Assembly (NCBI GenBank): GCA_022841505.1 | Contig: JALHRK010000018.1 | Location: forward strand, 1-38,286 | Direction of reading: 5' to 3' | From: Saprospiraceae bacterium | GTDB taxonomy: Bacteria > Bacteroidota > Bacteroidia > Chitinophagales > Saprospiraceae | DNA length: 38,286 nucleotides | Shown here: positions 1 to 38,286 of the stretch, piece after piece | How positions within the stretch are numbered: position 1 is the stretch's first letter | Layout: every line of letters begins with the position of its first letter | The notes under the pieces: generated by a model | What the model was told of the DNA's origin: nothing | Database searches by the model: none | What the model saw: only the letters and a program-made list of their open reading frames with translations | Position numbers and translations under genes: made by a program

Positions 1-196
1 GGACTGACCACTACCAATGGCGTAACGAGGCCTTTTTAGTGCAGCTTATCCATCCCGTTAGTGCGAGCTCTTGGCCTTTCGTTTCCTCCAGACCAATCGC
101 ACCTCCTTCAAGCTGATCGACATCTTGGCTCGTGTGGCTCTTCCATCCACATAGGCTTTTAATTGTTTATATTTGCCGCACGCCTCGTGGCGCACC
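1..196. other. Left-edge stretch without a recognised gene
   Basis: No confident gene is visible. On the minus strand a frame stays open from the repeat at about 205 down to a TAA at 58-60 and ends in a very basic tail (RLVWRKRKAKSSH). It could be the 3' end of a decayed gene, but no start or family was recognised. Confidence 0.3.
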
Positions 197-310
197 GGAG
201 TTTCGCGTAGTAAACACAGAGTTTCGCGGAGTTAGGTTCCGCGAAACTTATGTACGGAGTCTTTAAACCTCACTCAGCGAAACTCCTTTTACTCCGTGGA
301 ACTCCGTGGA
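197..310. repeat. Nested inverted repeat rich in GGAGTTTC/ACTCCGTG
   Basis: Outer arms GGAGTTTCGC (197-206) and GCGAAACTCC (277-286) enclose inner arms AGTTTCGCGGA (220-230) and TCCGCGAAACT (238-248). The motif ACTCCGTGGA follows. The element sits just past the stop codon of the CocE-type gene, so it may also end its transcript. A related element with the same nested design lies at 9748-9825, also just past a minus-strand stop codon. Confidence 0.7.
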
Positions 311-336
311 ATTTTTTAAATTCAGGTTGCCACAAT

Positions 337-2235
337 TTATTCCTCCACCAACACCCCAATCTTCGAAGGCCGCGCAGCATCGTGGTACACCCGCTGGGTG
401 GCTTTGATGAAATCGCTGTCGCTGCAATTGTAGATGTCTACAAACTGCTGCGGGTTGCGGTCGGCGATCGGGAACCAGGAATATTGCACCTGCACCATAA
501 TGCGGTGGCCTTTTTTGAACGTGTGGCAAACGTCGGGCAGGGTGAACGGCACGCGCTCCACTTTGCCGGGTTTCATCGCTTCCGGTTTTTCAAAACTGTT
601 GCGGAAACGGCCCCGCATGATTTCGCCGCGCACCAGCATCTGGTAGCCCGACATCGGCACTGCCGACTTCGGATCGGCGGGCGTGTCGTCGGGGAACACG
701 TCAATGAGTTTCACCACATAATCGGCATCAGTGCCGGTGGTGGACACGAACAAATCAGCGTTCAACGGGCCGGTCAGGGTGATGTCTTCTGTCAGGATTT
801 CTGTTTTGTACACCATCACATCCGGGCGGCGGGCGGCAAAACGCTGGTCGTCGTCCATATATTCCGCAGTGCGTTGGAGATGGACGTCTTCGGTGTAAGG
901 CACCGGGCGGGCCGGGTCGCTGACGCATTCGTCGTAGCTTTCTTTAGCCGTTGGCGCGTCAAAAGACAATTCGCCATTTGCGTGAAAATACAGGTTGCGG
1001 GCCGTGGCATTGCGCGGCGGCCAGGCATCGTAGCGCTTCCACTCGTTGGCGCCGGTAGCAAAAACGAGCGCTTCCGGCAAGTCCGCTTTCCCTTTATCTT
1101 TCAGGTAATAATTGAAAAACGGCAACTCGATGTTTTGGCGGTAATAGACCGACACGCGGCTGCCAAAATCCACATTGCCAAGGCGTTGGCCAGTTTCGCG
1201 CGACCACCCACCGTGTACCCAGGGCCCCATCACGATGCGGTTGTCGGCGCCCGGGTTCTGCTTTTCAATGGCCTGGTAGGTGGCCCAGGCGCCAAAGCAG
1301 TCTTCTGCGTCGAACAGGCCGCCGACAGTCAGGACGGCGGGTTTTACGTTCTTCAGGTGGGCCCGGATGTTTCGGGCTTTCCAGAACTCGTCGAGGTTGG
1401 GGTGCGACATCAGGTCATTCCAGAAGCCTACGCCTTTCATGTATTTGTTGGTGAAGTTTTTCAACGCGCCCATTTCCAAATAGAACTTGTAATTGTCCTG
1501 GGTCGGAAACTCGAAGCGCGGACTGCTTTCTGTGGTCGGCTTCGGGCGCGGCTGGCCAAAGGAATAATAAAAAGCAAATGCATCCATCATCATGAATGCG
1601 CCGTTGTGGTGAAAATCATCGCCAACGAACCAATCGGTGACGGGCGCTTGCGGCGAAACGGCTTTTACCGCCGGGTGCGCATCCGGAATAGACGCCGAAG
1701 CATAAAACCCGGGGTAAGAAATGCCGAAAATGCCGACGCGGCCATTGTTGTTGGGCACGTTTTTGAGCAGCCAGTCTACCGTGTCGTAGGTATCGCTGCT
1801 TTCATCGGTTGCGTTTCCGGTTTTTTTCGGGTTGTGCGGGCGGATGTCCACAAAGTCGCCTTCGCTCATGTAGCGCCCGCGCACATCCTGAAAGACAATG
1901 ATGTAGCCTTCGCGCGCCAGGTGGATGTACTGCAAAAGGCGACTGGAATATTGGTCTTCTCCATACGGCGCGCAGGAATAGGGCGTCCGAATCAGGAGGA
2001 AGGGATAGGGTTTCGATTGGTCTTTGGGCGCATAGATGGCCGTGAACAGCTTGATGCCGTCGCGCACGGGGACCAGGCGTTCGGTTTTGGTGTAATGTGC
2101 GCTGATGAAGACGGAGTCTTCGAAAGTGCCGGTTTGGGCCAGTGCAGGTGTGGATGGTGCAAGCAACCAGCATACAAAGGCGATCAAGGATAACACGCGG
2201 GGCAACGCCAACGCGCGGGCAAAAGATGCAATCAT
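337..2235 (-). CDS. Secreted CocE/NonD-type S15 acyl hydrolase
   Basis: This is a serine hydrolase of the CocE/NonD family (alpha/beta hydrolase plus C-terminal jelly-roll domain), which cleaves esters or amides such as acyl-amino acid or peptide bonds; the substrate cannot be read from sequence. The ATG at 2235 gives 632 aa with a signal peptide ending near ALA-Q (residues 1-34), so the enzyme is exported. The catalytic triad is visible: Ser173 in GISYPG, Asp309 in GGLFD and His341 in GPWVHGG. The C-terminal third (from about 400) matches the X-Pro dipeptidyl-peptidase C-terminal fold. An upstream in-frame start at 2391 would add 52 residues ahead of the signal peptide and is unlikely. It is transcribed alone, leftwards. 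Confidence 0.9.
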   Translation of the reverse strand: MIASFARALALPRVLSLIAFVCWLLAPSTPALAQTGTFEDSVFISAHYTKTERLVPVRDGIKLFTAIYAPKDQSKPYPFLLIRTPYSCAPYGEDQYSSRLLQYIHLAREGYIIVFQDVRGRYMSEGDFVDIRPHNPKKTGNATDESSDTYDTVDWLLKNVPNNNGRVGIFGISYPGFYASASIPDAHPAVKAVSPQAPVTDWFVGDDFHHNGAFMMMDAFAFYYSFGQPRPKPTTESSPRFEFPTQDNYKFYLEMGALKNFTNKYMKGVGFWNDLMSHPNLDEFWKARNIRAHLKNVKPAVLTVGGLFDAEDCFGAWATYQAIEKQNPGADNRIVMGPWVHGGWSRETGQRLGNVDFGSRVSVYYRQNIELPFFNYYLKDKGKADLPEALVFATGANEWKRYDAWPPRNATARNLYFHANGELSFDAPTAKESYDECVSDPARPVPYTEDVHLQRTAEYMDDDQRFAARRPDVMVYKTEILTEDITLTGPLNADLFVSTTGTDADYVVKLIDVFPDDTPADPKSAVPMSGYQMLVRGEIMRGRFRNSFEKPEAMKPGKVERVPFTLPDVCHTFKKGHRIMVQVQYSWFPIADRNPQQFVDIYNCSDSDFIKATQRVYHDAARPSKIGVLVEE

Positions 2236-2255
2236 TTCGTTGTGTTTTAGGGGAA

Positions 2256-2285
2256 TGAAGGTAGGGAAATTAGGGAAAATGTCAA
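2256..2285 (-). promoter_or_regulatory. Putative promoter of the CocE-type gene
   Basis: On the minus strand, TTG (2283-2285) is followed after 19 bases by TACCTTCA (2256-2263), resembling the Bacteroidota -33/-7 pair (TTG, TAnnTTTG) with two mismatches in the -7 box. It lies about 20 bases ahead of the chosen ATG and supports that start. Confidence 0.4.
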
Positions 2286-2550
2286 GGGGTAACTTAAAAA
2301 AGCCGGTGTGATTGAAAATTTGAAATCCCTGATTATATTTACATAGTTTAACCACCATAAGATGAACCGAATGCCTTTTCTTTCCTGTCACTTATCGGCT
2401 CAGCAGAGCGTACCTCAATGCCTTTACTGCCGCGAACATTGTCCCTTATCTTCTATTTCTCAAAAACTGGCTAGCCCGTTACAATAGACAATATTGGTCA
2501 GAAATTCCAACTGCAATATCCATTCTATCACTTTTTAAAATCTTACACAG
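2286..2550. other. Intergenic stretch, nothing recognised
   Basis: This stretch lies between divergent genes. It holds no open frame with recognisable content, and no clear -7 box was found for the downstream lipoprotein gene. Confidence 0.5.
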
Positions 2551-3012
2551 ATGAAAAACCATCAATTCATTCTCGGCGCAATCATTTTGGCTTTTCTCTT
2601 AATCGGCTGCCAAAACACGCCCGACAACGCAACGAAAGAGGAGAAAGCAGCCATCATCAAAATGCTGGAAGCCGATACAAAGGCATTTTTGGCAGGCGAT
2701 GTGGCAGGTTTGAAAAACACCTGGTCATTCACGCCAGCCACCCGCGGCATGGCGGTTTCGCCCGATGGTCAAAGAATATACGGCGGCAGCGGCGACGAAA
2801 TGCTGAAATGGGTTGAAGCCATCAAACCAACCGAAATCACTTTTGCCAATTCCAATTACAACATCCACATCAACGGCAACATGGCTTGGGCAACTTTCGA
2901 TCAGACACGTACCCAGCCCGACAAGTCCTCCTCCACCACGCACGAGGTGCGCTGCATGGAAAAAATCAATAGCAATTGGCGGATTGTGGTCGTAGCATCG
3001 CAGGCGATTTGA
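2551..3012 (+). CDS. Small NTF2-like (SnoaL/DUF4440-type) lipoprotein
   Basis: The 153 aa product has a lipoprotein signal (hydrophobic residues 5-18, lipobox LIGC, Cys20), so it is probably anchored in the envelope. After a short linker it runs as helix (EEKAAIIKMLEADTKAFLAGD), a pocket segment and paired strands (MAWATFDQT, WRIVVVASQ). That is the helix and beta-sheet order of the NTF2-like/SnoaL/DUF4440 fold. Such proteins serve as small-molecule binding or enzyme scaffolds; no catalytic function can be assigned here. It stands alone and is followed by a strong hairpin at 3038-3074. The family call rests on the pattern only. Confidence 0.65.
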   Translation: MKNHQFILGAIILAFLLIGCQNTPDNATKEEKAAIIKMLEADTKAFLAGDVAGLKNTWSFTPATRGMAVSPDGQRIYGGSGDEMLKWVEAIKPTEITFANSNYNIHINGNMAWATFDQTRTQPDKSSSTTHEVRCMEKINSNWRIVVVASQAI

Positions 3013-3037
3013 GGGTTTTTTAGATTCAAAAGTAATT

Positions 3038-3074
3038 TTTAGAGCTTGTTCGGGAATCCCGAACAAGCTCTAAA
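3038..3074. terminator. 17 bp perfect hairpin, likely bidirectional terminator
   Basis: Arms 3038-3054 and 3058-3074 pair perfectly around a 3-base loop. The stem contains AGCTTGTTCGGG and its complement. It lies 25 bases after the lipoprotein stop codon, with a T-rich run on the left and A/T-rich sequence on the right. A sister hairpin with the same design is at 15717-15754. Confidence 0.7.
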
Positions 3075-3082
3075 TTTAAACC

Positions 3083-3214
3083 ATGAAAAAAATCCTGTTT
3101 TTGATCGCTTTGCCATTCCTGATGGCAAGGACAGACCATGTGTTTTCTTTGATACCAATTTGTAAGCACGGTGCGATGGGTTGTAAACGCGCCCGCGAAA
3201 AGAGATTAAAGTAG
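3083..3214 (+). pseudogene. Signal-peptide-bearing gene fragment (43 codons)
   Basis: The ATG at 3083 opens a 43-codon frame that begins like a signal peptide (MKKILFLIALPFLMA). It then turns into an unlikely cysteine- and arginine-rich tail and stops at TAG (3212-3214). It looks like the 5' end of an exported-protein gene whose body has been lost. It could instead be a real small peptide; nothing in the sequence decides this. Confidence 0.35.
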
Positions 3215-3229
3215 GTGTTATACGGGATG

Positions 3230-3260
3230 TTGATTAAACAATAGTTTTTCGTTACTTTTG
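3230..3260 (+). promoter_or_regulatory. Bacteroidota-type promoter
   Basis: TTG at 3230-3232 is followed after 20 bases by TACTTTTG at 3253-3260, a full match to the TAnnTTTG -7 box. It lies just ahead of the gene fragment at 3270-3413. It may now drive the beta-lactamase-like gene at 3443 through a leader of about 180 bases. Confidence 0.6.
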
Positions 3261-3269
3261 TAATGATAA

Positions 3270-3413
3270 GCAGCATCTATTTTAGCACTTTTTATTTCAG
3301 CTCAAATATTTTCTCAGGAATTTAATCTTCCTGAAAACTATGAGCTAAACATCCCTAATGACTACACTAAATACGAACAAGACGTATTTAGTGTCTTGTT
3401 CGTGTTCTTTTGA
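3270..3413 (+). pseudogene. Decayed 5' fragment of an exported-protein gene
   Basis: In the frame starting at 3270 the sequence reads ASILALFISAQIFSQ, the hydrophobic core and cleavage site of a signal peptide. It continues as EFNLPENYELNIPNDYTKYE, which looks like a mature N-terminus. The frame has no start codon: an ATG at 3263 is one base out of frame, suggesting a frameshift. Coding sense is lost after about 3383, where a fold-back sequence begins, and the frame ends at TGA 3411-3413. I read it as the remnant of a truncated gene behind an intact promoter. Confidence 0.5.
3364..3403. repeat. Interlocked inverted repeats (A-B-A'-B')
   Basis: ACACTAAATAC (3364-3374) pairs with GTATTTAGTGT (3384-3394), while ACGAACAAGAC (3373-3383) pairs with GTCTTGTTCGT (3393-3403). 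The two 11 bp stems interlock in the order of an H-type pseudoknot and share two bases at each junction, so both cannot form completely at once. Confidence 0.7.
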
Positions 3414-3442
3414 AAGTCTATCACAAACGATCAATCAAAAAA

Positions 3443-4741
3443 ATGCAAGCACTCAAAAGCAAACAGCTCAAGATAAACGCAGGTCTCTCTATTATTTATG
3501 CCCTACTTTTTTTTGTTGGTTGTAAAACAATCAACAACCAGTCCATCCAAAATCAAACCAGCGCCAATTACATCTTATTGGATTCCCTGAATTTGGAATT
3601 GGAAGACGTACTTCAAAAAAGTATAATGCCAGGATTTGCAGTCTCCATTGTTCATCAGGATAAAATAACCTTTGCCAAGGGGTTTGGTTATGCCGACCTC
3701 AAAAACAAAACGCCGTTTACAGATAAGACCATTAATTGCATTGCTTCCATTTCAAAAACATTCATTGGATTGGCGATCATGCAACTGGTGGACGCCGGTA
3801 AATTGAGCTTAGATGAGCCCATCAATTCCATTTTGCCGTATAAGGTGATCCATCCATTTTATCCGGATAAACCAATCACCGTGCGGCATTTGGTCACGCA
3901 TACCTCAACGCTCACCCAGGAATTTGACCCTGAAGATGCCGGGGAAGCGACCATTTTTTTATTGGAAGATTTTAAAGAAACCGCTGATACGCCCGAGGAG
4001 TTTAAAAAAGCCATCACCTACTACAAAATGGGTAAGCCGATTTCCATAGACCAGCACATCCAAAAATTTACCCAGCCTTCGGGAAACTGGTATTCAAAAA
4101 GCAATTTTGAAAACCATCCGCCCGGTGAAAAATTCGATTATACGAACCTGGGCGCTGTGGTCGCCGCTCGTATTGTGGAAATCAAATCGGGTATGTCTTT
4201 TGAGGCCTATACAAAAGAGCACATTTTTGAACCTCTCAATATGACCAAAACGAGCTGGCATTATACAGGTTCAGATGCTTCGCTGTTGACGAAAATTTAC
4301 ATGCCGGATAACCGGAGAAACCCTACCGCGGCTTTAGAACATCCTAAATACGAAATGACCGATTATCCGGCGGGCGGATTAAAAACAAATATTGCTGATT
4401 TAAGCAAATACCTGATTGAAATCATGAAAGGATATAATGGAAACGGGAAACTGCTGAGCAAAAACTCTTTTCAAACCCTGCTAAACCCACAATTGCCCGA
4501 TTCGTGTTTTGAAAATAGAAATGATTATCCATTTAATGACCAATATGGCGTTGGCGTATTTTGGGCTATTTCTGCTGCCGGCTACCGATTGCATAATGGA
4601 GGTTCAATCGGCGTTTATTCCTTTATTTATTTTGATCCTAAAACACAAAGCGGCGCCTTGTCTTTTTGCAACCTTCCTGTTGATGATTTTGGAAAAGTGA
4701 GGGATGTTATTCATAAGTATCAAAAATTATTGAGTCATTAA
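3443..4741 (+). CDS. Class C beta-lactamase-like serine hydrolase, lipoprotein
   Basis: The product belongs to the beta-lactamase/penicillin-binding-protein-like serine hydrolase family (PF00144), which contains esterases, D-amino-acid peptidases and true AmpC enzymes. The ATG at 3443 gives 432 aa with a lipobox (FVGC, Cys27); a TTG at 3410 would add 11 residues and overlaps the decayed fragment. All three active-site motifs are present: SxxK at Ser102-Lys105, YxN at Tyr233-Asn235 and HxG at His384-Gly386. With HxG rather than KTG, an esterase or peptidase is more likely than antibiotic resistance. It is the first of four closely spaced + strand genes, 42 bases ahead of a second beta-lactamase-like gene. 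Confidence 0.88.
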   Translation: MQALKSKQLKINAGLSIIYALLFFVGCKTINNQSIQNQTSANYILLDSLNLELEDVLQKSIMPGFAVSIVHQDKITFAKGFGYADLKNKTPFTDKTINCIASISKTFIGLAIMQLVDAGKLSLDEPINSILPYKVIHPFYPDKPITVRHLVTHTSTLTQEFDPEDAGEATIFLLEDFKETADTPEEFKKAITYYKMGKPISIDQHIQKFTQPSGNWYSKSNFENHPPGEKFDYTNLGAVVAARIVEIKSGMSFEAYTKEHIFEPLNMTKTSWHYTGSDASLLTKIYMPDNRRNPTAALEHPKYEMTDYPAGGLKTNIADLSKYLIEIMKGYNGNGKLLSKNSFQTLLNPQLPDSCFENRNDYPFNDQYGVGVFWAISAAGYRLHNGGSIGVYSFIYFDPKTQSGALSFCNLPVDDFGKVRDVIHKYQKLLSH

Positions 4742-4783
4742 GGGGGTGCTCTTAACTATAGTTCGCTAAAAAAATAAATTAAC

Positions 4784-6769
4784 ATGTATAAACTTCCCAT
4801 AATTGCTCTCTTTTCGTTTGCGATATTATGCAATATTGCGGCATCTCAAACCTTGAACGACCGTCAACTCACGGCAGAAATTGACAAGCTACTTTCTTCT
4901 CAATTCAAAGAAAATGAACCGGGTGCAGAAATATTGATTGCTCGAAAAGGTCAGGTTTTTTACAAAAAAGCCTTCGGCATGGCTAATCTGGAGTTAAATA
5001 TTCCGATGAAGCCTGATATGGTTTTTCGTATAGGCTCTTTAACTAAGCAATTCACCGCAGTGGCCATCCTTCAATTGATGGAACAAGGAAAATTGAGCCT
5101 GCAGGATGAAATCACCAAGTTTATTCCCGATTATCCCATGCAAGGGCAACACATTACTATTGAACACCTGCTGACGCACACTTCAGGCATTAAACCTTAC
5201 ACCTCAATGGAAGAGATGAGCGAAATTCGCAGGAAAGATATGAATCCAAATGAAGTGATTGATTTTTTTAAAAACCAGCCGATGGATTTTGTCCCAGGCA
5301 CAAAATGGAAATACAATAACTCTGGTTATTTTTTGCTGGGTTATATCATTGAGGTAATCACTAAAAAACCCTATTCTACTTATCTGGAAGATAACTTTAT
5401 TAAACCACTTGGACTGTCCGATACCTATTATGGCAGCGACACACGAATCATAAAGAACAGGGTTGGGGCTTATGATAAAGATAATGATGGTTTTGTGAAT
5501 GCAGAGATGATGAGTATGAAGATCCCATATGCCGGAGGGGCCATGCAATCAACGGTAGCGGATTTATTTAAATGGCATCAAGCCCTTCTTGCCAATCAAT
5601 TGCTAAAAAAAGAAACCCTTGATCAGGCATTTAAGTCTTATGTTTTGTCCGATGGCAAGCTCGCCAATTATGGTTATGGATGGTTTCAGGGTAAAATTCA
5701 GGGAAGTGCCACGGTTGAACACACCGGGAGTATCAATGGATTCAGGACAATGGAACTTTACCTGCCAGCAGAAGATGTATTTATAGCAATTTTTTCCAAC
5801 TGCTATTGTCATCCACGGCCGGTAGAACTCGTTTCCAAAATAGCGGCTTTGTGCATTGGGAAACCTTATTCTGGCCAGACAATTACCAATAACCCAACAA
5901 ACATTTTAACCAGGGACAGCATAAAATCGAGTATGGACGGCACTGCACAGACCATCTACTATTATAAATCAACTGCTAAAAAAAGCATGCCTTTGGTGGT
6001 TCAACTTCACTCCTGGAGTTATTCGGCTGATTCCTTAAAGACGGTGGGGCTGGATATGGAAACCATATCAAAAAATTACAACTACTTGTTCCCGGATTTT
6101 AGAGGCATAAATAATCACATAAAAGCATGTTGCAGCAATTATGTAATCGCTGATCTGGACGAAGCAATTGACTGGGCGCTGAAAAACATGAATGTTGACC
6201 GGAAGCAAATTTATATCGTAGGATTTAGCGGCGGAGGGTATGCCACCTTGGCGATGTATATGAAATCCCGTCATAAGATAAAAGCATTTTCAGCCTGGGT
6301 TCCAATTGCTGATCTGGAAAGTTGGTATGGAGAATCTGTGGATAGAAAAAATAAATATTCGGCAGAGATCATAAAATGTACAACTGAAACTGAATCCTTC
6401 GACGCTTTGAAGGCAAGAGACCGGTCGCCTCAATTTTGGGAAACGCCCGTTAAAAAAAGAAGGAAAAGCACCATCCAAATATTTGCCGGAATTCAGGACG
6501 GCCACACTGGACCTGTCCCCATCTCACAATCGGTTAATTTTTACAATAAATTACTATCCAATCATGGAATAGCGGACAGTTTGCTATATGTTTCCCCGAC
6601 AGACTTAGATTACATGCTGAAACAGCAAACCTTTAACGTTTCAACCGATTTAAAGATTGGGGACAGAATTATTTACTACCAAAAAAAATCAGGAAGGATT
6701 ATGCTTACTATCTTTGACGGTGGGCATGAAATGCTGAGCAAAGAAGTGTTTGAATATTTGAACAAATGA
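4784..6769 (+). CDS. Exported fusion: class C beta-lactamase-like domain plus alpha/beta hydrolase
   Basis: This 661 aa protein has a cleavable signal peptide (residues 1-21, NIAAS-Q). Residues 25-360 form a complete PF00144 serine hydrolase domain: SxxK at Ser85-Lys88, YxN at Tyr177-Asn179, HxG at His313-Gly315. Residues 385-660 form a separate alpha/beta hydrolase resembling the prolyl oligopeptidase or acetyl-xylan-esterase type. Its nucleophile elbow is GFSGG (Ser482), an acidic candidate is Asp572 in IQDGHTG, and a final histidine is His648 in DGGHEM. Two different serine hydrolases in one exported chain suggest a two-step or bifunctional deacylation, which is inference. The stop codon directly abuts the next ATG, which points to co-transcription. 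Confidence 0.85.
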   Translation: MYKLPIIALFSFAILCNIAASQTLNDRQLTAEIDKLLSSQFKENEPGAEILIARKGQVFYKKAFGMANLELNIPMKPDMVFRIGSLTKQFTAVAILQLMEQGKLSLQDEITKFIPDYPMQGQHITIEHLLTHTSGIKPYTSMEEMSEIRRKDMNPNEVIDFFKNQPMDFVPGTKWKYNNSGYFLLGYIIEVITKKPYSTYLEDNFIKPLGLSDTYYGSDTRIIKNRVGAYDKDNDGFVNAEMMSMKIPYAGGAMQSTVADLFKWHQALLANQLLKKETLDQAFKSYVLSDGKLANYGYGWFQGKIQGSATVEHTGSINGFRTMELYLPAEDVFIAIFSNCYCHPRPVELVSKIAALCIGKPYSGQTITNNPTNILTRDSIKSSMDGTAQTIYYYKSTAKKSMPLVVQLHSWSYSADSLKTVGLDMETISKNYNYLFPDFRGINNHIKACCSNYVIADLDEAIDWALKNMNVDRKQIYIVGFSGGGYATLAMYMKSRHKIKAFSAWVPIADLESWYGESVDRKNKYSAEIIKCTTETESFDALKARDRSPQFWETPVKKRRKSTIQIFAGIQDGHTGPVPISQSVNFYNKLLSNHGIADSLLYVSPTDLDYMLKQQTFNVSTDLKIGDRIIYYQKKSGRIMLTIFDGGHEMLSKEVFEYLNK

Positions 6770-7234
6770 ATGGCTTCCAATTTATCAAAATACCACAAAA
6801 TGCACAACACAAGACCGCTCCATCCTGATTTCCAATACCTCTTAGACTTCAAAGACCAACCCCTCATTGATCTATTCTGCGATTTAAGGGCCTACCTATT
6901 AGCCTTATATCCCGACAGCAATGAGCTGCTGTACCATACCCACGCCTTAACCGCCGTTTTTTCAATTTCTGAAAAACTATCGGACGCCTTTTGCATGCTG
7001 CCCATTTACACCAATCATTTAAACCTGGGTTTTAACAAAGGCACCCTTTTAAAAGACCCGCACGGCTTATTAACAGGGACCGGCAATTTGATCCGGCATA
7101 TTGATGTGAAAACGCAAAGCGATTACCGCAACCCAAAAGTTGAAAGCCTGATCAAAGAAGCAATTGACTTTGCGATACAAGATATGGATAAACCCACGAA
7201 ATCAATGGGGAAGACAATTTCAAAGATTAAATAA
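6770..7234 (+). CDS. DUF1801 (YdhG-like) domain protein
   Basis: This 154 aa cytosolic protein has no signal peptide. It matches the DUF1801 pattern: an N-terminal helical part, then YTNHLNLGFNKGTLLKDPHGLLTGTGNLIRHI, the conserved block of the family (about residues 80-111), and a C-terminal helix. Members are small proteins of unknown biochemical role. The start is ambiguous: the ATG at 6770 directly follows the TGA of the upstream gene, while an internal ATG at 6800 begins closer to the conserved region. Placement between two hydrolase genes with no gap suggests one transcript. Confidence 0.75.
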   Translation: MASNLSKYHKMHNTRPLHPDFQYLLDFKDQPLIDLFCDLRAYLLALYPDSNELLYHTHALTAVFSISEKLSDAFCMLPIYTNHLNLGFNKGTLLKDPHGLLTGTGNLIRHIDVKTQSDYRNPKVESLIKEAIDFAIQDMDKPTKSMGKTISKIK

Positions 7235-7252
7235 TATCTAAAATGATCAACC

Positions 7253-8521
7253 ATGAAAAACGTCAATCTCAACCTGGAAAAAAAGGTTTTCAAGGACCAA
7301 CGCTGGCTGGTCGCACACAACGCCTGGAATACTGAACAGTCGCCGAATAACCAAAGATGGAACATAGCCGATTTGCTCGACTACGGCGTTCGGGGGCTTG
7401 CTTTGGACATTCATGGCAGCAAAGACAATCTTTTCCTGCGACATGCGGGCTTGCTGGAGAGCCGTACCAATTGGGAAAAAGTGCGGAATGAAATAAAGGA
7501 ATGGATTGAAGAGAACCCCCGTGAGATTGTGACCCTGTTCTTCGAAAGTTACCTGGATCCCGCCGCGCTGGCCCAACTTTCGGAGACCCTGAACGGTATT
7601 GGCGGCTTTGAAGGTTGGGACAGCAGCCTGACTCCGGATCAAGTTGCCACATTGGCAAAACGCCAAACAGACGCTATCTCCAAACGCACGCTTACCTCGC
7701 TCATTGATGGAGGAACGGACACGCAGGGAAATGCGCTTAAACCAAAGCGCCTTTTTGCCTTTATTGAGAAAGAACCCGATGAAGGCCCACAGACGCTTTT
7801 TCCTCTGATGACAGACTGGTTTGCTGAAAATGTCTACGGCGACGCTTCCTTAGATGAGGATACCTGGGTTAATGGAAGAGACGGTTCTAACCCCAAAACA
7901 AACAAGCTATTGACCTTCATGAATCATTTTGGAAACGCGCCAAGTGGAAGCCAATGGGACCGAAATGATCCCGATTTGATCGTGAAACATGCCGATGCTT
8001 TTATGTTCACCTTTTTTGGCCATTATCCCAATTTTATTTCCTTAGACTATATTGATTGGAGCGAGAAAAACCCCGGCCCCATCAAAGCCATCCAGAAGTT
8101 GAAATCCGCAGAAAACCATTACACAACGGCTTTCAGTTGGGATGAGGTAAATAGCTTTGATGAATATAAATTTTACATCAAACACGGTGAAGGCCATGAA
8201 ATTACTGGATTTACCGTGGATACGGCAAAAGGAGAGGGTATTGTAAAAATTGTACCTAAAAGGGGTGCAACCGCCGGTGTTCGCGCCATTCAGGTCGTCA
8301 ATGTACCCGGTTACGGGATCGTCAATATGCGTTATAAGACAGATGGCGACTGGAAGGATTGGATGACAAATTTTGAAAAAGATACCGATGTAGATACTAC
8401 AAATCTTAGCACCCATAAGGTCAGGACAGACCATGAGCTGATCGGAATCGCTTGCCGAATGGCAGACGGTTACGGCGTCGTGGATTTCGCCATCGCGACC
8501 CGCCCGAAAAAAAAGCGTTAA
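7253..8521 (+). CDS. PI-PLC-like phosphodiesterase with C-terminal beta-domain
   Basis: The 422 aa protein has an N-terminal phosphatidylinositol-specific phospholipase C-like TIM barrel (residues about 15-285). The paired catalytic histidines are in place: His22 in LVAHNAWN and His64 in NLFLRHAG, with the GVRGLALDIHG strand (Asp52) between them. Residues about 300-415 form an extra strand-rich domain (FTVDTAKGEGIVKIVP, GYGIVNMRYKTDGDW) of unknown type, possibly for binding lipid or glycan. Unlike most bacterial PI-PLCs it shows no signal peptide, so it acts in the cytosol or leaves by another route. It is last in the + strand group, 18 bases after the DUF1801 gene, and converges on the PD40 gene with a 12-base gap. 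Confidence 0.75.
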   Translation: MKNVNLNLEKKVFKDQRWLVAHNAWNTEQSPNNQRWNIADLLDYGVRGLALDIHGSKDNLFLRHAGLLESRTNWEKVRNEIKEWIEENPREIVTLFFESYLDPAALAQLSETLNGIGGFEGWDSSLTPDQVATLAKRQTDAISKRTLTSLIDGGTDTQGNALKPKRLFAFIEKEPDEGPQTLFPLMTDWFAENVYGDASLDEDTWVNGRDGSNPKTNKLLTFMNHFGNAPSGSQWDRNDPDLIVKHADAFMFTFFGHYPNFISLDYIDWSEKNPGPIKAIQKLKSAENHYTTAFSWDEVNSFDEYKFYIKHGEGHEITGFTVDTAKGEGIVKIVPKRGATAGVRAIQVVNVPGYGIVNMRYKTDGDWKDWMTNFEKDTDVDTTNLSTHKVRTDHELIGIACRMADGYGVVDFAIATRPKKKR

Positions 8522-8533
8522 AAAGAATCCAAC

Positions 8534-9628
8534 TCAATCCTTCCAGTCCGTAATAAACAAATTCGTATCCCTCGTACCGCCATTGTTGCGGTTTGAAGCA
8601 AAAACCAACCGCTTCCCATCGCGGGAAAACATTGGAAATGCATCGAAGACCTTATCGAAAGTGATTTGTTCCAAACCGGTGCCGTCAACATTAATTGAAA
8701 AAATATTGAACAACCGGCCGTCCGGGCTGTGGTGATTGGAAGAAAACACAATTTTTTTGCCGGAAGGGTGGAAATAAGGCGCCCAGTTGGCCCGACCCAG
8801 GTTGGTGATTTGGCGGAGCTCGCTGCCATCCGCATTGCAGATGTAGATTTCCATGTCGGTAGGTTGCACTAAACCTTTGGACAAAAGGTCTTTGTAGGTT
8901 TTCACAGCCTCTTCCGTTTTAGGGCGGGAAGCGCGGAAAACTAACTTTTTGCTATCGGGTGAAAAGAACGCGCCGCCGTCGTATCCCAAACCGGTGGTGA
9001 TTTGCTTCACATCGGTTCCATCGGTATTCATGGTATAGAGTTCCAGGTCGCCGGAGCGGTCGGAGGTAAATACAATTTTTTTGCCGTCGGGCGAAAGCGT
9101 CGCCTCAGCGTCGTAGCCCGGCGAATTGGTCAGTTGGCGGAGGATTTTGCCGTTAAGATCCGCTTCGAAAATATCGAATTCCGGGAACACGGCCCAAACG
9201 TATTTGCCATCAATGATGCGGGGCGCCTGCGGGCAATCTTCGCTGGCTAAGTGTGTGGATGCGTAAACGATGCTTTTGTCGCCCGGCATGAAATACGCGC
9301 AGGTTGTGCGGCCATTGCCGGTGCTGATCAGCGGCGGGCGGTTGCCTTCGAATTTGCCACTGATGGGCATATAAAAGATCTGGTCGCACAACGCGCCCCA
9401 TGCGCGGTTGCTCGCCTGAAAAGAAAGGTATTTGTCGTTGAAGCTGAAATAGGCTTCTGCATTGTCGCCGCCGTTGGTTAGTTGGCGCATGTTTACAAAA
9501 TGCCGCTCCTGCGCATAACGCAGGGTATCGTTTGCAGCCGTTGTGGCATTGTCAGGCAGTTGGGTGCTCGTTTTGCACGAAACGAAAGCGATGGTCAACA
9601 GGGTAAGGGCAGTGGTGATTTTATGCAT
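8534..9628 (-). CDS. TolB-like PD40 propeller lipoprotein
   Basis: The ATG at 9628 gives 364 aa with a lipobox (FVSC, Cys18). An upstream start at 9664 would place 12 extra residues before the signal and is unlikely. The mature part is built of WD40-like PD40 blades, seen as repeated units such as ATLSPDGKKIVFTSDRSGD, FFSPDSKKLVFRAS, YFHPSGKKIVFSSNHHS and MFSRDGKRLVFASNRN. The fold matches the TolB C-terminal propeller, but the TolB N-terminal domain and Tol-Pal neighbours are missing. It is therefore better called a TolB-like surface or periplasmic propeller, probably for protein or glycan binding. No enzyme motif is seen. Confidence 0.8.
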   Translation of the reverse strand: MHKITTALTLLTIAFVSCKTSTQLPDNATTAANDTLRYAQERHFVNMRQLTNGGDNAEAYFSFNDKYLSFQASNRAWGALCDQIFYMPISGKFEGNRPPLISTGNGRTTCAYFMPGDKSIVYASTHLASEDCPQAPRIIDGKYVWAVFPEFDIFEADLNGKILRQLTNSPGYDAEATLSPDGKKIVFTSDRSGDLELYTMNTDGTDVKQITTGLGYDGGAFFSPDSKKLVFRASRPKTEEAVKTYKDLLSKGLVQPTDMEIYICNADGSELRQITNLGRANWAPYFHPSGKKIVFSSNHHSPDGRLFNIFSINVDGTGLEQITFDKVFDAFPMFSRDGKRLVFASNRNNGGTRDTNLFITDWKD

Positions 9629-9747
9629 CTTGAATTTTTGCGGCAAAGGTAAAAAGTCATTCATTTAACTTTCTCATTTTAGTGTCATATTCAGGTATTT
9701 GTGTACACCCGTCAATACTTGAGTCTGATCTTAGTTCGAGTAATTTA

Positions 9748-9825
9748 CGCGGAGTTCCACAGCGTAACCTCAGCGTTTCGCGGAGTTAGACGCCTGACTC
9801 CGTGAAACTCCGTGTTTACTCCGCG
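9748..9825. repeat. Second nested GGAGTTTC/ACTCCGTG inverted repeat
   Basis: Outer arms CGCGGAGT (9748-9755) and ACTCCGCG (9818-9825) enclose inner arms TTTCGCGGAGT (9777-9787) and ACTCCGTGAAA (9797-9807, one G-T pair). It has the same words and nested layout as 197-310. It lies 17 bases past the pncB stop codon, so it may act as its terminator. Confidence 0.65.
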
Positions 9826-9842
9826 AGACTCTGTTGTGTAAT

Positions 9843-11270
9843 TTAAACCCCGCGGTATACGCTGATCAACTCCTGTTTCAACGCAAAGACCCCGCGTTCC
9901 AACCCAAAAGCATAAGTCTTCCAGTCCACATCCCGAAACAGCGCCTGCTGCGCTAAGCAATATTTCCGGGTTTCATGGATGTTTGGAACCTCGTACACCA
10001 GCACGCCTTTCCGGTAAACGGGAACCAGCAAACTTTTGCCCTGTTTGGCATCAAAATGCACTGAACCGCCGGATTTTTCATCCACAATTTCCAGGGTATC
10101 CCCTTCAAAATTGGCGGAGGTAATGGCATCGGCAAGCGGTCGGCCATTCGCATCAAAAAACCTTACCACATCCTGAATACCAGGATTCGATACCTTGATG
10201 GGTTGCTCCGACAATTTGATTTTGTGCTGCCATTGACCAGCGGTATCCTGGATTGCAGCCAATTTGTAGACGCCTCCCAGCGCAGGTTGGTCGTAGGCCG
10301 TCACCAAACGGGTACCAACGCCCCAGACATTAATTTTGGAGCCTTGTCGCTTCAGCTCCGCAATCCGGTGCTCGTCTAAGTCATCGCTGGCGACGATGGC
10401 CACTTCTGGCAAGTCCGCGTCGTCTAACATGTTCCGGGCCGCGATGCTCAAGGCTGCGAGATCGCCGCTGTCTAAGCGAATGCCGAGCAACTTGTGGCCG
10501 CGCGCTTTGAGTTTTTGGGCGCTGGTGATGGCATGTTGTACGCCTTCCAGGGTGTTGTAGGTGTCCACCAGAAAAATGCAGTTGTTGGGCATTGCGGCAG
10601 CGTAGGTGTCGAACGCTTCCGGCTCGTTTTCAAAACACATCACCCAACTATGCGCATGGGTTCCCCGGACGGGAATGCCGAAATGCTTGCCTGCCAGCAC
10701 ATTGCTGGTGGCTGAACAACCGCCGATATAAGCTGCCCGTGAAGCAGAAAGCCCGCCATCCATGCCCTGTGCGCGCCGCAACCCAAACTCCAGTACCGCA
10801 TCTTCGCCGGCTGCCTGCACCACCCGGGCTGATTTGGTGGCAATGAGTGTGGAAAAATTAATGAGGTTGAGCAGGGCGGTTTCGATGAATTGCGCCTGGA
10901 GCAACGGCCCCTGAACCCGGATCAGGGGTTCATTCGGCAGCACCACCGTGCCTTCCGGGATGGCGTCGAGGTCGCAACTGAAACGGAGCCGCTGGAGGTA
11001 GTTCAAAAAACTTTCGTCGAACAGCGCCTTGCCGTCGGCGCCTTTCAGACTGCCAAGGTACTGGACGTCGCCGGCAGAAAACCGCAGTGCATTCAGCCAA
11101 CTAATTGCCCTTTCTAATCCACCTGCGATGGCGTAGGGATTGCCAAAAGGATTTTTGCGGTAAAACAGATGAAAAACTGCGGGCCGTTCTGCCATTCCGG
11201 TTTTCCAATAGCCATAAGCCATCGTAATTTGGTACAAATCAGTGAGTAGCGTGAATGAGGTGTCTTGCAT
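9843..11270 (-). CDS. pncB: Nicotinate phosphoribosyltransferase
   Basis: This enzyme joins nicotinate to PRPP to form nicotinate mononucleotide, the entry step of the Preiss-Handler route to NAD, in the cytosol. The 475 aa chain carries the family's features in order: TDLYQITMAYGYW (N-terminal), FHLFYRKNPF, the middle segment FGLRRAQGMDGG with SRAAYIGGCSATSN, the histidine region GTHAHSWVM, and the phosphate-binding region with IRLDSGDLA and GVGTRLVTA. I chose the ATG at 11270; a GTG at 11279 would add three residues. A well-formed promoter at 11297-11328 precedes it. It is divergent from the M20 gene across the CACAACG-rich region. Confidence 0.93.
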   Translation of the reverse strand: MQDTSFTLLTDLYQITMAYGYWKTGMAERPAVFHLFYRKNPFGNPYAIAGGLERAISWLNALRFSAGDVQYLGSLKGADGKALFDESFLNYLQRLRFSCDLDAIPEGTVVLPNEPLIRVQGPLLQAQFIETALLNLINFSTLIATKSARVVQAAGEDAVLEFGLRRAQGMDGGLSASRAAYIGGCSATSNVLAGKHFGIPVRGTHAHSWVMCFENEPEAFDTYAAAMPNNCIFLVDTYNTLEGVQHAITSAQKLKARGHKLLGIRLDSGDLAALSIAARNMLDDADLPEVAIVASDDLDEHRIAELKRQGSKINVWGVGTRLVTAYDQPALGGVYKLAAIQDTAGQWQHKIKLSEQPIKVSNPGIQDVVRFFDANGRPLADAITSANFEGDTLEIVDEKSGGSVHFDAKQGKSLLVPVYRKGVLVYEVPNIHETRKYCLAQQALFRDVDWKTYAFGLERGVFALKQELISVYRGV

Positions 11271-11296
11271 GACGAGCACTTAGTTTGATTTTGAAA

Positions 11297-11328
11297 CTAA
11301 GGTATAGGCTTTTGCGGAAGTTGCCAAA
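11297..11328 (-). promoter_or_regulatory. pncB promoter
   Basis: On the minus strand TTTG (11325-11328) is followed after exactly 20 bases by TACCTTAG (11297-11304), one mismatch from TAnnTTTG. The start site would fall near 11290, leaving a 20-base leader to the ATG at 11270. Confidence 0.65.
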
Positions 11329-11400
11329 TGGAGGCGTGATTTTTTTTGTTTTTTTGAGGATTACACAACGGTGCTTACCGGTCTCGCAACGATTTTTTTG

Positions 11401-11555
11401 TCTCACACAACGGCACAACGTACACAACGGGCGGCAGAGTTTTCGTTGTGATCGTTGTGGCGTTGTGTGAAATCTTGGGATAGCGGGCGTGCAACCTGGC
11501 ACACCAGGAGCTCTTTCGTCTCACACAACGGCACAACGCACACAACGGGCGGCAG
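11401..11555. repeat. CACAACG unit array: two direct copies and one inverted copy
   Basis: A 37-base unit at 11401-11437 recurs at 11519-11555 with a single difference; its core is CACACAACGGCACAACG. An inverted copy of the first 29 bases lies at 11444-11472 (CGTTGTGATCGTTGTGG...). Each unit carries three CACAACG heptamers, and one more lies at 11363-11369. The inverted copy can pair with either direct copy. The array occupies the shared upstream region of pncB and the M20 gene. Confidence 0.75.
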
Positions 11556-11581
11556 GCATTCGCGAATTCGCCTCCTTTGTG

Positions 11582-11589
11582 TACTTTTG
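11582..11589 (+). promoter_or_regulatory. -7 box of the M20 amidohydrolase gene
   Basis: TACTTTTG fully matches TAnnTTTG. A weak TTC stands at the expected -33 position (11559-11561). The resulting leader of about 70 bases contains a hairpin (11599-11628). Confidence 0.55.
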
Positions 11590-11598
11590 ACGTGGGTA

Positions 11599-11664
11599 GT
11601 GAGGGTGTCAGTTAAGTGACGCCCTCACTTGCCTTGCATCAGACTATAAAGACAGACACTATTT
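11599..11664 (+). repeat. Chimeric partial copy of the 120 bp palindrome family, with leader hairpin
   Basis: GTGAGGGTGTCA (11599-11610) pairs with TGACGCCCTCAC (11617-11628; 12 bp with one G-T). Next comes TTGCCTTGC, an inner word of the 120 bp family, and then GACTATAAAGACAGACAC, the reverse complement of that family's opposite end. It is therefore a rearranged fragment in the M20 leader, ending just before the ATG at 11667. Confidence 0.55.
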
Positions 11665-11666
11665 TT

Positions 11667-12854
11667 ATGCAGCAACGCATCAAATCCCTCGCCCAATCCT
11701 GGCTTAAAGAAGGGATCACCATTCGCCGGCATTTGCACCAGCATCCTGAATTGTCTTTTCAGGAAACCGAAACGGCGCGGTTCATTGCCAATAAACTGAT
11801 GGAATACGGCATTCCGTTTCAGAGCGGGTTGGCAGGCGGAACGGGGATTGTTGCCCTGATCGAAGGTCGCCCTGCTCCGGGAAAAGTGCTTGCTTTGCGC
11901 GCAGATATGGATGCCCTGCCGATCAAAGAAGCGAATGCCGTGGATTATTGCTCTGTGAACGATGGCGTGATGCACGCGTGTGGCCACGATGTGCATACCA
12001 CCTGCCTGCTGGGTGCAGCGTATATTCTGCAAACCCTGCGCAACGAATGGGAAGGCCAGGTTAAATTACTGTTCCAACCGGGAGAAGAGTTGCTGCCGGG
12101 TGGCGCATCCCTCCTGATCAAAGAAGGCGCATTGGAAAATCCGGCGCCCGTTTCTATTTTTGGGCAACACGTAGAGCCACCATTAGAAGCCGGCATGGTG
12201 GGATTTCATGCAGGCCGCTACATGGCATCTGCCGATGAAATTTACCTCACCATTCATGGGAAAGGCGGCCACGGCGCCATGCCGCACCAGTGTGTGGACC
12301 CGATTTTGATTGCCGCGCACCTGCTGACAGGCCTTCAACAGGTCATCAGCCGGAACACCAACCCGTTTTTGCCGGCAGTGTTGACGTTCGGGCATATTGC
12401 TTCCGAAGGCGGCGCAACGAACATCATTCCGGATGTTGTGAAAATCAAAGGAACGTTTCGGACTATGGACGAAAGCTGGCGGTTTGAAGCGCACGAACGC
12501 ATCCGGAAAATGGCCCGCCAACTGGTGGAAGGCATGGGCGGCCATTGCGATTGCCGGATTGAAGTCGGCTATCCGGTGCTCGTCAACAACGACGCACTCA
12601 CCCTCCGCGCCCGTCAACACGCCGAAGCTTACCTTGGCGCCGACAAGGTTGTGGACATGCCGCAGCGCATGACCTCAGAAGATTTTGCTTTCTATTCGCA
12701 GGTAATGCCCGCTTGTTTTTATCGCCTCGGCGTCCGCAAACCTGGCGGTGAAGCCATATTCCCGGTTCATACCAACACCTTTGACGTAGACGAGCGCTGT
12801 CTCGAAACTGGGGCGGGGTTGATGGCGTGGATGGCGATGGAGGAGTTAATTTGA
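11667..12854 (+). CDS. M20 family amidohydrolase (N-acyl amino acid/hippurate hydrolase type)
   Basis: This metal-dependent hydrolase removes acyl groups from N-acyl amino acids; it resembles hippurate hydrolase, IAA-amino acid hydrolase and N-acetyl-L,L-diaminopimelate deacetylase. The 395 aa chain starts at ATG 11667; the longer GTG frame from 11616 runs through the repeat-derived leader. Metal ligands are visible as HACGHDVH (Cys105, His107), QPGEE (Glu140/Glu141) and late SEDFAFYS. The dimerisation domain sits around GKGGHGAMPHQCVDP. There is no signal peptide, so it is cytosolic. The exact substrate cannot be told from sequence. Confidence 0.9.
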   Translation: MQQRIKSLAQSWLKEGITIRRHLHQHPELSFQETETARFIANKLMEYGIPFQSGLAGGTGIVALIEGRPAPGKVLALRADMDALPIKEANAVDYCSVNDGVMHACGHDVHTTCLLGAAYILQTLRNEWEGQVKLLFQPGEELLPGGASLLIKEGALENPAPVSIFGQHVEPPLEAGMVGFHAGRYMASADEIYLTIHGKGGHGAMPHQCVDPILIAAHLLTGLQQVISRNTNPFLPAVLTFGHIASEGGATNIIPDVVKIKGTFRTMDESWRFEAHERIRKMARQLVEGMGGHCDCRIEVGYPVLVNNDALTLRARQHAEAYLGADKVVDMPQRMTSEDFAFYSQVMPACFYRLGVRKPGGEAIFPVHTNTFDVDERCLETGAGLMAWMAMEELI

Positions 12855-12867
12855 AGGTGAGTTGATT

Positions 12868-13075
12868 TGAAAATTTGAAGATGAGGCGTCAGGGAAATTG
12901 TTGTTCGTTGATCGTTGTAAGTTGTTCGTTTAGTTGGATATTCGGAGGATGTTTTCGTTATCCGACATAAGGCGACACCACCGTTAAATGTTTGCTTCGA
13001 ATTCATTTTGACTGCACTCATCCAGCTGACAAACGAACAACCAACAACGGCCAACGAACAACCTCGTTTCGACTC
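12868..13075 (+). repeat. About 200 bp dispersed repeat, copy 1
   Basis: This segment reads TTTGAAAATTTGAAGATGAG, then GTTGTTCGTT-type units, a core of about 110 bases (TTCGGAGGATGTTTTCG ... CATCCAGCTGACAAACGAAC), and closing AACGAACAAC units. The reverse complement of 30103-30330 matches it along its full length. GTTGTTCGTT at one end and AACGAACAAC at the other form terminal inverted repeats. It fills the gap between the convergent M20 and PhoD-like genes. Confidence 0.75.
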
Positions 13076-13115
13076 TGCTCAACGAACAACTTACAACGAA
13101 CAACCTACAACTCCC

Positions 13116-14177
13116 TTAAAATTCAATTCGTTTTTCCAAAAACTCCTCATCCCCCAATCCCCGGACTTCCAGCGTGACGGCGGGTTTGGCACCTTTCCAG
13201 TCTATGCGCATGACGCCAAAGTTTTTCATGATGATCAAATTTCCTTCACGGAAACGGTTGGGTTCGCCTTCGCTCCCCCCTGACCAGGTATGCGTGAGGC
13301 CGCTGGAGGTGAGTTCGTAAAGCGGTTGAGGGAGGCCGTACATTTCAATTCTGGACAATTCGGCGATGTGGCGGTCGCCGCTCAGGAGCAGGGCGCCGGC
13401 GGGTTTGGTTTTTTTCAGCAGGTTAAAAAAGCGCTTGCGGGCTTCCGGAAAATTCGCCCATTTTTCAAAAATCTGTTCTTCCGGAATAAACTGGATGCCG
13501 CAGGCAATCAAATGCAGTTGTGCATCGCTGTTGGTGAGTTCGGATTCCAACCATTGCCATTGGGCCTCGCCCAGCACATCGCCTTCCGGGTTGTCAAAAT
13601 AGCGCGGGTTGCGCGTTGGATTGGATTTCAGCTCGTCGCGAAAATAGCGCCCGTCTAACAGGATGATTTTTACTTTTTTGCCTTTGGGGCCGATGGTAAA
13701 CGACTGGTAGGCGCCTTCCCGTGAGCGCACGGGCGCATTGGCGGGCACGCCCAGAAAATCGAGCATGAGTTTTTTGCTCTCCTTTTTTTTGGGATAGGTT
13801 TTATCGCCATCGTTTACACCGTAATCATGGTCATCCCAAATGCCGATGATGGGGCATTGCGCCAGCAATTTTTGGTACTCCGGGTGGCTGTTCTGGAGCG
13901 CGTATTTGTCGGCCAGCACCTGCATGTCTTCCGTGTCGCCGTATACATTATCACCCAACCACATCCACAACTGCGGTTTGTGGCGCAGGACGTATTGCCA
14001 CATTTCCTGCGACTCATCCTGTCGGTTGCAGGAGCCAAACGCAATGGTTTCTAACAATTGGCTGTTATTGAGCGGCAAGTGAACCGGCGCGTTTGTGGTT
14101 TGTAATGCGCCATTGGCCGGGCGCTGGCAGGAGAACAGGCCAATCAGAAAAAGGAAGCAAAGGCTAAATCGCAGCAT
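13116..14177 (-). CDS. PhoD-like metallophosphatase lipoprotein
   Basis: The 353 aa product has a lipobox (LFSC, Cys17), so it is envelope-anchored. The rest follows the alkaline phosphatase D/PhoD-like metallophosphoesterase: FGSCNRQDE (residues 47-55), WLGDNVYGD (Asp76, Asn77), WDDHDYGVND (115-124) and LLLSGDRHIAEL. These supply the Fe/Ca or two-metal site for phosphomonoester or phosphodiester cleavage. At 353 aa it is shorter than B. subtilis PhoD and lacks that enzyme's Tat-type N-terminus. A likely role is phosphate scavenging from outside the cell (inference). It converges on the M20 gene across repeat copy 1. Confidence 0.9.
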   Translation of the reverse strand: MLRFSLCFLFLIGLFSCQRPANGALQTTNAPVHLPLNNSQLLETIAFGSCNRQDESQEMWQYVLRHKPQLWMWLGDNVYGDTEDMQVLADKYALQNSHPEYQKLLAQCPIIGIWDDHDYGVNDGDKTYPKKKESKKLMLDFLGVPANAPVRSREGAYQSFTIGPKGKKVKIILLDGRYFRDELKSNPTRNPRYFDNPEGDVLGEAQWQWLESELTNSDAQLHLIACGIQFIPEEQIFEKWANFPEARKRFFNLLKKTKPAGALLLSGDRHIAELSRIEMYGLPQPLYELTSSGLTHTWSGGSEGEPNRFREGNLIIMKNFGVMRIDWKGAKPAVTLEVRGLGDEEFLEKRIEF

Positions 14178-14190
14178 CGTATAAAAATTA

Positions 14191-14224
14191 GGCTCCCCGA
14201 AAAGTAGACACTTTCCGGGAAGCC
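14191..14224 (-). terminator. Hairpin between the DUF697-SHOCT and PhoD-like genes
   Basis: GGCTCCCCGAAAAG (14191-14204) and CTTTCCGGGAAGCC (14211-14224) pair with two mismatches. On the minus strand the stem is followed by TAATTTTTATA, as in an intrinsic terminator for the upstream DUF697-SHOCT gene. It ends 14 bases ahead of the PhoD-like start codon. Confidence 0.55.
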
Positions 14225-14284
14225 CGTGCGATTGTATGGTTAATTTTATTTGAATTTTGTAACTAAAACAAGGCAGGGCCTTGT

Positions 14285-14399
14285 AAATAGGAGACGCGAG
14301 GCGGAGCCATCGCGTCAGCGGAGCTTCGACTTCGCTCAGCTACCGCGCCATCGCGAGGCGGCAGAACAGAACGAACAACGCTCAACAAACAACTTACAA
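14285..14399. repeat. Low-complexity intergenic repeats
   Basis: CATCGCG occurs twice around an AGCTTCGACTTCGCTCAGCT word, followed by AACGAACAACGCTCAACAAA-type units like the ends of the 200 bp repeat. The core of that repeat is absent. No gene is present here. Confidence 0.5.
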
Positions 14400-15092
14400 C
14401 TACTTAAACTGGTCTATCAGCGCCTTCTTCATCTGCTCAAACTCTTCTTCACTGATAACGCCCTGGTTGCGCAAATCTGCCAATTCTCTCAGGCGATCGA
14501 GGGTATTTCCCGCAGCTGCCGCGCCTTCTGTTGGTGGCGGCGGCGGCGGTGGGGGCATTTTCCCTTCTTCCTGCTCCTTGCGGATTTGTTCGGCTACTTT
14601 TTTGCCTTTTTCAAACTTCTCGTTGTAGAATTTTTTCAGGCGATCCGTGTCGAAATCGAGGAAAGTGCCGCCAGCTGAGAAGTGCTGTTTGAACACTTCG
14701 CCCAATGCATACGTGGAAGCGCCGTTGAAGATGGATACCGTTATGCCGCCAATCACCGTGCCAATGCCGGGCAATAATTTGATCAAACTGCGGGCGCCTG
14801 CGCGGGCCAATGTGGAACTCGTGAGGGCTGTCACGATGGCTTTGCCCTGCGTTTCTGAAAAACTGAGGCCATAAACCCGCGACAATTGCCGCACCATGTC
14901 GAGTTGGATGGCACTTACCGCAAAAATATCCGCGATTGGAACGACGATAACAAAACTGGCGCCCATAGACCAGGCGACGTGGTTGCGGATGATGGTTTCC
15001 GCGTGTTTACCACGCTCGTCTCCACCGGTGTTAGTCTCCATGAATTGTTCTTTTAACTTTTTTGTGGCATATCGCCGGATGGTCTCCTTCAT
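14400..15092 (-). CDS. DUF697-type membrane-associated protein with SHOCT tail
   Basis: This 230 aa protein starts with a basic helix. Residues 30-135 resemble DUF697: IIRNHVAWSMGASFVIVVPIADIFAVSAIQLDMV, then helices holding LLPGIGTVIGGITVSIFNG. Two or three hydrophobic stretches there suggest membrane association. A charged helix (150-178), a run of eight prolines (180-187) and an Ala/Gly linker lead to a SHOCT domain (about 197-229: LRELADLRNQGVISEEEFEQMKKAL). In other bacteria DUF697 is found behind GTPase domains or in small stress proteins; no GTPase is present here. Its function is unknown. A hairpin downstream (14191-14224) probably ends its transcript. Confidence 0.7.
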   Translation of the reverse strand: MKETIRRYATKKLKEQFMETNTGGDERGKHAETIIRNHVAWSMGASFVIVVPIADIFAVSAIQLDMVRQLSRVYGLSFSETQGKAIVTALTSSTLARAGARSLIKLLPGIGTVIGGITVSIFNGASTYALGEVFKQHFSAGGTFLDFDTDRLKKFYNEKFEKGKKVAEQIRKEQEEGKMPPPPPPPPTEGAAAAGNTLDRLRELADLRNQGVISEEEFEQMKKALIDQFK

Positions 15093-15207
15093 GTGTTCAG
15101 GATGATTTTGAATACAGGTTCAATATTAAGCCTTTTTGGGTATAGAGGGCAAGGTTTTTTAGACAAATCAACGAAAAATGCCCACCCAACCCTTTTGAAT
15201 TGCTTCC

Positions 15208-15215
15208 TGTCTTTG
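15208..15215 (+). promoter_or_regulatory. Possible -7 box of the first cysteine-rich lipoprotein gene
   Basis: TGTCTTTG differs from TAnnTTTG at one base and lies 18 bases ahead of the ATG. The -33 element is not clear. Confidence 0.35.
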
Positions 15216-15233
15216 CTATAAAAATTAACCACC

Positions 15234-15710
15234 ATGAAAAGTAAAATCACGTTTGCGCTCTTACTTACGACATTGGCTATTTCCTGCAACAAAGACCAGT
15301 TTAATCCCGATTCAGTATCGTACTTTATTTTTGGATCTTACCACTGTAAATGCAATCACACCCTGAGCTCCTGTGCTTCGCTTTACAAATACACCCCCGC
15401 TTCATTGGTAGCCGGCGATGGCGCCTTTTGCCGGGTAGAGGAGTTTACCTACGAAGGCCCGTCTTTACCAGCGGAAGAAATTGCTTTGGGAGCAGCATTG
15501 ATCAATGAAATCCCGGATGAACTTTACCTTTCTGAGGAAACCCGTTTCGGTTGCCCTGATTGTAGCGACCAGGGAGGATATTACGTGAGCATAAAAGAGG
15601 AAGGCATGCCTGCCAAGACCTGGCATATTGACACTCAGACACATTCACTTCCTGCATTTCTGTTGCCTTTCCAGCAAAAAATCCGGGAGACGGTTGATGT
15701 ATTGCAGTGA
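15234..15710 (+). CDS. Cysteine-rich lipoprotein, tandem paralogue 1
   Basis: This 158 aa lipoprotein (lipobox AISC, Cys18) is of a family I do not recognise. The mature part shares most of its plan with the next gene: a short strand SVSYFIFGSYHC, a CxC pair, a third cysteine in SSC, LYKYTPASLV, a fourth cysteine in FCRVEEFTY, then FGCPDCSDQG and LPAFLLPFQQKIRETV. The six mature cysteines keep the same order in both paralogues, suggesting conserved disulfides or a metal site. Three copies of an (S/P)D-SV-(S/D)YF-type start were not seen elsewhere in the window. The gene ends in a 17 bp hairpin (15717-15754). Confidence 0.75.
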   Translation: MKSKITFALLLTTLAISCNKDQFNPDSVSYFIFGSYHCKCNHTLSSCASLYKYTPASLVAGDGAFCRVEEFTYEGPSLPAEEIALGAALINEIPDELYLSEETRFGCPDCSDQGGYYVSIKEEGMPAKTWHIDTQTHSLPAFLLPFQQKIRETVDVLQ

Positions 15711-15716
15711 GACGCT

Positions 15717-15754
15717 TTTAGCACTTGTTTGGGGAATCCCAAGCAAGTGCTAAA
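15717..15754. terminator. 17 bp hairpin after lipoprotein paralogue 1
   Basis: Arms 15717-15733 and 15738-15754 pair throughout with one G-T pair around a 4-base loop, starting 7 bases after the stop codon. It is the sister of the hairpin at 3038-3074: the outer TTTAG/CTAAA and the inner GGGAATCCC core are shared, while two stem positions differ on both arms in a compensating way. Confidence 0.7.
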
Positions 15755-15836
15755 CAAAAACCTGGTGTGCGTCGCAGCTTGATTTTTAGAGCATACCGTC
15801 CTCGACGTCTCGCTTTCTACAAACTTATTTTTCTGC

Positions 15837-15844
15837 TATCTTTG
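15837..15844 (+). promoter_or_regulatory. -7 box of the second cysteine-rich lipoprotein gene
   Basis: TATCTTTG is a perfect TAnnTTTG match. It overlaps the GTG at 15844, which therefore cannot be the start; the ATG at 15862 fits. Together with the hairpin just upstream, it suggests the two paralogues are transcribed separately. Confidence 0.6.
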
Positions 15845-15861
15845 TGGCAAAACTCATTCCA

Positions 15862-16329
15862 ATGAAAGTCAAAATCCTTTTCCTCTTTCTGGCTGGCGCC
15901 AGCTTCTTCTCCTGCAAAACAACGCCGACACCTTCCGATTCGGTGGACTATTTTGTGTTTGGATCCGGTTATTGCCATTGTATCAACAATTGCGGTACGT
16001 TCTACAAATACACCCCCACTGCTTTAGTGAAAGGGGAAGGCCAGACTTGCCAACGGACGGATTACACGTACAGTGGTGCAGCCCTCCCAGCAACTGACCT
16101 TGCGCAGGCAGAAGCGCTGCTGAAAGCTTTACCTGATGAATTGTATACCGCTGCAGACACCACTTTCGGCTGCCCGGATTGTGCCGATCAGGGAACCTTC
16201 CACATTGAAATCAAAAAAGGCGGAGTGGTCAAAGCCTGGAGATTGGACACGAACGAAGGCGCGCTCCCTGAATTTCTGGCGCCTTTTCAGCAAAAGATCA
16301 GAGCGACGCTCGAAGCGTTGAAAGAATGA
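15862..16329 (+). CDS. Cysteine-rich lipoprotein, tandem paralogue 2
   Basis: This 155 aa lipoprotein starts MKVKILFLFLAG and has lipobox FFSC (Cys18). It aligns with the preceding gene along nearly its whole length: DSVDYFVFGSGYCHC, NNC, FYKYTPTALV, TCQRTDYTYSG, FGCPDCADQG, LPEFLAPFQQKIRATL. All six mature cysteines are kept while the surrounding residues have diverged, the pattern expected for an old duplication under structural constraint. Function is unknown; an extracytoplasmic binding or electron-transfer role is possible but unsupported. Its last 32 bases overlap the 3' end of the convergent waaA gene. Confidence 0.75.
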   Translation: MKVKILFLFLAGASFFSCKTTPTPSDSVDYFVFGSGYCHCINNCGTFYKYTPTALVKGEGQTCQRTDYTYSGAALPATDLAQAEALLKALPDELYTAADTTFGCPDCADQGTFHIEIKKGGVVKAWRLDTNEGALPEFLAPFQQKIRATLEALKE

Positions 16330-17560
16330 ACTGTACAATCTTACCGGTTGCTCCCTGATTGTCGAGGATGTACTGCTTCGCTATTTTGGAAGCGTTACAA
16401 AGGAAATCAGTTTCCTCTAATTGGCGGAAAGCCACGACTAAAGCATCCTGATTTTGTATAGAAAAACCACCCCCTTTTTCAACCAAATACCTCGCTTCCT
16501 CAAACTTTTCATACTTCGGGCCAAAGATCACCGGCAACCCGAACGCAATGGGTTCCAGCGTGTTGTGGATGCCTGCGCCGAAACCGCCGCCAATGTAGGC
16601 CACTGCGCCGTATTGATACAGCGAAGACAACATGCCCACATTGTCAATAATCAAGAAACGCGCCGGTACTGCGTTTTCCGGAGTGGCTTTTGAATACGGA
16701 ATGGCTGCATCGCCCAGCGTGCGCAAAACCGGCTGCACGTGTGCAGCATCGGCCTGGTGCGGCGCGATGACCGCTTTCCAGTCGGAAGGTAAATTTTCAA
16801 GTAAAAATGGGAGCAAAAGGGCTTCGTCTTCGGGCCAGGAGCTGCCGGCGATCAGGAGTTTGGATGCTCCGCGGAAGGCTTCCACGATGGGGTAGCCAGA
16901 GACACTTTCCGCCAATTGCATGACGCGATCCACCCGCGTATCGCCGGCTACAGTGACCGCTTTCAAATCCAATTGGCGCAACAAGGCCGCCGAAGGTTCA
17001 TTTTGGGTAAAAATATGGCTGAAAGCGCCAAGGGCTTTGCGAAACAAGCCGCCGTACCATTTGAAAAAGACCTGGTCGTTCCGAAACAGCGCCGAAATGA
17101 GCAGGGTTTGAACCTGCCTTTCTTGTAAAGCCTGCAAGTGGTGGATCCAGAATTCGTATTTCACAAAAACAGCCAGATCGGGTTGCACCAAATCCAAAAA
17201 CCGGGCAGCATTGCGCTGGGTATCGGTAGGCAGATAGCCAATAAAATCAGCCTGCGGGTAGTTTTTGCGGATTTCATATCCCGATGGAGAAAAAAATGTC
17301 AACACGATGCGTACTTGCGGATTTTGGCGCTTCAGCGATTCGATCAGCGGGCGGCCTTGCTCAAACTCCCCAAGGGAAGCGCAATGAATCCAGACCGTAA
17401 ACCGCTGTTCGCCCATTTTCCATGCAGTGCTGGCTTCGCTCATGCGCTCAAACAGGTTGCGCCTGCCGGCTACCCATTGCGCCGCTTTGGGCCGGAACCC
17501 GGCTGCGATGCGAATGAGCGCGGTGTACAGAAATATGCCGAAGTCGTAGAGTAAGATCAA
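16298..17560 (-). CDS. waaA: 3-deoxy-D-manno-octulosonic acid (Kdo) transferase
   Basis: WaaA moves Kdo from CMP-Kdo to lipid A precursor at the inner face of the inner membrane, an essential step of LPS assembly. The N-terminus (MILLYDFGIFLYTALIRIAAGF) is the usual membrane anchor. WIHCASLGEFEQGRPLI holds the catalytic glutamate (Glu65), and the C-terminal half shows GSSWPEDEALLLPFL, YIGGGFGAGIHNTLEPIAFGLPVIFGP. I chose a TTG at 17560 (420 aa): the only upstream ATG (17608) lies in a palindromic repeat and would add repeat-encoded residues MPCSRTLKNRH not found in the family. The TGA lies inside the convergent lipoprotein gene. Confidence 0.9.
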   Translation of the reverse strand: MILLYDFGIFLYTALIRIAAGFRPKAAQWVAGRRNLFERMSEASTAWKMGEQRFTVWIHCASLGEFEQGRPLIESLKRQNPQVRIVLTFFSPSGYEIRKNYPQADFIGYLPTDTQRNAARFLDLVQPDLAVFVKYEFWIHHLQALQERQVQTLLISALFRNDQVFFKWYGGLFRKALGAFSHIFTQNEPSAALLRQLDLKAVTVAGDTRVDRVMQLAESVSGYPIVEAFRGASKLLIAGSSWPEDEALLLPFLLENLPSDWKAVIAPHQADAAHVQPVLRTLGDAAIPYSKATPENAVPARFLIIDNVGMLSSLYQYGAVAYIGGGFGAGIHNTLEPIAFGLPVIFGPKYEKFEEARYLVEKGGGFSIQNQDALVVAFRQLEETDFLCNASKIAKQYILDNQGATGKIVQFILSTLRASL

Positions 17561-17576
17561 ATCTAGGTATTTACTA

Positions 17577-17697
17577 TGTCTGTTTTTTAGAGTTCGAGAG
17601 CAAGGCACGCGAAAGTCCCCAAAATGGGAGTTTACTCAAGTAAATGACCATTTTGGGGGCTGAGCGTAACGCAGCTATCGGACTATAAAAAAAGACA
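17577..17697 (-). repeat. 120 bp palindromic repeat, copy A
   Basis: Read on the minus strand it begins GTCTTTTTTTATAGTCCGAT and ends CTTGCTCTCGAACTCTAAA with AACAGAC. The two ends are imperfect inverted repeats of each other. The centre is a hairpin with CCCCAAAATGG and CCATTTTGGGG arms around AAGTAAAT-type sequence. It fills the gap between waaA and the outer-membrane barrel gene. Confidence 0.8.
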
Positions 17698-17698
17698 T

Positions 17699-18502
17699 TT
17701 AATAATAATAAATCGAATCGGGATTTGAATTCAAATAAAACGGCAGCGTCCAGCCCACCCGGATGCCGAAAAGCAAATCGAGGCGTTTGGCCGTGTCGCT
17801 GCTCCGGGTATCAAAGTTGAAATCGCGGCGGCTTTGGGTGAAGCCTTGCGAGCACTCGATGCCCGCAAAAAAATTGGCGCGACGGTCAGCACCTAAATAT
17901 TGATAACCAATAAATTGCGTAAGCAAAACACCATTAGTCAAGCGATCATAGCCTTTTTTGTATTCCTTCGACAATTGTGGCACGCTGCGCGAGGGGTCGT
18001 CCTGAATCCGGATGCTGTGCTGGATGAAGCCGCCGCCTATGGTTGCCCGAATGCCCGAACGTTTGTTGACCTCAGAAAGCGAAAAGAGTTTCCCAACCAG
18101 CAGGGTGCTGTGGAATCCCCGTTCCCTAAGCTGAATATCGGCGTAAGCGCGGTCGTTTCCGATGATGTACCCTTCGGGGGTGCGCAATCCGGCCAGCACG
18201 TCCGTTTTGACCGTAGAGCCAAACAGGTAGCCGCCATCCAATCCAAAAATCCAGTTGCTTTTGGCTGTCATCCATTCTAAGCCGCCGCCCACATCAAAAT
18301 TGTATCCATAGCGGTCTTTCAGGTCGCCGCCCGGGGTTTGAAAGGCATAGGTAATGTGCAACAGCAGGGCTTTGTCGGTGTTGGCTGGCGCTTGTGAAGC
18401 CCTGGGCTTCGCTCGTTGGGAGGGCATTTGTGCAAAAACTGGCCCGGTCGTCAGCAATGCCGGCAAAATGGCCCAAAAAAAGTGTTTAACAATCGTTTTC
18501 AT
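17699..18502 (-). CDS. Outer-membrane beta-barrel protein, family not recognised
   Basis: This 267 aa protein has a signal peptide (residues 1-24, PVFA-Q). The mature part alternates aromatic and polar residues in short strands, for example [52 protein letters not shown] and [15 protein letters not shown], as in an outer-membrane barrel of about 8 to 10 strands. No enzyme motif is visible. Its stop codon is two bases from palindromic repeat copy A, which separates it from waaA on the same strand. Association with LPS genes makes an envelope role likely, but nothing more specific can be said. Confidence 0.75.
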
Positions 18503-18564
18503 GCTTTATCATTTAGGAAGCGTAAGTACGAGGGCGCAAGATCGCCATATTTTCAATTTCCGAT

Positions 18565-18572
18565 TATCTTTG
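18565..18572 (+). promoter_or_regulatory. -7 box of the UXS gene
   Basis: TATCTTTG is a perfect TAnnTTTG match and lies 62 bases before the GTG start. A small inverted repeat (ACCTGCCTG and CAGACAGGT, 18598-18619, one mismatch) sits in the leader and could affect translation. Confidence 0.55.
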
Positions 18573-18634
18573 TCCCACTGCATTTTTTTATCATCAAACC
18601 TGCCTGCCGTCAGACAGGTCAGAATCAAGCTTTT

Positions 18635-19576
18635 GTGAGCAGAATTCTCATTACCGGCGCCGCGGGTTTTCTGGGGTCCCACCTTTGCGACCGGTTTATC
18701 CGGGAAGGGTTCCACGTCGTTGGGATGGACAACCTGCTCACCGGGAATATTGCCAATATTGAGCATCTTTTTCCGCTCAAAGAATTTGAATATTATCACC
18801 ACGACGTCACAAAATTCATCCATGTTCCCGGCGAATTCGACTACATCCTGCATTTTGCTTCGCCGGCCAGCCCCATTGATTACCTGCAAATGCCCATCCA
18901 AACCCTGAAAGTAGGCGCTTTGGGAACCCACAACCTGCTGGGATTGGCCTTAGCGAAAAAATCGCGCATTCTTGTGGCTTCCACGTCGGAAGTATACGGC
19001 GATCCTTTGATCCACCCGCAACCGGAATCGTACTGGGGCAATGTAAACCCCGTTGGCCCGCGCGGCGTTTACGATGAGGCCAAGCGATTTATGGAAGCCA
19101 TCACCATGGCGTACCACAATTTTCACAAACTCGACACGTGCATCGTCCGGATTTTTAATACCTATGGCCCGCGCATGCGGATGAACGACGGGCGCGCCCT
19201 GCCGACTTTTTTTTCACAGGCCATGCGGGGCGAAGGGCTGACCATCTTTGGCGATGGCTCGCAAACGCGCTCTTTTTGCTACGTAGACGACCTTGTGGAA
19301 GGCATCTATCGCCTGCTGATGAGCGATTGCCACCTGCCGGTAAACATTGGCAATCCGGACGAAATCACCATCAAAGGAGTCGCGGAAGAAGTGGTGCGGT
19401 TGGTTGGCAATCCGAAAGCCTGGATAGATTTCCGGCCATTGCCCCAGGAAGACCCGAAAATCCGGCAACCGGACATTACCAAAGCCAAAAAGCTATTGGG
19501 CTGGGAACCAAAAATCTCCCGCGAAGAAGGTTTGCGCAAGACTTACGAATATTTTCAAAAAGTTATCGTTGTTTAA
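18635..19576 (+). CDS. UDP-glucuronate decarboxylase (UDP-xylose synthase)
   Basis: This short-chain dehydrogenase-type enzyme converts UDP-glucuronate to UDP-xylose using bound NAD. The GTG at 18635 gives 313 aa, the usual length for the bacterial enzyme. Seen are the NAD-binding loop GAAGFLGSH (Gly8, Gly11, Gly14), [11 protein letters not shown], the STSEVYGDP segment with Ser/Thr117-118, the YxxxK pair Tyr146 and Lys150, and [10 protein letters not shown], all typical of UXS. The product would feed LPS or exopolysaccharide assembly. The dTDP-glucose dehydratase gene follows after 160 bases that contain palindromic repeat copy B. Confidence 0.9.
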
Positions 19577-19581
19577 ATGGC

Positions 19582-19701
19582 GTCTGTCTTTATAGTCCGA
19601 TAGCTGCGTTATGTTCTGCCCCAAAATTGGTCATTTACGCGAGTAAACTCCCACTTTTGGGGCAGAACATGCCTTGCTCTCGAACTCTAAAGAACAGACA
19701 C
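19582..19701 (+). repeat. 120 bp palindromic repeat, copy B
   Basis: It begins GTCTGTCTTTATAGTCCGAT and ends CTTGCTCTCGAACTCTAAAG with AACAGACAC. The centre has CCCCAAAATTGG and CCACTTTTGGGG flanking CATTTAC-GCGA-GTAAACT. It nearly matches copies A and C at both ends, while the inner stem varies with compensating changes (TGTTCTGCCCC pairs with GGGGCAGAACA here only). Confidence 0.85.
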
Positions 19702-19736
19702 CAACTAAATGGACAGACATTGACTAAATACTAAAC

Positions 19737-20792
19737 ATGAGCTACAAAAACATCCTGATTACCGGAGGCGCCGGGTTCATCGGCTCGCATCTGGTGCAAC
19801 TTATGGTGGCGCGTTATCCGGAATCGCGCATTGTCAACTTAGATAAGCTGACCTACGCCGGCAACCTCGAAAACCTTCGGGAAGTAGAATCGGCGCCCAA
19901 TTACACGTTTGTCAAAGGCGACATCAACGACCCGGATACGCTGGATCAACTCTTCGAAGCTTACCGCTTTGACGGCATTATTCATTTAGCTGCCGAGTCG
20001 CATGTGGATCGGTCCATTGAGAACCCGATGAGTTTTATTGAAACGAATATCGTTGGCACGGTTCAGTTGCTCAACGCGGCAAGGCGCCATTGGAAGGATT
20101 TCACGGGCAAGCGTTTTTATCAGGTTTCTACGGACGAGGTTTACGGATCGCTCGGAGACACTGGTTATTTCACTGAAACAACTGCCTACGACCCCCGTTC
20201 GCCGTATTCTGCCTCCAAGGCGGCTGCCGATCATTTGGTGCGCGCTTATTTTCACACCTATGGCCTGCCGGTTGTGTTGTCCAATTGTTCCAATAACTAT
20301 GGGCCATTCCAATTTCCGGAAAAACTCATTCCGTTGATGATCAACAACATCCGCATCGAAAAACCCTTGCCGGTGTATGGCGACGGCCTCTACACCCGCG
20401 ACTGGCTTTGGGTGGGGGATCATGCGGGCGCTATTGACACCATTTTTCACAAAGGAAAAATCGGGGAAACCTACAATATCGGCGGCAACAACGAATGGAA
20501 AAACATTGACCTTGTCCACGCGCTTTGCGATATTATGGATGAGTTAATGGACCGGAAACCCGGGACTTCCCGCGGGTTGATTACGTTTGTAAAGGACCGC
20601 CCCGGGCACGACCGCCGATACGCCATTGACGCTTCCAAAATAAAAAACGAACTGGGCTGGACGCCTTCTATGGATGCCCTCCAGGGCTTGCGCGCAACGG
20701 CTGCCTGGTATTTAGACAATGACGCGTGGTTAGAAAGCGTTACCAGTGGTGCGTACCGACATTATTATGAACAACAATATGCTAACCTGTAA
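19737..20792 (+). CDS. rfbB: dTDP-glucose 4,6-dehydratase
   Basis: This enzyme converts dTDP-glucose to dTDP-4-keto-6-deoxyglucose, the first committed step toward rhamnose and other 6-deoxy sugars. At 351 aa it has normal family length. Motifs: GGAGFIGSH NAD loop (residues 10-18), LAAESHVDRSI, the catalytic TDEVYG segment (Thr132-Asp133-Glu134), SPYSASKAAADHLV with Tyr157 and Lys161, and NCSNNYGPFQFPEKLIPLMI. The rmlA, rmlC and rmlD genes are not in the window. The T9SS plug gene follows after 6 bases, so the two are almost certainly co-transcribed. Confidence 0.95.
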   Translation: MSYKNILITGGAGFIGSHLVQLMVARYPESRIVNLDKLTYAGNLENLREVESAPNYTFVKGDINDPDTLDQLFEAYRFDGIIHLAAESHVDRSIENPMSFIETNIVGTVQLLNAARRHWKDFTGKRFYQVSTDEVYGSLGDTGYFTETTAYDPRSPYSASKAAADHLVRAYFHTYGLPVVLSNCSNNYGPFQFPEKLIPLMINNIRIEKPLPVYGDGLYTRDWLWVGDHAGAIDTIFHKGKIGETYNIGGNNEWKNIDLVHALCDIMDELMDRKPGTSRGLITFVKDRPGHDRRYAIDASKIKNELGWTPSMDALQGLRATAAWYLDNDAWLESVTSGAYRHYYEQQYANL

Positions 20793-20798
20793 GCAAAC

Positions 20799-22106
20799 AT
20801 GCTAAACGCTTTTCAAAACAAACTTCAGTTTTTTCGTTTTTTGGTAATCCTGATCGTGGGCCTTCCGGTTTTGGCCGGAGCGCAGGACGAAGGGCTCCGC
20901 TACGAGAACTATGTGTACAAATCCAATATCCGGACGGTGCGCTTTCATGCACCCGAACTCTTTCTGACCCAGCCCATTGTAGAGTTGGGTCGCGCGTCCC
21001 AACTGGTGTTGTCTTTTGACGACTTAGACGCGGACGTGAAAGATTATACGTACAGCATCGTCCATTGCGACATGAACTGGCGCCCCTCCGACCTTTCGGA
21101 AATGGAGTACAATGACGGGTATTCCGAAGACCGCATTGACCGCTTCAGCTTTTCTTTTAAAACCCTTCAGAACTATACGCACTACGAGCTTTTTCTGCCC
21201 CATGAAAACATGAACTGGACCAAATCGGGCAACTACCTGCTCAAAGTGTACGAGGATGAAGACGAAAAAACGCTGGTCATCACCCGCCGCCTTATGGTGG
21301 TGGATCCGAAAGTCAGAATCACCGCGCAGGTGTCCCGGCCAGCAACGGTCAGTAAGATGGATACGCACCAGGAAATTGATTTTTCCGGTGATTTCGAGCG
21401 CTTTCCCATCAAAAGTCCGCAGCAGGAAATCCGGGCCGTAGTGCTGCAAAATGGCCGCTGGGACAATGCAATCACCGGAGTGGCTCCGCTTTTTGTGCGC
21501 GCTAACAGCATGATATTTGACTACCAGGATAAAGTGGTTTTTCCTGCCGGAAAAGAGTTCCGGTTCTTTGACTTCCGGAGCTTGCGCTATCGAAACGAAC
21601 AAATTATATCCATTGACCAATTCCCGGATCGGTATGAAGTCATTTTGGGCAAAGAGATCAAGCTCTCCGGCAAAGTTTACCTCAACAGCCGCGACATCAA
21701 CGGCAACTATGTCGTTGAAACCGTAGACCAGGACAATTCAAATTTAGCCAGCGAATACGGCCAGGTGCTGTTCAGTATTTACAGCCCGGAACCCTACTAC
21801 GAGGATGATGTGTACTTAGTTGGAGCGTTCAACGACTGGCAACTGATGCCGGAATACAAAATGGTTTACAACCCGGCCATCAACGGTTATGTGGTGAAAA
21901 CGCCGCTCAAACAAGGATATTACAACTACGCGTATGCGGTTGCGCCGCGAAAATTGCCGGCGGTTATGACGCCGTTGAATTTGAGTGAAATTGAAGGCGA
22001 CTGGTACGAAGCGGAAAATGAATACACCATTTTGCTCTATTACCGGCCTTTTGGGGGAAGGTATGATGAGCTGGTGGGGTCGTTGACGTTTAGTTCGACA
22101 CGGTAG
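20799..22106 (+). CDS. Type IX secretion system plug protein (DUF5103)
   Basis: This 435 aa protein has a signal peptide (residues 1-28, LAGA-Q) and fits the DUF5103 family, later named T9SS plug protein because a member closes the periplasmic side of the SprA translocon. The N-terminal domain carries YENYVYKSNIRTVRFHAP, QLVLSFDDLDADVKDYTYSIVHCDMNW and YELFLPHENMNWTKSGNYLLKVY. The C-terminal part has a carbohydrate-module-like turn (VYLVGAFNDWQL). No other T9SS component lies in the window. Pairing with rfbB, six bases upstream, links secretion with LPS sugars, which is plausible because T9SS cargo is often bound to LPS. Confidence 0.85.
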   Translation: MLNAFQNKLQFFRFLVILIVGLPVLAGAQDEGLRYENYVYKSNIRTVRFHAPELFLTQPIVELGRASQLVLSFDDLDADVKDYTYSIVHCDMNWRPSDLSEMEYNDGYSEDRIDRFSFSFKTLQNYTHYELFLPHENMNWTKSGNYLLKVYEDEDEKTLVITRRLMVVDPKVRITAQVSRPATVSKMDTHQEIDFSGDFERFPIKSPQQEIRAVVLQNGRWDNAITGVAPLFVRANSMIFDYQDKVVFPAGKEFRFFDFRSLRYRNEQIISIDQFPDRYEVILGKEIKLSGKVYLNSRDINGNYVVETVDQDNSNLASEYGQVLFSIYSPEPYYEDDVYLVGAFNDWQLMPEYKMVYNPAINGYVVKTPLKQGYYNYAYAVAPRKLPAVMTPLNLSEIEGDWYEAENEYTILLYYRPFGGRYDELVGSLTFSSTR

Positions 22107-22109
22107 GGC

Positions 22110-22232
22110 GTGTCTGTCTTTATAGTCCGATAGCTGCGTTACGCTCGACCCCAAAAGCGGTCATTTACGTAAGTAAACTCCCGTTTTTGGTGTCTTCGCG
22201 TGCCTTGCTCTCGAACTCTAAAGAACAGACAC
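22110..22232 (+). repeat. 120 bp palindromic repeat, copy C
   Basis: It begins GTGTCTGTCTTTATAGTCCG and ends CTTGCTCTCGAACTCTAAAG with AACAGACAC. The centre contains GACCCCAAAAGCGG, CATTTAC-GTAA-GTAAACT and CCGTTTTTGG. It starts four bases after the plug gene stop codon and lies between the plug gene and convergent purB, where it could end both transcripts. Confidence 0.85.
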
Positions 22233-22285
22233 TGTGACTAAATTGGCAAATTTAACTCCGTTTCAGTACTCCGTTCGTAGCAGCT

Positions 22286-23623
22286 TCAATCTACAATGCC
22301 AACAAAGTTATGAGGTGTAATCTTCTTTAGCTCTTCCCGCACCTCCGCACTCACCTTCAAATGCCCAATAAATCCTTCAATATCCACCTTTGTAATCGCC
22401 GTCTTCCCCCGCGTCAGTTCTTTTAGTGCTTCATAAGGCTGCGGATAGCCCTCCCGGCGAAGGATGGTTTGGATGGCTTCGGCCACGACCGCCCAATTGG
22501 CGTCCAGGTCGGCGTGCAGGCGCGGTTCGTTCAGAATCAATTTCCCCAATCCTTTGGCGATGGCCTGAAACGCAATCATCGTGTGCGCAAACGGCACGCC
22601 AATATTGCGCAGCACCGTGCTGTCGGTGAGGTCGCGTTGCAGGCGGGAAACGGGGAGTTTATCGGCTAAATGCCCGAAGATTGCGTTGGCCAAACCGAGG
22701 TTCCCCTCAGCATTTTCAAAATCAATTGGATTCACCTTGTGCGGCATGGCCGATGAGCCGATTTCGCCCGCCACGGTTTTTTGTTTGAAATATTCCATCG
22801 AAATATACGTCCACACATCCCGGCAAAGGTCAATGAGGATGGTATTGATGCGCATCATGCCGTGGAACAACGCCGCAAGGTGATCGTAATGTTCGATTTG
22901 CGTGGTCGGGTGGGAACGGGTGAGTCCCAGGTCTTTTTCTACAAAATGATCGGCAAACGCCCGCCAGTCTATTTTGGGATACGCGACAAAATGCGCGTTG
23001 AAATTGCCGGTTGCGCCTCCAAATTTGGCTTTGTAGGCCACGCCGTGCAACAAAGCCGTTTGGGCACGCAGCCGTTCTGTGAACACCCGGAACTCCTTGC
23101 CCACGGTAGTCGGAGAGGCTGGTTGGCCGTGGGTATGCGCCAGCATGGGAATGCCGCGCCAGGATTCAGCAAGTGCTTCCAAACTATGCGACAACTGCGT
23201 CAGCGCGGGGTAATAGACCTGTTCCATGGCGTGTTTCAGCAGCAGCGGGGTGGCCGTGTTGTTGATGTCCTGCGAGGTCAGTCCGAAATGGATAAGTTCT
23301 TTGTAGCGTTCCAGCCCAAGCCCGTCCATTTTCGATTTCAGGTAGTACTCCACCGCTTTCACATCGTGGTTGGTTTCGCGTTCGATGTGTTTCACCGATT
23401 CCGCTTCTGTTACGTCGAACCCTTCTGCTACGCGCAGCAGGGCTTCTAATTTCCCTGGCGGCACTTCCTGCAATTGCGGCAACGGCAGGCGGCACAACGC
23501 ATTGAAATAGCGCACTTCGACCAGGACGCGGTAGCGGATGAGGGCGTATTCCGAAAAATAGGCAGCTAACGGGGCTGTTTGGCGGCTGTAGCGACCATCA
23601 ACTGGTGAAATTGCAGTGAGCAT
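22286..23623 (-). CDS. purB: Adenylosuccinate lyase
   Basis: PurB cleaves SAICAR in de novo purine synthesis and adenylosuccinate in AMP synthesis. The 445 aa chain begins MLTAISPVDGRYS, the hallmark of the family. It carries GLTSQDINNTA, the histidine motif AHTHGQPAS (His163/His165) and the fumarase/aspartase signature GSSAMPHKVNPIDFEN (Ser290-Ser291) in the flexible loop. It is divergent from guaB across 88 bases, so the two purine genes share an upstream region. Convergence with the plug gene is buffered by palindromic repeat copy C. Confidence 0.95.
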   Translation of the reverse strand: MLTAISPVDGRYSRQTAPLAAYFSEYALIRYRVLVEVRYFNALCRLPLPQLQEVPPGKLEALLRVAEGFDVTEAESVKHIERETNHDVKAVEYYLKSKMDGLGLERYKELIHFGLTSQDINNTATPLLLKHAMEQVYYPALTQLSHSLEALAESWRGIPMLAHTHGQPASPTTVGKEFRVFTERLRAQTALLHGVAYKAKFGGATGNFNAHFVAYPKIDWRAFADHFVEKDLGLTRSHPTTQIEHYDHLAALFHGMMRINTILIDLCRDVWTYISMEYFKQKTVAGEIGSSAMPHKVNPIDFENAEGNLGLANAIFGHLADKLPVSRLQRDLTDSTVLRNIGVPFAHTMIAFQAIAKGLGKLILNEPRLHADLDANWAVVAEAIQTILRREGYPQPYEALKELTRGKTAITKVDIEGFIGHLKVSAEVREELKKITPHNFVGIVD

Positions 23624-23700
23624 GTGGATGGTGTATTAGTTTTGGTCCGTAAAGATGTGGTAAAAAATAATCCCCTTCTTTAAAATTTAAACAAAATCCA

Positions 23701-23708
23701 TACCTTTG
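23701..23708 (+). promoter_or_regulatory. guaB -7 box directly ahead of the start codon
   Basis: TACCTTTG is a perfect TAnnTTTG match, ending only three bases before the ATG at 23712. Since transcription normally begins several bases past this box, the transcript would start at or very near the ATG, giving a leaderless or nearly leaderless mRNA. Confidence 0.5.
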
Positions 23709-23711
23709 CGC

Positions 23712-25196
23712 ATGGAAACAAAAAATTCAGACCGCAATAAGTTTCTGGGCGAAGCGCTCACCTTCGATGACGTGCTTTTAACGCCCGGCTACTCCGAAGT
23801 CCTTCCACGCGAAGTTGACATTTCTTCACAATTTACCCGCAATCTTCGACTAAACGTACCGATTGTTTCGGCGGCGATGGATACCGTCACCGAGAGCAAA
23901 CTGGCCATTGCCATTGCCCGGCAGGGTGGCATCGGGATCATCCACAAAAACATGACGATTGAGGAGCAGGCAGCGCAGGTGCGCTCCGTGAAACGCTCCG
24001 AAAGCGGCATGATCGTGGATCCGGTGACGCTGATGGAAGACGCCCTGGTCAGCGATGCGCTGGCCTTGATGCAGCAATTCAAAATTGGCGGCATTCCCAT
24101 TGTCAACCAGCAAAAGCGGCTCATCGGCATCCTCACCAACCGCGATTTGCGCTTTGAACGAAACGTGAAGCGCCCCATCCGGGAGTTGATGACGACCGGT
24201 AATCTGGTGACCGCGCCTTTGGGCACTACGCTGGAACAAGCGCGCGATATTTTGCAAAGCCGCAAAATTGAAAAGCTCCCCGTTGTTGACGACAACTACA
24301 TGTTGGTGGGGCTGATTACCTATAAAGACATCATGAAACTGCACGATTACCCGCGTTCCTGCAAAGATTCGCTGGGCCGCCTGGTGGTTGGCGCGGCTGT
24401 TGGCGTGACGAACGACGTGATGGAACGCATTGAAGCCCTCGTTAAAATGAGTGTGGATGTGGTGGCGGTAGACACGGCGCACGGCCATTCCAAGGGCGTA
24501 CTCGACGCGGTTAGGCGCATCAAAAAAGCTTATCCCGAATTGCAGATCATCGGCGGAAATGTCGCTACCGGCGAAGGCGCCAAAGCACTGGTAGATGCTG
24601 GCGCTGACGGGGTAAAAGTGGGCGTTGGGCCCGGCAGTATTTGTACGACCCGCGTTGTTGCCGGGGTTGGCGTGCCGCAATTGTCTGCTATCTACAACGC
24701 CGCGGCGGCCATCAAAGGCTCCGGTGTTCCCATCATCGGAGACGGCGGAATCCGCTACACCGGCGACATCGTGAAAGCGTTGGCCGCAGGCGCCAGTACC
24801 ATTATGGGGGGCAGCCTTTTTGCAGGCGTGGAAGAAGCGCCGGGAGAAACCATCATTTTTGAAGGCCGCAAATTTAAAATCTACCGGGGCATGGGCTCGC
24901 TGGGCGCCATGAAAGAGGGATCAAAAGACCGCTATTTTCAGGATGTAGAAGACGATATCCGGAAGCTCGTTCCGGAAGGCATCGAAGGCCGCGTACCCTA
25001 CAAAGGCACCGTGGAAGAAGTGATGGTGCAGTACATTGGCGGCTTGCGGGCAGGCATGGGTTATTGCGGTGCGCCAACGGTGGACGCGCTTTTTGAACGG
25101 GCCAATTTTGTCAAAATTACCGCCTCCGGTATCCGCGAAAGTCATCCGCATAATGTGATTATTACCAAAGAGGCACCGAATTATAGTAGCCGGTAG
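23712..25196 (+). CDS. guaB: Inosine-5'-monophosphate dehydrogenase
   Basis: GuaB oxidises IMP to XMP with NAD, the rate-limiting step of GMP synthesis. The 494 aa chain has the TIM barrel split by two CBS domains (about residues 100-160 and 160-215). Motifs: [17 protein letters not shown] at the N-terminus, SAAMDTVTE, the active-site loop [20 protein letters not shown] with Cys311, the phosphate-binding [14 protein letters not shown], and the flap region [14 protein letters not shown] two codons upstream (23706) overlaps the -7 box and was not chosen. The C-terminus SSR is followed by a hairpin at 25239-25271. Confidence 0.95.
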
Positions 25197-25238
25197 TTCA
25201 GTGGGCAGTTTTTTTAGGGGGCAGTTGGCAGAGGGGGC

Positions 25239-25271
25239 AAACCTATAAGGTTTTAAAAACCTTATAGGTTT
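25239..25271. terminator. AACCTATAAGG hairpin after guaB
   Basis: AAACCTATAAGGTTT (25239-25253) and AAACCTTATAGGTTT (25257-25271) form a 15 bp perfect stem with a 3-base loop. A near-identical hairpin is at 38218-38251, so this is a dispersed element. Here it lies between guaB and the GNAT gene. Confidence 0.65.
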
Positions 25272-25302
25272 AAACGGCTGAAAATCAAATACAAATAACA
25301 AA

Positions 25303-25806
25303 ATGAACAACCTTCATCATCGCATGATTTTGCGGGAAGCAACCCTTGCAGACCTGCCGCTGCTGGAGCACTGGGATGAACAGCCCCACAACATCGAATC
25401 CGACCCGAACGACGACTGGAACTGGGCGGTTGAACTGGCGCGCTTTCCGGACTGGCGGGAACAACTGATTGCTGAATTGGATGGAAGGCCAATCGGGTTT
25501 GTTCAAATCATTGACCCCGCCCGCGAGGAAACCCATTATTGGGGAGACGTGCCGGAAAACCTGCGCGCTATTGACATTTGGATTGGCGAAAAAGAAGACC
25601 TGGGGCAAGGCTACGGGAAAACGATGATGTATTTGGCGCTCGACCGGTGTTTTGCGGCAGACGATGCCGTAACGGGGGTGCTCGTTGACCCGCTGGCCTC
25701 AAACGTCAGGGCGCACCGGTTTTATGAGCGCGAAGGATTTAAGTTTATTGAAGAAAGAAAATTTGGGGAAGATGAGTGTTTTGTTTATCGGATAGATAGA
25801 TCGTAA
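25303..25806 (+). CDS. GNAT acetyltransferase of the AAC(6')-like type
   Basis: This 167 aa protein has a single acetyl-CoA-dependent N-acetyltransferase fold. Motif A is seen as IDIWIGEKEDLGQGYGKTMM (pyrophosphate loop Gly101-Lys106), followed by VLVDPLASNVRAHRFYEREGF. The VDP/N-RA-RFYE block is shared with aminoglycoside 6'-N-acetyltransferases, and the DIWIGE strand fits too. Chromosomal relatives often act on other amines, so resistance should not be assumed. The ATG at 25303 is used; an ATG at 25324 would drop seven residues. It is not clearly in an operon with guaB, since a hairpin separates them. Confidence 0.8.
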   Translation: MNNLHHRMILREATLADLPLLEHWDEQPHNIESDPNDDWNWAVELARFPDWREQLIAELDGRPIGFVQIIDPAREETHYWGDVPENLRAIDIWIGEKEDLGQGYGKTMMYLALDRCFAADDAVTGVLVDPLASNVRAHRFYEREGFKFIEERKFGEDECFVYRIDRS

Positions 25807-25807
25807 G

Positions 25808-25868
25808 ACAGTTGGCAGTTGGCAGTAGCTCCACCCTGCCAACCGCCAACTGAAAAACTGCCAACTGA
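25808..25868. repeat. CAGTTGGCAG inverted repeat between convergent genes
   Basis: CAGTTGGCAGTTGGCAG is followed by CTGCCAACCGCCAACTG and CTGCCAACTG, giving several alternative stems. It fills the gap between the GNAT and Omp85 genes. GGCAGTTGGCAG also occurs at about 25220-25231. It probably works as a two-way terminator. Confidence 0.5.
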
Positions 25869-27014
25869 CTAAAACGCTTCTCCCACCGTCAAATAAAACC
25901 CCGATTCTCCTTTGCCAAAACCATAATCGAGGCGCAGGTTAATCTTTTGCCGCCGGTCCAACGCGACGCGAAGGCCTGCGCCGGCGTTCCAACGCAGGAA
26001 AGCGCTGCGAATCGCCTCTTTTTCGGAACCTACCCAGCCGGCGCCGCCAAATGCAGTGGCGCCTAACCGCCAGAATAACGGCAACCGGTATTCCCCTTGC
26101 AGGAGCAACAGGCGCTTGTCGCGAAAACGTCCGTCAAAATAGCCGCGCAGCCGTTTTGTACCACCCAGGGTCGCTAATTGGTGAAAAGGCGCGTCGCCGG
26201 TAGTCACCACGCCAACGGCATTCAGCGCCAAAACGTGTTTTTTGAGGATGGGAAAATACCGCGCCACTTCCGCAGAAAACCTGGAGTAGGCAAAGTCGCT
26301 GCCTGTTGCCTTGCCTTCGGTGTATGCCAAAACTTCAATTAACCACCCTTTTGCGGGTGAAAAAAGCTGGTCGCGACTGTCTAAGTTGTACACCACGCCG
26401 ATTCCGGAAACCCGCCCGCCATCTGCGCCCGTGATGCCGGCAGTAGCCAATTGTGCTGTGGAATCGCGCAGGGTTATCTTAAAATCATCGAATGCATAGC
26501 GCAAGCCCAAATAGCTGTGGCGACCCACTTTTCGCATTGCACTGAGCCGGAGCCGGGGATAGGTGGCATCGTACTTTTCGAGGTAATCCGTTGGCCCATC
26601 ATTGCCAATGCCGAAGAAATTATAGACGTAGCGATAGTAGCCCAGTTCGCCATAAAGCCACCAGCGATCCTGGTTGAAATACAACTGAAAAGGCGCGTAG
26701 AAAAGGACTTGCTTCAATTGCGTATAGGCTCCTCCAAAAGTAATGCTGGAGCGCCTGGCCGGTGCATTCCGGTCGGTGTAAAAGGTCAGGATGCCGCTGG
26801 CGCCGAACCCCCAACGTGTGTCGGGGGAATAAAAAACGATGGGCAAGGCCAGGATGCCGGGGCGTGACAGGGAGTCCGACTGGCTGTGCAAAGCTTGGGA
26901 CAACAAAAAAAAGGCAACCAGTGCGCGAAAGGATAGCCCCCCCCGCCCCCAAAGAGGGAGCTGCAGCAGGAAGCCAACCAGAACTCGAAAGTAGCGCATA
27001 TTTTTCCTTTTCAT
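25869..27014 (-). CDS. Omp85-superfamily outer-membrane barrel without POTRA domains
   Basis: This 381 aa protein resembles the bacterial surface antigen (BamA/TamA-type) barrel alone: strand-rich from about residue 60 to the end, the lid-loop motif LRGYFDGRFRDKR, QGEYRLPLFW and a C-terminal phenylalanine as in outer-membrane proteins. No POTRA domains precede the barrel, so it is not BamA; patatin-associated or stand-alone D15 barrels are closer. The signal peptide is odd: it contains LPLWGRGGLS, encoded by a C-rich run like a common intergenic repeat, between two hydrophobic stretches. The start could be 27014 or the ATG at 26999, which has AGGAAAA just upstream. Confidence 0.75.
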   Translation of the reverse strand: MKRKNMRYFRVLVGFLLQLPLWGRGGLSFRALVAFFLLSQALHSQSDSLSRPGILALPIVFYSPDTRWGFGASGILTFYTDRNAPARRSSITFGGAYTQLKQVLFYAPFQLYFNQDRWWLYGELGYYRYVYNFFGIGNDGPTDYLEKYDATYPRLRLSAMRKVGRHSYLGLRYAFDDFKITLRDSTAQLATAGITGADGGRVSGIGVVYNLDSRDQLFSPAKGWLIEVLAYTEGKATGSDFAYSRFSAEVARYFPILKKHVLALNAVGVVTTGDAPFHQLATLGGTKRLRGYFDGRFRDKRLLLLQGEYRLPLFWRLGATAFGGAGWVGSEKEAIRSAFLRWNAGAGLRVALDRRQKINLRLDYGFGKGESGFYLTVGEAF

Positions 27015-27151
27015 TTACGAGCGAACTAGCCCGTGTAGATTTTCAGGAACAGGGTTAAACGCCAATAGTTGAATTTCATACTTTCATCCAGGTATATTGA
27101 CCATTTTATCTCAAAAAATGAAGGAAGCAAGGTTAAGCACTGACAAAAGTG

Positions 27152-27159
27152 TAGATTTG
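27152..27159 (+). promoter_or_regulatory. -7 box of yidC
   Basis: TAGATTTG is a perfect TAnnTTTG match, 61 bases ahead of the ATG at 27221. The -33 element is weak. Confidence 0.55.
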
Positions 27160-27220
27160 CGCAGTTTTGAGAACGCCGGCTTTTCCGGGTATAAAAATCG
27201 AACAAATAGTTCATTCAGAC

Positions 27221-29122
27221 ATGGATAGAAATACCATTATAGGAGTTTCCCTCATTTTTGCTTTGATCGTGGTGTGGCAACAGGTGATGGCGCCTTCTGC
27301 AGAGGAATTGGAGGCGCAAAAGCGCACTGCAGACTCGATTGCGCAGTTGGAAGCCCGCCAACAATTGCCCGATAGCTTAGCGAAACTGCCCGCAACGGAC
27401 TCCAATGCACAACAAACGCCTGCAACTGCAATGAGCGACTCCGCAAAAGCAGCCCAGACAAGCGCTGTCTTCGGTTCTTTTGCGACCGCAGCGATCGGGG
27501 AAGAAAAAACCATCGTTTTAGAAAACGAGGTGATGAAAGTCAGTCTCAGCAACAAAGGCGGGCGGATTCAGGAAATCGAATTAAAGCAGTATTTCAAAGT
27601 CCTGGAAGACGAGGCGTTTGTTCAAACCAAAATTCCGGTTAAGTTGCTGGAGGACACCAAAAACAAATTCGAATACTTTTTGCCGATCGCGTCCCTTCCC
27701 GGGGGCGGGATTTCCACCGGCCAACTCTATTTTGAAGCAACGCAGGAAGGAACCGCCGTTAAGTTTCGGGCTTCAGCAGGAGAAGGGCGCTACTTCGAGC
27801 AAACATACACCCTGGCCCCGAATTCTTACAAAATTGATTACGACATTCGTTTTGAAGGCCTGAACAGCCTGATTGCCAATGACGCACAAGAGATCAAACT
27901 CAACTGGGTCAACTTCCTCGATCCAATCGAAATCAATCGAAATTACGAGCGGAACTACGCAACCGTTTATTTCAAACCCACAGAAGACGACGCTGATTAC
28001 TGTTCCTGCACCGCCGATGACACCGAAACCGCCGATGGCCAACCCCTGAAATGGGTGGCGCACTCCAACCAGTTCTTTACCACGGGGTTGTTTGCGGATC
28101 AGCGGTTCAATGGCGCGACGATGGAAACCCAGGTGTTCGACTTAGAAAACGAAGACCTGAAACGCCTGCGTTCCGAAGTGCGCATTCCTTACGGCCATGC
28201 GGCGAGCGAAACGATAGCCATGTCCCTCTACGCCGGACCGAACGAGTTCAAGCGGATGAAAGAGATGGGCGACTATTTTGAGGATGTGATTCCTTTCGGA
28301 TGGAGCATTTTTGGTTCGATCAACCGCTGGATTATCCGCCCGATTTTCAACTTTTTGTCTTCCTTCATGGGCAGCGCAGGCCTGGTCATCCTCATCCTTA
28401 CGCTGTTTGTCAAGTTGCTGGTTTTTCCGTTGTCTTACCGCATGCTCTATTCGCAGGCGAAAATGGGCGCGCTGAAACCACAGATTGAAACCCTGAAAGC
28501 GAAGCACAAAGACGATCCGCAGCAGGTGCAGATGGAAACGATGAAAATGTACCGCGAATTCGGGGTAAACCCCCTGGGCGGCTGTTTTCCGATGTTGCTG
28601 CAAATGCCGATCTGGTTTGCTTTATATCGCTTCTTCCCCGCTTCCATCGAGTTTCGCCAGGCGAGTTTCCTTTGGGCAACCGATTTGTCTTCTTACGATG
28701 TTATTGCCCGGCTGCCATTTGAAATCCCATTAGGATTTGGTTCTCACATTAGCTTGTTTACAATCCTCTGGGCAGCCACCACGCTGATTTATACTTATTA
28801 CAATACCAAGCACATGGACTTCTCGGCCAACCCGGCCATGAAGTGGATGCAATACATCATGCCGATTCTGTTCCTCGGCTTTTTCAACAGTTTCGCTTCG
28901 GGTTTGACCTGTTACCTTTTGTTCAGCAACGTGATCAACATTGGTCAAACTATTGTCACCAACAAGTTCCTCATTGACCAGGACAAGATCAAGGCGCTGT
29001 TGGAACGAAACAAAGCTAAGCCCAAAAAGAAATCGGCTTTTGCCGAACGCCTTGAAAATGCGATGAAAGAGCAACAACGCGTGGCGGCAGAACGCGATCA
29101 GACGAAAAAGAAGAAGAAATAA
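27221..29122 (+). CDS. yidC: Membrane protein insertase YidC
   Basis: YidC inserts and folds inner-membrane proteins alone or with SecYEG. The ATG at 27221 gives 633 aa. TM1 is MDRNTIIGVSLIFALIVVWQQVM. A Gln/Ala/Ser-rich linker leads to the large periplasmic beta-domain (about residues 95-360). The conserved core follows: GLVILILTLFVKLLVFPLSYRM, the cytosolic hairpin with MGALKPQIETLKAKHKDDPQ, NPLGGCFPMLLQMPIWFALYRFF, and later TMs including MPILFLGFFNSFASGLTCYLLFSN. The tail is rich in Lys (TKKKKK), as in ribosome-contacting YidC proteins. A strong terminator follows at 29150. Confidence 0.96.
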   Translation: MDRNTIIGVSLIFALIVVWQQVMAPSAEELEAQKRTADSIAQLEARQQLPDSLAKLPATDSNAQQTPATAMSDSAKAAQTSAVFGSFATAAIGEEKTIVLENEVMKVSLSNKGGRIQEIELKQYFKVLEDEAFVQTKIPVKLLEDTKNKFEYFLPIASLPGGGISTGQLYFEATQEGTAVKFRASAGEGRYFEQTYTLAPNSYKIDYDIRFEGLNSLIANDAQEIKLNWVNFLDPIEINRNYERNYATVYFKPTEDDADYCSCTADDTETADGQPLKWVAHSNQFFTTGLFADQRFNGATMETQVFDLENEDLKRLRSEVRIPYGHAASETIAMSLYAGPNEFKRMKEMGDYFEDVIPFGWSIFGSINRWIIRPIFNFLSSFMGSAGLVILILTLFVKLLVFPLSYRMLYSQAKMGALKPQIETLKAKHKDDPQQVQMETMKMYREFGVNPLGGCFPMLLQMPIWFALYRFFPASIEFRQASFLWATDLSSYDVIARLPFEIPLGFGSHISLFTILWAATTLIYTYYNTKHMDFSANPAMKWMQYIMPILFLGFFNSFASGLTCYLLFSNVINIGQTIVTNKFLIDQDKIKALLERNKAKPKKKSAFAERLENAMKEQQRVAAERDQTKKKKK

Positions 29123-29149
29123 CCGATAGGAAAAGGCTATTGGCTTTAT

Positions 29150-29187
29150 AAAAAAGAGTCATCCCGACCTTGGGATGACTCTTTTTT
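29150..29187 (+). terminator. Intrinsic terminator of yidC
   Basis: AAAAAAGAGTCATCCC (29150-29165) and GGGATGACTCTTTTTT (29172-29187) form a perfect 16 bp stem around GACCTT, followed by more T. It is the clearest terminator in the window. A-runs on the left let it also work in reverse. Confidence 0.85.
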
Positions 29188-29272
29188 TTGACCTATATTC
29201 ACAATTATGTTCCGGCAGGTTCCCAAAGTTTCGTATTTTCCCGTTTGCAAAAGCTATAAAATACGCGCCGTA

Positions 29273-30070
29273 ATGGAACCAATCACAAAAAACAATGCCA
29301 GCAATAAAGGACTATACGTGTTGAATATCGTTGCCCTGGCGGTAGTCTTGTACCTCAATTACTTAGCAAACGCCTTGCCGCTCAATGGCCGGACCCCGGG
29401 GGAGCTTTCTGACCTGTATCCCAACCTGTTTGTACCCGCCGGGCTGACGTTTTCAATCTGGGGCGTCATCTACCTGTGGGTGCTGGTCTGGGTGGGCATG
29501 CAGGCAGTCGCATTGCTGACCGGAAAACAGGCGCCGGGAGCAGCCAAAGCAGGTTGGTGGTTTTTGGCAACCTGTGCGCTCAACATGGGCTGGCTTTTTG
29601 CGTGGCATTGGGAGCAATTGCTGCTTTCGGTGGGTATTATGATCGCACTTTTGTATTGCCTGGTGCGGCTCAATCAGGCGATTGGGAATGGCGTGTCGGC
29701 AGAAAGCGCCTGGGAAAAATGGACCGCTCACCTCGTTTTTGGATTGTACCAGGGCTGGATTACGGTGGCTTTGATTGCCAATGTGACGGCGTTGCTCGTT
29801 GGATCAGGATGGAAAGGCGGCATGTTGGCTGAATCAGATTGGGCCATCATCATGGTGGAGGTCGGCGCTGCGCTTGCAGTTTTCATGGTCTGGCGTTTCA
29901 ACCATTTATTTCATGGCGTAGCCGTCATCTGGGCTTTATACGGCATCTACCTGAAAAGATCGGCAGAAGTCAGCAGCGATTCCATTTATGTGGCTTGGGC
30001 CGCAATTGCAGGTATGGCGCTCGTTGCAGGTTTTGTTGTTTTGAATGTGCGGAAGTGGTGGAGGTATTGA
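29273..30070 (+). CDS. TspO/MBR-related multi-pass membrane protein
   Basis: The ATG at 29273 gives 265 aa with seven or so hydrophobic helices. Conserved wording such as NALPLNGRTPGELSDLYPNLFVPAGLTFSIWGVIYLWVL matches Bacteroidota proteins often annotated as tryptophan-rich sensory protein or TspO/MBR relatives. It is longer than the five-helix TspO (about 160 aa). Tryptophans are frequent in the helices (WGVIYLW, WWFLATCALNMGWLFAWHWEQ). The ligand and role are unknown. It is preceded by the yidC terminator and followed by repeat copy 2, so it is probably its own transcript. A longer frame from 29207 adds 22 residues without support. Confidence 0.7.
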   Translation: MEPITKNNASNKGLYVLNIVALAVVLYLNYLANALPLNGRTPGELSDLYPNLFVPAGLTFSIWGVIYLWVLVWVGMQAVALLTGKQAPGAAKAGWWFLATCALNMGWLFAWHWEQLLLSVGIMIALLYCLVRLNQAIGNGVSAESAWEKWTAHLVFGLYQGWITVALIANVTALLVGSGWKGGMLAESDWAIIMVEVGAALAVFMVWRFNHLFHGVAVIWALYGIYLKRSAEVSSDSIYVAWAAIAGMALVAGFVVLNVRKWWRY

Positions 30071-30102
30071 AAAAAAAGGTTAAAGTTGAAAGGATAAAGG
30101 AT

Positions 30103-30330
30103 AAATGGGGTTGTTCGTTGAGCGTTGTTTGTTGTTCGTTTGTCAGCTGGATGGGTGCAGTCAAAATGGAGTCGAAGCGAAAATTTAACGGCGTTGTCGG
30201 CTTATGTCGGAAAACGAAAACATCCTCCGAATAACGAACTAAACGATCAACTTACAACGATCAACTTACAACAAATTCCCCAGGCTCCTCATCCTCAAAT
30301 CTTCAAATACTCAAATTTTCAAATACTCAA
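30103..30330 (-). repeat. About 200 bp dispersed repeat, copy 2
   Basis: It is the reverse complement of copy 1 (12868-13075) with scattered differences: GTTGTTCGTTTGTCAGCTGG at one end, a core with AAATTTAACGGCGTTGTCGG and AACATCCTCCGAATAACGA, then AACGATCAACTTACAACG units and TCAAATACTCAAAT runs. It fills the gap between the TspO-like gene and the HIT fusion gene, ending about 15 bases before the latter's ATG, so it forms most of that gene's upstream region. Confidence 0.75.
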
Positions 30331-30345
30331 ATACATCCGACTGAC

Positions 30346-31701
30346 ATGACAAAAAAACACTTCCTCTCCCTGACCTTATGCGTTTTGGGGATGGCGCCTC
30401 TTGTTGCGCAACCATTCACCCAAACAGATTTTCAACAACTGCATGCCCTCAGAGGCGCCTGGACCTTAACGAACAAAAGGGGCGTGCTGCATGAGGTCTG
30501 GCGGTTGAATGCAGCCGATCAACTGACCGGAGTCAGCTTTTTGGTGCGCGGAAAAGACACGATCCCACAGGAAAACATTGTTTTGCAGTTGCGGGAGGGA
30601 AACATTACCTATACGCCAACGACTGTTAATCAAAATGAAGGTTTGCCTGTCGTTTTTACTTTGATCAGCACCGAAAACGGGCTTTTCATTTTTGAAAACA
30701 AGGCGCATGATTTCCCACAACGAATTGGCTATCAGATCCCAAAAGATTCCCTGCTCAACGCATACATTGAAGGTCCGACGCCAAACGGGATGAAAAAAAT
30801 ACCATTCCCCTACAAAAGAATCCACCGGTCAAACCGCGTTCCCAGTCCGGAATATACGGCACGAAAAGCGACTGCCCTCCAGGCGCCTTCTGTTTTCCAA
30901 AAAGAAATTGACGGAAAATTTCCGGGAAGGGTTGTGTACCAGGATAGCTTGGTGACGGCACTTTACCCTTTGGGAGGCGGACAATTGCCTGCCCACCTGC
31001 TCGTCATTCCCAACCGAACGATTCCAACCCTGAATGAGGCTAAAGCTGAAGACGCCGCCTTGCTGGGGCACATGATCCTGACCGCCCGCGACCTTGCGCG
31101 CCAGGAGGGCATTGAAGAAACGGGGTATCGCCTTGCATTCAACACCAACGAAGACGCCGGTCAGTCCGCTTTTCACCTCCACCTGCACTTGTTGGGAGGC
31201 GCCCGCACCGGGCCCATGGCCGATCAGCGCTGGCGCAACATTCGCCGCCGGCTGAATGACCCCAATTTGGCGGATCCCTTTGAAAAAAGAATCCTCGGAA
31301 TCTGGTCGGGGCAAGGCAGTGCGTTTGGAATGCCTGCCAATATCTCGATGGCTTGGGAGCCGGATCTGCAAAGTAATTTTTTGCTGCTCAACTACCGCAT
31401 GGACATGCGCGATACCAGTGGTCGTGTGCAAACCTTCGAAGGAAAAGCCTATTACCAGCCGGCAGGAACTCCGGGGCAATACAAAGCGACCTGGTTCGAT
31501 TCCGGTGGGGAAATGCACCCCGTGGAGGCAACATACGACGGCCAGATACTGACTGCCAACTGGGGAACGCCTGCCACCAAAATGGGCAAAACAACGTATC
31601 ATTTTGTAGATAACAACACCGTGGAAATTGTGGATTATATCCAGACAAAAGATGGAAGCTGGAAAGCGTTTAACCGGAATACAGTTTTAAGAAACCCGTA
31701 G
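30346..31701 (+). CDS. Exported DUF6265-HIT-lipocalin-like three-domain protein
   Basis: This 451 aa protein starts with a signal peptide (residues 1-21, PLVA-Q). Residues 30-160 match DUF6265: LRGAWTLTNKRGVLHEVWR, FLVRGKDTIPQENIVL, FIFENKAHDFPQRIGY, AYIEGPTPNGMKKIPFPYKRI. Residues 183-290 form a HIT domain with LPAHLLVIPNRTIPTLNEA, FNTNEDAGQSAFHLHLHLLGG and the catalytic triad His277, His279, His281. The N-terminal zinc cysteines of HINT proteins are missing. Residues 305-451 form a second lipocalin-like sheet (LGIWSGQGSAFGMPANISMAWEP, VEIVDYIQTKDGSW). HIT enzymes are nucleotide hydrolases or transferases and normally cytosolic, so export and this layout are unusual. The substrate is unknown. 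Confidence 0.82.
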   Translation: MTKKHFLSLTLCVLGMAPLVAQPFTQTDFQQLHALRGAWTLTNKRGVLHEVWRLNAADQLTGVSFLVRGKDTIPQENIVLQLREGNITYTPTTVNQNEGLPVVFTLISTENGLFIFENKAHDFPQRIGYQIPKDSLLNAYIEGPTPNGMKKIPFPYKRIHRSNRVPSPEYTARKATALQAPSVFQKEIDGKFPGRVVYQDSLVTALYPLGGGQLPAHLLVIPNRTIPTLNEAKAEDAALLGHMILTARDLARQEGIEETGYRLAFNTNEDAGQSAFHLHLHLLGGARTGPMADQRWRNIRRRLNDPNLADPFEKRILGIWSGQGSAFGMPANISMAWEPDLQSNFLLLNYRMDMRDTSGRVQTFEGKAYYQPAGTPGQYKATWFDSGGEMHPVEATYDGQILTANWGTPATKMGKTTYHFVDNNTVEIVDYIQTKDGSWKAFNRNTVLRNP

Positions 31702-32072
31702 CGGCAGTAACAAAAAAGGGGGTGTACAGAAGGGTTGAATTCGCAAAAACGGGCGTTTGCCGGCAGACAAACTAAAACTGATTCTTTTTTCCCATTGCTT
31801 AATTGAACAGAACCGATTCGTCAATTTTCCGTTTTCACAAATTCAACTGATTGTACCCCCCCAACTTATGTAAATTTGTTTCGCTTTTTTTGTTCATAGT
31901 TTTTGCCAGGCTCGCAATGCAACCTGATAATACTGCAAAGTTATATTGGTTATCTTCATATAACTTAACCCTGAACAACCTTTTCCGAAAAACTATACGA
32001 TCGTATAGTTTTCAAAAAAATGCCTCCAGGTTCGTGCTTTCCTGCTTATTTTCAGAGAACTTTGATTTTGTA
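31702..32072 (+). promoter_or_regulatory. Long leader and promoter region of the sensor kinase gene
   Basis: TAAATTTG (31871-31878) is a perfect TAnnTTTG box with a TTG 17 bases before it (31851-31853). The leader of about 190 bases contains two inverted repeats: AAGTTATAT/ATATAACTT (31938-31946, 31958-31966, 11-base loop) and a 24-base perfect palindrome at 31989-32012. The frame stays open from 31851 but shows no protein-like sequence before the signal peptide at 32073. Confidence 0.5.
31989..32012. promoter_or_regulatory. 24 bp perfect palindrome, operator-like
   Basis: The half site AAAACTATACGA (31989-32000) is followed at once by its exact complement (32001-32012). Having no spacer, it is a poor RNA hairpin but a good two-fold site for a dimeric DNA-binding protein. 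It lies 60 bases upstream of the kinase ATG and beyond the proposed -7 box. Confidence 0.6.
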
Positions 32073-34937
32073 ATGAATGCAAAATCAATCATACAGACAG
32101 CCGTGATCGGATTCGTGCTGACCTTGAACACACTGGTCGCACAATCAACAGATTATGAGATTCGGTACCTTGGCTTTCAGGAAGGGTTAAAAGATCGGAA
32201 TGTAACAGCTGTTTGCCATGACCACAAGGGCGTTGTCTGGATTGGAACAAGAACCGGGTTGTATCGCTACGATGGATATGAAATAACACCGTTTAGGATA
32301 GAGGGGACGGGGTCTCAACCGAATTTTCAGGAAATTCAAATCAATTATATTCTGGAGGATGCCAATCGAAATTTGTGGATAGCTACGATGGGAAATACCT
32401 TTGTGTTATCACCCGACATGCAACTCTTGTCCACCACTGGATTTTTTCAGAGCCTCATAACGGATGACAAAAAGCAAGTCTTTGGAAGTGAAAATAGCAA
32501 AATAAGCCGTCTTCAATTAATTCGGGAAAATGGGAGCACGAAGCTTGTCAAAACGAAGACTTCACTCACAGGCAATTACCTTTTTAGAAAAACAGGGGAC
32601 TCAAATATCTGGTCATACGATTGCGTCTCCGGTAAGGTTCGCATTTTAGAAGAAGACCATCAGGTGCGGGAATTGACTCAACGGCTAAGACCGGATCTGT
32701 GGGTTTGTTATTTGAATTATGAAGGCGGAGCATTTATTGTTTACCCGCATAATAACGCATATTTAGTTGGGGAAGATCCCCCGTCTTTGCAGCCTTTATC
32801 GAGAACTACCGAGGACATCAAAAACCCCTTTTTTTTTAAAAAACTATTGAATGATTTTATAAGACAGAACGCGTCCCTCTTTTCTCCTGAAATTGCCGGG
32901 TTGATTGACCTGCCCAACACCGTTGAGCCTGATCGTTATGGCAACCTTTGGGTGGGTACAGAATTTGGTGTTTTTCTGGTGATGAAACGCGGGGCTGGAT
33001 TTCAATTCATTGAAGTTTTAAGAGGAGAACCTGCCCGCGCTATGTTCAAAAATGTAGACACGCTGATGGTTTCCGTGCCGGCAGGGTTACAACGGATAAA
33101 TTTGAAAACGGGCGCGTCCCTTGGGAAACCGCATTTTGTTGGAACAACCCGGGTTATCCTTCCGATTGATGAAAAAAAGTTATTGCTTGCCGGTGAATAC
33201 GATCATCTTTATATTGTGGATAAAGGAAGTGGAAAGTTATTAAAGGAATTCGGACACAACCAGATATTCCACCAGTTCTCAGGCGTTAAACTACCGAACG
33301 GTCAATTTTGGATAGGAGGGCCTGCTTCCGGCATGTTACAAATTGATCCAATGAATTATGAGAGGCCGGTGGTGTTAGGTTTAGGTCAAAATTACGCACG
33401 TATCAGGGCCGTTGTAGCGGGTCAGGATAACGAAATTTGGGCGGGGGGAGAAGGCGGATTATTCAGGATCAAAGATAACCAGCTTTCAAACAACCTGCTG
33501 CCTGCATCCAAGAAAGACCTTTTGATTACCTGTATGCTGAAAATGAGAGATACCCTCTGGCTGGGTACCCGCGCACATGGACTATTTTTGTACGATGTAA
33601 AAAAGTTAGCATTTATTCATGCACTCAGTACCGTAGACGGGTTGCCCAATCACGTGATCAACGCACTGCTTGCAGATCGGGATAACCATATTTGGATAAG
33701 CACCAACCAGGGGTTAAGCCAACTGAATCCCCAAACCGGAGAACTGGTGAATTTTTCTGCCAGAGATGGCCTGCAAATTGAAGAATTCAATATGTCTTCC
33801 GCTTTGTTCGATCCAGCATCAGGGCTTATGTTTTTTGGCGGACTGAACGGCATAACCTGGTTCGACCCCTCTGAAATTGAAAAAAAGATTATTGTTCCGG
33901 AAGTTTTTTTCTCCAAAATCCTCCGGCCAGGTCAAATGGACGGGGATATTGAAACGCTTTATCCCGATAAAGAAGTGCCAGTCATTAAATTAGAAGCCAA
34001 CGCCCGTTTTGTCGAATTTCACCTTGGTTCCACCGATTACGCAGCGCCACAACAAAATAGTTTTTGGCACAGATTAAAAGGGTTTGACGCCGACTGGGTT
34101 TCAGGGCATAATAACCCCGTTGTGCAATACAGCACGCTGCCTGCAGGAGATTATACCTTCTGCATTCGCACCGTCAATCGGGAAGGATATACCAGTCCGG
34201 AGAAATGTCTCCAGCTCTACGTTAAACAGGTTTTCTACAAAACATGGTGGTTTCGCGGGCTGATTGCCCTGGTGTTGGGGGCAATGGCGTTGACTTATTA
34301 CCTGAGTAAAATCCGGCAGGTGAACCAGATCCTCCGGATAAAAAAACAGATTGCAGACGACCTTCACGATGACGTTGCTGCTTCGCTTTCTCAAATTTCT
34401 GTGCTCGCCAAATCGCTTCACGAACAGGAACCGCAGGCGGCTATGCTGGAGCAGATTGAAAACCTGAGCGACGAAAGCATTGGTAAACTGAGTGATATCG
34501 TCTGGGCGATAGATGACAGGCCCCAAACGCTGGAGGCATTGGCAAACCGGCTTCAGGATCACGCGGAATCGATTTTTCACCCACTTCAAATTCGCATGAA
34601 AGCTGAAATCCACATTGCTGAATCGGTGCGCAACGTTGCTTCCCCGGTGCGCCACCATGTGCTGATGATTTTTAAGGAAGCCGTCAACAACATCATTCGG
34701 CACTCAAACAGCAACTTTGTTTTCATCCGGCTTGAAAACCAACGGAAGGAACTCATTTTGGTCATTGAAAATTCGTTCAATGCCCTGAAAAGTGGGGCGC
34801 ATTCCAGCGGAAAAGGTTTAGACAGCATGGCCAAACGCGCCAGGCTGCTGCATGGTGATTTGAAAATTGAAAAAACGGATCGCTCTTTCCGGCTTATTTT
34901 GCAGGTGCCGGATATTTTTGGAAATACATCCTTGTAA
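32073..34937 (+). CDS. Two-component propeller sensor histidine kinase
   Basis: This 954 aa kinase has a signal peptide (residues 1-24) and then a large periplasmic sensor of two-component-regulator propeller repeats (about 30-625; for example GVVWIGTRTGLYRYDGYEI, GNLWVGTEFGVFLV, NHIWISTNQGLSQLNPQTGEL). A Y_Y_Y domain (about 650-720) and one TM helix (about 725-745) follow. The cytosolic part is the HisKA_3/NarX-type: phosphoacceptor His765 in ADDLHDDVAASLSQIS and a HATPase with KEAVNNIIRHSNSN and GKGLDSMAKRA. Such sensors often detect oligosaccharides, but no glycan genes are adjacent here. I chose the ATG at 32073 because of the signal peptide. The regulator gene follows after 10 bases. Confidence 0.9.
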   Translation: MNAKSIIQTAVIGFVLTLNTLVAQSTDYEIRYLGFQEGLKDRNVTAVCHDHKGVVWIGTRTGLYRYDGYEITPFRIEGTGSQPNFQEIQINYILEDANRNLWIATMGNTFVLSPDMQLLSTTGFFQSLITDDKKQVFGSENSKISRLQLIRENGSTKLVKTKTSLTGNYLFRKTGDSNIWSYDCVSGKVRILEEDHQVRELTQRLRPDLWVCYLNYEGGAFIVYPHNNAYLVGEDPPSLQPLSRTTEDIKNPFFFKKLLNDFIRQNASLFSPEIAGLIDLPNTVEPDRYGNLWVGTEFGVFLVMKRGAGFQFIEVLRGEPARAMFKNVDTLMVSVPAGLQRINLKTGASLGKPHFVGTTRVILPIDEKKLLLAGEYDHLYIVDKGSGKLLKEFGHNQIFHQFSGVKLPNGQFWIGGPASGMLQIDPMNYERPVVLGLGQNYARIRAVVAGQDNEIWAGGEGGLFRIKDNQLSNNLLPASKKDLLITCMLKMRDTLWLGTRAHGLFLYDVKKLAFIHALSTVDGLPNHVINALLADRDNHIWISTNQGLSQLNPQTGELVNFSARDGLQIEEFNMSSALFDPASGLMFFGGLNGITWFDPSEIEKKIIVPEVFFSKILRPGQMDGDIETLYPDKEVPVIKLEANARFVEFHLGSTDYAAPQQNSFWHRLKGFDADWVSGHNNPVVQYSTLPAGDYTFCIRTVNREGYTSPEKCLQLYVKQVFYKTWWFRGLIALVLGAMALTYYLSKIRQVNQILRIKKQIADDLHDDVAASLSQISVLAKSLHEQEPQAAMLEQIENLSDESIGKLSDIVWAIDDRPQTLEALANRLQDHAESIFHPLQIRMKAEIHIAESVRNVASPVRHHVLMIFKEAVNNIIRHSNSNFVFIRLENQRKELILVIENSFNALKSGAHSSGKGLDSMAKRARLLHGDLKIEKTDRSFRLILQVPDIFGNTSL

Positions 34938-34947
34938 AACGTTTTGT

Positions 34948-35601
34948 ATGATCAATGTTGCGATGATTGAAGACAATGCCCAATTCCGGCAGAATTTCCA
35001 GGATTATTGCGCCGGTTCGGATCGCCTGGACTGCGTATTTGCCGTAGATTCCGTCGAGAAGTTTCAGAAACTTTACCGGGCGGAAAACGCGGCGCGTATT
35101 TTATTGTTGGACATCAACCTGCCCGGGCTTTCCGGCCTCGACGCCATCGGCCTTTTGAAACCATACCTGCCGGAAGAATCCGATATCGTCATGTATACCG
35201 TTTTTAACGATGCGGATGCCATCTTTAAAGCATTGTGCGCAGGCGCCACGGGTTATATGCTTAAAAACCAATCGCTTAAAAACATCGAAGAACAACTGGT
35301 TGCGGTAGTAGAGGAAGGGGGAAGCGCTTTGTCTTCGTCCGTGGCCCGGCGCATTGTTCAGTATTTTTCGCCCAAACAAAAACAACATCTGGAATCGGAG
35401 GAAATGGAACTTAAACCCACAGAGCGCCAAATTGTGCATTACCTCATTGAAGGGATGACCTATCCTGAAATTGCCAGCGTGATGTCGCTTTCTGTTCAGG
35501 GTGTGAAATACCACCAGCGCAGCATTTTCAGAAAGCTGAATATTTCTTCCAGGAATGAAATTCACAAGGTTTTTTCGCCTTCGGATAAGAAACAAACATA
35601 G
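34948..35601 (+). CDS. NarL/LuxR-type response regulator
   Basis: This 217 aa regulator has an N-terminal receiver with acidic Glu8/Asp9, phosphoacceptor Asp55 in LLLDINLPG, Thr in VMYTVF and Lys in GYMLKNQS. A linker leads to a C-terminal LuxR helix-turn-helix (about residues 148-205: LKPTERQIVHYLIEGMTYPEIASVMSLSVQGVKYHQRSIFRKLNIS). It starts 10 bases after the kinase stop codon and clearly forms a pair with it; dimers of this type bind inverted repeats. The 24 bp palindrome ahead of the kinase gene is a candidate site for feedback. An earlier in-frame start at 34867 overlaps the kinase and is unlikely. Confidence 0.93.
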   Translation: MINVAMIEDNAQFRQNFQDYCAGSDRLDCVFAVDSVEKFQKLYRAENAARILLLDINLPGLSGLDAIGLLKPYLPEESDIVMYTVFNDADAIFKALCAGATGYMLKNQSLKNIEEQLVAVVEEGGSALSSSVARRIVQYFSPKQKQHLESEEMELKPTERQIVHYLIEGMTYPEIASVMSLSVQGVKYHQRSIFRKLNISSRNEIHKVFSPSDKKQT

Positions 35602-35605
35602 AGAA

Positions 35606-35635
35606 TCATCCCGAACTAATGAAAATTCGGAATGA
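35606..35635. terminator. Hairpin between convergent regulator and tyrosinase-like genes
   Basis: TCATCCCGAA (35606-35615) and TTCGGAATGA (35626-35635) pair with one mismatch, five bases past the regulator stop codon. No strong T-run follows on either side. Confidence 0.5.
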
Positions 35636-35659
35636 CTCATGTTTAATGCGGACCCAGGT

Positions 35660-36415
35660 TTAATCACTATACTGATACCCCAAATCCGATGTATTCAGAA
35701 CCGCCTGGCCGGTCAGAAAATCATCAGCCCCACTTAATTTGAAAGGCTTCAGCTTCGCACTCAGCACCGTAGGCGGCATCGAAGACGCGCCCAGGTCGCT
35801 GTATCCCTGCTGCCATTGGTTCCAGTAACGATCCAGGTTGCAATGGCTGAACCAGAACAATGGATCAAAAGGCGCCGCATGCAGATCGGTCAGACTCCCT
35901 CCTATCCAGGCGTGGCTAACCACATCGGCAGGATAGAACGCAATCAAATAAGACGGATAGTCTGTCATCATCAATGCCTTTGCAGCAATTTCCTTTGCGA
36001 CAGCTAAACCCGCAGGCGCATTCGTTTCCCGGTAAGTGATGAGTTTGCTCATTCCAAACCCATGATGCAGTGGGTTCGGCTTCACCGGGGTATTCGGGTC
36101 GTTCGGATCGTTGTAAGTCAGTTCGGTCAAAATAGCCGGCAAACCGGTTTCAATAGATTCCGGTTCTGTATAATCCCAGTAAGGCAGCGCCAGACTTGCA
36201 TCCTGAGCTACGAGTAAATTTTCGAAAGCCCAAAAGAACGCCCTGTTCCAGGTCAGGAAGTCTAAGTCATTGCGGGTGGCGTGGCCATCGTTGAGCAGGA
36301 TTTTGGCAAACGATTGGTACCGCTGATCAGGATCAGCATAAAGTGCTTCGAATGCTTGCCGCAAACGATACACTTCATCCTGATCCAGATCGCGGATGTT
36401 TTTCCGTACACGCAT
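35660..36415 (-). CDS. Tyrosinase-like protein with incomplete copper sites
   Basis: This 251 aa protein has the common central tyrosinase fold: LDFLTWNRAFFWAFENLL (CuA region), LPYWDY, and VSHAWIGGSLTDLHAAPFDPLFWFSHCNLDRYWNQWQ (CuB region). Several copper ligands are missing. The CuA motif FLxWHR reads FLTWNR (Asn57 for His), the first CuB histidine is Asp164, and only His168 and His191 remain in CuB; His45 is the only CuA candidate. Oxidase activity is therefore doubtful; it may be a scaffold or use another chemistry. No signal peptide is visible. It starts 5 bases after the sulfatase stop codon on the same strand, so the two form an operon. Confidence 0.75.
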   Translation of the reverse strand: MRVRKNIRDLDQDEVYRLRQAFEALYADPDQRYQSFAKILLNDGHATRNDLDFLTWNRAFFWAFENLLVAQDASLALPYWDYTEPESIETGLPAILTELTYNDPNDPNTPVKPNPLHHGFGMSKLITYRETNAPAGLAVAKEIAAKALMMTDYPSYLIAFYPADVVSHAWIGGSLTDLHAAPFDPLFWFSHCNLDRYWNQWQQGYSDLGASSMPPTVLSAKLKPFKLSGADDFLTGQAVLNTSDLGYQYSD

Positions 36416-36420
36416 CTTCG

Positions 36421-38088
36421 TTAGTTGGTTGCTTCTGCGGCGGAAGCAACTTGTTGCCGGATTTTCAATTCAGTCCCCGTCAGCATATCCCGTTCGCGTT
36501 GCTTCAGCAGTGCTTTCATCTCAATCAATGCAGCCCGGGCAATGACTTTCGCGGCTTCCGGCAATTCCTGAAACAGCGGATTTTTTTCGTACGCCAGGTT
36601 GACGTATTCGTAAGGCTTGCCTTTTAAAGCCAAATCCAGCGCATCGTTGGGGTCTCCGGGGTGCAATTCGTTGAATTCGATGCCTTTGATGTAGTACAAT
36701 TCGTATTCTTCGGCGTAGCTGCCGTTGGCGTCGAAATAGCGGGCATATTTCCAGTCTTTGGTGCGCACGCAGCGGATGCGGTCGGCGGCATTCACCGTTT
36801 GCCCCACATTTTTGTTGCCCGTTTTTACGTCGTCGAACGTAAAAAGGTGCGATTGCTGAATGTCGTGATCTAAGTGTGGATCCAGCACGGCAGCCGCAAG
36901 GTTGGTTCCGCGCACGTAATCGGAAGGCGTCAGGTCGAGCAGTCCTGCTAAGGTAGGAATGATGTCAATCAGACCGGCGGGCTGGGTCGTGTAAAGCGGT
37001 TTGCCGCTTGGATTGATGACTTCCGGGTTGGAATATATATATGGAACCCGCAACGTTTCATCGTACACATTGAAGGCTTTTTGGCGCAAGCCGCCGTGTG
37101 CCAGCCCCATTTCGCCGTGGTCGGCCAAGCGAAGAATCAGGGTTTCTTTTGCCAATTCTTTTGGCGATCCAAAGCGGCCATCCGGATCCCGGTCGTAAAA
37201 CTCCTCCAGCAACTGTGCAATTTCCTTGTCAATGGCCTTAATCAGGTTGCCGTAGAAATTGAGGTATTCGTACTCCTTTTTGTTGTCTTTGCTTTTCAAT
37301 TCGCCCAGTGACAACGCCAGTATGGCCTTTAACTGCCATTGCGCAGCCGGTTTCCAGTTGTGCAGCAGTTCTTCGTCTACTGTCGGCGGAAGACCGATGT
37401 CGCCCACCAACCACCGCTCGTGATCAACATAACCGCCTGCCTCAAAAGTTTTGGGGTAGGAAAGGACGTCGTGCGGGTTCACCAAAGAAACGACTAAGGC
37501 AAACGGCCTCGGGTTTTTGCCCTCGGCTTTGGCTTTTTTCCATTCTCGGATGTAGTCCAGCGACTGCTGGATGTACCTTTCGTCGTGGTTGGCGTAGCCG
37601 CCGCCAAAATTAGGCAGGGCGATGTCTTCTCCGGCATCGGGCGGCGTCCAGCCCCGGAAAGCAAACTGGGCAACTTCTGCCTGCATCAGTGATTTTTCGG
37701 GGTGCATGGTGTTCATCCCGCCTTTGCTCAGGTGCCATTTGCCGCGGTATTGCACATCGTAGTGCGGCCATAACATCTGAGCCATGGTAGACAAGCTGGG
37801 GTTCAGAACGGGTTCCGTGATGGAATATTTTCCACCAAAAGAAAGGGTATCCGTAACCCCGTGCTGCGCCGGATACAAACCGGAAAACAAAGTAGAACGG
37901 CTGGGCGAACACATGCAGGCATTGCAACAGCCGTTCAGGAATTCTACCCCGTGTTTTTTCAGCACAGTCATGGCTGGCAGGTTTTTTTCTGCCCAATGTT
38001 CCGGAAAGTGCATCACTGACCGTTCCTGGTCGGTAATAATGATTAACAAATTGGGCCGGTTGTCGGCGCCAAACGCATTTTTGCTCAT
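36421..38088 (-). CDS. Type I (formylglycine) sulfatase family protein
   Basis: This 555 aa protein belongs to the alkaline phosphatase-like sulfatase superfamily. It begins NLLIIITDQ (metal-binding Asp20), followed by the CSPSR signature at Cys60-Arg64 in CMCSPSRSTLFSGLYPAQHGV, where Cys60 is converted to formylglycine. YRGKWHLSKGG (Lys/His pair) and LADHGEMGLAHGG (metal Asp and His) follow. No signal peptide is seen, unlike most Bacteroidota polysaccharide sulfatases, so a cytosolic enzyme acting on imported sulfate esters or phosphonate/phosphate esters is likely. The substrate and maturase are not in the window. It is the first gene of a pair with the tyrosinase-like gene. Confidence 0.88.
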   Translation of the reverse strand: MSKNAFGADNRPNLLIIITDQERSVMHFPEHWAEKNLPAMTVLKKHGVEFLNGCCNACMCSPSRSTLFSGLYPAQHGVTDTLSFGGKYSITEPVLNPSLSTMAQMLWPHYDVQYRGKWHLSKGGMNTMHPEKSLMQAEVAQFAFRGWTPPDAGEDIALPNFGGGYANHDERYIQQSLDYIREWKKAKAEGKNPRPFALVVSLVNPHDVLSYPKTFEAGGYVDHERWLVGDIGLPPTVDEELLHNWKPAAQWQLKAILALSLGELKSKDNKKEYEYLNFYGNLIKAIDKEIAQLLEEFYDRDPDGRFGSPKELAKETLILRLADHGEMGLAHGGLRQKAFNVYDETLRVPYIYSNPEVINPSGKPLYTTQPAGLIDIIPTLAGLLDLTPSDYVRGTNLAAAVLDPHLDHDIQQSHLFTFDDVKTGNKNVGQTVNAADRIRCVRTKDWKYARYFDANGSYAEEYELYYIKGIEFNELHPGDPNDALDLALKGKPYEYVNLAYEKNPLFQELPEAAKVIARAALIEMKALLKQRERDMLTGTELKIRQQVASAAEATN

Positions 38089-38217
38089 GTGAAGTAGTGT
38101 TTTAGGAATGAATAATTGTGAACGGGGTAGTTCTACAAATATCGGGTAGAATGGCAGGAAAATGGGTTTGCTGATGTTTCAAAAAGGTTTGTTGGTGTTG
38201 CAATTTTGCCTCCCGCG
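38089..38217 (-). other. Upstream region of the sulfatase gene
   Basis: No gene is seen. On the minus strand GATATTTG, one mismatch from TAnnTTTG, lies about 50 bases ahead of the ATG and may be the -7 box of the sulfatase operon. Confidence 0.35.
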
Positions 38218-38251
38218 AGACCTATAAGGTTTTTGGAAACCTTATAGGTCT
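38218..38251. repeat. AGACCTATAAGG hairpin at the right edge
   Basis: AGACCTATAAGGTTT (38218-38232) and AAACCTTATAGGTCT (38237-38251) form a 15 bp perfect stem with a 4-base loop. It is the second copy of the hairpin found after guaB and probably ends a gene lying beyond the window. Confidence 0.65.
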
Positions 38252-38286
38252 GGCTGCCCGAGCGTGGTTACTTCACCACTCCGATT

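Follow-up and report, generated by a model that had tools for sequence, protein, structure and literature searches.

The predicted structure of the 451-amino-acid product of one gene in the 38,286 nucleotides of Saprospiraceae DNA that we analyzed (the window) confirms a HIT fold between two nitrobindin/lipocalin-like barrels, in a protein whose leader predicts export. The protein belongs to a small, apparently undescribed family of HINT proteins, exported in Bacteroidota, that has kept the catalytic residues and lost the ribose-gripping part of the pocket. We estimate a probability of about 60% that it is an extracytoplasmic HINT-type hydrolase of phosphoramidates or phosphoesters whose substrate is something other than a canonical ribonucleotide.

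Anatomy of the protein

The open reading frame begins with ATG, and its features are listed in Table 1. A reading of the DNA alone, without database searches (the sequence-only reading), had described a signal peptide followed by DUF6265, a HIT domain and a second lipocalin-like sheet, and this anatomy is borne out by Pfam, the leader pattern and an AlphaFold2 model. The model, which was built from an alignment of 20 sequences, has a mean pLDDT of 87 and a pTM of 0.48, so we take the predicted domains to be reliable, but not their placement relative to one another.

Table 1. Features of the gene for the exported HINT protein, with positions in the window
Feature	Positions	Strand	Evidence
Whole gene, 451 aa: signal peptide, DUF6265 barrel, HINT domain, C-terminal nitrobindin-like barrel	30346..31701	+	ORF, Pfam, AF2 model, fold comparison
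Signal peptide MTKKHFLSLTLCVLGMAPLVA, predicted to be cut by SPI before Gln22 under the Bacteroidetes Q-rule	30346..30408	+	Sequence; pattern in relatives
DUF6265, nitrobindin/lipocalin-like beta barrel, residues 22-160	30409..30825	+	Pfam, model, fold match
Linker helix SPEYTARKATALQ, pattern Y..KK/RKA..L, absent from cytosolic HINTs	30844..30882	+	Alignments
HINT (HIT) domain, residues 181-292	30886..31221	+	Pfam HIT, E. coli HinT match, VIA
Pro208, where HINT1 (Asp43) and E. coli HinT (Asp31) have the ribose-binding Asp	30967..30969	+	Alignment
His217 (HINT1 His51, E. coli HinT His39)	30994..30996	+	Alignment; 14/14 exported, 37/37 cytosolic
His triad H277-x-H279-x-H281 (HINT1 His110/His112/His114)	31174..31188	+	Alignment; 14/14
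Clade-typical tail GPMADQRWR beyond the HINT core	31210..31236	+	Met 14/14, Gln 13/14
C-terminal nitrobindin-like barrel, residues 305-450, remote to DUF1579	31258..31695	+	VIA; DUF1579 below cut-off

Judged from its sequence, the leader has a hydrophobic core and ends in LVA before Gln, so that the junction reads MTKKHFLSLTLCVLGMAPLVA/QPF. A hydrophobic core followed by Ala, Gly or Ser and then Gln was present in all 13 members of the clade (see below) whose N terminus is covered, a count to be taken with reserve as regards L113, which has masked bases in its N-terminal part and whose leader was taken from the ORF start at L137:2141. In L141, which starts at a contig edge, the leader is incomplete and only its end, SAQ, is visible. 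These leaders match the Q-rule for substrates of signal peptidase I in Bacteroidetes (PMC5837995), and the proteins are predicted to be exported by Sec and cleaved by this peptidase.

The flanking domains had been read as folds of a type that binds small molecules, and the fold comparisons agree, with Z scores of 13.4 to 16.3 to OlmO, nitrobindin and Rv0813. Residues 35-142 match DUF6265 (PF19780; E = 2.8e-10, 41 bits against a cut-off of 23.8), and when this domain was folded separately (pLDDT 94), it resembled OlmO (Z = 15.0) and nitrobindin (Z = 13.4). For the C-terminal barrel, DUF1579 (PF07617) gave a sub-threshold hint at residues 341-444 (16 bits against a cut-off of 25.2, E = 0.012), and VIA placed residues 287-451 on Rv0813 (Z = 16.3) and on nitrobindin (Z = 16.0). 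Thus both barrels share the fold of the nitrobindin/THAP4/Rv0813 and OlmO-type proteins, but at just 9-15% sequence identity. By eye, we recognized no counterpart of the heme-ligand histidine in the C-terminal barrel.

A HINT domain with an intact active site

Pfam's HIT family matches residues 192-286 above its cut-off (E = 1.7e-16), and the best solved relative of the protein is E. coli HinT (PDB 3n1s; residues 181-292, E = 9.4e-30). The HIT fold is also present in the predicted structure: VIA aligned 115 residues of the segment 176-294 with E. coli HinT (Z = 15.9, 2.7 Å). The sequence-only reading was right that the HLHLHLL motif is intact, and the upstream histidine is intact as well. In an alignment with 13 other exported HINT domains, the residues equivalent to His39, Asn88, Gln95, His99, His101 and His103 of E. 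coli HinT are retained in all 14, and the leaving-group serine (HINT1 Ser107, position 96 in E. coli HinT) is Ser in all 14. (The correspondence between HINT1 and E. coli HinT numbering was set from the alignment and published residue numbers.) All 14 exported domains therefore have a HINT-type active site, with the upstream His, the Asn and the Gln and Ser of GQS, and the HIT fold with its HxHxHxx triad places the protein in the HINT branch of the HIT superfamily.

What has changed is the pocket. In HINT1, Asp43 makes bidentate contact with the 2'- and 3'-hydroxyls of the ribose, and Ile44 stacks on the base (PMC11349198). The Asp43 position is Pro in eight and Ser in six of the exported domains, whereas all 37 cytosolic HINTs have Asp. 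As a control, we considered 13 further HINTs with long open frames: the Asp is found in every one of them and a signal peptide in none. The drift extends to other contacts with the nucleoside, including the Ile22 position, which is Glu in 6 of 13 exported domains. The catalytic set thus appears sufficient for a phosphoramidase, while the grip on ribose seems to be gone. We looked for a published mutant of Asp43 in the literature and did not find one.

By fold and active site the protein is a HINT, yet it is neither a HinT equivalog nor MccH. PRK10687 ("purine nucleoside phosphoramidase") is its best NCBIfam model, at 110 bits against a curated cut-off of 206 (other clade members score 124-127 bits), and the trait of that equivalog, an Asp that binds the ribose 2'- and 3'-hydroxyls, is missing from the exported domains. 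The MccH motif, ExxxxxHxHxKxx, is not found either: the protein has HLHLH, and all 14 exported domains have HxHxH. CDP-diacylglycerol pyrophosphatase (PF02611, cut-off 25 bits) had no match listed for the protein, and the relatives of the protein score 12-15 bits.

A clade of exported HINTs

A tree of 51 domains splits the 14 exported HINTs, all from Bacteroidota, from E. coli HinT and 36 cytosolic HINTs of Bacteroidota with support of 99/98. This unrooted tree gives the split only, its bootstrap had not fully settled according to a warning from the program, and L078 has a long branch. Because of the tree and the loss of the ribose-binding Asp, we consider the exported HINTs, as judged from their sequences, to be a distinct clade. 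The clade also shares the preceding helix (Y..KKA..L, with Tyr and Lys each in 13 of the 13 members that cover the region) and a GPM..Q tail. A separate branch had been proposed earlier because the zinc cysteines of HINT are absent. The branch stands, but we rejected that argument for it, as the sequence of E. coli HinT lacks these cysteines too.

The sequence-only reading had suggested looking for the same domain order in other genomes. The same gene is present in a congener at 78% identity (L002/L029), and the same three parts occur at about 45% identity in a Bacteroidota MAG (L030) and in G708 (L108/L130). A HINT profile was run against 395 genomes from the phylum, 398 from the order, 298 from the family and, in addition, 123 from the order that includes G332. 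This widened search added two proteins with a SnoaL/DUF4440-type domain (L003/G019 and L109/G762). In another family of Bacteroidota, L078/G340 has the HINT domain and a C-terminal barrel like that of the 451-amino-acid protein, without DUF6265. L077/G332 and L113/G863 have a domain with a sub-threshold match to 3-keto-disaccharide hydrolase; G578 has two copies in which HINT is followed by a middle segment and a beta-lactamase-family domain; and L111, L140 and L141 are HINT alone. This makes six arrangements: no partner, DUF4440/SnoaL, 3-keto-disaccharide-hydrolase-like, beta-lactamase-family, C-terminal barrel only, and DUF6265 with the C-terminal barrel. As the sandwich of three domains is just one of the six, it is not the defining feature of exported HINTs. 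Instead, the sequences point to one export cassette that was joined recurrently to different partners.

The clade is rare, with members in 6 of 398 genomes of the order and 6 of 298 of the family. Besides the exported HINT, G332 and G340 encode a separate one that is cytosolic. In the order to which the window belongs, the E. coli type of HINT was found only in exported form at the search threshold used; the genome itself encodes a more distant HIT protein on another contig (C44). Outside Bacteroidota, a search at E ≤ 1e-46 of 200 genomes from the phylum to which L045 (Asticcacaulis) belongs yielded no members, in a set that lacks a positive control, and a scan of Viral_contigs with the linker and HINT domain gave no relatives.

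The C-terminal barrel of the 451-amino-acid protein is 47% identical to that of L078 and 43% identical to that of L030. The FENKAHDFPQ signature of DUF6265 is eroded in both L030 and G708. HINT and the C-terminal barrel therefore look to be under stronger constraint than DUF6265. Also, the similarity to the barrel of L078 suggests that the fusion of HINT with the C-terminal barrel came first and that DUF6265 was gained later.

Several other candidates were set aside. A match from Calditrichia (L143) is an E. coli-like HINT with the Asp and without a leader. HINTs in frames of 324-438 amino acids, recurrent in one family of Bacteroidota (f45; about ten genomes), at first resembled fusions of the same cassette. 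They consist of HINT, a hydrophobic segment and a rhodanese-like C terminus (L097, L159 and L160, from G289, G086 and G159), and they also have the Asp and no leader. Finally, a frame at a contig end (L138:9045-9338, from G030; L021) has the leader and the triad and is missing about 70 residues from the middle of the domain, by decay or by an assembly error, and we left it out of the clade counts.

Comparison with known HIT proteins

E. coli HinT (PRK10687; PDB 3n1s and 8v1y) shares the HINT fold, the catalytic residues, about 45-50% identity across the domain, a similar GPM tail and the absence of zinc cysteines. However, HinT is a leaderless single-domain protein that keeps the ribose-binding Asp, whereas members of the exported clade carry a leader and a linker helix, have Pro or Ser in place of the Asp, and vary in their partners. 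Human HINT1 and HINT2 share the fold and the His triad, and HINT2 also lies outside the cytosol (in mitochondria), but both keep the Asp, lack partner domains and have a WPPG tail.

The sequence-only reading held that every well-studied HIT or HINT protein is a cytosolic nucleotide hydrolase, which overlooks Cdh of E. coli. Cdh, the CDP-diacylglycerol pyrophosphatase (PF02611), is an inner-membrane-anchored member of the HIT superfamily and thus a precedent for such enzymes outside the cytosol. Cdh belongs to a different family, although some clade members show sub-threshold local similarity to it (E = 0.02-0.12).

Proposed function and alternatives

In the mechanism that we propose, Sec would export the protein, the leader would be cut before Gln22, and the protein would act in the periplasm or farther out. 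Its HINT core would retain the two-step HIT mechanism: the middle histidine of the triad would attack phosphorus to form an organophosphoryl-His intermediate, with Ser and His assisting the departure of an amine or alcohol, and water would then free the phosphate product. Given the loss of the ribose-binding Asp across the clade and the drift at the base contacts, the substrate is probably a modified or non-ribose organophosphate or phosphoramidate rather than a plain ribonucleoside phosphoramidate. Binding or presenting the ligand is the probable role of the flanking barrels and of the different partner domains found in relatives. On the other hand, human HINT1 can bind a 2'-modified nucleotide in a pose off the usual pocket (PMC11349198), so a pocket without Asp43 might still accept nucleotides. 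This counts against our explanation, as do the rarity of the clade and the finding that no gene neighborhood is conserved across it. We are more tentative about a broader statement, to which we would give slightly worse than even odds: that a class of extracytoplasmic HINTs gave up recognition of ribonucleotides and hydrolyzes, in the envelope of Bacteroidota, a phosphoramidate or phosphodiester that is not a nucleotide (or lacks ribose), with a portable export cassette joined to varied ligand-binding domains.

An earlier suggestion was that the protein turns over an extracytoplasmic nucleotide or nucleotide conjugate. This would make it an ordinary nucleoside phosphoramidase or aminoacyl-adenylate hydrolase that acts outside the cytoplasm to salvage nucleotides or their conjugates, as might be expected from the retained catalytic residues, from E. 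coli HinT being its nearest characterized relative, and from PRK10687 being its top model, albeit well below the cut-off. The extracytoplasmic part of the suggestion fits the leaders, but the nucleotide part is weakened by the missing Asp and by the altered base contacts, and we consider this reading unlikely. Alternatively, the HINT fold might serve as a dimerization or binding module in a non-catalytic ligand-binding or scaffold protein. The two ligand-binding-type barrels, the drift of pocket residues and the DUF6265 signature eroded in two relatives would all suit such a role, but a dead enzyme would not be expected to keep its catalytic residues strictly while its pocket changes, which makes this quite improbable.

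A third kind of role would be detoxification, that is, cleavage of phosphoramidate antibiotics (peptide-nucleotides or similar) before they enter the cell. MccH, a microcin C resistance protein, is a HIT-superfamily hydrolase adapted to a special phosphoramidate, so shifts of specificity do occur; its cleavage of a P-N bond is what makes cells resistant (PMC7157772). The sporadic occurrence of our family would also suit a defense-like gene. However, MccH acts in the cytoplasm on the processed compound and has Lys in place of a triad histidine (PMC7157772), the protein lacks this Lys, and no resistance or biosynthetic genes were seen beside clade members at the loci examined, so we judge an extracytoplasmic counterpart of MccH to be very improbable. 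Last, a recent chance fusion or assembly artifact of three unrelated genes is hardly credible. DUF6265 does occur as a single-domain protein in many genomes, and the GC content of the parts differs (47, 58 and 50%), but the order recurs in independent assemblies at 78% and about 45% identity, HINT is joined to the C-terminal barrel in another family (L078), and a search of 199 genomes of the order at E ≤ 1e-8 yielded no stand-alone C-terminal barrel.

Few enzymes are as widespread as HINTs, yet what they do in nature is unsettled. Indeed, the reason for their conservation has been called a mystery (PMC3130732). If our preferred reading of a HINT hydrolase with a non-ribonucleotide substrate is true, then the exported clade, without the Asp that grips ribose, is a natural separation of the catalytic machinery from nucleotide binding. 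Exported HINTs would be a tractable system for asking what HINT chemistry is for, and they would point to an unrecognized phosphoramidate or organophosphate activity in the Bacteroidota envelope. In the literature that we searched, which leaves out most subscription journals, we found no earlier description of a HinT that is exported, secreted or periplasmic, nor any paper about DUF6265.

Genomic neighborhood

No gene is common to the clade loci that we compared, and the neighborhoods give no clue to the substrate. The gene for the 451-amino-acid protein stands alone, 275 bases past a gene for a Trp-rich membrane protein and about 150 bases before an ORF for a Reg_prop histidine kinase. The membrane protein (29207-30070 in the window, 287 amino acids) is TspO-like by eye and has no match in Pfam or NCBIfam. 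Just upstream of the HINT gene, at 30230-30340, are short direct repeats, with CGATCAACTTACAA twice and units similar to TCAAATACTCAAAT.

L030 and G708 share the order HINT, TonB-dependent receptor, DUF4249. These three genes lie on one strand (L030:3015-8116 and L130:1643-6540), with a gap of about 17 bases within the run in L130, and might form an operon. The two exported genes of G578 (L132 and L133) are near-identical; each adjoins a divergent sensor kinase and a response-regulator-like gene, and an alkaline-phosphatase/nucleotide-pyrophosphatase-like gene lies within a few kb. In G762, about 1.1 kb separates the exported HINT from a gene for a type I phosphodiesterase/nucleotide pyrophosphatase (PF01663; L131:7714-9366).
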